Shown: in pieces, positions 1-64,000 of the stretch | Numbering within the stretch: position 1 is the stretch's first letter | Layout of the letters: each line of letters opens with the position of its first letter | Assembly (NCBI RefSeq): GCF_001543895.1 | Contig: NZ_JYIJ01000015.1 | Coordinates: forward strand, 186,001 to 250,000 | Origin: Carbonactinospora thermoautotrophica | Lineage (GTDB): Bacteria > Actinomycetota > Actinomycetes > Streptomycetales > Carbonactinosporaceae | Reading direction: 5' to 3' | DNA length: 64,000 nt | Position numbers and translations under genes: made by a program | The notes under the pieces: generated by a model | Database searches by the model: none | Told to the model about the DNA's origin: nothing | Seen by the model: the letters and a program-made list of their open reading frames with translations, nothing else

Positions 1-321
1 CCACGCGACGAGCGCGCCGAGCACACCGCCGATGACCAGGCCGAGCGCCGCGCCGACGCCGTGGTCACGGTACCGGGCGTAGACGGCACCGGCACTGAGG
101 GCGCCGGCCGCCGCACCGAGGGCCGCGAACCACCCGTCGGCCGCGATGAACTCCTTGCCCTCGGGGTTCTCCAGGAACAGCCGGCCGCCGGACACCAGGA
201 CCACCGGATGGGGGGCGAGGGCGTTCCAGAACGCGCCGATCGGGAGGCCGGCGAGCGTGACGACGCCGATGACGAGCAGCGCGGTGCCGATGTCGGCCCG
301 GTAGCGACTCATGAGACCCAT
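1..321 (-). CDS. DUF2567-like membrane protein, 3' part cut by window edge
   Basis: The reading frame opens at an ATG at 321, preceded by GGAGAG four bases upstream, and runs off the left edge after 107 codons. A second in-frame ATG is three codons later. The visible part has one membrane segment near residues 12-30, a short extracytoplasmic stretch ending in FIAADGWFA, and two more hydrophobic glycine/alanine-rich segments at about residues 67-107. This layout resembles the actinobacterial DUF2567 family, whose function is unknown. The family call rests on memory of the layout only. It is divergent from nothing visible; the amidohydrolase upstream lies on the same strand. Confidence 0.6.
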   Translation of the reverse strand, partial: MGLMSRYRADIGTALLVIGVVTLAGLPIGAFWNALAPHPVVLVSGGRLFLENPEGKEFIAADGWFAALGAAAGALSAGAVYARYRDHGVGAALGLVIGGVLGALVAW

Positions 322-443
322 TGCTCTCCAGATTCCCTCGGCGCGCCGAAGTGCCGGGTGGTCCGGCCGCTCGCGCCGCTCCCCTGACCTGCCCGGCCGC
401 GCCCGGCGGGTTGGCCCGGCGGCGTGAGCAGGCTCCGGTCAGC

Positions 444-1589
444 CTAGCCACTACTCGCACCGGTACGGCAGGGACTCCGCCGGTGCGCGCCCGCCCCGGT
501 CTCCCGGTGCCAGCGGCCGTCGGCGACCGTGACGAGCGGGCGCCGCCACGCGGCGGAGTCCGCCAGCGGGTCACCGATCAGGACCACCGCCGCGGCCGGC
601 TCGCCGACCGCCAGACGACCGGTACGGCGACCCCGCAGCCCGGGCGCGGCGGCGGCCAGGTCGGTGGCGGCGCGCAGCGCCCCGAGCGGGCCGAGCCCGG
701 CCGCGGCGAGCCGGTCCAGCTCGCGCGGCTCAGCACCGGGGCGGGTGCCTTCGTTGCCGAGGTCCGTGCCGTACCGCACCGGCACCCCGGCGGCGACCAG
801 GCGCGCGGCGTTGCGGGTCACCGCCTCGGCGTCCCCGCACTCGGCCAGGGTGTGCAGGGTGGAGACCACCGGGACGCGAGCGTCCGCCAGCCGCTGCACC
901 AACGGGTCCGGCAGTATCTCGGTGGGCATGTGGCACAGTTCATCCACGCCCGCGTCCAGGGCGCGCTCGACCATCCGGGCACCCAGCGCGTGCGCGGTGA
1001 CCGCGAGCCCGTGCTCGTGCGCGGCGTCCACGACCGCCTGGGCGGTGGCAGGGTCGGGCACAGGCTGGCCACCCGCGGGTTCGAGGGCGAGCTTGATCAA
1101 GTCGACGCCGGCGGCCGCCAGCTCGGCGACGGCCCGGCGGGCGTCTTCAGGGGTGGCGACGGGCCGGGCGAACCCGTTCGCGCCCCAGGAGTTGCCCGGG
1201 TACCCGCCCGGCGCGGTGAGGATCGGCCCGGCCACAGCCACCACCGGATACCCCGGCGGCGGTGCGGTGTCCGGGGTGCGCCAGCGCAGCGCGTCCGTCA
1301 GGGGCGCGCCGAGGTCCCGGACCGCGACGACACCGCCCAGCAGCGCCTCCCGCGCCGACCCGAAGGCCAGGTGCACGTGCGCGTCGACCAATCCCGGGCC
1401 GACCCAGCAAGCCCGGTTCCCGTACCAGGGCAGGTCCGGCGGCACGTCCAGCTCGCGTGCCGGTCCGAGCGCGGCGACCCGCCCCTCGGCGTCCACGACG
1501 ACCACCCCGTCGTCGATCACCGGCGCGTCCCCGCCCGGCCACAGCCGGCCCCTCAGCACGGCTCCGCGCGGTTCCACCACGATCCCCAT
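444..1589 (-). CDS. Amidohydrolase family protein
   Basis: 381 residues with the amidohydrolase layout: an N-terminal beta-sandwich strand, then GLVDAHVHLAF carrying the metal-binding HxH pair (about residue 70), a mid-chain VTAHA histidine, and YGTDL with the catalytic aspartate. These proteins hydrolyse amide-like bonds in cyclic or linear substrates; the substrate here cannot be told. The ATG at 1589 has no ribosome-binding site, but TAATCT lies exactly seven bases upstream, so the message is probably leaderless. The last 20 or so residues are arginine-rich and not typical. It sits 84 bp downstream of dnaE on the same strand. Confidence 0.85.
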   Translation of the reverse strand: MGIVVEPRGAVLRGRLWPGGDAPVIDDGVVVVDAEGRVAALGPARELDVPPDLPWYGNRACWVGPGLVDAHVHLAFGSAREALLGGVVAVRDLGAPLTDALRWRTPDTAPPPGYPVVAVAGPILTAPGGYPGNSWGANGFARPVATPEDARRAVAELAAAGVDLIKLALEPAGGQPVPDPATAQAVVDAAHEHGLAVTAHALGARMVERALDAGVDELCHMPTEILPDPLVQRLADARVPVVSTLHTLAECGDAEAVTRNAARLVAAGVPVRYGTDLGNEGTRPGAEPRELDRLAAAGLGPLGALRAATDLAAAAPGLRGRRTGRLAVGEPAAAVVLIGDPLADSAAWRRPLVTVADGRWHRETGAGAHRRSPCRTGASSG

Positions 1590-1673
1590 AAACCGCAGAT
1601 TACGCGCGAGGGAGGACCACCTCGACCGGCTCGCCCCGGCACCCGCCCGCGGCCAGCGGAGCCCACCGGGCCG

Positions 1674-4600
1674 CTAGCTGACGCAGGCGGGGCCGAGCAG
1701 CGCCTTAAGGTCGCCCATGAGCGCGGGCGAGGGGGTCACGCGGAGGTTGTGGTCCAGCCGCATCACCAGGGTCTTGCTGCCGTTGACCAGGTTGATGCGC
1801 ACCTCAGTCATGCCGGCGTGGGTGGTGAGCACCTCCTTGAGACGTTCCACGACCGACGGGGTGCACCGGGCGGTCGGCATGGTGATGACGATGGGGTCGT
1901 TCTTGCCCCGTTCCGATAAATCGGCGGCGGTCAACTCGGAGGCGATCAGTTTGGGCACGTCCTCACGCCGGTCGACCCGTCCCTTGACGAAGACCACCGC
2001 GTCCTCCACCAGCTGCGAGCCGTACAGCTGGTAGGTCTGCGGGAAGAACATGACCTCGATCGAGCCCTCGAGGTCCTCCAGGGTCACCATGGCCCACGGG
2101 TTGCCCTGCTTGGTGACCTTGCGGACGATGCCCGAGATGATCCCGCCGACGGTGACCACCGCCCCGTCCGGACGCTCGTCCTCGGCCAGGGCCGCGATCG
2201 AGCAGTCCGCGCCCCTGGCGAGCACGTGTTCCAGGCCGAACAGCGGGTGGTCCGACACGTACAGGCCCAGCATCTCCCGCTCGAAGGCGAGCAGCTCGGA
2301 CTTGGGCCACTCCTCGGTGGGGATCGTCAGGTCGAAGGTGATGTCGTCGACGCCGCCCTCGTCGAACGCGCCGAAGAGGCTGTCTTGGCCGATCTCCTCG
2401 TTGCGCTTGATCTCCATGGCCCGGTCGATGGCCTGCTCGTGGATGGCGAGCAGCCCCTTGCGGGTGTGACCGAGGGAGTCGAACGCCCCGGCCTTGATCA
2501 GCGATTCGATGGGCTTCTTGTTGCAGACGACCCGGTCGATCTTCTGCATGAAGTCGAGGAAGCTCTCGTACCGGCCCTTCGACCGCCGGGTGGCGATGAT
2601 CGACTCGACGACGTTCTCCCCCACGTTGCGGATGGCGGACAGGCCGAAGCGGATGTCGTTGCCCCGCGGGGTGAAGTCGGCGTCGGACTCGTTCACATCA
2701 GGCGGCAGCACCCGGATGCCCATGCGCCGGCACTCGGCCAGGTAGACCGCGCTCTTGTCCTTGTCATCGCGCACGGAGGTGAGCAGCGCGGCCATGTACT
2801 CGGCCGGGTAGTTCGCCTTCAGGTACGCGGTCCAGTACGAGACCAGGCCGTACCCGGCGGTGTGCGCCTTGTTGAACGCGTAGTCGGAGAACGGGACGAG
2901 GATATCCCACAGGGTCTTGATCGCCTCGTCGGAGTACCCGTTCTTGCGCATGCCCTCGGCGAACGGGACGTACTCCTTCTCCAGGATCTCCTTCTTCTTC
3001 TTGCCCATGGCCCGCCGGAGCAGGTCGGCCTTGCCGAGCGAGTACCCGGCGAGCTTCTGGGCGATGGCCATGACCTGTTCCTGGTAGACGATCAGGCCGT
3101 AGGTGTCCTTGAGAATGTCGGCCAGCGGTTCGGCCAGCTCGGGGTGGATGGGCACGACGGGCTTGCGGCCGTTCTTGCGGTCCGCGTACTCGATGTGGGC
3201 GTTCGCGCCCATGGGGCCGGGCCGGTACAGGGCGAGGACAGCGGAGATGTCCTCGAAGTTGTCCGGCCGCATGGCCCGCAGCAGCGCCCGCATCGGCCCC
3301 CCGTCGAGCTGGAACACCCCCAGGGTGTCGCCGCGGGCCAGCAGCTCGTAGGTCTTCTTGTCGTCCAGCGGCAGGGCGACCAGGTCGATGTCCTCGCCGG
3401 TGTTGGCCTTGATGTTCTTCAGGGCGTCGTCGATGACGGTGAGGTTGCGCAGGCCCAGGAAGTCCATCTTCAGCAGGCCGATGGACTCGCACGCGCCCAT
3501 GTCCCACTGGGTGATGATCTGCCCGTCCTGCTCGCGCCGCCACAGCGGCACCACGTCGATGAGCGGCTCGCTCGACATGATCACGCCGGCGGCATGCACG
3601 CCCACCTGGCGGGTCAGGCCCTCGATGCCCTGGGCGGTGTCGACGACCTTCTTGACGTCGGCTTCCGCCTCGTACAGCTGGCGGAACTCAGCCGCCTCGG
3701 GGTAGCGCGGGTGCTCGGGGTCGAAGATGCCGGACAGCGGGATGTCCTTGCCCATCACCGCGGGCGGCATCGCCTTGGTGATCCGGTCGCCGAGCGCGAA
3801 GGGGTAGCCGAGCACGCGGGCGGCGTCCTTGATCGCCGCCTTGGCCTTGATCTTGCCGTACGTGACGATCTGGGCGACGTGGTCCTCGCCGTACCGCTCG
3901 GTGACGTAGCGGATCACGTCACCCCGACGACGTTCGTCGAAGTCGATGTCGATGTCGGGCATCGACACGCGCTCGGGGTTGAGGAACCGCTCGAAGATCA
4001 GGCCGTGCGCGAGCGGGTCCAGGTCGGTGATACCGAGCGCGTAGGCGATCAGCGCACCCGCCGCCGAGCCACGGCCCGGGCCGACCCGGATGCCGTTCTC
4101 CTTGGCGTACCGGACGAAGTCCGCCACGACGAGGAAGTAGCCCGGGTAGCCCATCTGCTCGATGACTCCGAGCTCGTACTCGGCCTGCTTGACATGCGTC
4201 TCCGGCACCCCGCCGGGGAACCGGCGCTCCAGGCCGCGCATGACCTCCTTGCGCAGCCAGGACGCCTCGGTCTCCCCCTCCGGCACGGGGAAGCGTGGCA
4301 TGAGCTTGCGGTGGGCGAAGACGGGCGAGTAGTCGCCGATCCGCTCGGCGATCTGGAGGGTGTTGTCGCAGGCCCCGGGGACTTCCTTGTCCCAGTACGC
4401 CCGCATCTCCTCGGCGGTCTTGAGGTAGAAGTCGCGGGCGTCGAACTTGAACCGGTTGGGGTCGGCCAGGGTCTTGCCGGACTGGACGCACAACAGCACC
4501 TCGTGCGCGTCGGCGTCCTCGGCGTAGGTGTAGTGCAGGTCGTTGGTGGCGACGGGCTTGAGCTTGAGGTCCTTCATGAGCCTGAGCAGCCCGTCGCGGA

Positions 4601-5195
4601 CCTTCCGCTCGATCTCCAGCCCGTGGTCCATGACCTCCAGGTAGAAGTTGTCCCGGCCGAAGATCTCCATGAACTCGCCGGCCGACCGGCGGGCCCGCTC
4701 GTAGTTCCCGATCCGCAGCCAGGTCTGGATCTCCCCCGACGGGCAGCCGGTGGTGGCGATGACGCCCTTGCCGTACCGCTCCAGCAGTTCCCGGTCGGCG
4801 CGCGGCTTGTAGAAGTACCCCTCGATGCTGGATAGCGACGCCAGCCGGAACAGGTTGCACAGGCCCTCGGCGTCGGCGGCCCACATGGTCATGTGGGTGT
4901 ACGCGCCGCCGCCGGAGACGTCGTTCTCGCCGCCCTCGGCCCAGCGCACCCGGCTGCGGTCGAACCGGCTCGTGCCGGGGGTGAGGTACGCCTCCATGCC
5001 GATGATCGGCTTGATGGAGGTGCCCTTCGCCTGCTGGTAGAAGTCGTAGGCACCGTACAGGTTGCCGTGGTCGGTCATGGCGAGGGCCGGCATGCCCAAC
5101 CGCTCGCACTCTTTGAACAGGTCCTTGAGTTTGGCCGCGCCGTCCAGCAGCGAGTACTCGGTGTGCACGTGCAGGTGTACGAACGAGTCAGCCAC
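1674..5195 (-). CDS. dnaE: DNA polymerase III subunit alpha
   Basis: 1173-residue replicative polymerase. The N-terminal PHP domain begins with the histidine motif [14 protein letters not shown] (His7, 9 and 11). [16 protein letters not shown] and the catalytic motif PDIDIDF (Asp414, 416, 418) mark the polymerase III palm. The middle carries the finger and beta-binding regions, and the end has an OB-fold and a C-terminal domain. I chose the GTG at 5195 because it starts just before FVHLHVH and has GAAGGGGGTCC upstream; a longer reading frame to 5378 is not conserved-looking. The length fits actinobacterial DnaE1. This is the essential chromosome replicase. Confidence 0.97.
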
Positions 5196-5372
5196 TCGAC
5201 AGGACCCCCTTCGCAGACCACGGGGCATCCAAACTAGCCGGACGCCGATCGGGTGTGGGGGATGGGGTCCGGCGTGCCGCCCGAAGAGTTCCAGAAGACC
5301 CCAGGGAGAAACATAGCCGCTCCGGGCGACACCTCGGCCTGGCCCCGGGCGGCATGGCCTCCCCAAGCCGTT

Positions 5373-5403
5373 TGACAACGTCGTCAGACGGGTTGTCAGA
5401 CGG
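5373..5403. promoter_or_regulatory. Inverted and direct repeats between iclR-type gene and dnaE
   Basis: TGACAAC (5373-5379) and GTTGTCA (5392-5398) form a 7-bp inverted repeat, and GTCAGACGG occurs twice, at 5383-5391 and 5395-5403. The element lies 178 bp upstream of the dnaE start and just after the regulator gene stop. It could be a regulator site or a weak terminator; no T-run follows. Confidence 0.3.
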
Positions 5404-5434
5404 CACCCAGCGGCCAGGAGCGTGGCCGGGCGGA

Positions 5435-6220
5435 TCAGCGGCGCGAGGCGGCCCGCCGGCAGAGGGCACGGGAGACTGCCTCGGCGGTCTCCACGACCAG
5501 GGGGCCGAGCGCCTCAGCCTCCTCGAGGGTGCGCTCGAAGACCAGCATGGAGACGCCGACCGCGCCGGTTACCCGGCCGAGGTGATCGCGGACGGCAGCG
5601 CCCACGCAGCGCACACCCGGCTCGTTCTCCTCGTCGTCGACGGCGAAGCCCCGCGCGCGGATTTGGCGCAGCTGGGCGAGCAGGGTGTCCGGGTCGGTAA
5701 CCGTGCGGGGGGTGTGCCGTTCCATGCCGGCGCGGTCCAGGATCACGCGGGCCTCCTCCTCCGCCAGCGCGGCCAGGATGGCCTTGCCGATCGCGGTGCA
5801 GTGCAGGCGTAGCGGCATGCCGACGCGGGACGCTAGCTGGTACGGCAGGCGGCCCTCGATCTTCTCCACGTACACGGCCTCGTCACCGGCCAGCATCGCC
5901 AGGTGCACGGTGAGCCCAGTGCGGTCATGCAGGGCGCGCAGCAGGGGGGTGGCGGCCTGGGCCGGGTCCCAGCGCGCCATGACCTGCCCGGCGAGGGTGA
6001 GGACGCGCGGTCCGGGCCGGTACTCCCCGGCGCCGCCGCTGACCGCGAATCCGTGCCCGATCAGCGTCTGGAGGATCCGGTGCACGGTCGATTTGGGCAG
6101 CCCGGTCGCCGCGGCGATGTCCGCCAGCCGGTCGTGGCCGGCCAGGGCCTCCAGCACGGCGAGCGCCTTGTCGATCGCGCCCTTCTTCCCGGCCGGCGGC
6201 CGCGACCCCATGGCGTTCAC
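5435..6220 (-). CDS. IclR family transcriptional regulator
   Basis: 261 residues. The N-terminal winged helix is at about residues 12-70 ([29 protein letters not shown]), followed by the IclR effector-binding domain, including [12 protein letters not shown] and a late [11 protein letters not shown] strand. IclR proteins bind small carboxylates or aromatics and control nearby catabolic genes, but no obvious target operon adjoins. The start is GTG 6220 or ATG 6211; a GGAGATGAGA lies somewhat far upstream, so the choice is uncertain. dnaE lies downstream on the same strand after a 239-bp gap. Confidence 0.92.
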
Positions 6221-6255
6221 ATCAAGATCGTCTCATCTCCACGGCCACGCTGCTG

Positions 6256-6906
6256 AGGCCCCTTGGGACTCACCGGGCCCCGTCTGCCGGAGCAATGGCC
6301 GCCCGCGTGGCGGCCGGCCGCTCAGCCCAGCCGGAGCCGGCCTTCGCGGCACCCGTGACCAGCCGTGACCAGCCGGCGACAGGAGCCACGCCGTCTCCGA
6401 TCACGGCGCGTGGGGCTCCGTCACGGTGCGAAGACGGCCCGGGGCGACCTCGGCTGACCGAGGCCGAACGCAACCGGATCGCGCGCTCTGGGACACCCGG
6501 CTCCGGGCAGGCTCGTGCGCTGGACGGCCCGCGGCGACAGCCGCCGCGGGCAACGCGCAGCGGGTTCGCGAGCTGGTCGAGCCCCGGCGACATCTCCATG
6601 GTCCCCGACGCCCTCTCCCACCCAGCGTCTCACCCGCGCCTGGCTGGCCGACCGGAGCCGGCAGGAGCGCCGTCGGCGCGTGCTGGCGCAACCCCGCAGG
6701 GGGCGGGGCGGCGGATCGTCCACCAGGAGGCACTGCCCGGGGCAGGCCTTCGCCGACGCCGGCGAGACAGCCAGGCCACCGAACACGCCACCGCCGCCCG
6801 CACCCGCAACGCCAGGCCCTGGGTTTGGGAATGCCCATCCCATCACCCCGGCGCCGACGGCGCCGCTTTTTGGCGGAACTTTGAGGCACTGGGCTACGTA
6901 CGCCGG
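6256..6906. other. About 650 bp without a convincing gene
   Basis: Long frames are open on both strands, as expected at this GC content, but none reads like a protein: products are rich in Arg, Pro and Ala and no motif is seen. The stretch separates the iclR-type gene from the end of the ferredoxin gene. It may be a decayed gene. Confidence 0.5.
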
Positions 6907-7128
6907 TCAGGTCCCCGTGGCGGGTGCTTCGTCGGCGATCGCCGTGATGGCTCGTTTCGGGCAGCGGCCTTCGGCAAGACGCACGCGCTCGAGCAGCTCA
7001 CCGTCGACTCGCTCGGCGAGCAGGACGAGGTGATCGTCGTCCCCGACGTAAAAGACCTCCGGCACCAGTTTCATGCAGATCGCGTTGGCCTCGCACAGAT
7101 CGTGATCGACGACGACTCGCACCTTCAT
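6907..7128 (-). CDS. 3Fe-4S ferredoxin, P450 redox partner
   Basis: 73 residues. Cys12, Cys18 and Cys56 form the C-x5-C ... CP pattern of single-cluster [3Fe-4S] ferredoxins (DLCEANAIC, RCPKRAI). The second usual cysteine of a 4Fe-4S site is replaced by alanine, as in known actinomycete P450 partner ferredoxins. The ATG shares its A with the stop codon of the upstream P450 gene (TGATG), so the two are translationally coupled. The protein would pass electrons from a reductase, which is not encoded nearby, to the P450. The acidic C-terminus is also typical. Confidence 0.93.
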   Translation of the reverse strand: MKVRVVVDHDLCEANAICMKLVPEVFYVGDDDHLVLLAERVDGELLERVRLAEGRCPKRAITAIADEAPATGT

Positions 7129-8375
7129 CACCTCACCGGGGTGAACACGGCGTGGAGCCGCTTGATCCCGTGGAACTGATTCGAGCGGAGCTTCACCGGC
7201 TCCCCCACGGCCTCGATGTCGGGAAGGAGCCGGAACAGTTCCTCGAAGAGAACCGCGATCTCGCGGCGGGCGAGGTTGTGGCCGAGGCAAAAGTGCGGGC
7301 CCCCGGTCCCGAAGGCTCCGTGGCGGTTCGGATCGCGGGTGATGTCGAAGCGGTAGGGGTCAGGGAAGACCGACTCGTCGCGGTTGGCGGAGATGTACCA
7401 CATGGCGACCTTGTCGCCTTCGCGCATGCGCACACCGCCGAAGTCCACCTCCCGGGTCACGGTTCGGCGCATGTGCAGAATCGGGGTCGCCCATCGGAGG
7501 ATCTCTTCGGCGGCGTACGGCGCCCAGGCGGAGCAATCCTCGAGGAAGAGCCGCTTCTGCTCGGGGAACCGGGAGAACGCCACCAGGCCGTGGCTGATCG
7601 CGCTGCGAGTCGTCTCGCTTCCTGCTGCCAGCAGCAGGGAGAAGAATCCGCCGATCTCCTCCTGGGTCAGGCGGTGACCGTCGACTTCGGCCTCGACGAG
7701 CAAGGTGATGAGATCGTCTTTGGGGTTGCGGCGCCTCTCCTCCGCGAGCGCACACCCGTAGGCCTTCAGTTCCTGCGCGGCGGCTGATCCCTGCTCAGGG
7801 GTGACGCCGACTTCCGGGTCGTACTCCCCGAAGCTCTCGCTCGACAGCTTGAAGATGTAGTCGTGGTCCTGTGAGGGCACCCCGACCAGGTCGCAGATCA
7901 CCTCCAGAGGCAGCCGGGCCGCGATCTCGGTGACGAACTCGCATGATCCCTTCGGGGCCACCGAGTCGACGAGCGCTCTCGCCCGGGCCCGGATGTGATC
8001 CTCTATCAGCCCGATCCGGCGCGGGGTGAAGCCCCGGCTCACCAGCTTCCGGTACTTGGTGTGCTGTGGGGGGTCCATCTCGATGATCGAGGAGGAGCCC
8101 GGTCGCGTCAGTCCCATCTCCGGATCGTGGTTGACCCGGATACTCCACCGGTTGCTGAAGGTGGCGGTATCGACGGAGATGGCGGCGATGTCGGCGTAGC
8201 GGGTGACGGACCAAAAGCCCTTCCCGCAGTCGGGGTGCTCATGCCACGCGATAGGCCGCTCCCGTCGCAGCTTGGCCAGCGCCCCGTCCACGTCATCGCG
8301 CAACCAGAAGTCGAGCTGGGCCAAGTTGATCTCGTCCACGCTCAGCTCGGTGTCGGGTACGTATGCGACCACCAC
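7128..8375 (-). CDS. Cytochrome P450
   Basis: 415 residues. The I-helix motif AGSETT, the K-helix EILRW (ExxR) and the heme loop FGTGGPHFCLGHNLARRE with Cys363 as heme ligand are all present. Wording around HMRRTVTREVDFGG and RDESVFPDPYRFDI resembles the CYP124/125/142 group that hydroxylates sterol side chains or branched lipids, but the substrate is a guess. I start at GTG 8375 (first of two GTGs) because GGAGGGAGG lies five bases upstream; a longer frame to 8624 crosses the promoter region. It forms an operon with the ferredoxin and is divergent from a TetR gene with an operator in between. Confidence 0.94.
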   Translation of the reverse strand: MVVAYVPDTELSVDEINLAQLDFWLRDDVDGALAKLRRERPIAWHEHPDCGKGFWSVTRYADIAAISVDTATFSNRWSIRVNHDPEMGLTRPGSSSIIEMDPPQHTKYRKLVSRGFTPRRIGLIEDHIRARARALVDSVAPKGSCEFVTEIAARLPLEVICDLVGVPSQDHDYIFKLSSESFGEYDPEVGVTPEQGSAAAQELKAYGCALAEERRRNPKDDLITLLVEAEVDGHRLTQEEIGGFFSLLLAAGSETTRSAISHGLVAFSRFPEQKRLFLEDCSAWAPYAAEEILRWATPILHMRRTVTREVDFGGVRMREGDKVAMWYISANRDESVFPDPYRFDITRDPNRHGAFGTGGPHFCLGHNLARREIAVLFEELFRLLPDIEAVGEPVKLRSNQFHGIKRLHAVFTPVR

Positions 8376-8411
8376 GGCAGCCTCCCTCCAGCGCTGCCCA
8401 TGAATGGTACG

Positions 8412-8430
8412 GTACGGTTTAGTACTGCAA
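8412..8430. promoter_or_regulatory. Probable TetR operator in the P450/tetR divergent promoter
   Basis: GTACGGTTTAGTACTGCAA matches the perfect 19-bp palindrome at 9135-9153 at 13 of 19 positions, including the ACGGT and AGTAC core. It lies between the P450 start (8375) and the tetR start (8486), where a repressor would control both directions. Confidence 0.6.
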
Positions 8431-8485
8431 CAAGATCTTGCCCGTAAGATGAAGCAGGTCACGCGTTCGACGAGGAGGAGTTCGG

Positions 8486-9109
8486 GTGCCCCGTCAGCCG
8501 GAGAGTCAGGACCCCCCTCGAGCCGACCACGGCGACCCGCGCCAAGAGGCGATCCTGCGCGCGACCCTCGACCTCCTGCGCGACGGCGGCTACGCATCGG
8601 TGACCACCGACGCGATCGCCGCACGGGCCGGCGTCAGCAAGTCGACGCTGTACCGCCGCTGGCGGAACAAGACCCAGCTCCTCCTCGACGCGGCCTACCT
8701 GGAAATCCCCCGCGTCCACGTACCCGACGTGGGCGACTTCCGAGACCAGGTGCGCCTACTGCTCGAACAGCGGCTCGAGCAGTACCGCAAGCCCGGAGTC
8801 GAGCGCTCCTTTGGGGGACTCATCGGCGCGGCAGCTGAGAACCCCGAGTTCGGCGACTCGTTCAGCGAGTGGATCGAGGTGCAAAAAAGCGCCACGGCGC
8901 AGATCATCCAGCGGGCGATCGCCCGCGGGGAGGTCCGTCCCGACATCAACGTGGATCATTTGACGACGCTCATCGCGGCTCCGCTGGTGTTCCGCCTCGT
9001 CGTTGAGCGGCGGACACCGGACAAGGAGTTCGTCGAGAGCATCCTCGACGTGATCTGCCGGGCCATCGCGGTCACGCCGACAGAACCGGAGCGGGAGCGC
9101 GCGGTCTGA
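8486..9109 (+). CDS. TetR family transcriptional regulator
   Basis: 207 residues. A TetR N-terminal helix-turn-helix occupies about residues 19-65 (AILRATLDLLRDGGYASVTT, GVSKSTLYRRWRNKTQLL), followed by an all-helical ligand-binding domain. GTG 8486 follows GAGGAGGAG at good spacing. The gene is divergent from the P450-ferredoxin operon. A related palindrome sits on each side of tetR, so it probably represses the P450 operon and itself, with a P450 substrate or product as a possible inducer. Confidence 0.93.
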   Translation: MPRQPESQDPPRADHGDPRQEAILRATLDLLRDGGYASVTTDAIAARAGVSKSTLYRRWRNKTQLLLDAAYLEIPRVHVPDVGDFRDQVRLLLEQRLEQYRKPGVERSFGGLIGAAAENPEFGDSFSEWIEVQKSATAQIIQRAIARGEVRPDINVDHLTTLIAAPLVFRLVVERRTPDKEFVESILDVICRAIAVTPTEPERERAV

Positions 9110-9134
9110 TCCTCCGCATCGCGCTGGGAGAGGG

Positions 9135-9153
9135 ATACGGTACAGTACCGTAT
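9135..9153. promoter_or_regulatory. Perfect 19-bp palindromic operator downstream of tetR
   Basis: ATACGGTACAGTACCGTAT is a perfect inverted repeat with 9-bp arms around one central base. It matches the site at 8412-8430. Its position 25 bp after the tetR stop suggests that a TetR-controlled promoter once faced right into the present gene-less stretch. Confidence 0.65.
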
Positions 9154-9600
9154 TCAAACAGACAGGGGCGGTTAACCGTCCACCCGGCCGCCCGCGAGCG
9201 ACGTAGCCGCCGACACCCGCGTGCCTGCGAGCGTCGGATGTCATCGCATTGGGGAAGCCGTCGACAGCAGCCGGGTGCCGAGCCGGTAGCCCCGGGGTGA
9301 GTACCCGCGCCCTGGTTGATCAGCTTGGCCTCGCCCGCGCCGTTCTTGACGGAGAACAGCGGCGACTTGTCGGCCGTGGCCAGCTTCGGACCGGTTGACC
9401 CGGGATCGAGCCGGTGCCGCCCGCGCCACCCGGGCATGGGCGGCACCGCGTGCGGCTTCCCTCGGTCGTCCGTTGTCGCGAAGGGTGACCGAAGACCACT
9501 CGGACGACTGATGCCAAGAGTTCCGCCCGGATCGAACTCAGCACCCAGGCGCGGTGGGCCGGAGGCCGGGCGGGGGGCGCCAGGGCGGCGGCGCACCGTG
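9154..9600. other. Gene-less stretch with a possible coding relic
   Basis: No gene with a start and supporting motif is seen. On the minus strand at about 9300-9400 a short segment reads KLATADKSPLFSVKNGAGEA, which looks more protein-like than its surroundings and may be the remains of a decayed gene. The family was not recognised. Confidence 0.35.
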
Positions 9601-10536
9601 CTACAGCTCGGCGCGCAGGATGTCGAGCGCGTGGGCCAGGTCGGCCGGGTACTCGCTGTCGAACTCCACCCACTGCTCGGTGGCCGGATGGATGAAGCCC
9701 AGGTGCACCGCGTGCAGCCACTGGCGCTTCAACCCGAGCCGGGCGGCCAGCGTCGGGTCGGCCCCGTACAACAGGTCGCCGACGCACGGGTGGTGCAGGG
9801 CGGCCATGTGGACGCGGATCTGATGGGTGCGGCCGGTCTCCAGCTTGACGTCCAGCAGCGTGGCCGCGCGGAACGCCTCGAGCGTGTCGTAGTGCGTCAC
9901 CGAGGGCTTGCCGCCGGCAACGACCGCCCACTTGTACTCGTGGGTGGGGTGCCGGTCGATCGGCGCGTCGATCGTGCCGCGCAGCGGGTCGGGGTGGCCT
10001 TGTACGAGCGCGTGGTAGCGCTTCTCCGGGATCCGCTCCCGGAACTGGTACTTGAGCCGCGAGTACGCGAGCTCCGACTTGGCCACGACCATGAGGCCGG
10101 TGGTACCGACGTCGAGCCGGTGCACCACGCCCTGGCGCTCGGCCGCGCCCGAGGTCGAGATCCGAAACCCTGCCGCGGCGAGCCCACCGATCACGGTCGG
10201 GCCGTCCCAGCCCGGGCTGGGGTGCGCCGCCACACCGGCCGGCTTGTCCACCACGACGACGTGCTCGTCGTTGTAGACGATCTTCATACCCGGCACGGGC
10301 TCGGCCACGACCTGGACCGGAGCAGGCGGCGGGGGCATCTCCACCTCGAGCCACGCGCCGCCGGTGACGCGCTCGGATTTGGCCACGGCCCTACCGTCGA
10401 CCAGGACCTTGCCGTCGGCGATGAGCTCAGCCGCCCGCGTGCGGGAGAACCCGAACATGCGCGCGAGCGCCGCGTCCAGCCGTTCCCCTTCCAGACCTTC
10501 TGGCACCGGCAGGGTGCGCTTCTCCGCTCCGATCAC
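9601..10536 (-). CDS. RluD/RluA-family pseudouridine synthase
   Basis: 311 residues. An S4 RNA-binding domain occupies about residues 15-65 ([32 protein letters not shown]), followed by the catalytic domain with [15 protein letters not shown], where the aspartate attacks the uridine. The enzyme isomerises specific uridines in rRNA. GTG 10536 lacks a clear ribosome-binding site; CATACT lies seven bases upstream. It follows lspA on the same strand by 58 bp, an arrangement known in actinobacteria and firmicutes. Confidence 0.95.
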
Positions 10537-10594
10537 GAGTTCGAGTATGCCTTGGTCCGATGACGACAGCGATTCACCTGCGATGTCGTGAGCC

Positions 10595-11293
10595 TCAGTC
10601 CCGGCTGACCCGCCCGTCGGGCTGCAGCCCCCGGAAGGACAACACCACCATCAGGCAGCCACCGATGACGATGGCGGAGTCGGCGATGTTGAACACCGGC
10701 CAGTACGGCAGTTCCAGGAAATCCACTACGTGACCCCGCAGGACCGCCGGCGGGCGGAAGACCCGGTCGGTGAGGTTGCCGAGCGCGCCGCCGAGCAGCA
10801 GGCCGAACGCGATCGCCCAGGGCACGCTGTACAGCCGGCGGGCCATCCGCAGGATGACGCCTACCACGACCATGGCGACCAGCGTGAACACGATCGTCAT
10901 GTTCACGCCGATGCCGAACGCCGCACCCGGGTTGCGGACCAGGCGCAACCGAAGCAGCCCGTCCACCACCGGAACCGGGTCGTGCCCGGTCAGGTACCTG
11001 ACCGCCAGGTACTTGGTGACCATGTCGAGCAGGTAGACGGTGGCGGCGGCCACGAACAACACCCCCATCCGCCGCCGGGAGAGGGACGCCGGGCCGACCG
11101 CTGCGGTCCGCTCCGCCTGCTCCGCGGCGGCGCTGTCGAGGGCGCGGTCGACGACGCTGTCGACGCTGTCTTCCAGGTCCCCGCCGCCGGGCGCGTGTCC
11201 GGCCTTCGCGGCGGCGTTCTGGTGGGGGTGCTTAGGGCTGTGCGCGGTGTCTATGATCGGCTCCCTGCTCGCCGGATCCACGTGCGTCACCAC
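10595..11293 (-). CDS. lspA: Lipoprotein signal peptidase (signal peptidase II)
   Basis: About 232 residues with a polar N-terminal extension of about 75 residues, then four membrane helices. The aspartyl protease motifs are present: [17 protein letters not shown] and FNIADSAI, with the two catalytic aspartates in the last two. It removes the signal peptide of lipidated prolipoproteins at the membrane. The start is uncertain; GTG 11293, 11290 and 11281 are all possible and none has a good ribosome-binding site. It lies 32 bp after the DksA/TraR gene, likely in one transcript. Confidence 0.94.
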
Positions 11294-11325
11294 AGAGGGT
11301 ACGGAACCGGGCGCCGGTCCGCGCG

Positions 11326-11796
11326 TCAGCGGCGCTCTTCCCGCTGCTTGCAGGCCACGCACAGGGTCGCGCGCGGGAAGGCCTGGAGCCGTGCCTTGCC
11401 GATCGGGTTGCCGCACGACTCGCAGATGCCGTACGTGCCGTTCGCGATACGCTCCAGCGCGCGCTCGGTCTGCACGAGCATCTCCCGGGTGTTGTTGGCC
11501 AGGGACAGCTCATGCTCCCGGGAGAACGCCTTCGCGCCCACATCGGCCTGGTCGTCACCGGCGCCCTCGCCGGAGTCGCGCATCAGGTCCGCGAGCTCAT
11601 GCTCGGCCGTGCTGATCTCCAGCCGTAGGCGTTCGATGTCGGCCTCCAGCTCCGAGCGGACCTCGGCCAGCTCCTCCTCGGTCCACGGCGATTCCTCCGG
11701 CCGGACGGCGAGGTCGGTCGGGGTCGCCGCCGGGTTCGCGGAGCCCGCCTTGGGGGTTAGGTTCTTGGTGGACTTCTGCGCCGCGGTCTTCGCCAT
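11326..11796 (-). CDS. TraR/DksA family zinc-finger protein
   Basis: 156 residues. The N-terminus is Lys/Ala/Pro-rich, followed by a long acidic coiled-coil and a C4 zinc finger CESCGNPI ... CVAC with Cys125, 128, 146 and 149. DksA-like proteins reach into the RNA polymerase secondary channel. The actinobacterial form close to lspA is uncharacterised as far as I know. ATG 11796 follows GGGGGG at proper spacing, and I preferred it over an in-frame start 63 bases earlier. Confidence 0.9.
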   Translation of the reverse strand: MAKTAAQKSTKNLTPKAGSANPAATPTDLAVRPEESPWTEEELAEVRSELEADIERLRLEISTAEHELADLMRDSGEGAGDDQADVGAKAFSREHELSLANNTREMLVQTERALERIANGTYGICESCGNPIGKARLQAFPRATLCVACKQREERR

Positions 11797-11898
11797 AGCG
11801 CCCCCCTTTACATCAGGGACGTTCGTCAGAAAATGGTCATCGCAGGATAGGTTGGTCACCGTGCCTGTTCAACGGGGCACGCCACCGAAAGATGCCCA

Positions 11899-12180
11899 CT
11901 ATTTGGCCCTCCGAAGCATGTCCACACGTTGAGTCAGGTCAGCGGGGGGGTGCTCGATTTCCACCACCTTGTCCCGGCTGGTGACGCCGGTCACGAGCCG
12001 GAGGTCCCGGCGACGCAGGCCGAGGGCATCGGCCAGCGCGCGCAACGCGGCCTCGGTGGCCTTCCCCTCCACGGCACGCGCGGACACCGCGACGACCAGC
12101 GTGTCCCCGTGCGAACCGCCGACCACGGTCCGGGAGGCGCCGGGCTTGACGCGGATCGCCAGCCGTATTGGTTGAGTCAT
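11899..12180 (-). CDS. DUF167 (YggU) family protein
   Basis: 93 residues with the complete compact DUF167 fold: IRLAIRVKPGASRT at the N-terminus, AVEGKATEAALRALADALG in the middle and VTGVTSRDKVVEIE near the end. Function is unknown. The ATG at 12180 has no ribosome-binding site; TAACAA lies seven bases upstream, so it may be leaderless. It is upstream of the DksA/TraR gene on the same strand and divergent from ileS. Confidence 0.9.
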   Translation of the reverse strand: MTQPIRLAIRVKPGASRTVVGGSHGDTLVVAVSARAVEGKATEAALRALADALGLRRRDLRLVTGVTSRDKVVEIEHPPADLTQRVDMLRRAK

Positions 12181-12289
12181 GCAACTATTGTTAGGCATTC
12201 ACCCGACAAATGCGGTCGGTTTCGCTGTGGGCGCAGACACGCAGGGTGCGCGTACGTCCGCTCACTCGCCGTACAATCGAAGCTCGCAA

Positions 12290-12548
12290 GGCGTTGATGG
12301 GGACGAGTACCGCCGAACGCAGCCGCCAGCGACCCGGGGACGGTGGGAGCCCGGGGGTGTGCCCGGCGGGAATATCACCCCGGAGCCGCCGGAAGAAAGG
12401 CGCCGTGCCGACCTGGCGCTGAGTAGAACCGGCAGCAAGCCCAAACGAGGGGGTCGCGTCGCCGGCGAAGGCACGTGACCAAGGAGGGTGGTACCGCGGG
12501 GCGGCCAGCAGCTGTCTCGTCCCTCCGCCGGACGAAACTCAAGCCGGT
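12290..12548 (+). ncRNA. ileS T-box leader (tRNA-Ile-sensing, translational type)
   Basis: The leader holds the T-box core AGGGTGGTACCGCGG at 12485-12499, which pairs with the uncharged tRNA 3' end. A short stem I has ATC (isoleucine) at 12374-12376 in a GGAATATCACC loop as the probable specifier. CCCTCC just after the T-box can pair with the GGAGG ahead of the ileS start. There is no terminator with a T-run, which fits the actinobacterial translational T-box class with an ultrashort stem I. Uncharged tRNA-Ile would expose the ribosome-binding site. Confidence 0.9.
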
Positions 12549-12575
12549 TCACGTCCCGGAGGAAAGAAGAGCCAC

Positions 12576-15500
12576 ATGTACCGCCCGGTTCCCGCTCAGG
12601 TCGATCTCCCCGCCATGGAGCATGAGGTGCTCGCGTTCTGGCGGGACAACAAGATCTTCGAGCGCAGCATCGAGCAGACCGCTGGCCGGCCGCTGTGGGT
12701 CTTCTACGAGGGTCCGCCGACGGCCAACGGCATGCCGGGCACCCACCACGTCGAGGCGCGGGTGTTCAAGGACGTCTTCCCGCGCTACCGCACGATGAAG
12801 GGCTACCACGTGCCCCGGAAGGCGGGGTGGGACTGCCACGGCCTGCCGGTCGAGCTCGCGGTCGAGAAGGAGCTGGGTTTCACCGGCAAGCAGGACATCG
12901 AGGCGTACGGGATCGCGGAGTTCAACGCCCGGTGCCGGGAGTCCGTCGAGCGGCACGTCGACGCGTTCGAGCGGATGACCGAGCGGATGGGCTACTGGGT
13001 CGACATGTCCCAGGCCTACCGGACGATGGACCCCGAGTACATCGACAGCGTCTGGTGGTCGCTGAAGCAGATCTTCGACAAGGGCTTGCTCGTCCAGGAC
13101 CACCGGGTGGCCCCGTACTGCCCGCGTTGCGGCACCTCGCTGTCGGATCACGAGCTGGCGCAGGGGTACGAGACGGTCGTCGACCCCTCGGTGTACGTGC
13201 GGTTCCCGGTCACGTCCGGCCCGCTGGCCGAGCTGGGCGCGGCGCTGCTCGTTTGGACCACGACCCCGTGGACGCTGGTCTCCAACACCGCGGTCGCCGT
13301 CCACCCGGACGTGACCTATGTGGTCGCGCGGACGTCGGACGGGGAGGTCCTGGTTGTGGCCGAGCCGCTGGCCGGGCGGGTGCTCGGCGAGGGGTACGAG
13401 GTGCTGCGCACCCTCGCCGGCCGGAAGCTGGAGCACACCCGGTACCAGCGGCCGTTCGAGCTGGTGGAGATCCCGGACGCGCACTACGTGGTGCTCGGCG
13501 AGTACGTCACCACCGAGGACGGCACGGGCCTGGTGCACCAGGCCCCGGCGTTCGGCGCGGACGACCTCGCGGTCTGCAAGGCGTACGGCCTGCCGGTGGT
13601 GAACCCGGTCCGCGGCGACGGCACGTTCGCCGAGGATCTGCCGCTGGTCGGCGGGATGTTCTTCAAGAAGGCCGACGAGGAGCTGGTTCGTGATCTGGCC
13701 GACCGCGGCCTGCTGTACCGGCATCTGGAGTACGAGCACTCCTACCCGCACTGCTGGCGCTGCCACACGCCGTTGCTGTACTACGCGCAGCCGTCCTGGT
13801 ACATCCGCACCACCGCGATCAAGGACCGGCTGCTGGAGGAGAACGAGCGGACCAACTGGTACCCCGAGTCGATCAAGCACGGCCGGTACGGCGACTGGCT
13901 GAACAACAACGTCGACTGGGCGCTGTCCCGCAGCCGGTACTGGGGCACCCCGCTGCCGCTGTGGCGCTGCCCGGACGGCCACATCACCCCGGTGGAGTCG
14001 CGCGCCGACCTGTCCCGGCGGGCTGGCCGGGACCTGTCGGACCTGGACCCGCACCGCCCGTACGTGGACGAGGTCACGTTCCCCTGCCCCGACTGCGGGG
14101 CGGAGGCGCGGCGGGTGCCCGAAGTGATCGACGTGTGGTACGACTCGGGCTCCATGCCGTTCGCCCAGTGGGGGTACCCGTTCCGGAACAAGGAGGAGTT
14201 CGAGCGGCAGTACCCGGCCCAGTTCATCTGCGAGGCCATCGACCAGACCCGCGGCTGGTTCTACACGCTCATGGCGGTCGGCACGCTGGTCTTCAACCGG
14301 TCCTCGTACGAGAACGTGCTCTGCCTGGGGCTGATCCTGGCCGAGGACGGCCGGAAGATGTCCAAGCACCTGGGCAACATCCTGGAGCCGATGCCGCTCA
14401 TGGAGCGGCACGGCGCCGACGCGGTGCGCTGGTTCATGGCGGCGAGCGGCTCTCCGTGGCAGCCACGCCGGGTCGGGCACGCCGCGATCCAGGAGGTCGT
14501 CCGCAAGGTCCTGCTCACGTACTGGAACACGGTCGCGTTCCATGCGCTGTACGCGCGCGCGGCGGGCTGGGTCCCGGCCGACGGCGCGCCCCCGGCTGCC
14601 GAGCGACCGCTGCTGGATCGTTGGGTGCTCTCCGAGCTGAACCAACTGGTCCGTGACGTGGACGCGGCGCTGGAGGACTTCGACACCGCCAAGGCGGGCC
14701 GGCTGCTCAGCCAGTTCATCGACGACCTGTCCAACTGGTACGTGCGCCGGTCGCGGCGCCGGTTCTGGAACGGTGAGCCGGCCGCGCTCGCGACCCTGCA
14801 CACCTGCCTGGACACGTTGACCCGGCTGCTCGCGCCGCTCACGCCGTTCATCACCGAGCGGGTGTGGCAGGACATCATCCGTCCGGTCACCTCGGACGCG
14901 CCCGAATCGGTGCACCTGGCCAGCTGGCCGAAGGTTGACGAGTCGCTGATCGACCCGCTGCTGGGCGAGCAGATGGCGCTGGTCCGCCGGCTCGTGGAGC
15001 TGGGCCGCGCCACCCGGGCGGACTCCGGTGTGCGGGTGCGCCAGCCGCTCCCCCGCGCGCTGATCGGCGCGCCCGGCTGGGCCGACCTGCCCGAGGAGCT
15101 GCGCCAGCAGATCGCCGAGGAGTTGAACGTGACCGCGCTGGCCGCCCTGTCGGAGGCCGGGGACGACCTGGTCGAGTACTCGGCCAAGGCGAACTTCCGC
15201 CTGCTCGGCAAGCGGTTCGGCAAGCGGACCCCGGCGGTGGCGAACGCGATCGCCGGGGCGGATGCGGCGGCGCTGGCCACTGCGCTGCGCTCGCGCGGTT
15301 CGGCGACCCTGGAGGTCGAAGGCGAGGAGATCACGCTCTCCCCGGACGAGGTGCTGATCACCGAGACCCCGCGGACCGGCTGGGCGGTGGCGTCGTCCGA
15401 CGGCGAGACCGTCGCGCTGGACCTTACGGTCACGCCGGAGCTGCGGCGGGCGGGTATCGCCCGCGAGGTGGTGCGGCTCATCCAGGAGGCCCGCAAGGCC

Positions 15501-15701
15501 AGCGGGTTCGAGGTCTCCGACCGGATCGCGGTCTGGTGGCGGGCGAGCGAGGAGGAGACCGCCCAGGCGGTGCGTGAGCACGCGGCGACGATCGCCGAGG
15601 AGGTGCTCGCGGTGGAGTTCACCGAGGACGCCGGGCCGGACGAGCTGGCCGAGCACCACGACGCGGAGCTAGGGCTCACCTGGCGCCTGCGCACGGTGTG
15701 A
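12576..15701 (+). CDS. ileS: Isoleucine-tRNA ligase, eukaryote-like type
   Basis: 1041 residues. PTANGMPGTHH (GTHH at 55-58) is the HIGH signature and KMSKH at 594-598 the second class I motif. The editing CP1 domain and a long C-terminal anticodon-binding region are present. Length and the PTANGMPGTHH form match the eukaryote-like group of bacterial IleS, which known examples show to be mupirocin-resistant; that trait is inferred here. ATG 12576 follows GGAGGAAAGAAG and the T-box leader. Confidence 0.97.
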   Translation: MYRPVPAQVDLPAMEHEVLAFWRDNKIFERSIEQTAGRPLWVFYEGPPTANGMPGTHHVEARVFKDVFPRYRTMKGYHVPRKAGWDCHGLPVELAVEKELGFTGKQDIEAYGIAEFNARCRESVERHVDAFERMTERMGYWVDMSQAYRTMDPEYIDSVWWSLKQIFDKGLLVQDHRVAPYCPRCGTSLSDHELAQGYETVVDPSVYVRFPVTSGPLAELGAALLVWTTTPWTLVSNTAVAVHPDVTYVVARTSDGEVLVVAEPLAGRVLGEGYEVLRTLAGRKLEHTRYQRPFELVEIPDAHYVVLGEYVTTEDGTGLVHQAPAFGADDLAVCKAYGLPVVNPVRGDGTFAEDLPLVGGMFFKKADEELVRDLADRGLLYRHLEYEHSYPHCWRCHTPLLYYAQPSWYIRTTAIKDRLLEENERTNWYPESIKHGRYGDWLNNNVDWALSRSRYWGTPLPLWRCPDGHITPVESRADLSRRAGRDLSDLDPHRPYVDEVTFPCPDCGAEARRVPEVIDVWYDSGSMPFAQWGYPFRNKEEFERQYPAQFICEAIDQTRGWFYTLMAVGTLVFNRSSYENVLCLGLILAEDGRKMSKHLGNILEPMPLMERHGADAVRWFMAASGSPWQPRRVGHAAIQEVVRKVLLTYWNTVAFHALYARAAGWVPADGAPPAAERPLLDRWVLSELNQLVRDVDAALEDFDTAKAGRLLSQFIDDLSNWYVRRSRRRFWNGEPAALATLHTCLDTLTRLLAPLTPFITERVWQDIIRPVTSDAPESVHLASWPKVDESLIDPLLGEQMALVRRLVELGRATRADSGVRVRQPLPRALIGAPGWADLPEELRQQIAEELNVTALAALSEAGDDLVEYSAKANFRLLGKRFGKRTPAVANAIAGADAAALATALRSRGSATLEVEGEEITLSPDEVLITETPRTGWAVASSDGETVALDLTVTPELRRAGIAREVVRLIQEARKASGFEVSDRIAVWWRASEEETAQAVREHAATIAEEVLAVEFTEDAGPDELAEHHDAELGLTWRLRTV

Positions 15702-15714
15702 GGGGAATACCGGC

Positions 15715-15768
15715 GGTTCGCGTCAGGGCCGCTGTCCCGGTACCGGGACAGCGGCCCTGACGCGAACC
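15715..15768. terminator. Perfect 54-bp palindrome after ileS
   Basis: Two 27-base arms (15715-15741 and 15742-15768) are exact reverse complements, centred on GGTACC. The element starts 14 bp after the ileS stop. It would form a very stable hairpin without a T-run, typical of high-GC terminators, although its length and perfection are unusual. Confidence 0.75.
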
Positions 15769-16001
15769 AAGTCAACCGAGGAATCCCCTGACCCCCGGAA
15801 TCCAAAGGCGGGGACTCCTTCGGCTGATTTTAGGGTGCCCAGTGCACCTCAGGACATGAGTATTCAGGTGGGGGGTGAAAGCTCTGGCGTAAACGATTTA
15901 GGTCCTCTACTTTCTGAACACTTTCAGCGAAAACCGTCGGCCTCTCGGCTGCCGCCCCTGGGCGGCCGGTGCTGGCCGAGGTTCGCGAAGGAGGGGACCT
16001 G

Positions 16002-17618
16002 ATGGCAAGCACCCATCGACGCGCCAGGGCAGCGCTGAGAACCGCCCTGTCGGTCTTGTCGCTCACCATGGCCCTCGCCGGGTTCGCCTTGACCGGCCCC
16101 GCCGCCGCGGCGCCCACCCCGGAGGGGAAGATCCTTCGAGCCGGCAGCCCGCATGCGATCAAGAACAGCTACATCGTGGTGCTCGACAGCGCCGTGCTCG
16201 ACGGAGCCCGCGTCGTGGTGTCCGAGATAGCGAAGGACCTGGCCGGCAGGTACCACGGCACCCTGCGGCGCACGTACTCGGCCGCCCTGCGCGGGTTCGC
16301 CGTGACCATGAACGAGCAGCAGGCCAGGCGGCTCGCCGCCGACCCCAGGATCGCCTACGTCGAGCAGGACCAGGCCGTACGCCTGGCCGAGACCCAGACC
16401 CCGACCTCCTCCTGGGGCCTGGACCGCATCGACCAGCGCAACCTGCCACTGAACAACGCGTACACGTACTCGACCACCGCGTCGAACGTGCACGCGTACG
16501 TCATCGACACCGGCATCCGGGTCTCCCACAGCGACTTCGGCGGGCGCGCCCACCTCGCGTACGACTCGGTCGGGGACGGCCAGAACGGCAACGACTGCCA
16601 TGGCCACGGCACCCACGCCGCCGGCATCCTCGGCGGCAGCGTGTACGGCGTCGCCAAGGGCGTACAGCTGTACGCGGTGCGCGTGCTCGACTGCCAGGGC
16701 GCCGGCTCGATCTCGGACGTGATCGCCGGCGTCGACTGGGTGACCCAGAACGCCAAGAAGCCCGCGGTCACGAACATGAGCCTGGGCGGCGGCGCGTCCA
16801 GCTCGCTGGACAACGCCGTGAAGAACTCCATCGCCTCCGGCATCACGTACGCGATCGCGGCCGGCAACGGTGATTTCCTCGGCAACCCGCAGGACGCCTG
16901 CACCGTCTCCCCGGCCCGCACGCCCGAGGCGATCACCGTCGGCGCCACCGACTCCAGCGACCGGAGAGCGTCGTTCTCCAACTACGGAACCTGCGTGGAC
17001 ATCTTCGCGCCCGGCGTGGACATCACCTCGGCTTGGGGGGACAGCGACACCGCGACCAACACGGTCAGCGGCACGTCGATGGCGAGTCCGCACGTGGCCG
17101 GCGCGGCCGCCCTCTACCTGGCTGCCCACCCGTCCGCGACCCCGCAACAGGTCCACGACACGCTGGTCGACAACGCCACCAGCGGGGTGATCCAGGACCC
17201 GGGCGACGGCTCGCCGAACAGACTGCTGTACGTCGGCGGCGGCGGCGCGGATCCCCCGCCCCCGCCGCCCGCCGACTACTTCGAGAACACGACCGACATG
17301 CCCATCCCGGACGCCGGCCCGGCCAGGTACAGCTCGATCACCGTCACCGGCCTGTCCGGCAACGCCCCGGCCACCCTCAAGATCGGCGTGGACATCAAGC
17401 ACACCTACCGCGGCGACCTGGTGATCGACCTTGTCTCGCCCGACGGCTCGACGTACCGGCTGAAGAACTCCAGCCCGTTCGACCGCGCGGACAACGTGAT
17501 CACCACGTACACGGTGAACGCCTCCAGCGACCCCGCCAACGGCGTCTGGAAGCTCAAGGTCCGCGACCTCTACCGGGGAGACACCGGCTATCTCGACGCC
17601 TGGAACCTGACCTTCTGA
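16002..17618 (+). CDS. Secreted S8 serine protease (proteinase K-like) with P-domain
   Basis: 538 residues. In order: a signal peptide with a hydrophobic core and AAAAP-type cleavage region (residues 1-35), an I9 inhibitor propeptide (about 45-120), a subtilase domain with Asp169 (VIDTGI), His202 (GHGTH) and Ser359 (GTSMASPH), a Pro-rich linker, and a C-terminal proprotein-convertase P-domain (about 425-538) of beta strands ending GYLDAWNLTF. It is an exported, self-processed protease for extracellular protein breakdown. ATG 16002 follows GGAGGGG. It is monocistronic, with the ileS palindrome upstream. Confidence 0.95.
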   Translation: MASTHRRARAALRTALSVLSLTMALAGFALTGPAAAAPTPEGKILRAGSPHAIKNSYIVVLDSAVLDGARVVVSEIAKDLAGRYHGTLRRTYSAALRGFAVTMNEQQARRLAADPRIAYVEQDQAVRLAETQTPTSSWGLDRIDQRNLPLNNAYTYSTTASNVHAYVIDTGIRVSHSDFGGRAHLAYDSVGDGQNGNDCHGHGTHAAGILGGSVYGVAKGVQLYAVRVLDCQGAGSISDVIAGVDWVTQNAKKPAVTNMSLGGGASSSLDNAVKNSIASGITYAIAAGNGDFLGNPQDACTVSPARTPEAITVGATDSSDRRASFSNYGTCVDIFAPGVDITSAWGDSDTATNTVSGTSMASPHVAGAAALYLAAHPSATPQQVHDTLVDNATSGVIQDPGDGSPNRLLYVGGGGADPPPPPPADYFENTTDMPIPDAGPARYSSITVTGLSGNAPATLKIGVDIKHTYRGDLVIDLVSPDGSTYRLKNSSPFDRADNVITTYTVNASSDPANGVWKLKVRDLYRGDTGYLDAWNLTF

Positions 17619-17727
17619 CGCCCCCTCGGTGCCCCGGACCGCCCCGCCGCGGGCGGAGCCACCCCGCATGCGCGGCGACCGCCTGGTCGGGACCGGGGCT
17701 GTCGGCGGATGCGGTAGACCTGTCCGC

Positions 17728-18105
17728 ATGGACGCACCCGACATCGCGGAGTTGCAGCGGCGACTGCGGGAGTTCGCCGACGCACGGGACTGGCACCAGT
17801 TCCACACGCCGAAGAACCTTGTGATGGCATTGAGCGGGGAAGCCGGCGAGCTGACCGAGATCTTCCAGTGGCTGACCCCCGAACAGTCCGCGACCGTGAT
17901 GGCCGATCCCGGCATGGCGGCCCGGGTGCGGGACGAGGCGGCCGACGTGTTCGCGTACCTGCTGCGGCTCGCCGACGTGCTGGGAATCGACCTCGCCGCC
18001 GCGCTGGCGGACAAGATCCGGCGGAACGAGGAACGCTATCCGGTGGAACGGAGCCGGGGCCGAGCCGACAAAGCGGACACACGCCACCGGGACCACCCCG
18101 GCTGA
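17728..18105 (+). CDS. MazG-like (RS21-C6/dCTPase type) nucleotide pyrophosphohydrolase
   Basis: 125 residues. The metal-binding patterns are GEAGELTEIFQW (ExxE) and DEAADVFAYLLRLAD (ExxD), in a four-helix arrangement with a KNLVMAL helix before them. Such enzymes cleave non-canonical or surplus NTPs to the monophosphate. ATG 17728 has no ribosome-binding site; a TAGACC box is seven bases upstream, so the message may be leaderless. The C-terminal 15 residues are charged and variable. Confidence 0.88.
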   Translation: MDAPDIAELQRRLREFADARDWHQFHTPKNLVMALSGEAGELTEIFQWLTPEQSATVMADPGMAARVRDEAADVFAYLLRLADVLGIDLAAALADKIRRNEERYPVERSRGRADKADTRHRDHPG

Positions 18106-18200
18106 CCAGGCCGCCGGCTCGGGGACGGCGGTCCGGCCACGCGACGGGGCGACCGGACGACTTCGAAAATACGCTTGACGCCGGCGTAACGTGTAAAGAA

Positions 18201-19463
18201 GTGTCTAGGTCATTACCGGAGCGGGTCGCCTTGCTGAAGCCGTACCGAGAGCTGTTCTCCATCCCCGGCACCCTGGCGTTCTCGGCGGCGGGTTTCCTCG
18301 CCCGAATCACGATGTCGACCGTGGGGCTCGGCATCGTGCTGCTGCTCTCGGCGGTGCACGGCCGGTACGGGCTGGCCGGCCTGGTGTCCGGGACGTACAC
18401 GCTGGTCGCGGCGCTGATCTCACCGCAGGTCGGCCGGCTGAGCGACCGGTACGGGCAGTCGCGGCTGCTGCTCCCCGCGGCATGCGTGTTCACGGTGGGA
18501 CTGCTCAGCCTGGTGGTGTGCGCGGTGACCGGCGCGCCGGACTGGACGCTGTTCGCGGCCGCCGCCGTCACCGGGTGTGGCATGCCCTCGGTCGGCTCGC
18601 TGATCCGGGCGCGGTGGGCGAAGCTGTACAGCGGGACATCGCGGCTGCACACCGCGTACTCACTGGAGTCGGTGCTGGACGAGCTGGTGTTCGTCACCGG
18701 TCCCATCCTGGTCACGGCGCTGACCACCCAGGTGCACCGGATGGCGGGCCTGCTGGCGGTATGGGCGCTGGCCGTCACCGGAATGCTGTGGCTGTCCGCC
18801 CAGCGCGCCACCCAGCCCGTGCCGCACGGGCCGGAGCACCACGCCGGCCCGTCGCTGATCCGGCTGCGCGGCCTGCGAACGATGTTCGTGGTCATGCTGG
18901 GGCTCGGCGGGCTGTTCGGGTCCACCGAGGTGGTGACGGTCGCGTTCGTGGACCACGCCGGGCACCGCCCGCTGACCGGGCTGGTGCTCGGAACCTGGGC
19001 GCTGGGTAGCGCGCTGGCCGGGCTGGTGTACGGGGCGACGCGCTTCCGGACGGCGTTGCACCGGCGGTTCCTGATCGGCGTGACCGCGATGTGGCTGGCG
19101 ACGTTCCTGCTGCTGGTGCCGGACGACGTCTACCCGCTGATGGGGCTGCTGTTCGTGGGTGGCTTCACGATCGCGCCGACCCTGGTGTCGGGGATGGGCC
19201 TGGTCGAGGCGCTGGCGCCGAAGGCACGGCTCACCGAGGCGATGACCTGGGCGACGACCGGGATCACGCTGGGCGCGACGGCCGGTGTCGCGATCGGCGG
19301 CTGGGCCGTGGACGAGTACGGCTCACGGTCCGCCTTCCTCACCACCGTGTTCTCGGGCACAATCGCGGCGCTCGCGGCGTACGCCGGAGCGCGCAAGCTG
19401 GCGCCGAGGCCCCCGGAGGAGAAGCCGGTTGTCCACGCGGACCTGGAAGAACTGGGGACGTAA
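18201..19463 (+). CDS. MFS transporter
   Basis: About 420 residues with 12 hydrophobic helices in two halves and the motif A loop GRLSDRYGQSR between helices 2 and 3. It is a drug/metabolite:H+ antiporter-like permease of unknown substrate. The start is uncertain: GTG 18201 has only a weak AAAGAA; TTG 18231 has GGAGCGGG eight bases before it. The next gene, a lactone oxidase, overlaps its last 35 bases, so the two are probably co-translated. Confidence 0.88.
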   Translation: MSRSLPERVALLKPYRELFSIPGTLAFSAAGFLARITMSTVGLGIVLLLSAVHGRYGLAGLVSGTYTLVAALISPQVGRLSDRYGQSRLLLPAACVFTVGLLSLVVCAVTGAPDWTLFAAAAVTGCGMPSVGSLIRARWAKLYSGTSRLHTAYSLESVLDELVFVTGPILVTALTTQVHRMAGLLAVWALAVTGMLWLSAQRATQPVPHGPEHHAGPSLIRLRGLRTMFVVMLGLGGLFGSTEVVTVAFVDHAGHRPLTGLVLGTWALGSALAGLVYGATRFRTALHRRFLIGVTAMWLATFLLLVPDDVYPLMGLLFVGGFTIAPTLVSGMGLVEALAPKARLTEAMTWATTGITLGATAGVAIGGWAVDEYGSRSAFLTTVFSGTIAALAAYAGARKLAPRPPEEKPVVHADLEELGT

Positions 19464-20724
19464 CCAGACGGCCCGCCCCCGGCGGTTCGTCGCCCCGCGC
19501 TCGGTCGAGGAGGTGGCGGCAGCCGTCCGCCGGGCCGGCGAGGACGGGCTGACCGTCAAGGCGGTCGGCTCCGGCCACTCGTTCACCGACGCCGCGGTCA
19601 CCGACGGGGTCATGCTGAGCCTGGAGCACCTGGCCGGGGTGCGCGCGATCGACCCGGAGCGCTGCCTGGTCACGGTCGACGCCGGCCTGCCGCTCCACCG
19701 GCTCAACGCCGTGCTCACCCAACACCGGCTCTCGCTCACCAACATGGGCGACATCGACCGGCAGACGGTCTCCGGCGCGATCAGCACCGGCACGCACGGC
19801 ACCGGCCGCGACTCCGGCGGGCTCGCCGCCCAGGTCGCCGGCCTGGAACTGGTGCTGGCCAACGGCGAGATCGTCACCTGCGACGCCGAGCAGGACCCCG
19901 ACCTGTTCGCCGCCGCGCGGGTGGGCCTGGGCGCGCTCGGCGTGATCACGGCGGTCACGTTCGGGGTGGAGCCGGTGTTCCTGCTGCACGCCCAGGAGGC
20001 GCCGCTGAGCCTCACCCAGGTACTGGCGGACTTCGACGAGCTGGCCGCGGACAACGAGCACTTCGAGTTCCACTGGTTCCCGCACACCGACACCGCGCTC
20101 ACCAAGCGGAACAACCGGGTGACGGGGCCGTCCCGGCCGCTGTCGGCCGTCCGGCACTGGCTGGAGGACCAGTTCCTGTCCAACGACGTCTACGGCCTGC
20201 TCTGCCGCGCCGGACGGGCCGCGCCCCGGGCGATCCCGGCGATCAACCGGATTGCCGGCCTGATGCTGTCCCCGCGCGAGTACGTGGACGTCCCGCACCG
20301 GGTGTTCACCAGCCCGCGCCGGGTGCGGTTCGTGGAGATGGAGTACGCGGTGCCGCGGCGGGCCGTGGTCAGCGTGCTACGTGAGCTGCGCACGCTGATC
20401 GACCGCTGGCACGTGAACATGCCGGTCGCGGTCCGCCTGGCGCCCGCCGACGACGTGTGGCTGTCCACCGCGTACGGCCGGGACACCGCGTACGTGGCGG
20501 TCCGCATGTTCGAGCGGATGCCCCACGAGCGGTATTTCGCCGAGGTGGAGGAGCTCATGATCGGGTACGAGGGGCGACCGCACTGGGGCACGCTGCACAC
20601 CCGGGACGCGGCGTACCTGGCCAAGCACTACCCACGGTTCGCCGACTTCCTGGCCGTGCGCGACCGGGTGGACCCGGAACGCCGGTTCGCCAACCGGTAC
20701 CTGCGCCAGGTGCTGGGCGACTGA
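19429..20724 (+). CDS. D-arabinono/L-gulono-1,4-lactone oxidase family protein
   Basis: 431 residues. The N-terminal PCMH-type FAD domain has VGSGHSFTDAAVTDG and GAISTGTHGTG; the C-terminal ALO domain has FHWFPHTD and GRPHWGTLHT. The family oxidises aldonolactones or alditols with O2. TTG 19429 is preferred because GGAGGAG is seven bases upstream and translation begins STRTWKNWGRNQTARP, the usual family N-terminus. The start lies 35 bp inside the MFS gene, which implies coupling. A hairpin spans the stop codon. Confidence 0.92.
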   Translation: MSTRTWKNWGRNQTARPRRFVAPRSVEEVAAAVRRAGEDGLTVKAVGSGHSFTDAAVTDGVMLSLEHLAGVRAIDPERCLVTVDAGLPLHRLNAVLTQHRLSLTNMGDIDRQTVSGAISTGTHGTGRDSGGLAAQVAGLELVLANGEIVTCDAEQDPDLFAAARVGLGALGVITAVTFGVEPVFLLHAQEAPLSLTQVLADFDELAADNEHFEFHWFPHTDTALTKRNNRVTGPSRPLSAVRHWLEDQFLSNDVYGLLCRAGRAAPRAIPAINRIAGLMLSPREYVDVPHRVFTSPRRVRFVEMEYAVPRRAVVSVLRELRTLIDRWHVNMPVAVRLAPADDVWLSTAYGRDTAYVAVRMFERMPHERYFAEVEELMIGYEGRPHWGTLHTRDAAYLAKHYPRFADFLAVRDRVDPERRFANRYLRQVLGD

Positions 20725-20748
20725 GCCACTCCATCACCGGAGTGACTC
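20723..20748. terminator. Shared hairpin over two convergent stop codons
   Basis: GAGCCACTCC and GGAGTGACTC pair with one mismatch around ATCACC. The hairpin covers the stop codon of the lactone oxidase and that of the opposing membrane-protein gene, so it probably serves both directions. Confidence 0.55.
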
Positions 20749-21432
20749 GTCCCCGGGCTTGTTGGTCGGCTGGGGGGCCGGCACGCGCGTGCGGCTCGGC
20801 TCCCTGGCCGGCTCGCTGGCCGCCTCCCTGGCCGGCTTGGTCGGCTTGAGCGACGGGGTGCGCGCCGACGGCTCGCTCGGTGCGGGTGACTCGCCCGGCG
20901 TCGTGGGGTCGTGCGTCCCGGCCGGGGTCGGGTCCAGGGCCGGCGTCGCCGGGGTCATCCACGGGACGGGCCGGTGCTGGCGTCGCTCGCCATCGTCCGG
21001 TTGCAGCAGCCGGCTGATCGTCGTGCGGTCGTCGCCGTTCCCCTTGCCGAGCATTTCGGGCAGCGGCTCCCGCGTGATCGTCTCGACCGTGGTGAGCACG
21101 GCGAGCGTGGTGGCGAACACCAGCACGCACCCGGCCACGAGCGGCCGCCACCGCACTTCGCGCAGCGCCTCCCACCAGGTCTTTCCCACCGCGCCGCTCC
21201 CGGCCCCGCGCACCAGCATCGGGAGCGTGCGCAGCCGCTGCCGCGTGCGCTCCAGGTAGTGCTGGTAGACCGCGGTGCCCACCGTGGCTATCACGCTGCC
21301 GACCGCGGCGCCGGTGACCGTGCCGGCGATGCCGAGGTACGCCGCGGCCACCGCTGAGGAGACCGCCGCGAGCGTGCTCGCGGCGAGTTGCACGAAGCTG
21401 AGTTCCAGGCGATCCGACCGGTCTTCCCGCAT
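20734..21432 (-). CDS. Small two-helix membrane protein, unknown function
   Basis: About 232 residues. The first hydrophobic segment (about 10-40) is AASTLAAVSSAVAAAYLGIA followed by a Gly/Ala stretch, then a basic helix, a second membrane helix (about 85-107), and a long Pro/Thr/Ser/Glu-rich extracytoplasmic tail rich in PAREPS-like repeats. The hydrophobic front end looks like a conserved actinobacterial hypothetical family. ATG 21432 is the most likely start; AAGGAG lies about 18 bases upstream, so the choice is weak. Confidence 0.65.
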   Translation of the reverse strand: MREDRSDRLELSFVQLAASTLAAVSSAVAAAYLGIAGTVTGAAVGSVIATVGTAVYQHYLERTRQRLRTLPMLVRGAGSGAVGKTWWEALREVRWRPLVAGCVLVFATTLAVLTTVETITREPLPEMLGKGNGDDRTTISRLLQPDDGERRQHRPVPWMTPATPALDPTPAGTHDPTTPGESPAPSEPSARTPSLKPTKPAREAASEPAREPSRTRVPAPQPTNKPGDESLR

Positions 21433-21595
21433 TCCGTTCTTCGGGTATCTCCTTCCGCGGCAAGGGTTTTGGATCCGTTCCTTCTTCCCCAACGGTCGGG
21501 ACCGGCGAGACATTCGGTAAGCCACCAGGTGTGAAGAAGATCACGATTCGATAACGTCGATCGCGGAGGCGGGACGACCCCAACCTGGACGGCGT

Positions 21596-21637
21596 GGATC
21601 ACTCAGCGCGGATCACTCAGTGTGGATCACTCCCTTG
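21596..21637. repeat. Three 14-bp tandem repeats
   Basis: GGATCACTC recurs at 21596, 21610 and 21624 with an exact period of 14 bp, the first two copies reading GGATCACTCAG. The array lies between the divergent membrane-protein and sepH genes and could bind a regulator. Confidence 0.6.
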
Positions 21638-21790
21638 GCCCCGATTCGCGTAACCATGCCATAACGCACCGTAATCACCCGGGGCGACACGCGGACAAAA
21701 CCTTGAGGTTGTGGCAGAACGGGGTCCGGGCAGGGGACACTCGTGTCGACGTTCGTATGCACGACGTCGTCAGCACCAGTGGAGGTCCTG

Positions 21791-22783
21791 ATGCCCGACC
21801 TGCGGCTCGTCGCCGTGAGCGAGGACGGCACGCATCTCGTGCTCAGGGCCGAGGACGGCAAGAAGTACACCCTGCCGATCGACGAGCGCCTCCGGGCGGC
21901 GGTGCGCGGCGACCGGGCTCGGATGAGCCAGATCGAGCTGGAGAGCGACAGCGCCCTGCGTCCCCGGGACATCCAGGCCCGCATCCGCGCCGGCGCGACC
22001 GCCGAGGAGGTCGCGCTCGCCGCCGGCATCCCGGTCGAGCGGGTCAAGCGGTTCGAGGGGCCGGTGCTGGCCGAGCGCGCTTACATGGCCGAGCGCGCCC
22101 AGAAGACCCCGGTGCGCCGCCAGGGCGAGAGCAACGGCCCCCTGCTCGGTGACCTGGTCACGGAGCGACTGCGGCGGCACGGCGTCGATCCCGAGACCCT
22201 CCGCTGGGACTCCTGGCGCCGGGACAACGGCTGTTGGGAGGTGCTGCTCGAGTACGAGCTGGACGGGCAGCGGCGCAGCGCCCGCTGGACGTTCGACCCG
22301 CCGCGCCGCCTGGTGATGCCGGGGGACGAGAACGCCCACGTGCTCACCGGGGACCAGCCGCCGCGGCCGGAACCCACGTTCCCGTTCGTGCCCCGGCTGG
22401 CCCCGCTGCCAGACGATCCGCTCCGCCCCGTCCCTCCTTCACCGCCGCCCGCCCCGCCGCCACGCCCAGCCACGCCGGCCGCGCCGTCGCCGCTGGATCC
22501 GGCCGTGCGCTTCGGGAGCCCCCGGCCGGTACCGATGCCGCCGGAAGCCGAGGACGGGCCGGTGCCCGGGCCGCCCTCGGTGCCCAGCGTGCCGCCGCTG
22601 CCGCCGCTGCGGCGTCCGCGCCGGGACGGTCCGCAGCGCCGGGTGGTGGGTCCCCACCGGGAGCGGCTGAACGGCAACACCGACCCCCAGGCGGAGGCCG
22701 ACGGCGTGCTGCCCGGCCGCCGAGCGACCGTCCCGAGCTGGGACGAGATCGTCTTCGGCAGCCGGCGCAAGAAGCGCGACTGA
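21791..22783 (+). CDS. sepH: Septation protein SepH
   Basis: 330 residues. The N-terminal DUF3071 domain begins MPDLRLVAVSEDGTHLVLR and holds a helix-turn-helix-like segment (DIQARIRAGATAEEVALAAGIPVERVKRFEG is the core, about residues 58-88). A long Pro-rich linker follows, then the conserved C-terminal PSWDEIVFGSRRKKRD. SepH is known in Streptomyces and mycobacteria to stimulate FtsZ assembly at division sites. ATG 21791 follows GGAGG. Upstream alternatives lack that site. Confidence 0.95.
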   Translation: MPDLRLVAVSEDGTHLVLRAEDGKKYTLPIDERLRAAVRGDRARMSQIELESDSALRPRDIQARIRAGATAEEVALAAGIPVERVKRFEGPVLAERAYMAERAQKTPVRRQGESNGPLLGDLVTERLRRHGVDPETLRWDSWRRDNGCWEVLLEYELDGQRRSARWTFDPPRRLVMPGDENAHVLTGDQPPRPEPTFPFVPRLAPLPDDPLRPVPPSPPPAPPPRPATPAAPSPLDPAVRFGSPRPVPMPPEAEDGPVPGPPSVPSVPPLPPLRRPRRDGPQRRVVGPHRERLNGNTDPQAEADGVLPGRRATVPSWDEIVFGSRRKKRD

Positions 22784-22900
22784 CGAGCGCTCCCCCGGAA
22801 CCGCCAGGAGATCTTTCCGCTGCGCCGGTCCTCAAGTCGTGACTCGACTGAGTTCCAGACCAGGAGAGGCGCCACCCTGCCGGGCAGCGCCGTCCTGCCG

Positions 22901-24166
22901 TCAGGTCACCCGAGCGGGCGTGGCGTCGTACTCGGCGTACTCCTTGTTCTCGACCAGCCGGCGCAGCCGGTCCAACGCGTCGTACACCTCCACGAACCGG
23001 GTGTAGATCGGAGCCGGCCCGATGCGCAGCCGATCCGGCGCCCGGAAGTCCGGGATCACCCGGTACCGCTCGATCCACGCGCGGCAGATCCGGTACGCCT
23101 CCGGGTGGGCCAGCGAGACGTGGGAACCGCGCCGCTGCGGGTCGCGCGGCGTGGCGACCTCGAACCCGAGCGGGGCGAGCCAGGCGTCGGCCAACCGGAT
23201 GAGGTAGTCGGTGAGCGCCACGCCCTTAGCACGCAGCTGGTCGATGCCGGCGCGGGCGAGCAGCCGCACGCCCTCCTCGACGGCGCTGACGCCGAGGATC
23301 GGCGGGGTACCCACCTGGAACCGGCCCACACCCGGCACCGGGTCGTACTCCAGGCCCATCGCGAACTGGTCGCGCTGCCCGAACCAGCCCCAGATCGGCG
23401 AGCGCAGCCGGTCCTGCAGCTCGCGGCGCACGTACAGGAAGGCAGGCGCGCCCGGGCCGGCGTTCAGGTACTTGTAGGTGCACCCGACGGCCAGGTCGAC
23501 CCCGCATGCCTCCAGCCGGACCGGCACCGAACCGGCCGAGTGGCACAGGTCCCACAGCATGAGCGCGCCCGCGTCGTGGGCGAGCCGGGTGATGGCCGCC
23601 ATGTCGAGCAGCGCACCGGAGCGGTACGCGACGTGGGAGAAGCAGACCAGGGCGACGTCGGAGTCCAGCACGGCGGCCACGTCGGCCGGGGACGGCCCAT
23701 GGATCGGGTCGCTGGCGAGCACGCGCAGTTCCAGGCCGCGCTGCGCGGCGATCCCCTGCAGGATGTACCGGTCGGTGGGGAAGTTGTCGTCGTCGGTCAC
23801 GATCGCGCGACGGCCCGGGCGGGCGTCGAGCGCGGCGGACGCGAGCTTGTACAGGTTGACGCTGGTCGAGTCGCTGACCACGACCTCGCCGGGACGCGCG
23901 CCGAGCAGGTGCTCGGCGATCAGGTCGCCCACCTGGTACGGCCGGTCGATCCAACGCTCCCAGGAGGTGATCAGGTCGCGGCCCCACTCCTCGCCGATCA
24001 CCTGGTCGAGCCGCCGCCTCGTCGCCTGGGGCAGCCGGCCGAGCGAGTTGCCGTCCAGGTAGATCACGTCCGGCGAGTCGATCACGAACTCGTCGCGCAG
24101 CTCGCGCAGCGGGTCTTGCTCGTCCAGCGCCAGGGCGTGGTCCCGGTTCGTCACGTCCTGCGTCAT
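22901..24166 (-). CDS. kynU: Kynureninase
   Basis: 421 residues, PLP-dependent fold type I. DGNSLGRLP lies near the N-terminus, and Lys232 in TYKYLNAGPGAPAFLYV is the Schiff-base lysine. HSAGSVPVRLEACGVDLAVG precedes it. It cleaves kynurenine to anthranilate and alanine in tryptophan breakdown. ATG 24166 follows GGAGGAG. No tryptophan dioxygenase or formamidase gene lies in the window. It converges with sepH. Confidence 0.95.
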   Translation of the reverse strand: MTQDVTNRDHALALDEQDPLRELRDEFVIDSPDVIYLDGNSLGRLPQATRRRLDQVIGEEWGRDLITSWERWIDRPYQVGDLIAEHLLGARPGEVVVSDSTSVNLYKLASAALDARPGRRAIVTDDDNFPTDRYILQGIAAQRGLELRVLASDPIHGPSPADVAAVLDSDVALVCFSHVAYRSGALLDMAAITRLAHDAGALMLWDLCHSAGSVPVRLEACGVDLAVGCTYKYLNAGPGAPAFLYVRRELQDRLRSPIWGWFGQRDQFAMGLEYDPVPGVGRFQVGTPPILGVSAVEEGVRLLARAGIDQLRAKGVALTDYLIRLADAWLAPLGFEVATPRDPQRRGSHVSLAHPEAYRICRAWIERYRVIPDFRAPDRLRIGPAPIYTRFVEVYDALDRLRRLVENKEYAEYDATPARVT

Positions 24167-24334
24167 CGCTCCTCCTGTTCGCTCGGCCGCCCCGGTACCG
24201 CTGGCATTGTCGCTGAGCAGGCCGCAGAAATTTTTCTCGCGCTGGATGTATCAGGCCGGCCGGTCCCCGCTCTTGATGGGTGAGAGTTTCGGGCAGACCG
24301 GCTCACGGGGGCCGGCGAGCGACGGGGGCTCGAG

Positions 24335-24550
24335 ATGGCGAAGACCGTGCTACGTCAGGTGCCGTGCGCGCCGCAGGGAAGCTGGGTGATGGACCAGCTC
24401 GTAGGTTGGCTGCTCGGCGTGAGGCTGCCCACGGTCCCGCTCGAACCGACCGAAGCCCAGCTGCGCCGTGACGAGATCCGCGCCGCCCACCGGCGGCGCG
24501 CGGATCCAGGGGCCCGGCAGCGTCAGGTGCTCGCTCGTCGAGCCTGCTGA
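24335..24550 (+). CDS. Possible small protein of 71 residues
   Basis: The frame starts at ATG with GGGGGCTCGAG just upstream and ends at TGA 24550, followed within 32 bp by three strong hairpins. The product has a short hydrophobic middle (about residues 18-30) and a basic tail with RRDEIRAAHRRRADP. Placement between a ribosome-binding site and terminators supports it; no family was recognised. Confidence 0.4.
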   Translation: MAKTVLRQVPCAPQGSWVMDQLVGWLLGVRLPTVPLEPTEAQLRRDEIRAAHRRRADPGARQRQVLARRAC

Positions 24551-24581
24551 CCCGGAACTCGCCACAGGTCGCGGGGGGAGT

Positions 24582-24698
24582 GCGGCTTCGTGCCGCGAAG
24601 CCGCCGTGCGGGGTCCCGCACGAAGCACAGCAGTGCGGGACCCCGCACACCGCCACAGGGAAGGCGAGGCCGGCACGGGGGTACGGCCTCGCCTTCCC
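24582..24698. terminator. Cluster of three perfect hairpins
   Basis: Hairpin 1: GCGGCTTCG/CGAAGCCGC (24582-24604). Hairpin 2: 16-bp arms at 24606-24621 and 24633-24648; each arm, GTGCGGGGTCCCGCAC, can also fold on itself. Hairpin 3: 15-bp arms at 24658-24672 and 24684-24698. They lie just before the protease of the CHAT cluster and may shield it from upstream transcription. Confidence 0.65.
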
Positions 24699-24804
24699 CG
24701 GTACCCCGCTTGGCCCGATCCTGAGCTCCGGTGAAGACGCACCGGGGTGTCGTACCGGACACTGACACCCGCCACCGGTCACCGTTTTTCTTCCAGGAGG
24801 GGAC

Positions 24805-26001
24805 ATGCGACTGGACAACCACGCGCGCCTCGAACGTCTCCTGGCCAGACACCCTGACGTCGTCGCCGCCGAGCCGGAGCCGGGCCGCACCTGTCTGGTC
24901 CGTCGCGACGAGGTGCTGGTCACCGCGTCCCACGCCGCGCACGTGGACGACCGGGTACGCCGCTGGGTCGACCGGCGGGAGGACCTGGAGGACCTGGCGA
25001 TCAGCCGGTTCCGGTTGCGCTCCAACTGCCGTGTCGACGTGTGCGACCTGGTCATGAGCGTGGTCGGCGACACGCGGCACCGCCAGCTCGGGGTGAGCCC
25101 CAACCATCTGCTGCGGGGCGAGCCGAGCTACTCGGGTGGCCCGTTCGACACCCCGCAGCCGGCCGCCGAGCTGCCCGCTCCGCGGCCGAACGGCCAGAGC
25201 GGGCGCCGGATCCGGGTGGCGGTCCTCGACACGGGCATCGCGGAGCACCCGTGGTTCACGGGCACGTCCTGGTTCGCCAGATGCGACCCGGGCACGCGGG
25301 AGGTGCTCGACGCCAACCTGGACTTCGAGCTCGACAGCGAGGCCGGGCACGGAACGTTTGTCGCCGGTGTGGTGCTCCAGCAGGCCCCCGACGTCGAACT
25401 GCACGTGGAGCGCGTCCTAGGCAGCGACGGGGTGTGCGACGAGCTGCAACTGATCCACGCGCTGGCCCGGCTGTGGCGGCGGACCGCGCTGCGCGGGGAG
25501 CCCGTGGACATCCTCAACCTCTCGCTGGGCGGGTACACGTACGACGACCGCCCCTCCCCGGTGCTGGTGCAGGCGCTCGCCCGATTCGGACGGCGGACCG
25601 TGATCGTCGCGGCGGCGGGCAACAACGCCAGCGACCGGCCGTTCTGGCCGGCCGCGCTGAAGAACGTGATCGCGGTCGCCGCGCTGGACGCCGAGGGCCG
25701 GGACCGGGCCGAGTTCTCGAACTTCGGCTGGTGGGTCGACGCCTGCGCGGTCGGCGAGCGCGTGGCCAGCTCGTTCGTCACGTTCGACAACCACGACGGG
25801 CCCGACTTCGCCGGGTACGCGACGTGGAGCGGCACCTCGTTCGCGGCACCCGCCGTGGCGGGTGCGATCGCCGCACTGGCCGGCGGCAAGGACCTGCAGG
25901 CGGCCGATGCGGCCGATCTGGTACTGGATTCGGCCAACGGCGACAATCGGCCAGACCTCGGTGTGGTCGTACGGACTTTCAGAGGCCCTCGCGTGCCATG
26001 A
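24805..26001 (+). CDS. Cytosolic subtilisin-like (S8) protease of the CHAT cluster
   Basis: 398 residues, no signal peptide and no membrane segment, so probably cytosolic. An N-terminal domain of about 135 residues of unknown type precedes the subtilase domain with Asp142 (VAVLDTGI), His182 (GHGTFVAG), oxyanion Asn273 (AAGNNAS) and Ser345 (GTSFAAPAVAG). The whole triad is intact. No inhibitor-type propeptide is recognisable, so the N-terminal domain may be a regulator or adaptor. ATG 24805 follows GGAGGGG. It is first in a four-gene plus-strand cluster (protease, sigma factor, small protein, TPR-CHAT). It may act on one of its neighbours or on a shared target; that is inference. Confidence 0.92.
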   Translation: MRLDNHARLERLLARHPDVVAAEPEPGRTCLVRRDEVLVTASHAAHVDDRVRRWVDRREDLEDLAISRFRLRSNCRVDVCDLVMSVVGDTRHRQLGVSPNHLLRGEPSYSGGPFDTPQPAAELPAPRPNGQSGRRIRVAVLDTGIAEHPWFTGTSWFARCDPGTREVLDANLDFELDSEAGHGTFVAGVVLQQAPDVELHVERVLGSDGVCDELQLIHALARLWRRTALRGEPVDILNLSLGGYTYDDRPSPVLVQALARFGRRTVIVAAAGNNASDRPFWPAALKNVIAVAALDAEGRDRAEFSNFGWWVDACAVGERVASSFVTFDNHDGPDFAGYATWSGTSFAAPAVAGAIAALAGGKDLQAADAADLVLDSANGDNRPDLGVVVRTFRGPRVP

Positions 26002-26053
26002 TCGATAGGCTGAGGGGGAAAGTCCTGACGGTCGCATATATGAGGAGGGGCTC

Positions 26054-26614
26054 CTGCCGGACACCAGTACGGCCTCCCTCGTCCGGGAGGCCTCGGCCGG
26101 CGACCAGCGTGCCTGGAACGAGCTGGTGGACCGCTACACCGGGATGGTGTGGGCCATCGCCCGCGCCCACCAGCTCAGCCCGACGGACGCCGCCGATGTC
26201 TGCCAAACCGTGTGGCTGCGCCTGGTCGAGCACCTCGACCGGTTGCGCGACCCCTCGCTCGTCGCCGGCTGGCTGGCCACGACCACCCGACACGAGTGCC
26301 TGCGGGTGCTCAAACTGGCCGGCCGTGAGCTGCCAGAGGAGGAGCTGTCGCTCGACCAGCGCTCCCGGGAGGTGGAGTCCAGTCCCGAGTCGGTGGTGCT
26401 CCACAACGAGAGCCGGGCGCTGCTGCGCAAGGCCCTGGAGCGGCTGTCGCTGCGTTGCCAGATGCTGCTCAAGGCTCTCGCGATGGCGCCGAAGCCGAAC
26501 TACGCGGAGGTGTCGTCCGCGCTGGGCATACCGGTGGGCAGCATCGGCCCGACGCGCCAGCGCTGTCTCGATTACCTGCGGCGCGAGCTCGCCGCCCAGC
26601 AGGCGTTGCCGTGA
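26054..26614 (+). CDS. ECF-like sigma factor, probable CTG start
   Basis: 186 residues. Sigma region 2 is LVREASAGDQRAWNELVDRY followed by ADVCQTVWLRLVEHLDRL and GWLATTTRHECLRVLK; region 4 at the end (about 130-180) has YAEVSSALGIPVGSIGPTRQ with the helix-turn-helix. No ATG, GTG or TTG exists in frame between the upstream stop at 26006 and GTG 26126, yet the conserved region 2 begins before 26126. GGAGG at 26044-26048 is placed five bases before CTG 26054, which I take as the start; GTG 26126 would lose 24 residues of region 2. It lies 52 bp after the protease gene and likely directs RNA polymerase to cluster or stress promoters. Confidence 0.88.
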   Translation: MPDTSTASLVREASAGDQRAWNELVDRYTGMVWAIARAHQLSPTDAADVCQTVWLRLVEHLDRLRDPSLVAGWLATTTRHECLRVLKLAGRELPEEELSLDQRSREVESSPESVVLHNESRALLRKALERLSLRCQMLLKALAMAPKPNYAEVSSALGIPVGSIGPTRQRCLDYLRRELAAQQALP

Positions 26615-26679
26615 CGCCGGTACGAGGGCCGCGCGCGGCGCGGCATGGACCCGAATCCGCGGAACGGAGATGATCCGGG

Positions 26680-27129
26680 ATGCCTGAGCCGTACGACGAG
26701 CTGCTGGACGAGCTACGTGAACTGCTCAACGAGATCGACCCCGTTCCCGCGGAGGTGGTCGAGGCCGCCAAGGCCAGCTTCACCTGGCGAACGGTCGACG
26801 CCGAGCTGGCGGAACTCACCGAGGACAGCGCGCTCGCCGAGGCCGCCGGCATCCGAGGTCCGGGCGGCCCTCGGCTACTCACGTTCGAAGCCCCGGATCT
26901 CACGGTGGTCGTGGAGGTGAGCGCGATCGGCGACCGGCGCCGGATGCTCGGCCAGCTGGTGCCGCCGTACGCCGCCGAGGTCGAGGTACGGCACCGGGAC
27001 GGCACGGAGACGGTGAGCGCCGACGATCTGGGCCGGTTCACGGTCGAGCAGGTTCCGGCCGGGCCGGTCAGCTTCGCCTGCCGAAGTGCCTCCCGACGGA
27101 CCGTGGTCACAAGCTGGGTGACCGTCTGA
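26680..27129 (+). CDS. Small protein with predicted beta-sandwich C-terminus, CHAT cluster
   Basis: 149 residues, acidic. The N-terminal 35 residues are helical (YDELLDELRELLNEIDPVPA); the middle has strands; the end (about 90-149) has the alternation seen in transthyretin/carboxypeptidase regulatory-like folds (VEVRHRDGTETVSADDLGRF, then TVEQVPAGPVSFACR). No enzyme motif is seen. It may be an anti-sigma partner, sensor or protease substrate. ATG 26680 is preceded by GGAG about ten bases away. It lies 65 bp after the sigma gene and 51 bp before the CHAT gene. Confidence 0.75.
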   Translation: MPEPYDELLDELRELLNEIDPVPAEVVEAAKASFTWRTVDAELAELTEDSALAEAAGIRGPGGPRLLTFEAPDLTVVVEVSAIGDRRRMLGQLVPPYAAEVEVRHRDGTETVSADDLGRFTVEQVPAGPVSFACRSASRRTVVTSWVTV

Positions 27130-27180
27130 CGAACCGGCGGCGATGACGCCACGCGATCCGGAGTCGCTACCCTTCCTCGC

Positions 27181-29799
27181 GTGCCGCACGCCGCCGAATG
27201 GACGACCAACGAACGCCTGGCCCGTGCCGAGTCCGCGATCGAACGGGTGGTGGACGACCCGGGCTGGGCACGTGAGGCCGCCTACCGACTGCTGACCGCG
27301 CACGTGTCGGACGAGGCCGCGACGGTGGCGCGTCGGGTGCTGGGGTTGGCCGCCAAGGAACTGGGCGACCTGGCGGGGGCGGTGCGCCACCTGCGGGCGG
27401 CGGTGCGGTTCGCCGAGCGGGCCGGTTTCGCGCGCCGGGCCGGGGAAGCGCGGATGAGCCTGGCGGTGGTGCTGGCCGACCTGGGCCGCACCGAGGCCGC
27501 GCTCGCCGAGGCCGACCGGGCGGCGGCGGTGCTGACCGGCCAGGACGCGGCCCGCCTCACCGCGCAGCGGGGGCTGATCCTGCAGCGGCTGGGGCGCGCG
27601 GAGGAGGCGCTGTCCTGCTACCGGCGCGCGCTGCCGGCGCTACGCCGCTACCGCGACACGCTGTGGGAAACCCGGGTGCTGCTGCACCGGGGCACCCTGT
27701 ACGCCTACCAGGGCGCGCACCAGGCTGCCGAGGCCGACCTGACCAAGTGCATCGAGCTGGCCCGGCAGGCCGGGCTGGACCTGCTGTACTCCTTCGCGCT
27801 GAACAACCTGGGCTTCGCCAAGCTGCGCCGCGGGGACATCCCCACCGCGCTCGCGCTGTGCGACGAGTCGATCCGGGTGCAGGCCAAGCTGGGTATGCCC
27901 GCGGTGCCACCGCGGTGCGACCGGGCGGACGCGCTGATCGCGGCCGGGTTGGGTCAGGAGGCGCGCGAGACCCTGACCGAGGTGGTGGCGGAGTTCGAAC
28001 GGGACGGGTTCGCGATCTACGCCGCCGAGGCCCGGCTGACGCTCGCGCAGGCCGCGCTGCTCGACGAGGATCCGGCCGCGGCCCGGGAGGCCGCCCAGCG
28101 CGCGTACGCCGAATTCACCCGCCAGCGCCGGCACGCCTGGGCGCGGCTGGCGCGCAAGACCGAGATCGCCGCCCGGTGGGCGCTGGGTGAGCGCAGCCGG
28201 GCCCTGCTGCGGGACGCGGTGCGGGTGGCCGACCAGCTCGCCGCGGCCGGCTGGCCCGACGACGCGCTCCAGACCCGGCTGCTGGCCGGGCGGGTGGCGC
28301 TGGAACTGGGACTCAAGCCGCGGGCCCGCACGTTGCTCGCCGCCGCGGCGGCCGGCCGGCGACGCGGCCCGGCCCAGCTGCGGGCCGCCGCCTGGCACGC
28401 CGAGGCGCTACGCCGGCTGCTGGACGCCGACCGCGCCGGGGCGTCCCGGGCGTTGCGGGCCGGGCTGCGCGTGCTGGAGGAGAACGCCGCCATTCTCGGC
28501 GCCACCGACCTGCGCGCGCACTCGGCGGTGTTCGGCGAGGAGCTGGCCACCCTCGGGCTGCGCCTGGCGCTGGAGGAGGGCCGCGCCCGGGAGGTGCTGC
28601 GCTGGTCGGAACGCTGGCGCGCAGGCGCCCTGCGGCAGCGCCCGGTGCGCCCGCCAGAAGACAGCCGGCTGGCCGAGGACCTGGCCGCGCTGCGGCAGGT
28701 GGTGTCCCGGATCGCCGAGGAAGGCCTGGCCGGGCACGACACCACGCGGCTGCGGGCCGAACGGCTGCGCCTGGAGCGCGCCATCTGCAACCGCTCCCGG
28801 CACGCGCGCGGGCCGGGCGGGCGCGCCGCCGAGCTGGACCTGGGCGCGCTGGCCGAGGCGCTCGGCGACCGCGCCCTGGTCGAGCTGCTGCGGCTCGACG
28901 AGCGGTTGCACGCGGTGACCATGGTGGACGGCCGGGTGCGGCTGTTCACCCTGGGCGAGTACGCCGAGACGCTGCGGGAGACGGAGTCGCTGCGGTTCTC
29001 GCTCAACCGGCTGGCCCGCCGGCACGGGGGCGAGCCCCTCCTGGCGGCGGCGCGGCTGGCCCTGCGGTACGCAGCCGGACGGCTGGACGAGATCCTGTTC
29101 GCGCCGCTGCGGTCCACGCTCGGGGACCGGGAGCTGGTCGTGGTGCCCACCGGCGCGCTGCACGCACTGCCCTGGACCGTGCTCCCCACCTGTGCGGGAC
29201 GCCCGGTGGCGGTGGCGCCGTCCGCCCGCACCTGGCTGGCTACGGTGCGGGGGGCGTCCCGGCCGGGCACGGCGGGGGTCGCGCTGGTGGCCGGCCCGGG
29301 GTTGGAGCACGCCGAGCCGGAGGTCCGGGACCTGGCCCACCGCTACCGGGAGGCGCGCCTGCTCGCCGGCCAGGACGCGACCGTGCAGGCGGTGAGCACG
29401 GCGATCGACGGCGCGGACTTGGCGCACATCGCCGCGCATGGACACTTCCGCGCCGACAACCCGCTGTTCTCCTGCCTGGACCTGGTCGACGGCCCGCTCA
29501 CCGTGTACGACATGGAGCGGCTGGAGCAGGCCCCGCGCCGCCTGGTGCTGTCGGCCTGCGACTCGGCGCTGTCGGCGGTGCGACCAGGGGATGAGCTGAT
29601 GGGCCTGGCGAGCGCGGTGTTCGCGCTGGGCACGAGCACGCTGGTCGCGAGCGTCACGCCAGTGCCGGACGACGAGACCCGCCGCCTCATGACCGACCTG
29701 CACGACCGGCTCGTCGGCGGGACGCCTCCAGCGCGGGCGTTGGCTGAGGCTCAGCAGGCCGTCGGGGTCGACGGGTTCGTCTGCTTCGGCGCCGGGTAG
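27181..29799 (+). CDS. TPR-CHAT caspase-like protease
   Basis: 872 residues. The first ~400 residues are helical repeats of TPR type (for example AGAVRHLRAAVRFAERAGFA, YRRALPALRRYRDTLWETRV). A helical linker with charged stretches follows, then a CHAT domain from about 560. The catalytic dyad is present: His753 in HIAAHGHFRAD and Cys793 in LSACDSA. CHAT domains are caspase/separase-like cysteine proteases, and TPR-CHAT proteins elsewhere act in immune or death pathways (Csx29 of type III-E CRISPR). GTG 27181 has no ribosome-binding site; TACCCT lies exactly seven bases upstream, so it may have its own leaderless promoter. The TPR part probably senses a partner protein. Confidence 0.95.
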   Translation: MPHAAEWTTNERLARAESAIERVVDDPGWAREAAYRLLTAHVSDEAATVARRVLGLAAKELGDLAGAVRHLRAAVRFAERAGFARRAGEARMSLAVVLADLGRTEAALAEADRAAAVLTGQDAARLTAQRGLILQRLGRAEEALSCYRRALPALRRYRDTLWETRVLLHRGTLYAYQGAHQAAEADLTKCIELARQAGLDLLYSFALNNLGFAKLRRGDIPTALALCDESIRVQAKLGMPAVPPRCDRADALIAAGLGQEARETLTEVVAEFERDGFAIYAAEARLTLAQAALLDEDPAAAREAAQRAYAEFTRQRRHAWARLARKTEIAARWALGERSRALLRDAVRVADQLAAAGWPDDALQTRLLAGRVALELGLKPRARTLLAAAAAGRRRGPAQLRAAAWHAEALRRLLDADRAGASRALRAGLRVLEENAAILGATDLRAHSAVFGEELATLGLRLALEEGRAREVLRWSERWRAGALRQRPVRPPEDSRLAEDLAALRQVVSRIAEEGLAGHDTTRLRAERLRLERAICNRSRHARGPGGRAAELDLGALAEALGDRALVELLRLDERLHAVTMVDGRVRLFTLGEYAETLRETESLRFSLNRLARRHGGEPLLAAARLALRYAAGRLDEILFAPLRSTLGDRELVVVPTGALHALPWTVLPTCAGRPVAVAPSARTWLATVRGASRPGTAGVALVAGPGLEHAEPEVRDLAHRYREARLLAGQDATVQAVSTAIDGADLAHIAAHGHFRADNPLFSCLDLVDGPLTVYDMERLEQAPRRLVLSACDSALSAVRPGDELMGLASAVFALGTSTLVASVTPVPDDETRRLMTDLHDRLVGGTPPARALAEAQQAVGVDGFVCFGAG

Positions 29800-29925
29800 A
29801 AGGATCTTGTTCACGTACCGTGACGTTCCGGTGACGGGATGCAAGAAGATATCTGGACGAATCAGGTCAGACCGGGTTAGATACTGCCCCGGACGCTAGG
29901 ACGCATAGATCTTTGGGGGTTGCCC

Positions 29926-29964
29926 ATGCGCGGCTTCCTGTACCGGCTGTTCGGGCTGGCCTGA
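29926..29964 (+). CDS. Possible 12-residue micro-peptide, MRGFLYRLFGLA
   Basis: ATG 29926 follows GGGGG with six-base spacing; the frame ends at TGA 29964. The peptide is short, basic and amphipathic. TTAGATACT at about 29877-29885 could be its -10 region. A 10-bp-stem terminator lies 30 bp downstream. It is too short to prove by sequence alone and may be chance. Confidence 0.35.
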   Translation: MRGFLYRLFGLA

Positions 29965-29993
29965 CCTGCCCGCGGCGACTCTGCGTTGAGCTG

Positions 29994-30018
29994 GGCCCGC
30001 GCCGAAGCGGCGCGGGCC
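29994..30018. terminator. Terminator between CHAT cluster and sulfurtransferase
   Basis: GGCCCGCGCC, loop GAAGC, GGCGCGGGCC: a perfect 10-bp stem between the convergent CHAT cluster and sulfurtransferase gene. It can serve both directions. Confidence 0.7.
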
Positions 30019-30024
30019 GCCGGT

Positions 30025-30864
30025 TCATTTCTCGCCCTTCGCGACCGGCCGGTTCGGGTCGGTGATCCAGTGGCTCCAGGAGCCCGGGTACAGCGCGGCC
30101 TCGTACCCGGCCAGCCGCAGCGCCAGCACCTCGTGCGCCGCGGTCACACCCGAGCCGCAGTACGCCCCGACCGGGGTGTCGGGCGTCACGCCGAGCGCCG
30201 CGAACCGCGCGCGTAACTCCGCCGGGTCGCGGAACCGCCCGTCCGGCCGGACATTCTCCAGGGTCGGCGCGCTGACCGCCCCCGGGATGTGCCCGGCGAC
30301 CGGGTCGACCGGCTCCACCTCGCCCCGGTACCGCTCCGCCGCCCGGGCGTCCAGCAGCACCCCGTCGCGGGTGAAGTCCGGCACGTCGTCGGCGTCCAGC
30401 ACCGGCAGGTGGCCCGGGCGGGCGGTGAAGTCGCCCGGGGCGGGCTGTGGCTCGTGGGTCTCCACCGGCTGCCCGGCGGCGACCCACGCCCGGTACCCGC
30501 CGTCGAGCACCCGGACCCGCTCGTGGCCGAAGTACCGCAGCAGCCACCAGGCCCGCGCCGCGGCGGTGCTGTCCGCCTCGTCGTACACGACCACGTCCGC
30601 CTGGTCGCGCACCCCGCAGCGGCGCATCGCGGCCTGGAACGCCTCGGGAGCCGGCAGGGGGTGCCGGCCGCCCGGGCCCGGCGGGCCGGCGAGGTCGCGG
30701 TCCAGGTCGACGAAGACCGCGCCCGGCAGGTGCCCGGCCCGGTACGCGACCACGCCAGGCGGGCCGCCCAGCTTCCAGCGCACGTCCAGCAGCACCGGCG
30801 GGTTCGGGCCGGCGAGGGCCGCGGCGAGCTCCTCCACGCTGATGATCGGTGTCACATCCCTCAT
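30025..30864 (-). CDS. Sulfurtransferase (two rhodanese domains)
   Basis: 279 residues with tandem rhodanese domains. The first (about 1-130) is inactive-like; the second holds the active-site loop GAYCGSGVTA with Cys236 as persulfide carrier. It matches thiosulfate/3-mercaptopyruvate sulfurtransferases. The start is ATG 30864 or GTG 30855; neither has a strong ribosome-binding site. It is divergent from the VOC gene. Confidence 0.92.
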   Translation of the reverse strand: MRDVTPIISVEELAAALAGPNPPVLLDVRWKLGGPPGVVAYRAGHLPGAVFVDLDRDLAGPPGPGGRHPLPAPEAFQAAMRRCGVRDQADVVVYDEADSTAAARAWWLLRYFGHERVRVLDGGYRAWVAAGQPVETHEPQPAPGDFTARPGHLPVLDADDVPDFTRDGVLLDARAAERYRGEVEPVDPVAGHIPGAVSAPTLENVRPDGRFRDPAELRARFAALGVTPDTPVGAYCGSGVTAAHEVLALRLAGYEAALYPGSWSHWITDPNRPVAKGEK

Positions 30865-30960
30865 CCTGCCGCTCGACGGCCGGCGGGGCGAGTGGCAGTG
30901 TTGGTGGGGCGTGACAGGCTCACCCGTTGGCTCATCCGCAACGCTGACGAGGAGGTCGGG

Positions 30961-31731
30961 ATGAGCGAAGTGACAGAGAGGTACGCGCCGGGTGTGCCCG
31001 CGTGGGTCGACCTCAGCGCCCAGGACCGCGAGGCCGCCCAGCGGTTCTACGGCGAGCTGTTCGGCTGGGACTTCGAGGTGGGCCCGCCCGAGGTCGGGTA
31101 CTACACCCAGTGCACCGTGCGCGGACTGCCGGTCGCTGGCATCTACCAGACCCCGTCGGGCGAGGACGGTCCGCCCGTCGCGTGGATCACATACCTGGCG
31201 ACGGATGACGTGGACGCCACGGTGGCCCGGGCGCGGGAGGCCGGCGGGCAGGTCCTCATGGGCCCGATGGACGTCCTCGAGGAGGGCCGGATAGCGCTCC
31301 TCGCCGACCCCACCGGCGCGGTCGTCGGCCTGTGGCAGGCCAGGCGGCACATCGGCGCGCGGGTGGTCAACGAGCCGGTGTCGCCCTGCTGGAGCGAACT
31401 GGCGACCCGCGACGCGGCCCGGGCCCGGGAGTTCTACCGCGCGCTGTTCGACTACGAGCTGCACGACATGTCGGGGTTCGACTACACGACGTTGCGGGTG
31501 GCCGGCCGCGACGTCGCCGGTGTCTGGGGCGCGACCGACGTGCTGCCGCCCGACGTGCCGGCGCACTGGGCGGTCTATTTCGCCGTGCCGGACGCTGACG
31601 AGGTGGCCGCGACCGTGACCAAGCTGGGCGGCAGGGTGCTACGTGAGCCGGTCGACTCCCCGTACGGCCGGTTCGCGACCGTTCAAGACCCCCAGGGTGC
31701 GGTGTTCGGCGTGCTCCGCCTCCCCGAGTGA
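30961..31731 (+). CDS. VOC family protein with two glyoxalase-like domains
   Basis: 256 residues made of two repeated VOC modules (about 10-125 and 135-256), each with the beta-alpha-beta-beta-beta pattern, for example DREAAQRFYGELFGWDFEV and DAARAREFYRALFDYELHD. Such proteins are hydroxylase- or glyoxalase-like, or bind small ligands; the substrate is unknown. ATG 30961 follows GAGGAGG. Confidence 0.9.
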   Translation: MSEVTERYAPGVPAWVDLSAQDREAAQRFYGELFGWDFEVGPPEVGYYTQCTVRGLPVAGIYQTPSGEDGPPVAWITYLATDDVDATVARAREAGGQVLMGPMDVLEEGRIALLADPTGAVVGLWQARRHIGARVVNEPVSPCWSELATRDAARAREFYRALFDYELHDMSGFDYTTLRVAGRDVAGVWGATDVLPPDVPAHWAVYFAVPDADEVAATVTKLGGRVLREPVDSPYGRFATVQDPQGAVFGVLRLPE

Positions 31732-31792
31732 GCGCCCGCCCGACCACCCGGACCTCTCGGGTCCTGTGCGGCGCGGAGGCGTCGCAGCGGGC

Positions 31793-31975
31793 CAGGGGAC
31801 GGTCAGCGCAGGCGCTCGCCGAGGTCGGCGCCGGCGGCCAGGTCTCGACCAGCCGACCGTGGACGCGGCTGGTCGAGGAGCCGTGCGTCTCCCGGGCGAT
31901 GTCCGCGACCGGGCACGCCTGCTCCGGTTCCCCGGCCTGCGCGTACGCGACGGCCCGTGAACGTCGCCACGTGTC
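31793..31975 (-). pseudogene. Remnant of an XRE-type regulator C-terminus
   Basis: A segment reads AYAQAGEPEQACPVADIARE and SSTSRVHGRLVETW. This resembles the TPR-like C-terminal end of actinobacterial XRE/BldD-neighbour regulators (AGEPEQAC followed by a helix before the terminus). The N-terminal DNA-binding part is missing and flanking frames are noise. Family assignment is from memory. Confidence 0.4.
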
Positions 31976-32205
31976 TCCTCGGCGAGACCGGGCAGCCCCG
32001 CAGCCAGCCCACTCGATGGCCCGCTGAAACCGCCTTCCCCGCAAGGCCGTCCCACCGCGACCACCCCCGGCCGGCGGTCACCGTGGCCCCCTTCCCCTAC
32101 GGCACGGCCGCTCGTGCCCCGCCGCCCGGCGCGACAGCCCCGGCACGACGTCGGGGCCGCAGGGAAAGCGCTGCTCAAGGCCTCCGGACACCGGTGTCCG
32201 GGTTA

Positions 32206-32357
32206 GAGCGTGTTGCGAAACCACTTGTCCGGCTCGCCGGCCCCCGCATCCACGCCGGCTGCGTTGTCGGACAAGCCACGCCGGTACGTGGCTTGTCCTC
32301 CGCCTTGCCGGCGGGATGACCGGCTCGCTGATCGAACAGCGGTTTCGCAACACGCTC
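32206..32357. mobile_element. 152-bp MITE, IS5-type ends, with TTA target duplication
   Basis: Perfect 17-bp terminal inverted repeats, GAGCGTGTTGCGAAACC at 32206-32222 and its complement at 32341-32357, are flanked by TTA on both sides (32203-32205 and 32358-32360). The inside has no coding frame; it holds an 11-bp stem GGACAAGCCAC/GTGGCTTGTCC (about 32268-32297). A TNA duplication fits the IS5 family. The right TTA is the stop codon (TAA on the minus strand) of the neighbouring phosphodiesterase gene. Confidence 0.8.
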
Positions 32358-33491
32358 TTACACGCGCACCTCCAGCAACGGCACGAGCAGCTCGGCCGGC
32401 GTCATCGAGCCGTGCATCCCGATCAGAAGCGACTCGCGCGGCTCCCGCTCCCGGGCGACGAGCGCGGTCTGCCCACACGCGGCCACCACCACGTCCCCGA
32501 TCCGGGGGCGCACCCAGTCCGCGACCTTCGGCCCGAACCAGCCGGTCGCGATCGCCTCCTCGCGCCCCAACACCCACGCCTTGCCGGCGAGCAGCTCCCG
32601 CCAAGCGGCGAGCACGTCCTCGGCGGCGCCGTCGCGGACGTACACGTGCCGGGCGCGCGCCTCGCCGCCGAGCAGCGCGACCCCGTCGGTCAGCTCGGGC
32701 GAGGCGTCCACGTCGATACGCGTCTCCTCGGGCACGTCGACCATGCCGTGGTCGGCGGTCACGTACAGCACGGCGCCGCGCGGCAGCCGCGCGGCGAGCT
32801 GCTCGACGAGCCGGTCCACGTGTTCCAGTTGCAACCGCCACGCCTCCGAGCCGACGCCGTTGCGGTGCCCGGTCGCGTCCAGGTCCGGGTAGTACGCGTG
32901 CACCAGGCACGGCTCATCGGCCTCGAGCAGCTCGACCGTGCGCATGATCCGCTCGCCGACCGTGTCCGCGCCCTGGTACCGCGCGCCCCGCAGCGTCGCC
33001 CGGGTCAGGCCCGACTGCCGGAACAGGGTCGGCCCCACGTGGCTGGCCGCCACCCCGGCCGCGCGCGCCCGCGCGTACACGGTCTCGTTCGGCTGCCACA
33101 CCTCGGGGTCGACGTCCGGGTCCCAGCGCAGCTGGTGCATGAGCCGCCCGGTATCCGGGATCGCGACCGTGTACCCCACCAGGCCGTGCTCGCCCGGCGG
33201 CAGGCCAGTGCCGACCGAGGCGAGGCTCACCGCCGTGGTAGCCGGGAAGCCCGCGGTGAGCACGCGCCCGGTGTCGAGCAACGAGCACAGGTACGGCGCG
33301 CGGTCCGGGTGGTCGCGCAGCAGCTCGTACCCCAAGCCGTCGATGAGCAGCAGGCAGACCTTGGTCACCGGCGCCAACCCGAGCGGGTTGGGCTCCCCCG
33401 GTACGCCGAGCGCCGCGAGCAGCGAGGGGGTGAGGTCGGCCAGGGCGGCCTCGCCGTAGCGGGGCGGGGCGACGGCCGGGACCCCGCTCAC
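32358..33491 (-). CDS. Alkaline phosphatase superfamily (nucleotide pyrophosphatase/phosphodiesterase-like) protein
   Basis: 377 residues. CLLLIDGLGYELL is the first metal site, AGFPATTAVSLASVGTGLPPG holds the catalytic threonine, AYYPDLDATGH and VTADHGMVD give the remaining metal ligands. It probably hydrolyses a phosphodiester; the substrate is unknown. GTG 33491 overlaps the stop of the upstream DUF5998 gene by four bases (GTGA), so they form one operon. Its TAA stop is the duplicated target site of the adjacent MITE. Confidence 0.92.
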   Translation of the reverse strand: MSGVPAVAPPRYGEAALADLTPSLLAALGVPGEPNPLGLAPVTKVCLLLIDGLGYELLRDHPDRAPYLCSLLDTGRVLTAGFPATTAVSLASVGTGLPPGEHGLVGYTVAIPDTGRLMHQLRWDPDVDPEVWQPNETVYARARAAGVAASHVGPTLFRQSGLTRATLRGARYQGADTVGERIMRTVELLEADEPCLVHAYYPDLDATGHRNGVGSEAWRLQLEHVDRLVEQLAARLPRGAVLYVTADHGMVDVPEETRIDVDASPELTDGVALLGGEARARHVYVRDGAAEDVLAAWRELLAGKAWVLGREEAIATGWFGPKVADWVRPRIGDVVVAACGQTALVAREREPRESLLIGMHGSMTPAELLVPLLEVRV

Positions 33492-34075
33492 CGACCGTAC
33501 CGGACGATCGCCTCGGAGAGCGCGGACGCGAACGCGAGCGCCTGGGCGACGACGTCCGGCCCGTCGCCAGCGACGCTCACCCGCAGGGAGAGGTCGTCTG
33601 CGGTGGTGGATCCGGTGTACCCGTGGTCGGCCTCGCAGTTGGGGTCCGAACAGCCGGCCGGCTCCAGGTCGATCCGGCTCACCGCCCCCCAGCCGATGGT
33701 CAACACCACCTCCCGCGGCAGCTCCCCGGGCACGTACTCGGCAGGGTTGGCGACCATCCGGCTGACCACGACCGAGTTGATCCGGTCGAGACGGACTGTC
33801 TCGGTCGAGGTGGTCGCGTACGGCGTGGGCGAGGTGGCATCGGACGGGTGCTCGTCGGTGTGGCCCACGACGAACCTGGTGGGGGTGAGCACGAGCACCG
33901 TGACGTGACGGCGAACCTCGTTCTGGTCGAACGTGGTCTCCTGGTGGACCAGGTACGACAGGACCGGTTCGGAGCCCACGGCCGAGTCGATCGCCTCCGC
34001 GACCAGGCTCGGGTAGTACCCGCTGCGTTCGATGGCGGCGCGCAAGCCCTGCGCGGTCGTACTGGTGTCCGACAT
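33488..34075 (-). CDS. DUF5998 family protein
   Basis: 195 residues, a conserved actinobacterial protein that usually precedes the phosphodiesterase gene. It starts TAQGLRAAIERSGYYPSLVAEA and has CSDPNCEADHGY near residue 150 as a possible metal-binding Cys/His group. Function is unknown. ATG 34075 has no ribosome-binding site; TATCGT is exactly seven bases upstream, so it is probably leaderless. It is coupled by a GTGA overlap to the next gene. Confidence 0.85.
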   Translation of the reverse strand: MSDTSTTAQGLRAAIERSGYYPSLVAEAIDSAVGSEPVLSYLVHQETTFDQNEVRRHVTVLVLTPTRFVVGHTDEHPSDATSPTPYATTSTETVRLDRINSVVVSRMVANPAEYVPGELPREVVLTIGWGAVSRIDLEPAGCSDPNCEADHGYTGSTTADDLSLRVSVAGDGPDVVAQALAFASALSEAIVRYGR

Positions 34076-34534
34076 GCAGACCACGATACCGCCGGGCAAA
34101 CAGTACGCGATCCAGTTCCGACCAGCGGAAACGCATGGTTCGCCGGGGGTGGACCGTCGTAACTGCTGGTAAGCGGCCGTGAGGATCGAGGCTGTCGCGT
34201 GCCTGGCCTTGTGGATGGGGTGATGCCGGCCGGCGCCTGCTCGGATCAGCCGCTGAGGCCCAGTCGCCCCAGTCCTCGCCCAGGAGCCCGGCCAGGGCGT
34301 GTTCGACGGGGCCGGACGCCGCGGGCGAGACGTCGCGCCGCGGGTGTGACCCGCGTGGACTGCTGCGCGGAGGTCTGCGTCGCCGCGAGAGGTGACGCGC
34401 TGGGAACGCCGCCTGCTCACGCGGGACGAGGGTCCCCTGTGCCGGGCTCTTCCTCGTCGGATGTCTGGACCCTCGGCCCCGCCGGGGACCCCGGCAAGCA
34501 TCGGAACGATCGGGCGTACCGGCGTAGGACCGGA
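34076..34534. other. Gene-less 459-bp stretch
   Basis: Both strands are open but no product reads as a family. A minus-strand piece, EHALAGLLGEDWGDWAS at about 34250-34300, could be a relic. It separates DUF5998 from the phosphoribosyltransferase gene. Confidence 0.4.
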
Positions 34535-35188
34535 TCAGTGCGGCGTGGACACGTGCAGCAGCTCGCGTACCTCCTCGTCCGTCGTCTGCGCGAAGTCGTC
34601 GTAGAACCGGCCCACTCCGCCGAAGTCCTCCGGCATGCTCAAGCAGAGCACCTCTACCCCCATCCGCTCGATCTGCCGGCAGGTGTCGGGCGGCGCGACC
34701 GGCACGGCGACCACCACCCGGGCCGGCTCCCGTTGCTTGACCGCCCGCACCGCCGCGCGCATCGAAGCCCCGGTGGCCAGGCCGTCGTCCACGAGGATCA
34801 CGCACCGCCCGCGCATGTCGACCGGGGGTCGCTCACCCCGGTACGCGGCCTCGCGCCGGGCCAGCTCCTGTTCCTCCCGCGCCGCCGCCAGCTCGAAGAC
34901 CTCGGGCGGGATCAGCAGGCTGGCACGCACGTCCTCGTTCACGACCCGGATGCCGCCGCTGGCGATCGCGCCCATAGCCAGCTCCTCGTGGCCGGGCACG
35001 CCGATTTTGCGCACCACGAACGCGTCGAGCGGGGCGTGCAGGGCGCGGGCCACCTCGGCCGCGACCACCACTCCCCCGCGTGGCAGACCAAGCACCAACA
35101 CGTCGGGCCGGTCGGCCAGGTCGGTACGCTCCCGAAGCGCCTGACCGAGCAGCCGACCGGCTTCGGTCCGATCCCGGAAGCGCTCCAT
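34535..35188 (-). CDS. Phosphoribosyltransferase family protein
   Basis: 217 residues, type I PRT fold. The PRPP loop is CVILVDDGLATGASMRAA (about residues 130-147). GLPRGGVVVAAEVARAL in the N-terminal part and HEELAMGAIASGG are typical of this uncharacterised branch, often linked to erythromycin-esterase-like or stress genes. The substrate base is unknown. ATG 35188 has a GGGGGTAAGCGG upstream. Confidence 0.9.
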   Translation of the reverse strand: MERFRDRTEAGRLLGQALRERTDLADRPDVLVLGLPRGGVVVAAEVARALHAPLDAFVVRKIGVPGHEELAMGAIASGGIRVVNEDVRASLLIPPEVFELAAAREEQELARREAAYRGERPPVDMRGRCVILVDDGLATGASMRAAVRAVKQREPARVVVAVPVAPPDTCRQIERMGVEVLCLSMPEDFGGVGRFYDDFAQTTDEEVRELLHVSTPH

Positions 35189-35414
35189 GTCTTACCGCTT
35201 ACCCCCGTCTGGGGGACGTGACCCGCCCAGTTCGGGACGACAAGCGTGGGTGGCCCGTCCGGCCCTGGCGTGTTCCGCCCTGGCCGGTCGTGGTTGCCGT
35301 ACCCGGCTGCTCGGTAGCGGGTTGCACAGAAGTAAAGGCCTGTTATCTTTCGTGACTCTTTCCTGAACTCTGTTCTCGGTTCTGTTCTCGAGACCGGCCG
35401 CGCCCGGCCTCCGC

Positions 35415-38099
35415 TCAACGCGGCGAGCGCAGCGCCCGCGGACCCTCGTCGAGGACCCGCGCCGGCGGCGGGCTGAGCCGGATCCGGGCACCGAGGACCG
35501 CGCACCCGTGCCGGGCCACGAGGACCGGGTCGAGCTCCAACTCGGCCACCTCGGGCAGGTCGTCGGCCAGCCGTGAGATCCGCAGCACGACCTCCTCCAG
35601 GGCGGCCACGTCGACCGGTTCGGCGCCGCGGTGCCCGAACAGCAGCGGCGCCGCCTTGACCGAGCGGATCAGCTCGGCGGCGTCGACGTCGGTGAGCGGC
35701 AGGATGCGGTACGCGCGGTCGCCGAGCAGCTCGGTCGCTACGCCGCCGACCCCGAAGGAGACGATCGGTCCGAACGCCGGGTCCTCCACCGTGCCGATCA
35801 CCGTGGCCACGCCGGGGGCGGCCATCCGCTGCACCACCGGGCGCGCCGCGGACACGTCGCCGCCGAGCAGCTGCTCGAGCGTCGCGTACGCCCGGCGCAG
35901 CTCGTCCTCGTCGGCCAGATCGAGCTGCACGAACCCCAGGTCACTGCGGTGGCGCATCCCCTCGGCGGTGGCCTTGAGCACGACCGGGTAACCCAGCTCG
36001 CGCGCTGCCGCGACGGCCGACTCGACGTCGCGCACCGGCACCACCGGCCACAGCTTGATCCCGTAGCAGGCGAGCAACTCCTCCTTGCGCTCCTGGTCGA
36101 GCTCGACGCCCCCCGGGTGCGCGGCCAACAGGTTCCGGACCAGGCCCCGGGCGCGGTCCTCGGCGATCCCGGCCAGCTCCGGGAGCCGTCCGGCTGGCCG
36201 GTCGCGCCACTGGACGTACCGCACGGCGTGGGCGAGCGCCCGGACCGCGTTCTCCGGCGCGGGGTAGGAGGGGACCGAGCCGCGGGCCGGCACCCCGCCC
36301 GCGTCCAGGCGACGCAGCTGCGCCGGCAGCCCCTCGTACGCGAGGAACGTCGTCAGCACCGGTTTGTCCGCGTCGGCCGCGAGTTCGGCCAGCGCCCGGG
36401 CCACCTCCTCGTTGGGCGAGGTGAGCGGCGGGATGAACACGGTGATCACCGCGTCCACCTCCGGGTCGGCCAGCAGCTTGGCCAACGCGGGCCGGAAGTC
36501 GTCCGCGGTGGAGGTGGGCCCGAGGTCGACAGGATCGCGCGGCCGCAGTCCGGCGCTCACGCAGGCGTCCTTGGCGAGCAGCCCGAGGGAATCGGAGTTG
36601 CCGACGATCGCGACCCGGTCGCCGCGTGGCAGCGGCTGGTAGGCGAGCAGCTGCGCGGTGTCGAACAGCTCGTCGATGGTGGCGACCCGGATGATGCCGG
36701 CCTGCCGGAACAGGTCGTCCACGGCCGGGTCGGGGATCGACACCGGCTGGGCGGCGTGCCCGATCGGGACGCCCTGGGTGTGCCGGCCGCTCTTCACCGC
36801 GACCACCGGCTTGCGCCGGGACACCCGCCGCGCCAGCCGCATGAACTTGCGCGGGTTGCCGATCGACTCCAGGTACAGCAGGACGACGTCGGTGGCGGCG
36901 TCGTCCTCCCAGTACTGCAGCAGGTCGTTCCCGCTCACATCGGCCCGGTTGCCCGCGGACACCCAGGTGGACAGACCGAGCCCGCGGCGTACCGTCTCGG
37001 CGAGGATCGCGATGCCGAGCGCGCCGGACTGGGAGAAGAACCCGGCCCGGCCGCGGTTCGGCATGATCGGCGAGAGCGTCGCGTTGAGCGCCACCGCCGG
37101 GTCGGTGTTGGCGATGCCGAACGAGTTGGGCCCGACCACGCGCATGCCGTTGGCGCGGGCCAGCTCGACCAGCCGGACCTGCCGACGCCGGCCCTCCGGT
37201 CCGGTCTCGGCGAAGCCGCTGGACACGACCACGAGCCCGTGCACGCCCTTGGCGGCGCATTCGGCCACCACCTGTTCGACGGCCTCGGCGGGCACGGCGA
37301 TCACGGCGAGGTCGACCGGGTCGGGGATGTCGCGCACGGACCGGTACGCGGGCACGCCGAGGATCTCGTCGGCCTGCGGATGCACCGCGTACAGCCGGCC
37401 GGTGAAGCCGGCCTGGACGAGGTTGCGCAGCAGCGTCTGGCCGATCGTGTGCGGGGACCGGCTGGCGCCGATGACGGCGACGCTGCGCGGGGTGAGCAGG
37501 CGCTCGATCGAGCGCGCCTCGGCCCGGTGCTCACGCGCCCGCATGACCGCGACGGAGGTCTCGGTCGGCTCCAGATCGAACTCCAGGTGGACGACGCCGT
37601 CCTCGAACTCGCGCTGCTGCCGGTACCCGGCGTCCTCGAACACCGCGATCATCCGGCGGTTGGCCGGCAACACCTCGGCCACGAACCGCTGGATGCCGCG
37701 CTCGCGCGCCGCCGCCGCGATGTGCTCCAGCAGCACCGAGCCGAGCCCGCGCCCCTGGTGGTCGTCCCGGACGAGGAACGCCACCTCGGCGGTTTTCGAC
37801 CGCTCCCCCTCCTTCGTCGGCGGCAGCCGGTCGTAGCGGACGACGCCGATCATCTCCTCGCCGATCAGCGCGATCAGCGCGACCCGGTCGTCGTAGTCCA
37901 CGTGCGTGAACCGGTGCACGTCACGCTCGGAGAGCCTGGGGTAGGGGGTGAAGAACCGGAAGTACTTCGACTGGTCGGAAACCCGGTCGTAGAACGCGAC
38001 CAGCCGCTCCGCGTCGTCCGGCCGGATGGGGCGCAGGTGGGCGGTGCCGCCGTCCCGCAGCACAACGTCGGCTTCCCAGTGTGCCGGATAGGCGTCCAC
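35415..38099 (-). CDS. GNAT acetyltransferase fused to ADP-forming acyl-CoA synthetase domains (Pat-like)
   Basis: 894 residues. The N-terminal GNAT domain (about 1-175) has RDDHQGRGLGSVLLEH for acetyl-CoA. After a linker come CoA-binding (AVIGASRSPHTIGQTL), CoA ligase/succinyl-CoA synthetase-like (ATP-grasp) segments with VGPNSFGIAN, FFSQSGALG and a C-terminal ATP-grasp part. Enteric Pat enzymes have the domain order reversed with GNAT last, whereas an N-terminal GNAT is the actinobacterial order. Such proteins acetylate lysines of acyl-CoA synthetases. GTG 38099 is the start. Confidence 0.93.
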   Translation of the reverse strand: MDAYPAHWEADVVLRDGGTAHLRPIRPDDAERLVAFYDRVSDQSKYFRFFTPYPRLSERDVHRFTHVDYDDRVALIALIGEEMIGVVRYDRLPPTKEGERSKTAEVAFLVRDDHQGRGLGSVLLEHIAAAARERGIQRFVAEVLPANRRMIAVFEDAGYRQQREFEDGVVHLEFDLEPTETSVAVMRAREHRAEARSIERLLTPRSVAVIGASRSPHTIGQTLLRNLVQAGFTGRLYAVHPQADEILGVPAYRSVRDIPDPVDLAVIAVPAEAVEQVVAECAAKGVHGLVVVSSGFAETGPEGRRRQVRLVELARANGMRVVGPNSFGIANTDPAVALNATLSPIMPNRGRAGFFSQSGALGIAILAETVRRGLGLSTWVSAGNRADVSGNDLLQYWEDDAATDVVLLYLESIGNPRKFMRLARRVSRRKPVVAVKSGRHTQGVPIGHAAQPVSIPDPAVDDLFRQAGIIRVATIDELFDTAQLLAYQPLPRGDRVAIVGNSDSLGLLAKDACVSAGLRPRDPVDLGPTSTADDFRPALAKLLADPEVDAVITVFIPPLTSPNEEVARALAELAADADKPVLTTFLAYEGLPAQLRRLDAGGVPARGSVPSYPAPENAVRALAHAVRYVQWRDRPAGRLPELAGIAEDRARGLVRNLLAAHPGGVELDQERKEELLACYGIKLWPVVPVRDVESAVAAARELGYPVVLKATAEGMRHRSDLGFVQLDLADEDELRRAYATLEQLLGGDVSAARPVVQRMAAPGVATVIGTVEDPAFGPIVSFGVGGVATELLGDRAYRILPLTDVDAAELIRSVKAAPLLFGHRGAEPVDVAALEEVVLRISRLADDLPEVAELELDPVLVARHGCAVLGARIRLSPPPARVLDEGPRALRSPR

Positions 38100-38163
38100 A
38101 CCGGGAGGCTAGCGCAATGATGCGCTGGCGCCGCGGGCCCGCATGTGGATTGTGGGGTTGTGG

Positions 38164-38303
38164 TCAGGCGGGGGCGGCCGTGGGGGACGGAGCCCGTGCC
38201 GCACGGTCCATCACCGGCTCGGCGAGCAGGTACTCCTGTGATCAACCCACCGAGACCGCCGGACACCAGACCCCGCCCCAGGAGGGTCCTCAGCGTGGTC
38301 ACG
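38164..38303 (-). pseudogene. cbtA remnant, frameshifted and truncated
   Basis: GTG 38303 with GGAG eight bases upstream starts TTLRTLLGRGLVSGGLGGLI, the membrane N-terminus of a CbtA-type cobalt transporter subunit. Reading then shifts: EYLLAEPVMDRAARA, the usual next segment, is in another frame and ends at a TGA at 38164. Only about 45 of more than 200 residues remain. The neighbouring cbtB tail supports the call. Confidence 0.6.
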
Positions 38304-38314
38304 TCGACGTCTCC

Positions 38315-38380
38315 TAGTGGCAGGGCACGCCGAGCAGGTGACGGCCGTCGTGGGCGAACTCGTGCAGGCGATACCGGCGG
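38315..38380 (-). pseudogene. cbtB C-terminal remnant
   Basis: The frame reads YRLHEFAHDGRHLLGVPCH then stop, matching the metal-binding HExxHDGRHLLGxPCH-like tail of CbtB cobalt transporter subunits. The N-terminal membrane part is absent and the 5' side joins an unrelated frame. It ends 12 bp before the cbtA remnant, the usual gene order. Confidence 0.6.
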
Positions 38381-38760
38381 CAGCCCGCCGAACAGCGTTT
38401 CCCTGTCGGGGACCGGAAGAGCGCGTGCCTGTGCGCGGTCGAGAGGCAGCCGGCTCGCACTCTCCCGGATCAGCTGCAGTTCCTGATCCCCGATATCAAT
38501 GGCCAACGCGCTGAACGACGTCCGTGGATCGGACAGGAACCCCTCGGGGGGATCGCTGACCAGACGCTCGATCACGTCGGCGCCGGTCTTGCCGATACCC
38601 ACGACTTGAAGAGAGAACGGGCCCTCATGCTCGCCGGCTCGGTGCACCCCGCGGTCTCGGATGGCCTCGATTCGAGACAGGTCGCTGACCGGCCCGTGTT
38701 CGTGGTTTTCGGGCGAATGGTCATGTCCATGCTCATAAACCGCCGCACAGCTCCTTTGCG
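38381..38760 (-). pseudogene. Truncated gene with His-rich N-terminus and nucleotide-binding-like motif
   Basis: The frame gives a histidine-rich stretch (EHGHDHSPENHEHG), then FSLQVVGIGKTGADVIERLV, SFSALAIDIGDQELQLIRES and LPVPDRETLFGGL, then joins the cbtB remnant. The VGIGKTGADV loop and AIDIGD resemble the N-terminal Rossmann-like part of large FtsZ/tubulin-like proteins, but I am not sure. GTG 38647 is the only standard start in frame. It is clearly cut at its 3' end. Confidence 0.4.
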
Positions 38761-38769
38761 CTTACGTTT

Positions 38770-39550
38770 CAGTAGGCGGTGTTTCCTCACCCCGATATCG
38801 GGCGTGTATCGACCTGATCGGTCCGGGCCGGGTCGCATAGGGAAACCTGGACCGCACGTGCCGTTCTCGTTGACACGTCAGCATCCTGAACCGGTTGGAT
38901 GAATTCTTTTCACGCCGCTTGCCGAGAGAACCGTCGCCGGCGAAGAACGGGGAAGAGATAATCGTTTACTTCAGCCTGAATCTCGGCGTGTGGTCAGTGG
39001 CAGGACCTTTCGAATGGAACTGTCGAAATCGATCAGTCGGACCTGATCAGCGATTCGTCTGAGCCCGCCATGGCGTCCCCTCCGTGCCATAAGCGATCAT
39101 CGGGTGTCTGTTCAGGCCCGAGACGCACCGGCGGTTGTTACACCGCTGTTGCTACGTGCGCTACACCCGGGTTAGTAAATTCCGTACGCCTGGTGGCGTC
39201 GCCCTGACGGGGCAAAGATCGGATCATGGCCGTCCGGCTCACGTCATGACCTCTCGGCGTTCTCCGAACCCAAGGGTTAAGCCTGGTGATTCAAAAGCGG
39301 CTGGTTCGGATACCGGGCGTGAACCCGAAAGGCGCCTTCTGAGCCGAGGCGATGAGGCTTGCCGAACTGTCATCTGAACGGAAGGCGATTTCTACGTGCA
39401 GATGGAGCTTTCGGGGGACGCCCGCAGGATGGGGCTTCGGCCCCAGCACGGCACCGGCCGCACAACCGCCGTGCCCACCGAACCGGATCAGGCCCGAACC
39501 CCAGCGGATAACCCGACCGGCACCCGTACAGGACCCCTCCACATCTCGTT
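38770..39550. other. Gene-less 780-bp stretch of lower GC
   Basis: No frame on either strand gives a family-like product. Base composition is lower in GC than neighbours, for example around 38880-39060 and 39130-39300. It may be the leftover of the decayed region to its left or a transferred piece. No riboswitch signature was found with confidence. Confidence 0.45.
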
Positions 39551-39561
39551 ACGGTGGCGCC

Positions 39562-40467
39562 ATGCCGTACCTACGCGTTCACCCTGAGGTGGCCCAGGCC
39601 CTGGACGAGGGGCTGCCCGTCGTCGCCCTGGAGAGCACGATCATCAGTCACGGCCTGCCGCGGCCGGACAACCTGCGGGTGGCCCGCGAGATCGAGCGGA
39701 CCGTCCGCGCGGCCGGCGCCGTGCCGGCGACGGTCGCGGTCTGCGCGGGCCGGGTCTGCGTCGGGCTGGACGACACCGAGCTGGAGGCGGTCGCCAGCCG
39801 CGACGACGTGGTCAAGGTCAGCACGCGCGACCTGGGGACGGCGGCCGCGCTGGGGGGTTACGGCGCCACCACCGTCGCGGCCACCTCGCACGTGGCCGCG
39901 CTCGTCGGGATCCGGGTGTTCGCGACCGGAGGTCTGGGCGGGGTGCACCGGGAGGCGCGCGAGTCCTGGGACGAGTCCGCGGACCTGGTCACGCTGGCCC
40001 GTACCGGGATCGCGGTCGTGTGCTCGGGGGTGAAGTCGATCCTCGACGTGCCCGCCACGCTGGAGCGGCTGGAGACCCTGAACATCGCCGTGGTTGGGTA
40101 CCGCACCAACGCGTTCCCGGGGTTCTACCTGACCGACTCCGGCCACCCGCTGGAGTGGCGGGTCGAGTCGCCCGAACAGGTGGCGGAGATCCTGCGGGCC
40201 CGCGACGAGCTGGGGCTGGACGGGCTGGTGGTCGCCAACCCGCTGCCGGAGGACGAGCAGCTCGATCCCGGGCTGCACGACCGGGTTCTCACCGCCGGGC
40301 TGGAGGCGCTGCGGCAGAAGGGGATCACCGGCAAGAAGGTGACCCCGTTCCTGCTCGACTTCTTCCACCGGGAGACCCAGGGGGCGAGCCTGGCGGCCAA
40401 CGTCCGGCTGGTGAAGCGCAACGCCGACCTGGCCGCGCGGATCGCGGTGGCGCTGGCCCGCACGTGA
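39562..40467 (+). CDS. psuG: Pseudouridine-5'-phosphate glycosidase
   Basis: 301 residues. [43 protein letters not shown] and [10 protein letters not shown] are family signatures, with the lysine of SGVKSILD and the manganese-binding ligands present. It splits pseudouridine 5'-phosphate to uracil and ribose 5-phosphate. ATG 39562 has TACGGT six bases upstream and no ribosome-binding site, so it is likely leaderless. No psuK kinase gene follows. Confidence 0.95.
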
Positions 40468-40705
40468 TGGTTGATCGACGTGGCCGCCCGGACCAGCGCG
40501 CCTTCGCGTACGGCAGCGCCTACGGCGGCTCGGCGCTGACACCGCCTGCTCACTGGCCGCTGCCGGCTGGGACGACACGCTGGGCCGGGGCGCGCGAGCG
40601 ACTGGCCGCGCGCGGATGCGGCCGCGCGTTCACCGCGGTCACCCCGCTCGGCGGCCGCCCAACGCCCGGAAGCTGGTCGGCGAGTGTGCTCCTTGCGACG
40701 CACGC

Positions 40706-42346
40706 TCAGGGCCCGAGCCCCAGGACCGCGCTCGCGCGGGCGCGGGCCTCCTGCGGGTCGGCGGCGGCGCGGGCGGCCTCGGCGGCGGCCCGGCACTGGT
40801 CGAGGGTGACCCGGGCGAGCAGGTCGCCCACCTCGGGCAGCACGGTCGGGGCCATGGACAGGCTGGTGGCGCCGAGCCCGACGAGCACGGCGGCGAGCGC
40901 CGGGTCGGCGGCGGCCTCACCGCAGACCCCGACCGGCCGGCCCGCGGCGGTCCCGGCTTCGCCCACCAGCCGGATCAGCTCCAGCAGGGCCGGCTGCCAC
41001 GGATCGTTCAAGCGCGCGAGCCGGCCCGAGGTGCGCTCGGCCGCGAAGGCGTACTGGGCGAGGTCGTTGGTGCCGATGCTCACGAAGTCGACCTCCCGCA
41101 GCAGCCGCCCGGCGGCGAGCGCCGCGGCCGGTACTTCGACCATGACCCCGACCGTGCGCAGCCCGTACGCGCGGGCGCGCGCGGCGAACCAGGCGGCCTC
41201 CTCGGGCACCGCCACCATGGGCGCCATCACCCGCAGGTCCGCCTCCGTCCGGGCGGCGGCCCGGCCGATCGCCTCCAGCTGGCGGTCCAACAACTCCGGT
41301 CGCACCTCACGGGCCAGGCGCAGGCCGCGCAGGCCGAGGGCGGGGTTCGGCTCCTCGAGTTCCGGGAGGTACGGGACCTGCTTGTCCGCGCCGATGTCGA
41401 GGGTGCGGATGACTACCGGCCTGCCGGGGAACCGGTCGGCGATCGCCAGGTACGTCGCCGCCTGCTCCGCCACGCCCGGCTCGGTGCCGCGGTGCAGGAA
41501 CAACAGCTCGGTGCGCAGCAGCCCCACGCCCTCGGCCCCGGCCGCGACCGCATGCTCCACCTCCTCCAGGGTGTCGAGGTTGGCGAGCAGCGGGATCCGC
41601 ACGCCGTCGGCGGTGCGCCCGGGACCGACCAGCCGGCGCGGGCGGCGCGGCCTGGACGGCGCGGCGAGGTCCGGCCCGGTCGCCACCGTGCCGGCGTCCC
41701 CGTCCAGGGCGACCAGCTCGCCCTCGGGCAGGTCGAGCGCGCCGGAGCAGGCCACGACGGCCGGGATACCGAGCGCCCGAGCCAGGATCGCGGTGTGGCT
41801 GGTCGGGCTGCCCTGCTCGATGACGATCCCGAGCACCAGGTCGCGACGGAGCGCCACCGTGTCGGCCGGGCCGATGTCGCGGGCGGCCAGGATGTACGGC
41901 TGCTCGGCACCTGAGTCGTCCGGACCGGCGCTGCCGAGCAGGGCGGCGACGAGCCGGTCGCGGACGTCGTCCAGGTCGATCGCGCGGGCCGCCAGGTACC
42001 CGCCGGCGGCGACGAGCTGCTCCCGGTACCGGTTCGCCGTCTCCCACACGGCGCGGGCCGCGGGCAGGCCGTGCTCCCGGACGAGCCGCTCGGCCTCCTG
42101 GCGCAGCGCCGGATCCTCCGCCATCATCGCGGCGGCCTCCAGGATGGGCTGCACGTCCGGGTGGCAACTGGCACGGGCCCGCAGCTCGGCGGCCACCGCG
42201 GCGGCGGCCGCGGCGATCCGTGCCGCCTCGGCCTCTCTGTCGTCCGGCGGGGGGCCCGCCGGCGGTTCGGTCGCCCGGTCGGGCAGGCGCACCACCCGAC
42301 CGCACACCGCCCCGGGGCTGACCCCGATCCCGTGCAGTATCGTCAC
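40706..42346 (-). CDS. ptsI: Phosphotransferase system enzyme I
   Basis: 546 residues. The phosphohistidine is His184 in GSPTSHTAILARALGIPAV; the PEP-binding domain has GVGLLRTELLFLHR, MVEVPAAALA, TNDLAQYAFAAER and GVCGEAAADP. It transfers phosphate from PEP to HPr. GTG 42346 follows GAGGTGGGGGC. It is divergent from ptsH, with LacI-type palindromes in between. No enzyme II gene is in the window. Confidence 0.95.
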   Translation of the reverse strand: MTILHGIGVSPGAVCGRVVRLPDRATEPPAGPPPDDREAEAARIAAAAAAVAAELRARASCHPDVQPILEAAAMMAEDPALRQEAERLVREHGLPAARAVWETANRYREQLVAAGGYLAARAIDLDDVRDRLVAALLGSAGPDDSGAEQPYILAARDIGPADTVALRRDLVLGIVIEQGSPTSHTAILARALGIPAVVACSGALDLPEGELVALDGDAGTVATGPDLAAPSRPRRPRRLVGPGRTADGVRIPLLANLDTLEEVEHAVAAGAEGVGLLRTELLFLHRGTEPGVAEQAATYLAIADRFPGRPVVIRTLDIGADKQVPYLPELEEPNPALGLRGLRLAREVRPELLDRQLEAIGRAAARTEADLRVMAPMVAVPEEAAWFAARARAYGLRTVGVMVEVPAAALAAGRLLREVDFVSIGTNDLAQYAFAAERTSGRLARLNDPWQPALLELIRLVGEAGTAAGRPVGVCGEAAADPALAAVLVGLGATSLSMAPTVLPEVGDLLARVTLDQCRAAAEAARAAADPQEARARASAVLGLGP

Positions 42347-42424
42347 GCCCCCACCTCGCTCACCACCCGATGTCATTGCCCTGGAGCGGGTTCGCTCAGG
42401 TACATCTCGAAACCCATGGACTAG

Positions 42425-42472
42425 AGAAAACGTTTTCTGATCGAAAACCACACATGAGGGAAAACGCTTCCT
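42425..42472. promoter_or_regulatory. Pair of LacI-type operator palindromes between ptsI and ptsH
   Basis: AGAAAACGTTTTCT (42425-42438) is a perfect palindrome with the central CG typical of LacI-family sites. AGGGAAAACGCTTCCT (42457-42472) matches it at 11 of 14 aligned bases, 34 bp centre to centre. A half site GAAAAC lies at 42443-42448. The regulator is not in the window. It would control both divergent genes. Confidence 0.7.
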
Positions 42473-42569
42473 GACCGCCGGCTCCGAATTCCGGCAGGCT
42501 AGAGATGCCTGGGCAATCTCCGTGGGCTGCGAGCCAGCCGAGACCGCACATCCAGGGAAGGACAGCCAG

Positions 42570-42842
42570 ATGCCGGAACGTCGGGTCACGATCGGCTCCA
42601 CCGTCGGGCTGCACGCGCGCCCGGCCAGCATCTTCGTGAAGGCCGCGGCGGCATCGCCGGTACCGGTCACGATCGGCAGGCCGGGCGGCGGCCAGGTGGA
42701 CGCGCGCAGCATCCTGGCCGTCCTGGCGCTCGGCGCCAGGTACGGCGAGGAGGTCGTGCTGCGGGCCGAAGGCGACGGCGCGGACAGCGTGCTGGAGGAG
42801 CTCGCGTCGCTGCTCGCCCAGGATCTGGACGCGGACCGCTGA
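42570..42842 (+). CDS. ptsH: Phosphocarrier protein HPr
   Basis: 90 residues. His15 in VGLHARPAS is the phosphorylated residue; GARYGEEVVLRAEGDGADSVLEELAS is the usual C-terminal helix region. The position-46 regulatory serine occurs as DARSILAVLALG, though HPr kinase is normally absent in actinobacteria. ATG 42570 follows GGGAAGGAC. Confidence 0.95.
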   Translation: MPERRVTIGSTVGLHARPASIFVKAAAASPVPVTIGRPGGGQVDARSILAVLALGARYGEEVVLRAEGDGADSVLEELASLLAQDLDADR

Positions 42843-42861
42843 GCGGGAAGCCCCCGGCCGC

Positions 42862-42880
42862 GTCACTTCGATCGAGTGAC
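42862..42880. terminator. Weak hairpin after ptsH
   Basis: GTCACTTCGA pairs with TCGAGTGAC with one bulged base, 20 bp after the ptsH stop. Plausible terminator. Confidence 0.4.
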
Positions 42881-43070
42881 TCGAACCCAGCTTTGCCCGT
42901 ATCATCAGCCATTCCCCTCAAGCATCAGCAGTCGACACTAGTCGCCCTGCGCCTGCTCGGGGAGGGTGGACACCGGCAGGCACGGCCCCGTGGCGTACGC
43001 GTTCCCCCTCCCCTGGGGTAAGCGGGTGACGACAGCCCTCCCGACCCTCGACCCATCGTGGGGTGAGAAC

Positions 43071-44798
43071 GTGACCGAGAACGCACCCGCCGCGACTGAG
43101 GCGTTCCGCGCCGCGCGTGACTTCCTCCTAGCGCACCGCGAGGACTACGACACCGCGTACAAGGGGTTCCGCTGGCCGGAGCTCACCGAGTTCAATTGGG
43201 CGCTGGACTGGTTCGACGTGATCGCGGCCGACGGCTCGCCCACCGCCGGCCGGACCGCGCTGTGGATCGTGGAGGAGGACGGCAGCGAGACCAAGCTCTC
43301 CTTCGCCGACCTCTCCGCCCGCTCCCACCAAGTGGCGGCCTGGCTGCGCCACCACGGGGTACGGCGCGGCGACCGGGTGCTGCTCCTGCTCGGCAACATC
43401 GCGCCGCTGTGGGAGACCATGCTCGCCGCGATCAAGCTGGGCGCGGTGATCATCCCGGCCACCACCCTGCTCAGCCCGGCGGACCTGCGGGACCGGATCG
43501 AGCGGGGCAACGTCCGGCACGTGATCACCTCCTCCGACAACGCCGGCAAGTTCGACGAGGTGCCCGGGGACTACACCCGCGTCGCGGTCGGCCAGCCGGT
43601 GGCCGGCTGGCTGCGGTACGAGGACGCGTACCAGAGCGTGCTCGGCTTCGAGCCCGAGGAGCCGACCAGGGCGGACGACCCGCTGCTGCTGTACTTCACC
43701 TCGGGCACGACCGCGAAGCCGAAGCTGGTCGAGCACACGCACGCGAGCTACCCGGTCGGACACCTGTCGACCATGTACTGGATCGGCCTGCGGCCCGGCG
43801 ACGTGCACCTGAACATCTCCTCGCCCGGCTGGGCCAAACACGCCTGGTCGTGCGTGTTCGCGCCGTGGAACGCCGAGGCGACCGTGCTGGTGTTCAACTA
43901 CGCCCGGTTCTCCGCGCCGCAACTGCTGGAGGTGATGGCCCGCTGCGGGGTCACCACGTTCTGCGCGCCGCCCACCGTGTGGCGGATGCTCATCCAGGAG
44001 GACCTGAGCGCCTGGCAGGTGCCGCTGCGCGAGGTGGTCGGCGCCGGTGAGCCGCTCAACCCCGAGGTGATCGAGCAGGTGCAGCGTGCCTGGGGGATCA
44101 CGATCCGGGACGGGTACGGCCAGACCGAGACCACCGCGCAGGTCGGCAACACTCCGGGCCAGCCGGTGAAGCTCGGCTCGATGGGCCGGCCGCTGCCCGG
44201 CTACACGGTCGCGCTCATCGACCCGGTCACCGACCGGCCCGCGCGCGAGGGCGAGATCTGCCTGGACCTCGGCGCGCGCCCACTCGGCCTGATGACCGGG
44301 TACCAGGACGACCCGGAGCGCACCGCCGACGCGACGCGCGGCGGGTACTACCACACCGGTGACGTGGGGTCGGTCGACGAGGAGGGCTACATCACGTATG
44401 TGGGCCGGGCCGACGACGTGTTCAAGGCGAGCGACTACCGGATCTCGCCGTTCGAGCTGGAGAGCGTGCTGATCGAGCACGAGGCGGTGGCCGAGGCGGC
44501 CGTGGTGCCCTCGCCGGACCCGGTGCGGCTCGCGGTGCCGAAGGCGTACGTGGTGCTGGCGCCCGGGCACGAGCCGACCGCCGAGACCGCGTTCTCGATC
44601 CTCAAGTACGCGCGGGAGAACCTGGCCCCGTACAAGCGGGTGCGCCGGCTGGAGTTCGCCGAGCTGCCGAAAACGATCTCCGGCAAGATCCGCCGGGTCG
44701 AGCTGCGCCAGCAGGAGCAGTCCCGGCAGGGCTCGGGCGCACCGCGGCGCGGCGCGCGGGAATTCTGGGAGGAGGACTTCCCGGAGCTGAAGGGTTAG
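43071..44798 (+). CDS. AMP-binding acyl-CoA synthetase
   Basis: 575 residues of the ANL superfamily. YFTSGTTAKPKLVEHTH is the P-loop, GYGQTETT and YHTGDVG the later core motifs, and PKTISGKIRRVELR carries the catalytic lysine. SPGWAKHAWSCVFAPWNA is typical of the medium-chain/short-chain acyl-CoA synthetase branch. It activates a carboxylic acid via acyl-AMP. GTG 43071 follows GGGGTGAG; GTG 43026 is an alternative. Confidence 0.93.
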   Translation: MTENAPAATEAFRAARDFLLAHREDYDTAYKGFRWPELTEFNWALDWFDVIAADGSPTAGRTALWIVEEDGSETKLSFADLSARSHQVAAWLRHHGVRRGDRVLLLLGNIAPLWETMLAAIKLGAVIIPATTLLSPADLRDRIERGNVRHVITSSDNAGKFDEVPGDYTRVAVGQPVAGWLRYEDAYQSVLGFEPEEPTRADDPLLLYFTSGTTAKPKLVEHTHASYPVGHLSTMYWIGLRPGDVHLNISSPGWAKHAWSCVFAPWNAEATVLVFNYARFSAPQLLEVMARCGVTTFCAPPTVWRMLIQEDLSAWQVPLREVVGAGEPLNPEVIEQVQRAWGITIRDGYGQTETTAQVGNTPGQPVKLGSMGRPLPGYTVALIDPVTDRPAREGEICLDLGARPLGLMTGYQDDPERTADATRGGYYHTGDVGSVDEEGYITYVGRADDVFKASDYRISPFELESVLIEHEAVAEAAVVPSPDPVRLAVPKAYVVLAPGHEPTAETAFSILKYARENLAPYKRVRRLEFAELPKTISGKIRRVELRQQEQSRQGSGAPRRGAREFWEEDFPELKG

Positions 44799-44809
44799 CC
44801 GCACGGGAC

Positions 44810-45289
44810 ATGACCAGGTACGTCGCGGTGGTCGGGCCCGGGGACGCCGGGCCCGACCTGGTGGCGCTGGCCGAGGAGGTCGGCGCGCGGCTCGCCCGGG
44901 CCGGCGCGGTCGTGCTGACCGGGGGTCTGGGCGGGGTCATGGCGGCCGCCAGCCGGGGCGCGGCCGAGGCCGGGGGGCTCACCGTGGGGCTGCTGCCCGG
45001 CGCCGACCGGGCGGAGGCGAACCCGCACGTGCGGGTGGCCGTCCCGACCGGGCTCGGCCAGGGGCGCAACGTGCTGCTGGTGCGGGCGTGCGACGTGCTG
45101 ATCTGCGTCGGCGGCAGCTGGGGCACCCTGAGCGAGGTCGCGCTGGCCCGCCGGCTGGGCAGGCCGGTCGTGGCGCTGGCCGGCTGGACCGTGCTCGACC
45201 CGACCGGCCGCCCGGTCGAGGACGGCATCCTCCGCGCCAGCACCGCGGCGCAGGCGGTCGACCTGGCCCTCCGCGCGATCGACCGGTGA
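44810..45289 (+). CDS. TIGR00725/LOG-like Rossmann-fold protein
   Basis: 159 residues. GGLGGVMAAASRGAAEAGG is the nucleotide/phosphate-binding loop, and LICVGGSWGTLSEVALARRLGRPV has the PGG/GT-type loop of LOG and DprA-like proteins. The PGGxGTxxE catalytic motif is altered to VGGSWGTLSE. The exact reaction is unknown. It starts 11 bp after the acyl-CoA synthetase stop, likely co-transcribed. Confidence 0.88.
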   Translation: MTRYVAVVGPGDAGPDLVALAEEVGARLARAGAVVLTGGLGGVMAAASRGAAEAGGLTVGLLPGADRAEANPHVRVAVPTGLGQGRNVLLVRACDVLICVGGSWGTLSEVALARRLGRPVVALAGWTVLDPTGRPVEDGILRASTAAQAVDLALRAIDR

Positions 45290-45536
45290 TCGCGCGGCTC
45301 GCGGCACGGCCGCCGGCCGGGTCGAGCACCGTGAGCACGGCCCGCTCCCGGACGGCCGCGGGGATTCCCCGACAGCCGTCGGCCCCGGCCAGCGTGTCGG
45401 CCACGCCTCCCGGCTCCGTACACGCCCACCCCCGGGCGGCCGTCCACGCTTCGTCGGCCCGGGCGGGTAAGAATGGCGCCGTACAGCTTCGTGGGGTCGA
45501 CCCCGAGACGGAACCGGCGAGGAGCATTCGCAACGC

Positions 45537-47984
<2,448 letters not shown>

Positions 47985-48027
47985 CGGGCGGCCCAGGTCC
48001 CCCGACGGACGCCGCCGGGCGGCGCGG

Positions 48028-48462
48028 CTACCGCGAGTACGCCTCCAGCAACCGGCGGGACTCCGCGTACTTGCGGCGCAGCCGCTGCGCGGTCGCCGGG
48101 TCGAGCTGACCGAGCCGCCGCGGATCGGTGTTGTCCTCGATATCGGCCTGCTTGACCGCGTGCGCCAGCGGGTGGGCGGCCGCGCGGGCCATGGCGGACT
48201 CCAGCGGCTCGCCCGGCAGCTTGGTGAGGGCGATGACCGCTTGGACCACGTGCTCAGGGCAGCCCGCCCGGCGCAGGTCCTCCGCGGTCAGCGGGGTGTC
48301 CTCCAGGACGTCGTGCAGCACGGCCACCATGCGTTCCTCGTCGGTCTGCATCCGGGCCATCACGCGCAGGGGATGGCCGATGTACGGCTTGCCCAGCTTG
48401 TCCCGCTGGCCGGCATGGGCCCGGCGCGCGATCCGTACCGCGTCTTCGACCGTGAACGCCAC
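48028..48462 (-). CDS. HD-domain hydrolase, SpoT/RelA-hydrolase-like
   Basis: 144 residues. ARRAHAGQRDKLGKPYIGHP, AVLHDVLEDTPLT (HD) and KQADIEDNTD are the metal-binding HD signatures of (p)ppGpp hydrolase-like proteins. No synthetase domain is fused. It may remove ppGpp or another nucleotide. GTG 48462 follows GAGGAG at six bases. It converges with parC and is divergent from the sucrase-like gene. Confidence 0.88.
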   Translation of the reverse strand: MAFTVEDAVRIARRAHAGQRDKLGKPYIGHPLRVMARMQTDEERMVAVLHDVLEDTPLTAEDLRRAGCPEHVVQAVIALTKLPGEPLESAMARAAAHPLAHAVKQADIEDNTDPRRLGQLDPATAQRLRRKYAESRRLLEAYSR

Positions 48463-48633
48463 CGCTGTCTCCTCGCCCGCACACCCGTGTCGGCACCAAT
48501 TCAACCCCTCCCGCCACCGGGCGGGGAGAGCCGAACGCGGCATTCACCGGAGAGCCGGCGCCGCCCGCCCGGCCCCGGCACCCAGGACCGGCGCCGCCGA
48601 AATCCTGGCCGGTCCGCCGGGTACGGTATCCGG

Positions 48634-49533
48634 GTGACGTACTGCTCGACCTGGAGCCGGGTGCTCGCCGAGCCGCTCGCCGGCACCGCTCCGGTCGCCC
48701 GCGCCTGGCTGGCCGTGGAGCAGCCCGGGCCCTGGGGTCGGAACGCGCTCACCGAGAGCCACCTGGATCCGGGCCTCGGGGCTGAGCTGGACCGCCGTGC
48801 CGCGGACGCTGGGATACGGGTCGCGCTGATCCGCCCGCCCGGCCGGCACGCCGACACCCACCACCTGGTTCCGCGCCGGATCCTCCTCGCGTACACCGCG
48901 CCCGGCCGGACGTGGCTGGAGCACGCGGTCGTCTCCGACCCGGCCGAGCTGCTGGACCTGGACCTCGCCGCGCTGGCGGCCGGGGAGCGCCCCGGCCTGG
49001 GCGAGCCCGTCGCCGAGCCGACCCTGCTGGTCTGCACGAACGCCCGCCGGGACACCTGCTGTGCGCTGGGGGGCCGGCCGCTGGCCCAGCACCTGGCGCG
49101 CGGGTACGGCGACCGGGTCTGGGAGACGAGCCACCTGGGCGGGCACCGGTTCGCGCCGACGGCTGTTGTGTTGCCCGCCGGGTACGCGCACGGGCGGATC
49201 GAGGACGGTGCCGCCCTTCTCAAGGCAGCCGAGGCCGGCGAGGTCGCCCTGGAGACCTGCCGGGGCCGGTCCACCTGGGCCCGCCCCGGCCAGGTGGCCG
49301 AGCTCGCGGTGCGCCACCGGACCGGGGAGAGCGCCGTGGACGCCCTGCGGGTCGGCGAACCGGTGGGGGACGGCGCGGGCGCGTGGCTGGTCCACGTCAC
49401 GCACGCCGACGGGCGCACCTGGCAGGTGCGGGTGGTGCGCCGGCCGGCCGAGCCGCCCCGCCCGGAAAGCTGCGGCAAGCCGCCAGGCCGGCCGGACACG
49501 TACGTGGCCGAGGAGGTCAGCCCACGAGCCTGA
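48634..49533 (+). CDS. Sucrase/ferredoxin-like family protein
   Basis: 299 residues. CTNARRDTCCALGGRPLA and SHLGGHRFAPTAVVLPAG are the thioredoxin-like ferredoxin motifs (C-x7-C and HxGGHRFA) of this family. Its function is unclear, probably a [2Fe-2S]-binding protein. GTG 48634 has TACGGT six bases upstream and no ribosome-binding site, so leaderless start is likely. It converges with parE, with a 3-bp gap. Confidence 0.88.
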   Translation: MTYCSTWSRVLAEPLAGTAPVARAWLAVEQPGPWGRNALTESHLDPGLGAELDRRAADAGIRVALIRPPGRHADTHHLVPRRILLAYTAPGRTWLEHAVVSDPAELLDLDLAALAAGERPGLGEPVAEPTLLVCTNARRDTCCALGGRPLAQHLARGYGDRVWETSHLGGHRFAPTAVVLPAGYAHGRIEDGAALLKAAEAGEVALETCRGRSTWARPGQVAELAVRHRTGESAVDALRVGEPVGDGAGAWLVHVTHADGRTWQVRVVRRPAEPPRPESCGKPPGRPDTYVAEEVSPRA

Positions 49534-49536
49534 GGC

Positions 49537-52500
49537 TTACGTGTCGATGCGGGAGCGGTCCAGCAGGCTCGCCGACTGGGTGATGAAGTCCCGGCGCGGC
49601 GCGACCTCGTTACCCATCAGCAGCTCGAACATGCGTTCGGCCACTTCGGCATCGGCGATGGTGATGCGGCGCAGGGTCCTGCGGCGGGGGTCCATCGTGG
49701 TCTCGGCGAGCTGGTCGGCGTCCATCTCGCCCAGACCCTTGTACCGCTGGATCGGCTCCTTGATCTTCTTGCCGCGCTTGAGCAGGTCAGCCACGACCCG
49801 CTTCATCTCGTTGTCCGAGTACGTGTAGACGTACTCATTGCGTCGGCGCCCGTTGCCGATCACCTCGATCCGGTGCAGCGGCGGCACGGCCGCGTACACC
49901 CGGCCGGCCTCGATCATCGGCCGCATGTACCGGTAGAAGAGCGTGAGCAGCAGGCACCGGATGTGCGCGCCGTCCACGTCCGCGTCGGTGTTGTGGGTCA
50001 GCAGCCCGCCCGTTCCGGAGATGAAGTTCTCGTCTTCGGGCACTGACAGGTCATAGACGTCCGAGTCGTACTCGGTGACCTCGATCTCCTTGATGGGCAG
50101 CCCGATCAACGTGTCTGAGATCGGGGTGTAAACGCTCTTCGACCAGCCTTCGGAGATACGCCGCTCGAAGCCCTCCGCACATGCCGTCCGGCGCCACAGC
50201 CGACGCAGCTTCTGAAGGGAATCGCGGGAAGCCACGGAGATCAGATAGCTGGACTTCGTCTCGACCTTCGACCCGCGAATCTCGAACTCGTACGCACCAC
50301 GATCATGGATCGAAGCGAGAACGCCCAACTGACCCAGCAGATAGAGCAGGCCATCGGCCAACTCCCGCGACGAGGTCGCGAAGACGACGGCACGGCCGTC
50401 CACGTACTTCGTTCCGTCTCCGAGGTAGTACCCCTCGAGAAACGCCAGCTGGTGTTCTTCCCGACAGTTCAGGACCAGATCGGGCAACCGCTTCTCATGC
50501 GCGCGCCCGCCCATGCCCAGGGCTCGCACCAGGCGCACGAAGAGTGGCGCCTGGACGTAGACGTGGCGGCTGCCGGGGAAACGCTCGCTCCGCGCGAGCA
50601 CCGCACGTCGCCCTGTGACACGCTCAATCACGGCCATGAGCTCCGGCAGGTAAGGCTCGTCGTTCGCACCGAGCGAGAAGCTCAGCCGGCTGCTGGCGGA
50701 GCAGGAACCCTCTGCCAGGTACCAGCCGAGCATGTAGCAGAGGTCCTCGGTCACCGGCAGGTACCGGTTCACCGTGTCGGCCCGGTGCGCCCGTGGGTAC
50801 AGGACGACGTCTCGCCCGTCCGGCTCGGCGGCGAGCCACGCCAAATCCGTCTCGTCCAGATCCGCCAGCCAGGTCGCCTGTGACGTGCCGCGATACCTCG
50901 CGTTTCGCGCCGTGTCCGGGGAAGCTGCCCACTGGTCCACGAGCGCTGGCACCTTCTCGGCTTCGGCAGGCCAGGGTTCATCCAACTCGGCCAGATAACG
51001 TGTGAAGACCGATGCCGGCGGAAGGCTGCGACAGGTTTCGAACTCGCTGATGCTGCACGCCTGTCGGTAACCCAAGCGACAAGCCATGTCGGCAAGCGTG
51101 ATGCCACGTGTCTTGCGAACAGCCGCCAAACGCGCCCACACCTCCTGCGGGAGCCGCACGCGCTCCTCATCCCGCCGCAGGTAAGAAGGCTGTCGAGCGG
51201 CGATCTTCTGCACCATCAGGCGCCGTACCGCCTCACCTTCGATACGGATCGCGTGGTCCTGCCCGGACCGCTTCAGCAGGAGGGCGAGATCGAGCTCTTC
51301 TTGCGGTTCCACCGGTCGCGGCAGTTGCCGCGGAGCCACCGCGAGGTCGCCGACCCGCAGTTCACTCGCGGGCTTCAGGGTCAGCTCACCGTTTTCGAAC
51401 GTGAAGACCGAGTGCCCGCCGGTGACGTTGACGCTGCGCCCGTACACGGTCTTGATCCGGTACATCAGTCCCTTATGGTGATGCCGGATGAACTGCTTGA
51501 CCGGACTCACCCGGGGCTGCCTGGCCACGAGATCGACGCTGACGGTACCGTCCAACTCCCCCAACCCCGTGGCCTCGATCTCCGCGTCCACCGCGGGCCC
51601 GATCCGCCGGAGTACGAAACGGCCGTCGCGGTCTGTGAAGAGCACCGGCTCGTCCGGCGCGACCGACATCAGGACGACCTTGCCGTACCGGGCCTGGTTG
51701 ATGTCGAAGGAGCGGCCCGAGCCGGCGCCGATCACCTGGATGATCGCTGCACACTCGGCGTTCTTGAGCATGTCCGTGACGGACGCCTTCTGCACGTTGA
51801 GGATCTTGCCGCGGATCGGCAGCAGCGCCTGGAACTCGGAGTTGCGGGCCAGCTTCGCGGTGCCGAGCGCCGAGTCCCCCTCCACGATGAACAGCTCGCT
51901 GCGCTCCACGTCGTCGCTGCGGCAGTCGGCGAGCTTGGCGGGCAGGGCCGAGGTCTCTAGGGCGTTCTTGCGCCGCTGGGTCTCCTTGTGCTGCCGGGCG
52001 GCGATCCGGGTGCGGGCCGCGGACACGACCTTCTCCAGCACCGCGCGGGCCTGGGCCTTGTCGTTGCGCTTGGTACTGGTCAGGAACGCCTTGAGCTGCT
52101 GGGAAACCACCTGGGTGACGATCCGCGAGGCGGCCGGCGTGCCCAGGACCTCCTTGGTCTGGCCCTCGAACTGCGGCTCGGCCAGCCGGACCGTCACGAC
52201 GGCGGTGAGTCCTTCGAGGACGTCGTCCTTGGTGAGCGGCTCGTCGTTGGCGCGCAGCAGGCGGACGGCCCTGGCCTGGTCGTTGAGGACCCGCACCAGC
52301 GCCCGCTCGAAGCCCTGCACGTGGGTGCCGCCCTTGGGCGTGGCGATGATGTTCACGAACGAGCGGACCACCGTGTCGTACTCGGTGCCCCATCGCAGCG
52401 CCACGTCCACGGTCAGCTCGCGCTCGACGTCGGCGGGGGTCAGGTGGCCCTTCTCGTCCAGCACCGGGACCGTCTCGACGAACGTGCCGGTGCCGGAGAA

Positions 52501-53313
52501 CCGCAGCACGTCGGTCACCGGCCGGTCGGGGGCGAGGAACTCGCAGAACTCGCTGATCCCGCCGGCGAAGCAGAACGTCTCCTCGACAGTCTCCTCGCCG
52601 CGCTCGTCACGGACGGCGATGGTGAGGCCGGGCACGAGGAACGCGGTCTGGCGAGCCCGGTTGTACAGATCCTCCAGCGAGAACCCGGCGTCCTTGAGGA
52701 AGATCTGCCGGTCCGGCCAGAACCGCACCCGAGTGCCGGTGACCCGCTTGGCGACCCGCTTGATCTTGCGCAGGCCGGACCTGGCCTCGAACGCGGCGTT
52801 CGGCCCGTCGCCTGCGAACTCGCCCGGGACGCCGCGCCGGAAGCTCATCGCGTGGGTGGCGCCGTCCCGGTCCACCTCGACGTCGAGCCGGGCGGACAGC
52901 GCGTTGACGACCGAGGCGCCGACGCCGTGCAGGCCGCCGGAGGCCGCGTAGGAGCCGCCGCCGAACTTGCCGCCGGCGTGCAGCTTGGTCATCACGACCT
53001 CGACGCCGGACAGGCCGGTCTTGGGCTCGATGTCGACCGGGATGCCGCGCCCGTTGTCGCGGACCTCCACAGAGCCGTCCCGGTACAGGAGGACGTCGAT
53101 GCGGTCGCAGAACCCGGCCAGGGCCTCGTCCACGGCGTTGTCGATGATCTCCCACAGGCAGTGCATCAGCCCACGGCTGTCGGTCGACCCGATGTACATG
53201 CCGGGGCGCTTGCGGACCGCCTCGAGTCCTTCCAGGACGAGCAGGTGCCGCGCGGTGTAGTTGGAGGGGTCCGGCTCTCCGCCAGCCAGGAGCGCGGTCG
53301 TCTGGGCGGTCAC
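49537..53313 (-). CDS. parE: DNA topoisomerase IV/gyrase subunit B-type protein with intein
   Basis: 1258 codons; the spliced protein is 699 residues. The N-extein (1-549) has the GHKL ATPase motifs DNAVDEAL, DNGRGIPV and GGLHGVGASVV and the Toprim start FIVEGDSA. The C-extein (1109-1258) begins TDADVDGAHI, the Toprim DxD metal site. The intein (550-1108) separates them. Two type II topoisomerase subunits (with parC) decatenate chromosomes. The start codon lies at 53313 with the sequence TAQTTALLAGG; upstream GAGGAGAGACC is placed about 10 bases away. Confidence 0.95.
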   Translation of the reverse strand: MTAQTTALLAGGEPDPSNYTARHLLVLEGLEAVRKRPGMYIGSTDSRGLMHCLWEIIDNAVDEALAGFCDRIDVLLYRDGSVEVRDNGRGIPVDIEPKTGLSGVEVVMTKLHAGGKFGGGSYAASGGLHGVGASVVNALSARLDVEVDRDGATHAMSFRRGVPGEFAGDGPNAAFEARSGLRKIKRVAKRVTGTRVRFWPDRQIFLKDAGFSLEDLYNRARQTAFLVPGLTIAVRDERGEETVEETFCFAGGISEFCEFLAPDRPVTDVLRFSGTGTFVETVPVLDEKGHLTPADVERELTVDVALRWGTEYDTVVRSFVNIIATPKGGTHVQGFERALVRVLNDQARAVRLLRANDEPLTKDDVLEGLTAVVTVRLAEPQFEGQTKEVLGTPAASRIVTQVVSQQLKAFLTSTKRNDKAQARAVLEKVVSAARTRIAARQHKETQRRKNALETSALPAKLADCRSDDVERSELFIVEGDSALGTAKLARNSEFQALLPIRGKILNVQKASVTDMLKNAECAAIIQVIGAGSGRSFDINQARYGKVVLMSVAPDEPVLFTDRDGRFVLRRIGPAVDAEIEATGLGELDGTVSVDLVARQPRVSPVKQFIRHHHKGLMYRIKTVYGRSVNVTGGHSVFTFENGELTLKPASELRVGDLAVAPRQLPRPVEPQEELDLALLLKRSGQDHAIRIEGEAVRRLMVQKIAARQPSYLRRDEERVRLPQEVWARLAAVRKTRGITLADMACRLGYRQACSISEFETCRSLPPASVFTRYLAELDEPWPAEAEKVPALVDQWAASPDTARNARYRGTSQATWLADLDETDLAWLAAEPDGRDVVLYPRAHRADTVNRYLPVTEDLCYMLGWYLAEGSCSASSRLSFSLGANDEPYLPELMAVIERVTGRRAVLARSERFPGSRHVYVQAPLFVRLVRALGMGGRAHEKRLPDLVLNCREEHQLAFLEGYYLGDGTKYVDGRAVVFATSSRELADGLLYLLGQLGVLASIHDRGAYEFEIRGSKVETKSSYLISVASRDSLQKLRRLWRRTACAEGFERRISEGWSKSVYTPISDTLIGLPIKEIEVTEYDSDVYDLSVPEDENFISGTGGLLTHNTDADVDGAHIRCLLLTLFYRYMRPMIEAGRVYAAVPPLHRIEVIGNGRRRNEYVYTYSDNEMKRVVADLLKRGKKIKEPIQRYKGLGEMDADQLAETTMDPRRRTLRRITIADAEVAERMFELLMGNEVAPRRDFITQSASLLDRSRIDT
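49990..51666 (-). mobile_element. 559-residue ParE intein with LAGLIDADG endonuclease and HTH
   Basis: Begins at Ser1 (SVAPDEPVLFTDRDGRF) right after KVVLM and ends at LLTHN before TDADVDG, with Thr +1. Splicing blocks: NVTGGHSV (block B, Thr and His), SDVYDLSVPEDENF (F), LLTHN (G). Endonuclease motifs LGWYLAEG (about 313-320) and LEGYYLGDG (about 410-418) are present, so it may be an active homing endonuclease. An XRE-like helix-turn-helix (about 180-215, ITLADMACRLGYRQ) sits between. Boundaries are from reading, not from splicing data. Confidence 0.92.
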
Positions 53314-53606
53314 TGCTGTGGTCTCTCCTCGCTCATGCGTTCGAAAGGTTCGTCGTACGCGTGCAGGTTACCCGGGTATCCGGACACAGTGCTCCCCGGC
53401 TCGCCGGGGGGCTTGTGCTCACGACAGACCAGGTGACACATTTACGCCAACCGGGTGACAACGCGGTTGCCTCGGGGAACGTCTTACACGCACAGGTAGG
53501 TCGCTACGCCCAGGGCGAACCAACTATGCCCGGGCTGCGGGAACGCCGGGGGCCTGGTTGTATGTTGCACCGAGGTGTACGACCTGAACGAGTGGAGAGA
53601 GGCGAA

Positions 53607-53837
53607 GTGACCACAGCTCTTGCTCCCGCCGGCCAGCTCACGGCTGCCGACCGTTGCGACCGCTGCGGCGCCCAGGCCTACATCCGCGTGGTCCTGGCCA
53701 ACGGCGGTGAACTCCTGTTCTGCGCCCACCACGGTCGCAAGTACGAGGCTGGCCTGAAGCGCGTCGCGGCCGAGATCCACGACGAGACCGCGCGTCTGCA
53801 GGCCACACCGGCGACCGCCCCCGACGAGGATCGGTGA
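53607..53837 (+). CDS. DUF7455 family zinc-ribbon-like protein
   Basis: 76 residues. CDRCGAQAYIRVVL ... LFCAHHGRKYE holds two Cys pairs/His ligands for zinc. The family sits beside hrdB in actinobacteria and its function is unknown. GTG 53607 follows GGAGAGAGGCGAA. It is divergent from parE and converges with hrdB. Confidence 0.88.
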   Translation: MTTALAPAGQLTAADRCDRCGAQAYIRVVLANGGELLFCAHHGRKYEAGLKRVAAEIHDETARLQATPATAPDEDR

Positions 53838-54037
53838 ATTTCCTCGGCGCCGGGCCGCCTTCGCGCGGAGACCGAGGCCCCTCACCGGGCCGGCTCTGCC
53901 CGAATCCATAGGTTCGGCCTCGGACCTGGCGGCGTCGAGCGTCTGAGCGGGCGGTTCGCCACCCTCATGCGGTAGCGAACCACTCGGTACCGAGCCTCTC
54001 CCGAGAAAGCACACCACCGAAGCGACACCGAGACGTC

Positions 54038-54075
54038 GATGGCGGCGGCCACCACCTGGGTTGGCCGCCGCCATC
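54038..54075. terminator. Bidirectional terminator between DUF7455 and hrdB
   Basis: GATGGCGGCGGCC and GGCCGCCGCCATC are perfect 13-bp arms (54038-54050, 54063-54075) around a 12-base loop, between two convergent genes. Confidence 0.75.
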
Positions 54076-54104
54076 ATCTCACGTCCGCGATTCGGTCGAG
54101 CCGT

Positions 54105-55724
54105 TCAGTCGAGGTAGTCGCGCAGGACCTGCGAGCGGGACGGGTGGCGCAGCTTCGACATGGTCTTGGACTCGATCTGTCGGATGCGCTCGCGAGTGAC
54201 GCCGTAGACCTTGCCGATCTCGTCCAGCGTCTTGGGCTGGCCGTCGGTGAGGCCGAAACGCATCGACACCACACCCGCCTCCCGCTCCGACAGCGTGTCC
54301 AGGACCGAGTGCAGCTGCTCCTGCAGCAGGGTGAAGCTGACCGCGTCGGCTGGGACGACCGCCTCGGAGTCCTCGATGAGGTCGCCGAACTCGCTGTCGC
54401 CGTCCTCGCCGAGCGGCGTGTGGAGGCTGATCGGCTCGCGACCGTACTTCTGGACCTCGATGACCTTCTCCGGGGTCATGTCGAGCTCCTTGGCCAGCTC
54501 CTCCGGGGTGGGCTCGCGGCCCAGGTCCTGGAGCATCTGGCGCTGGACGCGGGCCAGCTTGTTGATCACTTCGACCATGTGGACCGGGATGCGAATGGTG
54601 CGCGCCTGGTCCGCCATGGCCCGGGTGATCGCCTGCCGAATCCACCACGTCGCGTACGTGGAGAACTTGTAGCCCTTGGTGTAGTCGAACTTCTCGACCG
54701 CGCGGATGAGACCCAGGTTCCCCTCCTGGATGAGGTCCAGGAAGAGCATGCCGCGGCCGGTGTACCGCTTGGCGAGCGAGACCACGAGCCGGAGGTTCGC
54801 CTCGAGCAGGTGGTTCTTGGCCCGCCGGCCGTCCTCGGCGATGATCTCCAGCTCACGCCGGTACTTCGGCGACAGCTTCTCGCCGGAATTCAGCTTCTCC
54901 TCGGCGAACAGACCGGCCTCGATCCGCTTCGCGAGCTCGACCTCCTGCTCGGCGTTGAGCAGCGGGACCTTGCCGATCTGCTTGAGGTAATCCTTGACCG
55001 GATCGGCGGTCGCGCCGGCCTGGGCCACCTGGGCGGCGGGCTCGTCGGAGTCGTCGTCGGTGATGACGAAGCCCTCGTCCTCGTCCTCGACGTCCAGGTC
55101 CTCGTCCAGGTCGAGGTCCTCGAGGTCCAGGTCGTCGACCTCGACGTCGAGCAGTTCATCTGCCTTCTTGCCGCCGGCCTTCTTGGCCGTCTTCTTGGCG
55201 GTCGCCTTCTTGGCTGCTGCCTTGCGGGTCGGGGCTTCGCCTTCGACCGGCTCGTCGGTCTTGGCCGCCTTGGCACCGGTCTTCCTGGCCCCGGTCTCCT
55301 TGGCCGCGGTCTTCCTCGCGGTCTTGGGAGCCGGAGCCGTCTCGGCAGCCTCGACCGTCGTGGCATCCTGCGTCGCCTCGGTCTCGGTCGGCTCGGCCGC
55401 CTGGGCCGGCTTCTTCGCGGCGCTCCGGGTGGTAACGACGCTTTGGGTCGTGGCGCGCTTATTGGCAGCGCTCTTGGCCGCGACCGTTCTACGGCGCTTG
55501 GGGGCTGCGGACTCGGCGGCACTGACCATGACGGTCACGCCCTCCTCACTGAGGCTGCGCAGAATCGCCTTGGCGCGGCTCATCGGTATCTGCGCCTCTT
55601 CGAACGCGCGACGCAGCTCGTCGGCTGCGATGTACCCCTGAGCCCTACCCCGTTGGATCAGCGCTTGCACCTGGTCGGACATGGCGATCTCGGGCGGGAG
55701 CGAACGGGACGTACTGGCCGACAC
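54105..55724 (-). CDS. hrdB: Principal sigma factor HrdB
   Basis: 539 residues. The start [19 protein letters not shown] matches the actinomycete HrdB opening, so I chose GTG 55724; GAGAGG lies upstream. A Lys/Ala-rich low-complexity region (about 75-190) precedes an acidic stretch, then region 1.2-2.4 ([20 protein letters not shown]), 3 and 4.2 ([22 protein letters not shown]). It directs RNA polymerase to housekeeping promoters. It lies next to parE as in Streptomyces. Confidence 0.96.
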
Positions 55725-56170
55725 CAAAAACCTCTCGACGATCTGGACTGCGTTGGCGATCCGCGACGGACCGGGCGGCGGGCGCCTCGCGGATCGGGTC
55801 AGGATGGCTCACGCAGATGGGCCGCGCAGCAACACAGCATTTTGACACGCGGAGTTATTCCTCACGGACCACCCACCCTTCATCCTCATCGGGTCCAACG
55901 AGCGACCGTTACGCCGGGTGTCTCGATATGGGACATTCCACCCCAAGGCGTGTCCGATACCAATGACCTGTTGCGATCCGGTCACATGCGGCACCGCACG
56001 CATCGGCTCGGACTGCCGGCAGCCTCGACGACCCGCACGACATCCGCGACGTCGCGGTCAAGATCCCGCGGCCCGAAACTCCCGGCACGTCGCGCTTCGT
56101 GGTCATCTCCCTCGGCATCCAACCCGCTCCCGGGCCTGCCCTGCTCCCTCGCTCCGCGTGCCGGGCACGA
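55725..56170. other. hrdB upstream region without a gene
   Basis: About 450 bp holding the hrdB promoter area and no convincing gene. A plus-strand piece DPHDIRDVAVKIPRPETPG at about 56030-56090 reads protein-like but has no start or motif. Confidence 0.4.
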
Positions 56171-56194
56171 ATACCCTTCGACGTCGAAGGGTAT
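56171..56194. terminator. Perfect 24-bp palindrome after the phosphatase
   Basis: ATACCCTTCGAC and GTCGAAGGGTAT are perfect 12-base arms. It lies 39 bp past the stop of the minus-strand phosphatase remnant. Confidence 0.6.
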
Positions 56195-56232
56195 CTAGAT
56201 CCTAATTTCGCAACCAGACTAACGAATAACTC

Positions 56233-57690
56233 TCAGGAAAGTCGCACCGCGAGCACGGTGACGTCGTCGTGTGCTTGCCCGTCCAGCAGTTGCAAGACCA
56301 CATGGTCGAGCAGCGTGTCCAGGGGACCCGAGAACCCCCGCACGCACTCCACCAAGGTACGCAGCCCGGCTTCGAAGTCACGCTGTCGGGTCTCCACCAG
56401 GCCGTCGCTGAAGCCGATGACCGTATCCCCCGGCCGGAGCCGCACGGTGCACTGGGTCCGCGGCTCGGCGATCCCGAGCGGCAGCGATCCGACAACAGCC
56501 TTGTACAGCTTGGGCTCGCCGTCCCGGGACGCGATCAGCAACGGCAGGTGCCCGGCGTCGCTCATCTCGATCGTGTGTTCGCGCGGGTCGACCACGGCGT
56601 ACACGAGCGTGGTGAGCGACTCCTCCGACTCCAGGATCGAGAACAGCCGGTCGAGCCCGGCCAGCACTGCCGCGGGGCGCCAGTCCGACAACGCGAGCGT
56701 GCGGACCGACCAGCGCACCTTGCCCATCCCGCGGCCGCGGCGATACCCTTGCCGATCACGTCGCCCACGACCATGGCGAGCTTCCCGCAGGGCAGCGCGA
56801 ACACGTCGTACCAGTCGCCGCCGACCTCGGCTTCGGCGCTGCCCGGCAGGTACCGGAACGCCACGGACACCCCGGGCAGCTGGGGCAACCGAGCGGGCAG
56901 CAGGTCACGCTGCAACTCGAGCGCGTTGCGGCGCTCCCGCCCGTACAGCCGGGCCCGTTCGATGGCCAGCGCGCACTGGCCGGCCAGCGCCTCCAGGAAC
57001 ACCCGGTCGTCCCGCTCGACGGTGTGCTCGGCGTGGAAGGCGAACCGCAGCGCGCCGAGCGGCACCCCGGACGCGATCAGCGGCAGCACCACCCAGGCGC
57101 GCTCGTCCGAGATCGCCACGTGGCGCCGCGCGTCCGCGTCGTCCGGGAACAGCTCCGACAGCTCCCGGGGCGAGGCCAGGTACAGCGGACGGCGCCACCG
57201 CACCGCGGCCGACATCAACCTCGGCAACGTGGACTCCAGCTCCCCTTGGTGCTCGACCTTGCGGACGCGGCCCAGGGCCGTCGGCCCCCGTGGCTCGTCC
57301 AGCAGCGCCACCTGCGAGCGGTCCGCGCCCACGGACACCCGGGCGATGTTCCTGATCGCCTCGACCACCTGATCCACGGTGAGCGCGGTCGCCAGCTCGG
57401 TGGTGATCATCTGCAGCCGCGCGATGCGCGCCTGGCTGCGCCGCAGCGCCTCCTCCACAGGGACTCTGCGCACGACCTCGTTCACGAACACCAGCACACC
57501 CAGCATCCGGCCCGTCGGCGAGCGCACCGGGTGGCAGCGCGCCTCGAAGCACCGTGTGTCGCCATACCCGGGGACGTCGGCGGTGAAGTCCGCGGACTCC
57601 TTCCCGGCGACCTTGATCACGTCCTTGGCGGGCTCGTTGCCCCGGATCAGCCGGTGCGCCTCGCACTCACGCCGGTCGCGTCCAACTCCT
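56233..57690 (-). pseudogene. SpoIIE-type PP2C phosphatase with PAS/GAF, frameshifted
   Basis: A PAS-like segment (GNEPAKDVIKVAGKESADFT, FEARCHPVRSPTGRMLGVLV), a GAF domain (TVDQVVEAIRNIARVSVGAD) and the PP2C part (EVGGDWYDVFAL, MVVGDVIGKGIAAAA) are in one frame; the rest (MGKVRWSVRTLALSDWRPAA to GFSDGLVETRQ and DDVTVLAVRLS) continues in another from 56727. A one-base change near 56728-56732 explains it. The N-terminus also breaks: HRLIRGNEPAK has no start, and 57667-57741 holds a short out-of-frame piece. It would antagonise an anti-sigma factor when intact. A sequencing error at the central site is possible. Confidence 0.75.
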
Positions 57691-58000
57691 TGCGATCCGG
57701 TCGAGCCCCGGATCGCCGTAGCTCTCCTCAGCGTGGTCCATGCCGTGGAACCGGATGCTGATGACCGGGCTCGCGTTCCGCAGTCAGGCTGCCTCGGCGG
57801 CGCGCTGGCGCTGGGCCCGGCGCCAGCGGGTAAGCACGAGCGCCGTCCCCCGCCGACTCGCCCGTGAGGGTCGTACCGACCTGATTCCGGCGGGTGGAAA
57901 GGCAGGTCTGGCACGGCGTGTTCGCGGCCCTGGCTCATGACGCCGGGATCGCGACGCACGGCCCGGGGCGGCTGGAACGGGCGGTCGCCGCCCCGGTGGA

Positions 58001-58777
58001 TCATCCGGTCGCCGTTCCGTGTGCGGAGATCCCGTTGGCGGCGGCCAGGGGCCACTCCTGAACCGCGCCGACCGCCTCATGCTCCACCAGGTCCCGGGCG
58101 ATCCGCTCGGCGGCCTCCTGGTCGGCGTCCGCGATCACCTCGACCAGCCGGCCGTGGCGGTCCACCTCCTCGGCGAGGACTGCGGAGTCCGGCCGGGGGT
58201 ACTCGTCGCGCATCTGCAGGGCGACCGCCACACTGCCGGCCAGGTGCTGCAACATGCGGTTGCCGGGAGCGCTGAGCAGCGCCCGGTGGAAGTCCACGTG
58301 GGCGCGGATGTACAGGGGGTAGTCCCGCCGCTCAGCGGCCTCCCGCATGGCCCGCAGCGCGGTGGAGAGCTGAGTACGGGCTTCCTCGGGTGCGCGCAGG
58401 GAGGCGAGGCGGGCCGCCAGAGGCTCGATCGCCAGCCGCAGCTCCTGCAGCTCCCGCATCTGTTCCTGCCGCTGCGGGCCGTGAGCGCGCCAGTCGATCA
58501 CGTCCGGGTCGAGCAGGTTCCAATCACTGACCGGGCGTACCCGTGTGCCCACGTTCGGGCGCGCGCTGACCAGCCCCTTGGCCTCGAGGACGCGCAGCGA
58601 CTCACGCACCACCGTGCGGGACACGTCGAAGCTCTGCCCGATCTCCTCGGGCACCAGCGGCTGCCGCCCGTCGAACTCACCGGCCACGATCATCTGCCCT
58701 AGCTGCTGCACGACCTGGCCGTGCAGCCCTCGGCCCCGGTGCGCTGTCGGCTTCCTGGTGACCCGACCCGTTTCCAC
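58001..58777 (-). CDS. FadR-type GntR family regulator
   Basis: 258 residues. The winged helix (about 15-80) has SFDVSRTVVRESLRVLEAKG and a basic wing; the FCD domain (about 105-235) has IRAHVDFHRALLSAPGN and the conserved Asp/His ligands (DFH, HGRLVEVI). Such regulators respond to carboxylic acids. GTG 58777 with GGGAGGAAGG about 11 bases upstream is the likely start. Its targets are not obvious. Confidence 0.9.
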   Translation of the reverse strand: METGRVTRKPTAHRGRGLHGQVVQQLGQMIVAGEFDGRQPLVPEEIGQSFDVSRTVVRESLRVLEAKGLVSARPNVGTRVRPVSDWNLLDPDVIDWRAHGPQRQEQMRELQELRLAIEPLAARLASLRAPEEARTQLSTALRAMREAAERRDYPLYIRAHVDFHRALLSAPGNRMLQHLAGSVAVALQMRDEYPRPDSAVLAEEVDRHGRLVEVIADADQEAAERIARDLVEHEAVGAVQEWPLAAANGISAHGTATG

Positions 58778-59227
58778 GTACGATCCGCCTTCCTCCCTGA
58801 TGTGAGCCCTGGGAGCGCCGGTCGTGGGTCCGACCGGCGTAGTAGCTGAGTAGCTGAACCCGCTCCCGGTCACCGCCGCTCACGGGGTATGTGTCGGCGT
58901 ACCGGACGGGCTCCTTGAGCGGTTTTGACCATTCAGAGGTATCAACATCCGGAGGCGTCGAAGAGTTTCGTGATCCAGCCCCGTCGATCAACGGAAGTCA
59001 TGTGGTCCAACTGGCTGATTGTGGAGCTGATCACGACGTCGCCTCCGGCTTCGGCGCGCCGGTCGCGCCAGCGGATGGAGGCGACGATGGCCGCGTTCTG
59101 CTCGGCGTGGTTGGCGTGAGCCGTCGAGCCGGGGTACTCGGATTCGAACCGGTGTCTGTAGAGGCCGGCTTGACCCAATAGCTCCCCGAAGGCCCTGTAA
59201 CCCCTCACCCCGGGTTTCGGGACGATC
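58778..59227. other. Gene-less 450-bp stretch
   Basis: A minus-strand frame, about 58942-59238, overlaps the ABC permease stop and reads NAAIVASIRWRDRRAEAGGD and LDHMTSVDRRGWITKLF, which is somewhat protein-like, but no start signal or family supports it. A TTCGAAT-type tRNA-like arm occurs inside it (see rejected items). Confidence 0.4.
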
Positions 59228-60016
59228 TCAGGCGTCACGCCGGGCGAAGAACGCCCAGCAGAGGGCCAGCAGGGCAGCCACGTACGCGGACATGGTGAGC
59301 CCGCCGGACACCGGTGTCAGCGGTTCCCCGTAACCGGCTGGCGTCGAGACGCTCGGAACGAGCATCTGCCTGCCCGCGGCGAACGGCAGGAACTTCCCGG
59401 CCTCGCGCACCGGGCGTAGCGCCTCGAACCCCAGCACGACCGCGAGCACCGGTTCCAGCACCAGCGGGATCACCAGGATCGCGACCAGCGCGGCCGGCAC
59501 GTTGCGGAACAGCCCGGCCAGCGCGAGGCCGAGCAGCGCGCTCAGCACGACGAACGCCACGTACCCGCCCGATATCCGGGGCAGCGAGTGCTCGGTCCAG
59601 GGCAGGTCCAGCATCTGCTCGCCGAGTACCGCGAAGCCCACGCCCCAGCCGACCGCCAGCGAGAGCACCGCGACCACAGCCGCGGCCAGGGCCACCGCCA
59701 GCGTCTTGGCGGCCAGCACGCGGGAGCGCCGGGGGATCGCGGTCAGAGTCGCCCGGATGGAGCTGTACCGGTACTCGTGGCCGAGCGCGAGCACACCCAG
59801 GACCGCCATGAACACCGCCGGCGGCACCAGCGGGGAGTACAGGGCCCCGCCGGTGAGCAGCACCGCGATGTCCGCGACGTCCAGCGGCCCCGCCCGGAGG
59901 TTCGCGGCGATCGCCCAGCTGATCGACCCGGTGGCGAGCAGCGACAGCAGCGCCAGCCACCAGGTGGAGCGGATCGTCCGCAGCCGGATCAGCTCGTACC
60001 GTATCGCCCTGATCAC
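59228..60016 (-). CDS. ABC-2 type transporter permease
   Basis: 262 residues with six hydrophobic helices, one cytosolic loop with YSSIRATLTAIPRRSRVLAAK typical of ABC-2 exporters. GTG 60016 overlaps the stop of the upstream ATPase by four bases (GTGA) and follows GGAGGTGACAC. The exported substrate is unknown. Confidence 0.9.
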   Translation of the reverse strand: MIRAIRYELIRLRTIRSTWWLALLSLLATGSISWAIAANLRAGPLDVADIAVLLTGGALYSPLVPPAVFMAVLGVLALGHEYRYSSIRATLTAIPRRSRVLAAKTLAVALAAAVVAVLSLAVGWGVGFAVLGEQMLDLPWTEHSLPRISGGYVAFVVLSALLGLALAGLFRNVPAALVAILVIPLVLEPVLAVVLGFEALRPVREAGKFLPFAAGRQMLVPSVSTPAGYGEPLTPVSGGLTMSAYVAALLALCWAFFARRDA

Positions 60017-61272
60017 GTGTCACCTCCGCGGCTCGCCTCCCTGGCCGAGCGGTCCGTCTTCGCGCCTACGGGCCGGGACCGCTCCTCACCGGCGGCCTCG
60101 CCGGCTTCTGCCGCGGTGGCCCGGCCGGGTGCGTCGCCGTCCCCGCCACCCGCCCTGGCCCCACCCCCCGGCCCCGTGGCACCGTCCGGCTGGGCCTCGC
60201 GGTCCCGGACCCTCGCCGGGGCCTCCGGATCGGATCCCGGACTGTCCAGGTCAGCTGGCCGGATGGTCTGCCGTGTCGACGCATCGGGGTACGCGGCTGA
60301 CACAGCCGCCGGGGCGGGCTGGACCGCCGGCCGGGATGGCTCCACGGCGTGCGGGGCACGGCTGTCGCCGGGGTGGCCCACGCCGGTCGCCTGCTCCTCC
60401 GAGGTGGCTTCCAGGAACGCCTCCTCGAGAGTGGCGGCCCGGTCGGCGAGCTCGTGGAGCACGATCCCGTTGCGGAACGCCAGCTCCCCGATCTCCGCCC
60501 GCTCGACGCCGATGACCGAGATCACCGGGCCATCCTCGTGCACCACCTTGGCACCCTCACGGGTCAACAACCGGGCCAGACGCGCCACGTGCGGGCTGCG
60601 CACGACCACCGAACTGTGCGAGCCGCGCTTCACGAAGTCCGCGACCGGCTCGCTCGTGATCAGCCGACCCCGGCTGATCACCACCAAGTGGTCAGCCATC
60701 AGCGCCATCTCGGCGAGCAGGTGGCTGGACACGAACACGCACCTGCCCTGGGCGGCGAACGCCCTGAGGAAACCGCGCAGCCAGTTGATGGCCTGAGGGT
60801 CGAGGCCGTTGGCCGGCTCGTCGAGGATCAGTGTCTGCGGATCCCCTAGCATCGCCGCGGCCAGCCCGAGCCGTTGGGTCATGCCCATCGAGTAGGACTT
60901 CGGCCGTTTGTCACCCACCGAGGTGAGCCCCACCAACTCCAGCACCTCATCGACCCGCCCCCTGGGGATGCCGTTCGCGGCAGCGAGCATCCGCAAGTGG
61001 TCCCGGGCCTTGCGCGCCGGATGGTACGGAGGGGTCTCGAGCATCGCCCCGACCTCACGTAACGGGTGTTTGAGCTTGCGGTACGGCCGGCCGTTGAACA
61101 GCGTCACACCCCGTCCCCGGGCCAGTCCGAGCATCAGGCGCATCGTGGTCGACTTGCCCGCCCCGTTCGGCCCCAGAAAGCCGGTGACCACTCCGGGACG
61201 CACCTCGAAGGACAGCTCGTCCACGGCGAGCTTCCTGCCGTACCGCTTGGTGAGGCCTCTGGCTTCGATCAT
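60013..61272 (-). CDS. ABC transporter ATP-binding protein
   Basis: About 419 residues. Walker A GPNGAGKST, signature YSMGMTQRLGLA, Walker B LILDEPANGLDP and the H-loop SSHLLAEM are present in the first 230 residues. The C-terminal ~120 residues are a Pro/Ala/Gly-rich tail without domain. ATG 61272 follows GGGGAG at nine bases. It forms an operon with the permease. Export of a small hydrophobic compound is likely. Confidence 0.92.
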   Translation of the reverse strand: MIEARGLTKRYGRKLAVDELSFEVRPGVVTGFLGPNGAGKSTTMRLMLGLARGRGVTLFNGRPYRKLKHPLREVGAMLETPPYHPARKARDHLRMLAAANGIPRGRVDEVLELVGLTSVGDKRPKSYSMGMTQRLGLAAAMLGDPQTLILDEPANGLDPQAINWLRGFLRAFAAQGRCVFVSSHLLAEMALMADHLVVISRGRLITSEPVADFVKRGSHSSVVVRSPHVARLARLLTREGAKVVHEDGPVISVIGVERAEIGELAFRNGIVLHELADRAATLEEAFLEATSEEQATGVGHPGDSRAPHAVEPSRPAVQPAPAAVSAAYPDASTRQTIRPADLDSPGSDPEAPARVRDREAQPDGATGPGGGARAGGGDGDAPGRATAAEAGEAAGEERSRPVGAKTDRSAREASRGGDT

Positions 61273-61651
61273 CTCGCCATGCTCCCCATGAAAGCCCTCT
61301 CTCGCGCCGTGCCGTTGCCTGGCACCGAACCTCGCGGGCTTGCGCGGACATACGCGAAGCCGCGAGGAACCCTTCCCCACCGCGCTACTCGCAAATCGGG
61401 TAATCCTCTCGTTCCACACTCATGGGCACGACGATGCCGCTAGCAGGTGGACGGCACCACCTTCCGGGCGCTACGGCTGGGAGGCTCGCATGAACGCGCG
61501 ACCTGCCGCCCCTGTGCGGAACCGGTCGGCGCCACGCCGTGGCTGCTCCGCTGCGACTTCGCCGAGCACTGGGCGATGGCCGAGGGACCCGACGGCCGAT
61601 ACCAGACGCGGCGGACACCCCTCGGCTGAGCGACGCGGCGCAACGGCGGCT

Positions 61652-61876
61652 GCGGATCACACGCTGATCGTGAAGCCGCTCGACGCGCTGGCCTTCCGTG
61701 TCTTGCCCGGCCTCGTCGCGCATCCGGCACAGGTCATCGTGGCAACGGGCTAGGAGGTGGTCGGCATCCTTGCCGAGTGCGGTCGCGGCACGTTCGTCGT
61801 GCCGCTCGTAGTGCCTGGAGCTGAGCGCGTCGATGCGATCCTGCCAGGAGGCGTCGACCGTCTGCTGGACGGCGGT
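61652..61876 (+). pseudogene. Short gene split by an in-frame TAG
   Basis: The frame reads DHTLIVKPLDALAFRVLPGL, VAHPAQVIVATG, then TAG (61751-61753), then EVVGILAECGRGTFVVPLVV, PGAERVDAILPGGVDRLLDGG without frame change. The two halves look like one small protein family with a GRGTFV segment also found in GntR wings. No stronger family was found. A read-through or sequencing error is possible. Confidence 0.4.
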
Positions 61877-62092
61877 GAGGCCCGCTCGCGGGCGGCGGCC
61901 ACCGCGACGTCCGCGCGGATCCGTGCCGGGAACAGCACGCAGAGCACGAGAAGCTGGCAGAAGGGAGCCAGCCCGACCCGGAGCCGGGTGTCGCCGGTAC
62001 GTGGTGCCGGGCCGGTCGAACAGCCTGCCGACCAGTTCCCGGTGTCGTTCGGCCCTCTGACGTCCCTACCCGCGGGGACAGTGCGTTCACGG

Positions 62093-63130
62093 TCACGACG
62101 AGACCTCCTTTCCGCGTCGCAGCCGGTACAGGTTCTTCGGATGCACGCCTTGGTCGAGGACGTCCCGCACGAGGCAGGCCAGCCGATAGTCGGGGTCACG
62201 CTCGAGCGCGCGCTCGACCGCGATGCGGGCCAGGACACCGTCCCCGGAGGAGTAGGCGGCCAGGGCGGCCAGGGTGAGCGGCACGAGGTCGTGGGGTGGC
62301 GTGGCCCGACGGGCGAGCAGCAGCCACAGGCGCAGGGCGGCCGCGCCGTACCGCCCGTACCGCCACTCGGCGGCCTGGTCGCGCACCGCGTGGTCCTCCA
62401 ACCCCAGGACGAGCCGGGCGACTTCCCCGGCCTGGAACGACTCCCCGCCCTGGAGCACCCGCCGGACCGCCCTCCGGAGCAGCGACAGCGACTCTTCACG
62501 GAGGGCCTGCACGCCCGATCCGGTGGACAGCCGTCCGGCCAGCTCGGCCTTCACGGTCTTGAAAGCGGCGGCCAGCGCCTCCGCCTCGGCCCCGGTCACG
62601 GGTTCCAGCCGCGCCGCCACGGCATCACGGTCCGCCAGCGCCTGAAGCCCCCACGCGCGGGCCGCCCGCGCGACCGGCGAGTCCGGGTGGAACACCAGCG
62701 GAGTGCCCTCCGCCGGGCAGCAGGCGGCGACGCAAAAGAACGACCACCACCGCCCGTCCGCCACGTACAGGGCTTCGTGGAGTCCGATCCCCTGCTCACG
62801 GAGCGCGCGGTCGAGCGCGTCGACGAGCGGTCGGTGGGGATCCAGCGCGGCGAGGCCGTCACCCCCCGCGTACACCGCGGCCACCGCCTGGCTGGCACCG
62901 TCGGCGGCGAGGTGGGCGGCGGCGCACGCGGCGACCGGGTGCCGGCTCTCCGGCGGGGGCAGGTCGCAGCGCAGGACGAGCCCGAGCCGTTGGCGGGGGC
63001 CGCGCAGGGACAGCGCGACCAGACTGTTCCTGGGATGGAAGCCCAGCAGGTACGGCACCGCTTCGACGACGTCGGCGGGCGTACGCAGACGCAGGAGCCG
63101 CCCCGGAGGCGGCGCGGTGGGTTCGGTCAT
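62093..63130 (-). CDS. DUF4192 family protein
   Basis: 345 residues. LRLRTPADVVEAVPYLLGFHPRNSLVALSLRG is the N-terminal family signature, followed by RLGLVLRCDLP and a mostly helical C-terminal half with GDGVLARIAVERALERDPDY near the end. It is a common actinobacterial protein of unknown function. ATG 63130 (or an earlier GTG) is the start. Confidence 0.9.
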   Translation of the reverse strand: MTEPTAPPPGRLLRLRTPADVVEAVPYLLGFHPRNSLVALSLRGPRQRLGLVLRCDLPPPESRHPVAACAAAHLAADGASQAVAAVYAGGDGLAALDPHRPLVDALDRALREQGIGLHEALYVADGRWWSFFCVAACCPAEGTPLVFHPDSPVARAARAWGLQALADRDAVAARLEPVTGAEAEALAAAFKTVKAELAGRLSTGSGVQALREESLSLLRRAVRRVLQGGESFQAGEVARLVLGLEDHAVRDQAAEWRYGRYGAAALRLWLLLARRATPPHDLVPLTLAALAAYSSGDGVLARIAVERALERDPDYRLACLVRDVLDQGVHPKNLYRLRRGKEVSS

Positions 63131-63241
63131 GACTCGACCGTGCCGCACCACGCCCGATTGCGGCAGATCACCCCATGAAAATGTGGAAACACCTGCTCAG
63201 CGGGCCTGTGGACAACCGTTCCACGCCCGCCGCGGACCGCC

Positions 63242-63772
63242 TCACGGCCGCCGTCCGAACAGCGCGATCAGCGTGGTCTGCGGGTCCGCGTCATCCGGAA
63301 CCGGGACCGGCGCGTCGAAAAGCCCCAACTGGTGCAGTTCGTCCGCACGCGGCGCGTACTGGTCGTACACCAACCTCACCAGCTCCGGGTGGAGCCGTTC
63401 GTCCGCGCCGATCCCCCGGGCGAGGTCCCAGGCGTGCACGAGCAGGTCGCTGATCATCTCCTGGCAGTACTCGGCCGCGTCGACCGTGCCGTACGACAGG
63501 TGCACCAGCTGATCGAGCACGCCGGCCCGAACGCCTCCTGGGCGCCGCGGCGTCCCACGCGCCGACCGGGTCCGCCCCGAGCTGGTCCCCACCTCTTCGG
63601 TCGTCTTGCCGCCGAGCAGCTGCGGCGTCCAGAGCTGTTCGGTCACCAGGTGGTCGACCAGGGCCTGCACGTCCCACTCCGGGCACGGCGTGGGCGCGTC
63701 CGGTCGTCGCGCACCACGTGGCGCGCCGCCCGAACTCACCCGGCGCTTTCCCGTATATTCCGAATCAGGCAT
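63242..63772 (-). pseudogene. TIGR03086/DinB-like mycothiol-dependent family gene, multiply frameshifted
   Basis: PTPCPEWDVQALVDHLVTEQLW and AAEYCQEMISDLLVHAWDLARGIGADERLHPEL, then DADPQTTLIALFGRRP, are the family landmarks. Between residues 55 and 95 the homologous sequence switches frame: DPVGAWDAAA is in one frame, QEAFGPA in a second, GVLDQLVHLSYG back in the first. The N-terminal helix is also missing. At least three indels are needed, so it is probably non-functional. Confidence 0.75.
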
Positions 63773-63813
63773 AAAACCCGTTCTCCTGCCGGACGCGGGG
63801 TCCGGATCGGCGG

Positions 63814-64000
63814 CTACTCTTCCAGCGGAACCCGGCGCGGGCGCAGTGCTCGGGCCCGCAGCGCGGCCGACACGATCTCCCGGCCCAGCGGCGTGAGCGC
63901 GACGGCGTGCCCACCCGGCTCCGCAGTCTGCCGCACGCACCCCAGCACCTCGCCTGCCGTGAGCCACGGGCCGAGCACACATGCGAGATCGACCGCGTTG
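63814..64000 (-). CDS. Partial C-terminal gene, unknown family
   Basis: 62 codons run off the right edge and end at TAG 63814: AVDLACVLGPWLTAGEVLGC, ALTPLGREIVSAALRARALR. The ALTPLGREIV helix resembles the wing/C-terminal helix of small regulators, but the fragment is too short to name. Confidence 0.5.
   Translation of the reverse strand, partial: NAVDLACVLGPWLTAGEVLGCVRQTAEPGGHAVALTPLGREIVSAALRARALRPRRVPLEE

Follow-up and report, generated by a model that had tools for sequence, protein, structure and literature searches.

A four-gene protease and sigma factor module of Actinomycetota and a proposal for its regulatory wiring

An ECF-type sigma factor that is encoded together with two unlike proteases and a small protein raises the question of whether the four proteins belong to one regulatory circuit, and which of the proteases would then control the sigma factor. 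Such a locus is found in the window, by which is meant the whole 64,000-nucleotide stretch of DNA that was analysed (contig C15, 186001-250000), in the 5.13 Mb actinobacterial genome of Carbonactinospora thermoautotrophica. A sequence-only reading of the window suggested a cascade in which a sensed signal activates either a subtilisin-like (S8) protease or a TPR-CHAT protease, with cleavage freeing or degrading the small protein and the sigma factor changing transcription. The comparison presented here was made across the homologs of these genes in Actinomycetota.

The four genes and their upstream region

The genes are co-directional and span 24805-29799 (Table 1). Pfam and NCBIfam matches and the invariance in homologs confirmed both this arrangement and the catalytic residues that had been named from the sequence. 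D142, H182, and S345 of the S8 protease are each present in 59 of 59 homologs, and H753 and C793 of the CHAT domain are each found in all 62 homologs where they are aligned. The S8 protease has no evident signal peptide, and a domain of about 125 amino acids lies ahead of its catalytic domain. The TPR-CHAT protein carries the CHAT domain, the His-Cys dyad and the TPR fusion of a TPR-CHAT protease, and is the sole CHAT protein of its genome. The sigma gene probably starts at the CTG codon at 26054, a few nucleotides after the strong ribosome-binding site GAGGAGGGG, since the first in-frame ATG, GTG, or TTG codon (26126) would truncate region 2. Automatic gene callers restricted to these three start codons would shorten the ORF.

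Table 1. Features of the module and of its predicted leader, in window coordinates.
Feature	Position	Strand	Remarks
Predicted sigma-specific promoter, TGTATCAG-N14-GCTC	24247..24272	+	Exact motif
71-aa ORF in predicted leader	24335..24550	+	Probably outside the conserved module
Perfect 16-bp inverted repeat, predicted leader	24606..24648	+	Read from sequence
Stem-loop, loop contains ACGGGGGT	24658..24698	+	Element also seen ahead of the operon in further genera
S8 (subtilisin-like) protease	24805..26001	+	Pfam Peptidase_S8 E 9.6e-30; triad D142/H182/S345
ECF-type sigma factor, 185 aa	~26054..26614	+	Sigma70_r2 E 2.8e-13; TIGR02937 E 1.7e-20
149-aa partner protein	26680..27129	+	Helices 4-55, linker 56-64, β-sandwich 65-143 (predicted)
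Arg59-Gly60 codons, proposed cleavage site	26854..26859	+	Linker Arg conservation
TPR-CHAT protease, 872 aa	27181..29799	+	CHAT E 4.4e-36; TPR_12 E 4.1e-14; dyad H753/C793

The borders of the cluster had to be moved at both ends. Its end had been placed at 29964, which is the terminus of a twelve-codon ORF (MRGFLYRLFGLA, 29926-29964) found 3' of the CHAT gene behind a G-rich sequence. This ORF lies outside the conserved module, and no convincing homolog of it was found in the other module loci checked. The strong hairpins that had been taken as the upstream flank (24606-24648 and 24658-24698) fall within a predicted operon leader of about 0.5 kb, since the conserved promoter at 24247 precedes both, and they are thereby ruled out as operon boundaries.

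The promoter motif, in the form TGTATCAG-N13 to 15-(G/C)CTC, is found upstream of the S8 or the sigma gene in loci of many genera. In 29 of 101 loci a relaxed motif, TGTATCA-N-CTC, occurs within 700 nt upstream of sigma or S8, and the other 72 have no exact match in this interval. The corresponding number for permuted motifs was 0.013 on average and never more than 1. There is one site of the TGTATCAG form in the whole genome to which the window belongs, and in most genomes the number is one or a few, close to the background obtained with the reversed pattern. We infer that the promoter is used by the sigma factor of the module itself. The most frequent arrangement begins with the S8 gene, and in many loci the motif stands immediately ahead of this gene; where S8 forms a separate unit, it often carries a copy of its own. 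The motif is never found directly before the CHAT gene.

Further copies of the motif were seen in some lineages. In Streptomyces-like families (L045:14354-16324, L044, L046, L047, L104, and L197) a second copy lies ~34-70 nt upstream of the start of a large LuxR-type ATP-binding regulator, which may be a second target of the sigma factor. In a single lineage a copy precedes a gene for a third type of protease, trypsin/Nal1-like, that adjoins the module (L236:9471-10949).

In several genera the S8 or the sigma gene is preceded, at a distance of 70-180 nt, by the sequence ACGGGGGT (L081, at ~7105-7150, L031-L038, L080, L095, L097, and L098). It mostly sits in the loop of a stem-loop with a stem of up to 18 bp, the sequence of which differs among genera, and it lies upstream of the promoter in L081 and downstream of it in other loci. 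It may be a structured leader element. An Rfam scan of the leader gave sub-threshold chance matches only. The 71-aa leader ORF matches nothing in Pfam, has no homologs at the other loci, and was rejected as a member of the module. Another candidate from the upstream k-mer search, TGGAGCGGCAC, turned out to be nothing but the codons for the S8 active site (WSGTS), which lie upstream of sigma.

Conservation and inheritance of the module

The small protein is present in 25 of 41 near relatives, in 95 of 297 genomes of the class (50 of 115 genera), and in other classes of the phylum as well. The sigma gene is found directly upstream of it on the same strand in 106 of the 115 copies in the fetched loci, and downstream in none. 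No natural fusion of the two proteins was found among the examined loci. The S8 and CHAT genes are more variable in order and orientation, being moved, flipped, or found elsewhere across the loci; both are located within 7 kb in 58 of the 80 loci with enough flanking sequence. CHAT is encoded by all 95 sampled genomes of the class that have the small protein vs. 63 of the 202 that do not (Fisher p 2.6e-35, uncorrected for phylogeny, a value that overstates independence because the genomes are related). Twenty loci taken from other classes as an independent set showed the same pattern. The conservation of the four genes is far beyond chance, and the module, whose gene order the sequence-only reading needed to be conserved in other actinomycetes, is found phylum-wide in Actinomycetota.

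One whole family (f21) has sigma and the small protein at one site and a divergent S8/CHAT pair far away, and both halves persist. No copy of the promoter motif was found at this unlinked pair. The S8 gene beside CHAT is often in tandem duplicate in this family (L185, L186, L181, and L189). In one family of another class (L199-L203) the order is sigma, small protein, CHAT, and S8 on a single strand.

In the window the module is flanked by genes for DUF3071 (SepH), kynureninase, rhodanese, and phosphodiesterase. About 30 loci share the DUF3071/SepH, rhodanese, and phosphodiesterase flanks, which indicates vertical inheritance at one chromosomal address. An origin from a phage or another mobile element was rejected: the phage collection contained no match, and the plasmid collection contained a single record, which is chromosome-sized, the replicon being 11.85 Mb. 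One scan of genome contigs gave one relative.

The small protein and the protease that may cut it

Members of the small-protein family start with a helical N-terminus displaying the motif DPVPxxVxxAAxAxFxWRxxDAELAEL, which is followed by a short linker. The protein had been described as β-sandwich-like, and this holds as a prediction for its C-terminal half, which is also weakly CarboxypepD_reg-like (E 0.0047 for the window protein; matches in 32 of 48 homologs, best 8.9e-6). An AlphaFold model built from two sequences, of modest confidence (mean pLDDT 66), places the β-sandwich at pLDDT ~80 after the helices, while the linker at ~56-64 is of low confidence and predicted to be disordered. Foldseek returned Ig-like β-sandwiches only, with nothing below E 0.001, and a sequence search of the PDB with the small-protein profile gave no match. 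No recognised anti-sigma domain of Pfam was found in the window protein or in 48 homologs, among which only CarboxypepD_reg-type matches recur. By analogy with partners of other ECF sigma factors, the protein is proposed as a candidate soluble anti-sigma factor.

Only four columns are invariant among 79 aligned homologs: G91, G118, and F120 in the β-domain, and R59 in the linker. When other classes are added, Arg59 is kept in 111 of 112 homologs, and the next residue is Gly, Ser, or Ala in 104 of the 112. The linker around it is otherwise variable. This pattern is what the site of a protease with Arg in P1 and a small residue in P1' would resemble. The small proteins of L199-L203 have a divergent N-terminal half and keep the linker Arg.

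The loss of genes in some lineages connects the arginine with one of the two proteases. In family f19, eleven genomes with a completeness of 99-100% contain no relative of S8 at E 1e-8 and have kept sigma, the small protein, and CHAT; Arg59 is retained in eight of the eight small proteins examined from these genomes. The sole homolog without R59 is encoded by locus L214 of genome G657 (96% complete, 20 contigs), where neither CHAT nor S8 was found and the pair of sigma and small protein persists. R59 thus follows CHAT and not S8, since the S8-less genomes keep it and the genome that has lost it is without both proteases. The loss of R59 is a single case, and the L214 protein is divergent and has lost the near-invariant L46, D115, and T144 as well. 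R59 and D115 do not co-vary, as twelve other homologs without D115 retain R59.

Arg59 might alternatively be needed for structure, folding, or sigma binding, with CHAT being merely co-regulated and acting on another target, for instance as a sigma-induced effector of stress or anti-phage responses. CHAT proteins elsewhere cleave diverse targets, and Arg59 is retained in two fragmented genomes (G660 and G556) where CHAT was not detected, which could reflect assembly gaps or be a counterexample. However, the residue lies in a low-confidence, variable linker, varies independently of D115, and is missing only where CHAT is missing, and an effector induced by the sigma factor is at odds with a CHAT gene that never directly follows the promoter motif. 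We find this explanation unlikely, if still worth keeping in mind.

Cleavage after Arg59 would require a protease that accepts arginine. A search of the PDB with the CHAT profile matched 8rot (an unnamed CHAT protein, 1.2e-11), Csx29 (E ~1e-7), and, weakly, separase (0.03). The acidic residue D830 is conserved in 61 of 65 rows, and Csx29 has a Ser at the corresponding position. Csx29 cleaves Csx30 between residues 427 and 429, around Met427 (PMC10028731). Separase cuts after Arg, and in a model the P1 Arg is contacted by a conserved Asp located where the equivalent helix begins (PMC4626109). Judged from profile and position, D830 would match this Asp, which suggests that the CHAT protease is specific for Arg rather than Met. 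In the AlphaFold model of the TPR-CHAT protein, built from two sequences, the TPR part was fair and the CHAT part unusable.

Tree distances were compared over the 45 loci carrying all four genes. The partial correlation was 0.55 (0.41-0.64) for sigma and the small protein, 0.49 (0.34-0.63) for S8 and CHAT, 0.31 (0.13-0.50) for the small protein and CHAT, and -0.05 (-0.20-0.08) for S8 and the small protein, so that the proteins link up as S8-CHAT-(small protein, sigma). The small protein is probably cut by CHAT rather than by S8, and S8 appears to pair with CHAT. Comparative genomics supports the functional link and the cascade idea of the sequence-only reading, and its two candidate cutters are narrowed to CHAT as the likely one.

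The opposite assignment, in which S8 controls the sigma factor by cutting or degrading either it or the small protein and CHAT is a downstream effector, would fit the leading position of S8 behind the promoter motif, and the ECF54 review names a subtilase among the candidate controllers (PMC8999054). Against this, sigma, the small protein, and CHAT are all kept in the eleven complete genomes without S8, and the tree distances of S8 display no partial correlation to those of sigma or the small protein. We judge it improbable that S8 has this role.

A proposed switch and its relation to known systems

The reading that we prefer, and to which we give an even chance of being right, is a chromosomal and cytosolic switch in which CHAT cuts an anti-sigma partner after Arg59 and the freed sigma factor amplifies its own operon. 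The ECF sigma factor would be bound and held inactive by the 149-aa protein until the TPR part of the TPR-CHAT protease senses a signal. The conservation of Arg59 and the pattern of gene loss suggest that CHAT would then cut the small protein in the linker that joins its helical N-terminal part to the β-sandwich. The freed sigma factor would transcribe its own operon from TGTATCAG-N14-GCTC in a positive feedback, and in some lineages it may also drive a separate S8 unit or the LuxR-type regulator. The partner of S8 would be CHAT, which it might either precede in the pathway or restrain, and the small protein would not be its target. That the small protein would instead be an activator, chaperone, or stabiliser of sigma, with CHAT cleavage ending the response, seems rather improbable to us, as the pairing with sigma (retained in G657 without both proteases) and the conservation of Arg59 are compatible with either sign, but two analogies speak against it: soluble partners encoded beside ECF sigma factors tend to be inhibitors, and so is Csx30, the closest mechanistic precedent.

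The proposed switch is patterned on the Csx29-Csx30-CASP-sigma system (type III-E, Craspase) and on regulated anti-sigma proteolysis in general. Anti-sigma factors of the RseA/RsiW type are membrane proteins that are cut by DegS/RseP-type proteases. The module would share with this regulated intramembrane proteolysis the relief of ECF sigma inhibition by a protease, but its parts all appear to be cytosolic and the proposed cutter is CHAT. Csx29 cleaves Csx30, which inhibits CASP-sigma until it is cut (PMC10028731). Both systems combine a TPR-CHAT protease with an ECF sigma factor and with a partner of two domains that has a flexible loop, the cleavage of this loop being predicted in the module. 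They differ in that the partner of the Csx29 system is ~565 aa against 149 aa here, in the additional S8 protease of the module, and in that the module has been passed on vertically at one chromosomal position in many genomes. Neither Cas7-11 nor any other CRISPR gene was seen next to the module in the window, and the module CHAT scores 15.6 bits with the Csx29 family model NF041237 of NCBIfam, where the cut-off is 300. In the literature searched, a TPR-CHAT protein together with a sigma factor was found in CRISPR contexts only. A search for anti-phage defence systems with PADLOC gave weak or generic matches only (subtilase E 4e-18, BovA E 5e-4), and none for sigma or the small protein. Separase (clan CD) has a CHAT-related caspase fold and a conserved acidic residue fitting a P1 arginine, but it is a eukaryotic cohesin protease whose substrate and regulation are unrelated to the module.

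The closest description of the gene neighbourhood is that of the ECF54 group. In its account of this group, a review lists conserved carboxypeptidase, subtilase, and CHAT neighbours and reports that proteolytic control without an anti-sigma factor has been proposed; the representative is from Geodermatophilus amargosae (PMC8999054, citing Casas-Pastor 2021, Huang 2015). The module matches that account in being actinobacterial and in having subtilase, CHAT, and carboxypeptidase-type neighbours, and its sigma factor has the ECF54 form, with regions 2 and 4 and no long extension. The "carboxypeptidase" of the account corresponds here to the 149-aa partner, which has merely a regulatory-like fold, and the candidate cleavage site, the promoter motif, and the gene-loss evidence go beyond what the account contains. 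The cluster holds up as a real one, in a neighbourhood that has already been listed as ECF54. What appears to be new is the proposed wiring, along with the candidate cleavage residue, the promoter, and the evidence from gene loss, though part of this, for example the promoter motif, may already be in the supplements of the primary ECF54 classification papers.

ECF54 is a widespread and uncharacterised group of sigma factors with no recognised anti-sigma factor or signal. It now has a candidate anti-sigma factor, an expected cut residue, an expected protease, and a promoter for use in a reporter, and the question of its control can therefore be reduced to a few direct experiments. A more general claim, made more tentatively than that of the switch itself and somewhat short of an even chance in our view, is that a CRISPR-free caspase-sigma switch exists across Actinomycetota, in which a separase-like, Arg-specific TPR-CHAT protease would free an ECF sigma factor by cutting a soluble anti-sigma protein of a new family at one site, and a subtilisin would tune CHAT. 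If this is true, caspase-type proteolytic control of transcription would be a regular part of actinobacterial regulation instead of a peculiarity of CRISPR systems, and Csx29-Csx30-CASP-sigma would represent one form, taken over by CRISPR, of a more widespread design.
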